Source of the DNA: a bacterium
Lineage (GTDB): Bacteria > T1Sed10-126
Length of the DNA: 8,228 bases
Direction of reading: 5' to 3'
NCBI GenBank assembly: GCA_003557545.1
Contig: PWOD01000096.1
Location: 1 to 8,228 of the forward strand
Positions within the stretch are counted from its first letter, which is position 1. Each line of letters opens with the position of its first letter. A program made the position numbers and the translations under genes. The notes beneath the pieces were generated by a model that was not told where the DNA came from, ran no database searches, and was given only the letters and a program-made list of their open reading frames with translations. Positions 1-8,228 of this stretch are shown here, one piece after another.

Positions 1-1071
1 TCAGGAAAATTCCATCAGCGTCCCCGTCAGTTTCAGCTAACTTTTATTGACGTTGGGTTTGGCGAGGCGATTGCTGTTCAGACACCGGCCGGAACTAATA
101 TGTTGATTAATGCCGGAGCCCGGAAATGGGACTGGCATAATCGGGATGGACTTGCTGATCGTTGGGATGATGGTCGAAGAACTGTCGCTCCCTTCTTTTT
201 GAATCAGGGAATTAAAACCCTGGACCTGCTTGCTCTACAGTCAGTTCAACCCCAGCGCAGTGGTGGTATGGCTTATATTACTGATCAGTTTGTTGTTCGG
301 AGGGCGGTGGGTCCTCTGCCGGCTGAGACTCTTTCCCCCCCGGGTGAGGAGTTGACTCCCGGAAGATTCATTGCTGCTCTGCAGGATGAATATTATTCAC
401 GTAATGCCCGGCAGGATTGGTTCCAGAATGATTTTTATCACAATTGGGAGCGCTGGTGGACTGAGCTGGAACGGAATAATATTCCTTATGAGAGACCCCA
501 TCGGGGGCAGCTTATCTATTCGGAAACCAACCGAACATCCGATGGTCCCGTGGAGTTTAAGGTTTATGCGTTAAATCCCCCCGAGCAGCCACAATTTACT
601 GATAATGGGGCGGATAATCAATCTCTTGTTTTACGTCTGGAATATGGAGACGTTTCATTTTTATTGCCCGGTGATATAAGGGAAGAAGCGCAGCAGGAAA
701 TAATTAGCCTATCTCTTCAGTTTGTACAGGCAGATGTGCTGGCAGTTCCGGGAAGCGGGATCAGAGAAAGCAGCTATAATCCCAGTTTTATCGAGGCGGT
801 CGACCCCCACTATGTGGTTCTGTCGTCATCTGATAGAATTGAACTTCGTCGAACCCGATGGGGATCGGTTGTCCGGGAGTTTTCTAATATGGTGGGACAA
901 AACTGGCGCCGCTATGCGGCTCGTTTTCCACAGGAGAGGTTATTCTTTACGCAGCAGGATAATGCGGTAATTTTACGTTCCGATGGACAGACTGTGACTG
1001 CTGAAGCGTTTGGCAGAGGAGCGGCTGGAGTTTCTGCTGAAGGGGCTGATGTTACCCAGACCGGATGGTAA
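1..1071 (+). CDS. ComEC-type metallo-beta-lactamase-fold protein, metal site degenerate (5' partial)
   Basis: The frame is open from base 1 with no start codon before base 100, so the N-terminus lies outside the window; 356 residues are visible. The MBL fold of the ComEC/Rec2 C-terminal type starts almost at once (FIDVGFGEA, residues 15-23, like the family's DVGQGDA). LINAGA (35-40) stands where LIDGG is usual. The metal-binding stretch, normally LSHPHADHIGG, reads LQSVQPQRSGG (79-89), so every His/Asp ligand is replaced. The later LLPGDI keeps the aspartate seen in active members, but the final HHGS-type motif has become PGSGI. A long Trp/Arg-rich insert (roughly residues 125-180) separates these halves. 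It is 50 bp upstream of a triple-HhH gene and probably in the same operon. I infer a catalytically inactive, possibly DNA-binding or structural, extracytoplasmic domain; hydrolase activity seems unlikely. Family assignment is good, function unknown. Confidence 0.8.
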   Translation, partial: SGKFHQRPRQFQLTFIDVGFGEAIAVQTPAGTNMLINAGARKWDWHNRDGLADRWDDGRRTVAPFFLNQGIKTLDLLALQSVQPQRSGGMAYITDQFVVRRAVGPLPAETLSPPGEELTPGRFIAALQDEYYSRNARQDWFQNDFYHNWERWWTELERNNIPYERPHRGQLIYSETNRTSDGPVEFKVYALNPPEQPQFTDNGADNQSLVLRLEYGDVSFLLPGDIREEAQQEIISLSLQFVQADVLAVPGSGIRESSYNPSFIEAVDPHYVVLSSSDRIELRRTRWGSVVREFSNMVGQNWRRYAARFPQERLFFTQQDNAVILRSDGQTVTAEAFGRGAAGVSAEGADVTQTGW

Positions 1072-1109
1072 GTCACAGGTATAAGTTGGGTTCTGGTTGA
1101 GTCCGGCAT

Positions 1110-1117
1110 AGGAGGGG
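1110..1117 (+). promoter_or_regulatory. Shine-Dalgarno of the triple-HhH gene
   Basis: AGGAGGGG lies a few bases before the ATG at 1122 and is a near-perfect ribosome-binding site, fixing this start. Confidence 0.8.
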
Positions 1118-1121
1118 TACA

Positions 1122-2003
1122 ATGAGCCGGCAACAGTTATACCTCGTATTGTTTTTAACAGTCTTATCTTTCGCGGCTGTGCCCGGGCTTTCGCTGCGTG
1201 TTCCAGGTCCGGTTCTGTTCCCGTTTAATCGAGCCCCAGGATTAGGCGAACCAACGGATGAGATTGAATTAGAAGAGCTTATACCCCGCACTACTCTGGC
1301 CCTTCAACCAACCACGGCTGAGCAACGTGAAAAAATTTCAGATTCCTGGAAACTTAATATAAATCGAGCGACTGTCGATCAGCTTGAGTCGCTGCCCGGT
1401 ATTGGCCCGGCCCGCGCCACTGCAATAATTGAATATAGAGAGTCGATCGGCGAGTTTGAATCGGTTGATAAGCTCACCGGAATAAGTGGAATTGGTCCCG
1501 CTATTTTAGAAACTTTACGGGAGTCGGTGACGGTCGGTGAGGGGCCGGAGAAAGAAACTCTACCAGTTAAACAGCCTGAGACAATTCAATTGAACGAAGC
1601 CACCGTCCGTCAGCTTCAAGAGTTGCCGGGAATCGGGCCTGTGACAGCCAGAAACATTATTGATTATCGTAACAACCGGGGTGGGTTTGCCACGGTTGCG
1701 GAGATAAAGCAGGTCCCGGGGATTGGGGAACGAACCTATCAAAATATTGTTGATAAGCTTGAGGTCACCCCAGGTCGCCGTCGTACCTCCCGGCCTTCAT
1801 CTACACCCGAAAAGATTAATTTAAATCGGGCCAGCGCCGAGGAACTGGAGCAACTGCCTCGGATCGGTCCGGCCAGGGCCCGGCTAATCATTGATTATCG
1901 TAATGAACAAGGTCCTTTTACTGAATTCCAACAGCTGGAAAATATCTCTGGTATCGGTCCCGTAACAGTCAGTGAAATCGCCGCGCAGGCAGTATTGAAT
2001 TGA
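1122..2003 (+). CDS. Exported protein with three ComEA-type helix-hairpin-helix domains
   Basis: The 293-aa product has an N-terminal hydrophobic segment (about residues 6-24), a signal peptide or membrane anchor without a lipobox cysteine, then a roughly 50-residue spacer. Three ComEA-type units follow at about 78-136, 155-213 and 231-290. Each begins with an (N/Q)-(I/L)-N-x-A-(T/S) signature (KLNINRAT, IQLNEAT, KINLNRAS) and has two HhH motifs: LPGIGPARA/ISGIGPAIL, LPGIGPVTA/VPGIGERTY and LPRIGPARA/ISGIGPVTV. That makes six HhH motifs, each expected to contact DNA backbone non-specifically. ComEA in Bacillus is a membrane-anchored receptor for transforming DNA with a single such unit; a three-unit version is larger than usual. 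A basic Ser/Arg/Pro linker (218-229) precedes unit 3. It sits between two MBL-fold genes, 50 bp after the first and 24 bp before the second, so co-transcription is likely. Extracytoplasmic double-stranded DNA binding is inferred. Confidence 0.88.
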   Translation: MSRQQLYLVLFLTVLSFAAVPGLSLRVPGPVLFPFNRAPGLGEPTDEIELEELIPRTTLALQPTTAEQREKISDSWKLNINRATVDQLESLPGIGPARATAIIEYRESIGEFESVDKLTGISGIGPAILETLRESVTVGEGPEKETLPVKQPETIQLNEATVRQLQELPGIGPVTARNIIDYRNNRGGFATVAEIKQVPGIGERTYQNIVDKLEVTPGRRRTSRPSSTPEKINLNRASAEELEQLPRIGPARARLIIDYRNEQGPFTEFQQLENISGIGPVTVSEIAAQAVLN

Positions 2004-2027
2004 TCTACGGGGTTGGTGTTTTGTTTT

Positions 2028-3086
2028 ATGGGTAGGAGATTTGAAGAGTTTGAGCAATCGACTGTTCAAACCTTTGAGCCGCCTCGGGAGGCCACCGTTG
2101 GCGGCTGGGTGATCATTCTTTTTTTGCTGGTAGTAGCCTCCGTTCTCTGGTTCTATGCCGCCCCGGTATATCTTTACCATTGGTTGGCCCCGGAGCGGCT
2201 GGCAACCCTTGAGCATGGAACAGTTGTTAGGGGTGATGGAACAGTTCCAGGAAGAAGAGCGGGGGAGCTGGCAGTCATTATTTTTGATCTCGGATTCGGT
2301 CAGGGGATTATTTTTCAGTCGTCCGGTAACAGGACTGTACTGGTTGATGGTGGGGAGGGACGGATGCCTGATAATCAAGAAGTAAGGGCCTACGATTGGG
2401 CTTACCGTCTGTATCTACCATTGTTCCAGCGGATCGGACTGGAGAAGATTGATAAGCTGGTTAATTTAACTGCACTAAGTCATTATGCTGGAGTTTACCC
2501 GGATCTTGTTGGTGATCCACGAATTGAGTTAGGTAAAATCTACTTATCCGGTTATCAATCACATACATATAGTTTTAGAAGGCTGCAGGTTGAGGCCGAG
2601 GAACGGGAGCTTGAAATTAATCGGTTGAAGGAGTTTCAGAGCCTTGATTTTGGTCCCGGTGTTAAGGCAAAGATAATCTATGGTGATAGGCGGCAAAGGC
2701 ACCCGGGAGACGCCAGCCATGTTTTACTGGTTAAATATGGAGAGCATAGTTTATTGATCACCGGAGGATTACAGAAGGAGGGGGAGCGGGAACTGGTTTT
2801 GAAATGGGGGACAGCGTTAGAAGCTGATTTTCTTGTAGTTGGAGATCAGGGTTCTGAAAAGGCCAGTTCAAGAGAGTTTTTAGAATATGTTAATCCTACC
2901 TATGCCGTTTTGGCCAGTACCGCTGATGGGCCGCTTGAACTTCCCTCGCTGGAGGTTTTGCAGCGGCTTCGTGAAGTCGGTGTGGCAAAACTCCTTCGTA
3001 CCGATATTGAGGGACATATAGGGTTGTTTTTTGATGGGGAAACGGTTAGAGTTAATAAAGATCCTTTGCCATTTCTAAGCTTTTGA
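2028..3086 (+). CDS. Membrane-anchored ComEC-type MBL-fold protein lacking metal ligands
   Basis: From ATG 2028 the product is 352 aa. In-frame TTG 2013 and GTG 2016 would add up to five residues; no start has a good SD, so translation probably depends on reinitiation 24 bp after the previous stop. A charged N-terminus (1-25) precedes one transmembrane helix (about 26-48). An MBL domain of the ComEC C-terminal type occupies about 82-345: IIFDLGFGQG (84-93), TVLVDGG (103-109), a ligand region reading NLTALSHYAGV where LSHPHADHIGG is expected, LLITGGL replacing LLTGDI, VVGDQGS replacing VPHHGS, and a C-terminal LLRTDIEGHI like the family's YRTDxxG. All usual metal ligands, including the GD aspartate, are lost, so it is more degenerate than the homologue at the left edge. 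Positive residues before the helix suggest the MBL domain faces outside. Probably an inactive scaffold or DNA-binding partner of the neighbouring HhH proteins (inference). Confidence 0.8.
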   Translation: MGRRFEEFEQSTVQTFEPPREATVGGWVIILFLLVVASVLWFYAAPVYLYHWLAPERLATLEHGTVVRGDGTVPGRRAGELAVIIFDLGFGQGIIFQSSGNRTVLVDGGEGRMPDNQEVRAYDWAYRLYLPLFQRIGLEKIDKLVNLTALSHYAGVYPDLVGDPRIELGKIYLSGYQSHTYSFRRLQVEAEERELEINRLKEFQSLDFGPGVKAKIIYGDRRQRHPGDASHVLLVKYGEHSLLITGGLQKEGERELVLKWGTALEADFLVVGDQGSEKASSREFLEYVNPTYAVLASTADGPLELPSLEVLQRLREVGVAKLLRTDIEGHIGLFFDGETVRVNKDPLPFLSF

Positions 3087-3150
3087 TTGTTGTGAAATAT
3101 CATTGTTATCCGTTAGACAGATCAAATAATCATTAGTTAGCAGCTGGAGG

Positions 3151-3179
3151 CCGGATTTATTCTATAAATTAAATCCTGG
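3151..3179 (+). terminator. Possible weak terminator or inverted repeat
   Basis: GGATTTA (3153-3159) pairs perfectly with TAAATCC (3170-3176). The stem extends by two more pairs (CC with GG) across one bulged T. It lies 65 bp after the MBL gene's stop in an AT-rich gap (3087-3350) that holds no gene I can support. There is no immediate T-run, so termination is only a possibility. Confidence 0.25.
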
Positions 3180-3258
3180 GAATTAAATTTTACCGGCTAT
3201 TAGAAGGAAGTTTTTATCTTAGATTAATTCAAAAATTGCTGTTTAATTTTATTTAATC

Positions 3259-3287
3259 GTGACGAACTGTTTTTTCTTTTGTATACT
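3259..3287 (+). promoter_or_regulatory. Sigma-A-like promoter for the HhH lipoprotein gene
   Basis: A -35-like GTGACG (3259-3264, 4/6 to TTGACA) and a -10 TATACT (3282-3287, 5/6 to TATAAT) are separated by exactly 17 bp. Predicted initiation near 3294 gives a leader of about 55 nt before the ATG at 3351. The surrounding sequence is strongly AT-rich, which suits a promoter but also raises the chance of a coincidental match. Confidence 0.55.
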
Positions 3288-3337
3288 TAGATGTGTTAAT
3301 GTTACAAACTTTTTTTGTGGCACAAATTATTTTTACT

Positions 3338-3343
3338 GGGAGG
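3338..3343 (+). promoter_or_regulatory. Shine-Dalgarno that sets the lipoprotein start
   Basis: GGGAGG, 7 nt before ATG 3351. It favours this start over an in-frame upstream TTG at 3315, which would put 12 extra residues before the signal peptide. Confidence 0.8.
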
Positions 3344-3350
3344 TAATAGT

Positions 3351-3944
3351 ATGAAGTATCTGGCAGTAGTAACATTATCATTTCTGCTGGTTTTCGCCGT
3401 TGGTTGTGGACCGGCCGAAGAACCAGAACCAGAAATCGATCTGGTTGATCCGGTTGAGGAGCCGGTTGACCCCGTAGATCCGGTTGATCCGGAGCAACCT
3501 GAAGAACCGGTTGTGGAGGCCGAGGAGGTTCTCGCGCAGGGTATTGATATTAATACAGCAACTGAGAGTGAGTTGACAGAGTTACCTGGTGTTGGTGCCG
3601 TAACCGCCAGCCGCATTGTCAGCCACAGGGATGCTGAAGGTCCATTCTCCAGTGTTGATGATTTGCTGGACGTTGAAGGGATCGGAGCTGGAACATTAAA
3701 TAGAATAAAGGGTGTTGAGAGTGAAGCAGCTCCCAGTACTGAGCTTGATGGCCCGGTTAACATCAACACCGCTTCGGCTTCGGAAATTGAGCAGTTGCCC
3801 GGTATAGGACCAGCATATGCTCGTAATGTTGTGGAACACCGCGAGGAGCATGGTGATTTTGCTGACATTTCAGAAATTACCGACGTGACTGGCATTGGTC
3901 CTGCAACATTCCGTAATATCCAGGATTTGATTACTGTCGAGTAA
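3351..3944 (+). CDS. ComEA-like lipoprotein with two helix-hairpin-helix units
   Basis: From ATG 3351 the product is 197 aa. Residues 1-19 form a lipoprotein signal peptide (MKYLAVV...VFAVGC) with Cys19 as the likely lipidated residue. An acidic, Pro-rich stalk (20-60) contains tandem VDP steps (PVDPVDPVDPE) encoded by imperfect 9-bp DNA repeats, and could hold the DNA-binding part away from the membrane. Two ComEA-type units follow at about 64-122 and 135-196, each with the INTA signature (DINTAT, NINTAS) and paired HhH motifs (LPGVGAVTA/VEGIGAGTL; LPGIGPAYA/VTGIGPATF). Known ComEA proteins bind incoming double-stranded DNA at the surface; a lipid-anchored, two-unit version doing the same is inferred. 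A likely promoter lies directly upstream and a strong hairpin directly downstream, so it may be transcribed separately from the MBL/HhH operon at 1-3086, although the function seems shared. Lipoprotein call is strong; substrate is inferred. Confidence 0.88.
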   Translation: MKYLAVVTLSFLLVFAVGCGPAEEPEPEIDLVDPVEEPVDPVDPVDPEQPEEPVVEAEEVLAQGIDINTATESELTELPGVGAVTASRIVSHRDAEGPFSSVDDLLDVEGIGAGTLNRIKGVESEAAPSTELDGPVNINTASASEIEQLPGIGPAYARNVVEHREEHGDFADISEITDVTGIGPATFRNIQDLITVE

Positions 3945-3956
3945 TCAGTCTATAGT

Positions 3957-3980
3957 CAGGTGAAAAGTTAGTTTCACCTG
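3957..3980 (+). repeat. Perfect 9-bp hairpin after the lipoprotein gene
   Basis: CAGGTGAAA (3957-3965) pairs with TTTCACCTG (3972-3980) around a 6-nt loop. It starts 12 bp after the lipoprotein stop and is not followed by a T-run, so it is more likely an mRNA-stabilising or regulatory hairpin than a terminator. It shares base 3980 with a possible alternative stem. Confidence 0.55.
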
Positions 3981-3996
3981 GGAAGATCTTACAGGA

Positions 3997-4042
3997 AATC
4001 TCTTCCCGAACTATCCGGTTCGGGAAGAGATTCTCTTCTCTT
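3997..4042 (+). terminator. Strong terminator-like hairpin between lipoprotein and helicase genes
   Basis: A perfect 15-bp stem is formed by 3997-4011 and 4018-4032 with loop TATCCG. A pyrimidine tract TCTCTTCTCTT follows. The tail is not pure T, so it may terminate incompletely. I see no convincing promoter between it and the helicase start, so read-through may be how the helicase gene is expressed. Confidence 0.62.
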
Positions 4043-4063
4043 GGGCTGGAGGTATATAGACCG

Positions 4064-4126
4064 ATGGTCATATTAATACCTGCCAGATTTCTGAACTGTA
4101 AGCTGGTTCGCGAGGACCAAATTTGA
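4064..4126 (+). CDS. Possible 20-codon leader ORF overlapping the helicase start
   Basis: ATG 4064 follows GGAGG (4048-4052) with 11 intervening bases, slightly long for an SD. It runs 20 codons (starting MVILIPARF) to TGA at 4124-4126. That stop overlaps the TTG (4123-4125) of the helicase gene, the arrangement typical of translational coupling. The peptide has no recognisable domain. It may act only as a translated leader that delivers ribosomes to the weak TTG start, or be chance. An imperfect inverted repeat, AGGTAT (4050-4055) with ATACCT (4076-4081) plus inner GACC/GGTC, could fold over the SD and ATG. Confidence 0.3.
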   Translation: MVILIPARFLNCKLVREDQI

Positions 4127-6351
4127 ATTTTAGTGACTGTTTAAATCGGTATTCCCCAACCTGTCAGAACCTCCTTGTTAAATGTTTGAGTGAGTTTAAT
4201 CTTGTCTCCAGGCCTCTGGCCAGAGCGATTGTTTTAACCCCGCCCCATCTCACAGAAGAGCAGCTGGATATACTGCTTGCCTTTTTTTCGGCTGACAGAG
4301 CTATGCTGCTTAATGGGGGGCCTGGTACAGGTAAGACCACTCTGATCGCTCGATTGATCATCTTATCTCTGCTGAAAAATCTGCAGGATAATCATCAACC
4401 GATTCATGTTTTGGCGTCAAATCGCCGGACCATTCGTCTGTTGATCGAACAGATTAAAAGCTGCTCCCGAGAAGCTGCCGGTAGCTCAGACGAACAATTT
4501 ATCAGCAAACTGAACCGGTTTATTCTGAAAAAAAGTTTAAACGGTGGATTGTTTACCGTTCATGGGTTCTGTTATCGTTTTTTGAGTAAAATTATTACCC
4601 CTAAAAAAATAGCCTGTTACGCTGGAAATTTGCCAACCTTCAATCATCTGCTCTTACCGGATGATGTTGAACGGCTGGCTGTCCAGATATCTCGTGAAAA
4701 CTCACCTGAGCTAAGGGTTGAAAAAGTTCCTCAGTATCTGAACCGGCTGGAGTTCTTTAGAAACCGCTTATTTTCACCCCGGGAGGCATTGAGCCGGGCG
4801 ACGACTGATTTGGAATATCAGACCGCTCGGTTCTATCAGCTGTACACTCAATCCAAACTAAATTCTCAATCTTTTGATTTTACTGATTTGCTCTACTATA
4901 CGGTCAATTTGCTGCGACATGACAGGGATCTCAGGAAAAGATTCACCGATCAATCAGGATATTTTTTTGTTGATGATATAGAAAATTTTAATCGTCTTCA
5001 GTTAATTTTGTTATCGATTATTAGCGGGCCTGAAAAACAGCTGCTGGCGACCGGTGATTGCTATTGTTGGAGTGATTTTTTGGGTGAAGATAAGGTTAGA
5101 ACAACAGAACAGTTTAAGCTGTTATATCCGCAGAGTAAAATTTACAATCTATCATTTAATTATCGTTCCCGGGGATTACTCTGTCTCAGTCTCGCCGATC
5201 TTTTGCCCGCCCGTGAGGCCCGGTTTGACTATGCTGCTAGCTGGCCCTATCGTCGGCGAACCCGGGGTCGGCTGGATTATGGATTGGGGCCGGGGGTCTT
5301 TGCTGCTGAGGATGGTCGAGAAGAACGGTATTTTTTATTAAAACAGTTTGAACGGCTGTTTAAAAATAAGGCTTTTCCGGCCGAGCAGATACTGGTAGTT
5401 TTAAGAACTAACAGCTTGATAAAAAAAGTTGCTAGAATGCTCCGGGACGAGGTTCCAGTCCAGGAAATTTATCGGCGGGATGAGAATAGTCAACATCTAT
5501 TTAATATCATTCGTTCCGGGATTTTTCTTGCATTAATGCTGCCCGACGACAACCGTTCAGTACCGGATTGTCCAGCTGGTATAGAGGCTGTTTTTTGCTT
5601 TTTAATAGATGATTTAATTGATGACTATGAACAACAAAAACTTTTAACTCGAGCGGCCACAGATGGTGATCTGTGGAAAAAGCTGGTTTATTTTAGACAG
5701 CTGCCTGTTGATTTAACCGTAGAGGCTAAGTTGCAAATTGAAAATCTGATCGATTGGTTGTACGGCTTAAAAAAACTTTCTATCTACAGATCCCCCGAAT
5801 TACTGATCGAACTGCTTATTGAGGGTTTGAACCTTTCCTGTGACAGAGAATTACTAAGCCAGAAACGAGGCTTAAAAAACCGCTTGAAGGAGCTGTTGTC
5901 AAAAGATGAGATCAAGACTCCCCGGGATTTTTTGAGAGCGCTTAACGGTTCTCAAATTCTTGATCGATCAGCTGCTGAATCTCCGATTAAATCGGGAAAG
6001 ATTGTACTGGCTTCCCCCGGGGTGGTTAGAGGTCGAGAGTTTGAGGTTGTATTTATCCCATATTTTGAAGAGGGAATCTGGCCTTTTACAGCTCAAGGTA
6101 AAAATTCGGAGGAGCTATCATTGATGCAGGCCCGGCGCGAATTTTACCGGGCGGCCGGCAGGGCCCGGGAAGAGTTGTTGATTTCTTATGCCTTAAGACG
6201 TAAATATGAAACCGGATATCAGTGGTGTGAAAAGAGTCGTTTGTTGAGCTGTTATTCAGATGAATTTGTTGATAGGCGGAAAATCTCATTGAGTTGGGCG
6301 GCCTGGTTCGACAAAATCTGCACAAGATTCGGCCGCTGTTTCAAAATATGA
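4123..6351 (+). CDS. UvrD/Rep-like superfamily 1 helicase homologue with altered motifs
   Basis: The only plausible start is TTG 4123: an in-frame TAA at 4099 closes the frame upstream, and GAGG lies 7 nt before. The 742-aa product follows SF1A order: Q-motif-like LTEEQLDIL (43-51), Walker A GGPGTGKTT (65-73), motif Ia (97-111), Ib FTVHGFCYRFL (144-154), FDFTDLL (251-257), motif II FFVDDIENFN (281-290), motif III TGDCYCWSDF (310-319), motif IV LSFNYRS (343-349), motif V ASPGVVRGREFEVVFIP (630-646) and motif VI FYRAAGRAREELLISYA (674-690). Compared with UvrD/PcrA, DE in motif II is DD, the motif III Gln (GDxxQS) is Cys, and the motif V TxHxxKG is SPGVVRG. Walker A, motif IV Arg and motif VI Arg are kept. 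It probably binds ATP; whether it unwinds DNA is uncertain. It lies 178 bp after the HhH lipoprotein gene on the same strand. A role with surface-captured DNA is inferred only. Confidence 0.8.
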   Translation: MNFSDCLNRYSPTCQNLLVKCLSEFNLVSRPLARAIVLTPPHLTEEQLDILLAFFSADRAMLLNGGPGTGKTTLIARLIILSLLKNLQDNHQPIHVLASNRRTIRLLIEQIKSCSREAAGSSDEQFISKLNRFILKKSLNGGLFTVHGFCYRFLSKIITPKKIACYAGNLPTFNHLLLPDDVERLAVQISRENSPELRVEKVPQYLNRLEFFRNRLFSPREALSRATTDLEYQTARFYQLYTQSKLNSQSFDFTDLLYYTVNLLRHDRDLRKRFTDQSGYFFVDDIENFNRLQLILLSIISGPEKQLLATGDCYCWSDFLGEDKVRTTEQFKLLYPQSKIYNLSFNYRSRGLLCLSLADLLPAREARFDYAASWPYRRRTRGRLDYGLGPGVFAAEDGREERYFLLKQFERLFKNKAFPAEQILVVLRTNSLIKKVARMLRDEVPVQEIYRRDENSQHLFNIIRSGIFLALMLPDDNRSVPDCPAGIEAVFCFLIDDLIDDYEQQKLLTRAATDGDLWKKLVYFRQLPVDLTVEAKLQIENLIDWLYGLKKLSIYRSPELLIELLIEGLNLSCDRELLSQKRGLKNRLKELLSKDEIKTPRDFLRALNGSQILDRSAAESPIKSGKIVLASPGVVRGREFEVVFIPYFEEGIWPFTAQGKNSEELSLMQARREFYRAAGRAREELLISYALRRKYETGYQWCEKSRLLSCYSDEFVDRRKISLSWAAWFDKICTRFGRCFKI

Positions 6352-6369
6352 AATTTACCCGCAACTGAT

Positions 6370-6387
6370 CAACCGAAAAGGTTGTTT
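6370..6387 (+). terminator. Possible weak terminator after the helicase gene
   Basis: CAACC (6370-6374) and GGTTG (6380-6384) form a 5-bp stem with a GAAAA loop, followed by TTT. It lies 18 bp after the helicase stop in the 86-bp convergent gap. The stem is short, so support is modest. Confidence 0.3.
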
Positions 6388-6437
6388 GACTCTTGAGTAA
6401 GTTCAGATATCGATTTGCCCCGCTATTGATCGCTGGT

Positions 6438-7004
6438 CTATGCCGGTAAAAACTGCCAGATAGTCCAGAACCAGAGAAGAAGGACTGCAGTTTCATTAAG
6501 AAAATCTTTGTTATCCACCAGATATTGATGAAGACTCCAGCCACCCAGTTTCGTATAAGGAGTTAAACGGGGGATAAAACGTCTTACCTGGCTGCGGTAA
6601 GCGATAAAATCATCACCAAAGAATTTCTCTAGTTTGGTTTCTTCTTTCCGAAGAGTAAAGGGATAGATGATTAAAAAATAAACTGTAATCGCAATAAAAC
6701 TTGCCGGGTGCCCGTTAATAAAAGAAAATCCATACCCGATCATAAAATTACCTACATAAAGTGGATTACGGCAGAGAGAGTAGGGACCGTCGGTGGCCAG
6801 TTCATCGTCTTTTTTAATAATACCGGAGGCCCAGGCACGGATTAATAGTCCTATAATTATTAGTCCGGAACCGATCCAGAAAAAATTCCCCTGCGGGTCG
6901 GCTGTCAGGCTGAAGATAATTAAGAGCAGGTAAGCGAGGTGAACACGCAGTCGCCAGGGCTCCCGGATATATTTGGTTTTTTCCATTAAAAATTGTTTCA
7001 TCAT
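6438..7004 (-). CDS. Isoprenylcysteine carboxylmethyltransferase/phospholipid methyltransferase-like membrane protein
   Basis: The 188-aa product starts at an ATG (7004-7002) preceded by AAGGAG on the minus strand; a second ATG follows immediately. Hydrophobic segments lie at about 19-34, 41-63, 84-98, 100-118 and 170-186, giving an integral membrane protein. The family signature is clear: DGPYSLCRNPLYVGN (72-86), matching the GPYxxxRHPxYxG consensus except that the His is Asn80, then KEETKLEKFFG (120-130), Y136 and VRRFIP (140-145). In this family these residues bind S-adenosylmethionine at the membrane face. Bacterial members methylate lipids or other small or prenylated substrates, but most are uncharacterised, so the substrate cannot be given. 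The extended C-terminus after RRFIP (146-188) with a last hydrophobic helix is longer than the minimal family core. It converges with the helicase gene and diverges from thpR. Confidence 0.82.
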   Translation of the reverse strand: MMKQFLMEKTKYIREPWRLRVHLAYLLLIIFSLTADPQGNFFWIGSGLIIIGLLIRAWASGIIKKDDELATDGPYSLCRNPLYVGNFMIGYGFSFINGHPASFIAITVYFLIIYPFTLRKEETKLEKFFGDDFIAYRSQVRRFIPRLTPYTKLGGWSLHQYLVDNKDFLNETAVLLLWFWTIWQFLPA

Positions 7005-7010
7005 TCAACA

Positions 7011-7016
7011 CTCCTT
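7011..7016 (-). promoter_or_regulatory. Shine-Dalgarno of the methyltransferase gene
   Basis: CTCCTT on the + strand reads AAGGAG on the - strand, 6 nt before the first of two consecutive ATG codons (7004). Confidence 0.75.
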
Positions 7017-7046
7017 AAGATTGATAGATATATAGTTATCCAAATT

Positions 7047-7069
7047 AGTGGCTTCTCGAGGAAACCACT
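7047..7069. repeat. Short imperfect hairpin inside the divergent promoter region
   Basis: AGTGG (7047-7051) pairs with CCACT (7065-7069), with TTC/GAA inside after one C-A mismatch and a CTCGAG palindrome near the loop. It could be a dimeric regulator site; there is no independent evidence. Confidence 0.35.
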
Positions 7070-7078
7070 GGTATTTTA

Positions 7079-7108
7079 TTGGCTTCAATCAAGCATCTAT
7101 TCTACAAT
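7079..7108 (+). promoter_or_regulatory. Sigma-A-like promoter for thpR
   Basis: TTGGCT (7079-7084, 4/6 to the -35 consensus) and TACAAT (7103-7108, 5/6 to the -10 consensus) are 18 bp apart. Initiation near 7115 would fall inside the right arm of the inverted repeat, giving a leader of about 24 nt. This also argues against translation from the in-frame TTG at 7079, which overlaps the -35. Confidence 0.5.
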
Positions 7109-7124
7109 ATATATCTATCAAATT

Positions 7125-7130
7125 GGAGGG
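7125..7130 (+). promoter_or_regulatory. Shine-Dalgarno that sets the thpR start
   Basis: GGAGGG, 8 nt before ATG 7139. It selects the start giving MRAFLGI, the normal N-terminus of the family, over a 20-codon upstream extension. Confidence 0.85.
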
Positions 7131-7138
7131 AGTTGCAG

Positions 7139-7687
7139 ATGCGAGCTTTTTTAGGGATACCATTGAACCAGGCAGCCACTCGGGAAGCTGTTAGGCTGAG
7201 CTCATCCATTGCTGAAATCACGGGGATCAAACCGGTTAATCCGGCAAATTATCATATTACGGTAAAATTTCTGGGTGATATTACTAAATCTCAAATTGAA
7301 AAAATCGATTGTGGTTTGCAGCGTAATCTTCCGGTTGTTGGACCTCTCAATCTCAGGTTGCAGGGGGTTGGAGTTTTTCCGAGTCCCCGGAGACCCAGGG
7401 TGGGTTGGGTTGGGGTTGAACCCCGGGGACCGTTATCTGACATTCATGCAGCTGTGGAGGATAGTGCGGCTTATGCCGGGGTTGAGCGTGACAAGGATGA
7501 ATATCTTCCTCATCTGACTATTTTTCGCTGTAAGGACCCTGGTAAGGCGAGAAACCGGCTGGTCAAATGGCTGAATGAAAGCTCTGTGGATGAGGTATTT
7601 TTTCCGGCCGATAGGTTGGTTCTTTATCAAAGTAAATTAAGATCGGACGGTCCGATCTATACGAAACTGGAGATGTGGCCTTTATGA
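7139..7687 (+). CDS. thpR: RNA 2',3'-cyclic phosphodiesterase (2'-5' RNA ligase family)
   Basis: The 182-aa product is normal length for ThpR, a cytoplasmic 2H-phosphoesterase that opens 2',3'-cyclic phosphate RNA ends to 2'-phosphates and, in vitro, can reversibly join 2'-5' linkages in tRNA halves. It begins MRAFLGIPL, typical of the family. The two catalytic HxTx motifs are intact: HITV (39-42) in NYHITVKFLGD and HLTI (125-128) in LPHLTIF. The region between carries GVGVFPSPRRPRVGWVGV (76-93), matching the usual FPxxxxPRVxWxGV stretch, and the C-terminus has LYQSKLRSDGPIYTKL (162-177), also typical. The stop codon overlaps the start of the next gene (ATGA, 7684-7687), so translation of the two is probably coupled. 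In many Bacillota thpR is next to cinA and recA; here a PurH-like gene follows instead. Active enzyme expected. Confidence 0.93.
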   Translation: MRAFLGIPLNQAATREAVRLSSSIAEITGIKPVNPANYHITVKFLGDITKSQIEKIDCGLQRNLPVVGPLNLRLQGVGVFPSPRRPRVGWVGVEPRGPLSDIHAAVEDSAAYAGVERDKDEYLPHLTIFRCKDPGKARNRLVKWLNESSVDEVFFPADRLVLYQSKLRSDGPIYTKLEMWPL

Positions 7688-8228
7688 AGAATGATCAATA
7701 TTTTATCTTATCTCTCTATAATAAACCACCGTATGAACCGTTTGTTCGAGCTTTGGCTGATCAGCATAATCTGCAGTTGTTGACTACGGGAGGCACTGCT
7801 GACTGGTGCCGCCAGCTGGGGATTGAGGTTGAGACGATTGAGAACCTTTTTCAACTGTCCCCCCGGCTTTCCGGTCAGGTGAAAACCCTCCACCCTGATA
7901 TTTTTACCGCTTTGTTGGCGGCTGATGATCAGCTGCAGGGATTACCCGATATTGTTGGAGTTGCAATTGATTTAACACCCTTCATCGATAAGAAACAGCA
8001 GTTTCAGCCCAAAAAAATTGATATCGGTGGGGTGGCGTTACTTCGGGCAGCAGTAAAAAATCATCAGCGAGTTATTCCGGTGGCCACTCCGGAACAGGCT
8101 CAATATTTATTGGAAAACTGGCCGCTTGTCAGGTCCCAAAGGCGCCGTCTGGCGGCTCGTGCTTTACAGACGGTTCACTCCTATGATGGCGATCTTCAGC
8201 AGATGTTGACTGCTGGCAAACTACCAGA
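7684..8228 (+). CDS. purH: Divergent PurH-type IMP cyclohydrolase domain (3' partial)
   Basis: ATG 7684 overlaps the thpR stop by 4 nt; the frame stays open to the window end (181 codons). The visible part is the MGS-like fold of the IMP cyclohydrolase half of PurH, which closes FAICAR to IMP in the last step of purine synthesis. Matches: LLTTGGTA (32-39, usually LSTGGTA), GQVKTLHP (64-71, usually GRVKTLHP), KIDIGGVALLRAAVKNH (111-127, usually NIDIGGPxMLRAAAKNH) and ALQTVHSYDGD (160-170). The Lys of KTLHP (67), Asp of DIGG (113) and Lys of AAVKN (125), equivalents of catalytic or binding residues in known enzymes, are kept. Oddities: the N-terminal SVSDKTG is SLYNKPP, HPKIHGG is HPDIFTA, NLYPF is DLTPF (loss of a Tyr thought to be in the active site), and the loop before DIGG is shortened. 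The AICAR transformylase half, if present, is outside the window. It may be a diverged PurH, a stand-alone cyclohydrolase or a paralogue with another job; the symbol is provisional. Confidence 0.72.
   Translation, partial: MKNDQYFILSLYNKPPYEPFVRALADQHNLQLLTTGGTADWCRQLGIEVETIENLFQLSPRLSGQVKTLHPDIFTALLAADDQLQGLPDIVGVAIDLTPFIDKKQQFQPKKIDIGGVALLRAAVKNHQRVIPVATPEQAQYLLENWPLVRSQRRRLAARALQTVHSYDGDLQQMLTAGKLP

Follow-up and report, generated by a model that had tools for sequence, protein, structure and literature searches.

Does the DNA analysed here, one whole contig of 8,228 nucleotides (the window), encode a DNA-handling apparatus that does without a channel? The original prediction read its first genes in this way: two genes for ComEC-type MBL proteins, neither with the HxHxDH motif, surrounding a protein with three ComEA-type units. 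Both MBL domains are real, but the one at 1-1071 forms the C-terminal end of a full ComEC and is not a gene of its own. The ORF is open at its 5′ end, and the rest of the ComEC is carried by another contig of the same genome, C221, which terminates in a 663-aa ComEC fragment comprising the OB-fold region and the channel, and whose 48 last bases match window positions 1-48 at 46/48. Joined, this fragment and the window ORF give a ComEC of about 1003 aa; orthologues occur as single ORFs in genomes G001 (1003 aa) and G029 (983 aa). The join is very likely, though short of proof; where strain variation halts an assembler, an overlap of a few dozen bases with two mismatches would be expected. From the contig join, we rejected 1-1071 as a free-standing MBL gene.

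The ORF at 1-1071 matched the ComEC/Rec2 model TIGR00361 (E 1.7e-16), only in the C-terminal part of the model, and the ComEC part on C221 matched the Competence channel domain PF03772 (E 1e-30 and 1.5e-12), as did the G001 orthologue (E 2e-35). The N-terminal OB-fold region, DUF4131, was found in the orthologues of G001 (E 2e-14) and G029 (E 2e-19). The ComEC copies of the window genome and G001 show 70% identity on the alignment; the channel core residues are strongly conserved, and the OB-fold region is conserved too. Judged from sequence, the gene entering the window at base 1 is very likely a full ComEC with an OB-fold region, a channel and an MBL C-terminus. The apparent lack of a channel is thus a contig-end artefact, and the gene 5′ of base 1 is a ComEC that ends in this MBL, a finding that the original prediction had itself set against its reading. 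The protein is a member of ComEC/Rec2 by its channel, OB-fold region and C-terminal MBL fold, without the HxHxDH site. This site is not needed for membership, because most metal ligands are also gone from the ComEC of Streptococcus pneumoniae, and the MBL domain is missing from roughly half of all ComECs.

As originally described, HxHxDH is missing from both MBLs of the window. In alignments with intact relatives, the domain at 1-1071 has lost all HxHxDH residues and the later histidine ligands, retaining the motif IV GD (Asp), and the second protein, MBL2, has lost HxHxDH, the motif IV Asp and the motif V His. The MBL2 ORF spans 2013-3086, with a likely ATG start at 2028, and matches TIGR00361 (E 2.2e-16), again only in the C-terminal part of the model; its motif sites read LTALSHYAG, ITGG and VGDQG, unlike those of an active standalone MBL nuclease. 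We therefore rejected MBL2 as an active enzyme, every metal ligand being lost. AlphaFold modelling of the 1-1071 domain gave a pLDDT of 80 and a TM-score by target length of 0.83 to its best structure match, 9ic4, the solved beta-lactamase-like domain of Moorella glycerini ComEC; the MBL2 model (pLDDT 87, N-terminal helix at residues 19-52) also matched 9ic4 best, at 0.87. The ComEC-type folds called originally are therefore predicted to persist without an active site.

The remaining features are listed in Table 1. The three ComEA-type units originally assigned to the middle gene were located at residues 80-138, 157-216 and 234-292 (about 1359-1535, 1590-1769 and 1821-1997). The protein has an HHH_3 pair near its C-terminus and an anchor or signal, as expected of ComEA, its comE match exceeds the model cut-off, and a ribosome-binding-site-like AGGAGG stands ahead of the ATG. 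The putative lipoprotein with two further ComEA units, which the original prediction missed, is the fourth gene of the set; it follows a 264-base gap and has its own ribosome-binding-site-like sequence. It is also present in G001, with one-unit versions in G029 and G312. The UvrD-like protein retains Walker A, with motif II changed from DE to DD, and its gene occupies the same place in G001; its membership of the system is uncertain. We considered it as a ComFA-like motor, against which stand the terminator-like hairpin between it and the lipoprotein gene and the partial degeneration of this protein and several linked relatives. The G312 copy is canonical and PcrA-like, and may be a housekeeping protein.

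Table 1. Features assigned in the window and the evidence for each.
Feature	Position	Strand	Evidence
ComEC C-terminal MBL-like domain	1..1071	+	Contig overlap, single-ORF orthologues, motif table, fold match
ComEA-type protein, hydrophobic N-terminal anchor, three HHH units	1122..2003	+	HHH_3 E 5e-60, comE TIGR01259 E 3e-62
Membrane-anchored ComEC-type MBL protein (MBL2), pseudoenzyme	2028..3086	+	Motif alignment, fold match
Putative lipoprotein, AVGC lipobox-like, two ComEA-type HHH units	3351..3944	+	Family search, unit location
Putative terminator-like hairpin, 16 pairs, 3′ of the ComEA lipoprotein gene	3997..4032	+	Consensus scan
UvrD/Rep-like SF1 helicase relative, partly degenerate	4123..6351	+	UvrD-helicase E 6e-24, alignment

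The trio is close-packed on one strand, in agreement with the original prediction, and is conserved together in other lineages, the reverse of an outcome that would have counted against that prediction. The order ComEC, ComEA, anchored MBL was found in 12 genomes (G000, the window genome, and G001, G029, G176, G312, G077, G390, G388, G119, G232, G391 and G393), in G232, G391 and G393 with an extra small gene within the set. It recurs in five lineages that, according to phylum searches and family codes, are phylum-level groups or close to it, and this recurrence rules out the trio as chance neighbours. In G001, the genes run in the order PilQ-like secretin, membrane protein, NDK, ComEC, triple ComEA, MBL, ComEA lipoprotein and UvrD-like protein; in G029, G176 and G312, ComEC is followed by a double ComEA and an anchored MBL with an intact HPHSDH. 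A ComEA-bearing lipoprotein gene 3′ of the anchored MBL was directly seen in G029 and G312. The upstream NDK and membrane protein genes are kept in several lineages, with no clear role, and NDK and some other neighbours could be there by chance; the membrane protein gave no match in a Pfam search, and 'GAF-like' is a guess.

To place these ComECs, we built a careful tree, plus a quick tree, from the channel regions of 21 of them and 31 other ComECs. The 21 formed one clade (support 100/100, stem 0.98), with 0/31 of the others inside. HxHxDH was absent from every readable clade C-terminus in the alignment, and a pattern search also failed to find it in eight further ComECs that match the clade profile and were left out of the tree. 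Outside the clade, most but not all ComECs keep the motif: about 22/28 by our own count, among ComECs sampled through their Competence domain and judged by a crude pattern match, so the clade is not alone in having lost it.

Clade genomes usually have a second ComEC. Its MBL is intact in G077, G232, G391 and G393, and none was detected in G000, G001, G029, G119, G133 and G068 by the models built here; these, like our ComEA, channel and other models, derive from few seeds, and many of the genomes are incomplete assemblies. The window genome, in which the original prediction had asked for a complete ComEC, is thus among those whose second ComEC has no detected MBL. According to a published survey, most bacterial genomes encode a single ComEC (PMC6299819).

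If the ComEC MBL is dead throughout the clade, where might DNA be cut? Nine operons (G029, G176, G312, G077, G388, G390, G119, G232 and G393) encode an intact anchored MBL. That of the window is dead or damaged, as are those of G001, of G391, where the first His is missing, of G065, which has a deletion of the motif, and of the genomes of family f72. A PD-(D/E)XK nuclease gene adjoins ComEC or MBL in G077, G388 and families f94 and f72, and one is also found beside the additional ComEC copies that G029, G176 and G312 (family f29) carry. No intact nuclease was seen within the operon of the window lineage. Elsewhere in the window genome, contig C87 encodes a ComEA of one unit and, after it, an MBL that retains an intact HPHSDHIGG, and G001 has the same intact pair on C35, plus a single-protein MBL–ComEA fusion on C20. 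The original idea of ComEC-type folds acting without catalysis therefore fits the window locus, but not the whole cell or most relatives, which have genes for intact nucleases next to this locus or at other sites. In an MBL tree, the dead copies of the window and G001 grouped with the intact operon copies of f29 and the intact paralogues (98/94); between the window genome and G001, the tree path is 1.32 for the dead pair and 0.45 for the intact paralogues, a difference of about threefold. This pattern fits a duplication after which catalysis would have been lost in the operon copy and kept in the paralogue. In M. glycerini ComEC, a linked DNA-binding domain, including ComEA, boosts the nuclease activity of the MBL (PMC12455585), so a ComEA–MBL pairing is sensible.

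The relatives also bear on what the imported DNA might be used for. In G077, G386, G388, G390 and G389, all from one phylum, deoC and thymidine phosphorylase genes precede ComEC–ComEA, and in G388, G390 and G389 the run begins with a microcompartment (BMC) shell gene. NCBIfam cut-offs were passed by the G389 deoC and by the thymidine phosphorylases of G389 and G077; the others were assigned through Pfam or models built here. In G077 and G388, the operon runs on into genes for a PD-(D/E)XK nuclease and for a protein with weak similarity to DHH. We saw deoC and thymidine phosphorylase genes physically linked to ComEC in this one phylum only. BMC shell genes were found in 20/25 genomes examined, a list that takes in some relatives without a clade ComEC, versus 37/144 in a broad set. 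Within the broad set, BMC genes occur in 7/9 clade genomes versus 30/135 others (Fisher p 0.001), or in 6/8 (p 0.003) when G000 and G001 are counted once, in a post hoc test made after the gene neighbourhood had been seen and covering only about eight independent lineages. No BMC match was obtained in G065 and G077.

In the window genome, contig C83 (locus L252) carries together BMC-H, a BMC-type aldehyde dehydrogenase (AldDH), rpiB, a NupC-family nucleoside transporter gene (nupC) and a deoC that scores above the equivalog cut-off. A shell gene with DeoC, AldDH and RpiB at one locus, the composition of a sugar-phosphate-utilizing (SPU) type of microcompartment, is thus present in this genome, outside the window and on a different contig from the ComEC operon; a catabolic link in this organism would be one of genome content, not of an operon. 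Microcompartments with such gene sets are predicted to serve the catabolism of deoxyribose-phosphate and DNA (PMC4207490). We found no paper in the literature searched that joins 'microcompartment', 'deoxyribose' and 'ComEC'; ComEC and a microcompartment are mentioned together in a single paper there, a food-spoilage transcriptome study going by its title and abstract.

The catabolic neighbours of the relatives suggest that DNA is imported for nutrition and not for its genetic information. The window holds the downstream portion of a second and divergent ComEC system, and we consider it somewhat probable that this system takes in DNA as food and depends on a nuclease in trans. The wider proposal is more tentative and falls just short of probable: that an undescribed ComEC clade, found in several little-known phyla beside another ComEC, is a dedicated importer of DNA as food, in which the MBL is permanently inactive, partner nucleases cut and a deoxyribose microcompartment is fed.

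An ordinary natural-transformation ComEC/ComEA with a decayed MBL, in which another nuclease degrades one strand and nutrition is incidental, is the strongest competitor, although we find it rather unlikely. It has a precedent in S. pneumoniae, whose ComEC has a full-length, substituted and probably inactive MBL while a separate membrane-bound nuclease, EndA, does the cutting (PMC5031224, PMC12455585); the OB-fold region and channel are conserved here, and a PilQ-like secretin gene lies upstream in G001. The dead MBL domains fit simple decay too, which counts against the food model. However, another ComEC is present in the same genomes, where a single one is usual, and the clade has deoC, thymidine phosphorylase and BMC neighbours in one phylum and, in other phyla, shares genomes with BMC genes. 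The system also differs from that of S. pneumoniae in its candidates for a nuclease in trans, ComEC-type MBL and PD-(D/E)XK proteins whose genes lie within the ComEC operon or close to it, and in that an entire clade is marked by the loss of catalytic residues.

The dead MBLs could instead have a structural part in a complex that binds DNA at the surface or in the periplasm, for adhesion to extracellular DNA or a biofilm matrix, with import not the main role. This would accommodate the five ComEA units spread over two proteins, the two dead MBLs of the window and the loss of the anchored MBL active site in three lineages (the window family, f72 and G065), but a pure adhesin has no need of the strongly conserved channel core, and the anchored MBL is intact in most relatives; we regard it as improbable. 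The channel-less version with two free-standing pseudoenzymes and ComEA, drawn from the genes visible inside the window, has next to no chance given the 46/48-base overlap with the channel part and the single-ORF orthologues.

The importer of DNA as food that we favour shares the OB-fold region, Competence channel, C-terminal MBL fold and ComEA HHH units with the ComEC/Rec2 and ComEA of Bacillus subtilis and M. glycerini. It differs from them in the clade-wide loss of MBL catalytic residues, the extra membrane-anchored MBL, the tripled ComEA and ComEA lipoprotein, the separate ComEC in the genome and the catabolic neighbours. As in the split ComEC of Patescibacteria-type loci (L047, L051, L107 and L122), an MBL comes from a separate gene downstream of ComEC; there, however, the ComEC is channel-only and its MBL domain wholly missing, whereas here a dead one is retained. 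In the MBL pairs CPSF100/CPSF73 and Integrator 9/11, a dead MBL works with an active one, although those belong to other families with other substrates and a complex is only putative here. Silale and co-workers raised the idea that a C-terminal domain without activity might be kept as a DNA guide, and stated as an open question how the non-imported strand is degraded where ComEC lacks this domain (PMC8579336). The window genome resembles SPU loci in having DeoC, AldDH and RpiB with BMC shell genes; in the parts of the SPU study consulted, no DNA importer is named (PMC4207490), and ComEC is a candidate here.

From gene content, sequence, fold and co-occurrence, we infer the following functional steps. 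Double-stranded DNA would enter the periplasm, be held by the many ComEA HHH units and be led by them to ComEC, which would pass it inward. The dead MBL of ComEC, joined in the window lineage by a dead partner MBL, may act as a scaffold or DNA guide. Cutting would take place in trans, by the anchored MBL in most relatives, by PD-(D/E)XK nucleases in others and perhaps by the C87 paralogue in the window genome. The products would be converted to nucleosides, and deoxyribose-5-phosphate broken down in an SPU-type microcompartment. The system would chiefly serve to feed on DNA, and the second ComEC of the genome could then take on other tasks. Such a nutritional role for this form of ComEC/ComEA is plausible.

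It has long been debated whether the competence machinery is there for feeding or for exchanging genes. With a ComEC paralogue beside DNA-catabolism genes, in genomes with another ComEC, both roles would become genetically separable. We know of no DNA source for SPU microcompartments; if our reading is true, this ComEC clade would be a candidate importer for them.

ComEA-type HHH units, predicted to bind DNA, were found joined to several other proteins. Genome G001, a relative with the same operon order as the window, encodes a natural MBL-ComEA fusion, a single protein of 438 aa that combines a membrane anchor and an intact MBL of the ComEC type with a ComEA HHH pair at the C-terminus. In the same genome, upstream of the ComEC operon, ComEA-like HHH units terminate a PilQ-like secretin of 1614 aa containing AMIN, Secretin_N and Secretin domains. 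Near the ComEC operon of genome G176, a ComEA-like HHH pair lies C-terminal to a serine/threonine-type protein kinase domain, and in family f94 a ComEA-like HHH stretch is inserted within the ComEC channel region itself.

In family f106, a single run of genes encodes double ComEA, a UvrD-like protein and a protein fusing MBL to ComEA. Searching with the Competence channel domain found no ComEC in genome G106; clade-type ComEC is present in the related genomes G242 and G370.

UvrD-like proteins encoded close to ComEC operons or ComEA-MBL genes are degenerate to varying extents: motif II of the window protein carries DD in place of DE, and Walker A is missing from those of f72 and f106.

Coordinates of the features described
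Feature	Locus	Positions
ComEC with HHH insertion (f94)	L159	3763-7080
ComEC with HHH insertion (f94)	L237	10256-13651
ComEC with HHH insertion (f94)	L238	1030-4257
ComEC with HHH insertion (f94)	L280	719-4111
MBL-ComEA fusion (G001:C20)	L039	160-1473 (-)
PilQ-like secretin (G001:C47)	L036	1556-6400
Kinase-HHH protein (G176)	L155	6932-8152
f106 run	L170	5585-9941
f106 run	L174	5724-10275
UvrD-like protein	window	4123-6351
UvrD-like protein	L242	13144-14865
UvrD-like protein	L264	2502-4223
UvrD-like protein	L170	6654-8624
UvrD-like protein	L174	6794-8761
Standalone MBL and 5'-nucleotidase-like genes (G000:C77)	L041	4731-6287 and 2800-4725
thpR-type gene, then PurH-like ORF	window	7079-8226

At its end, the window carries a thpR-type RNA 2',3'-cyclic phosphodiesterase gene and then a PurH N-terminal-like ORF, open at the contig end, an order common to G001. 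Elsewhere in the window's genome (G000), a standalone MBL with an intact HPHADH motif and an additional C-terminal region is convergent with a 5'-nucleotidase-like gene, and the pair recurs in G001:C30.

In the f72 operon (L242, L264 and L276), the MBL of ComEC, the UvrD-like protein and the anchored MBL are all dead; the operon also encodes a PD-(D/E)XK nuclease, and a further ComEC comes after these genes. Family f72 is a second lineage in which both MBLs are dead.
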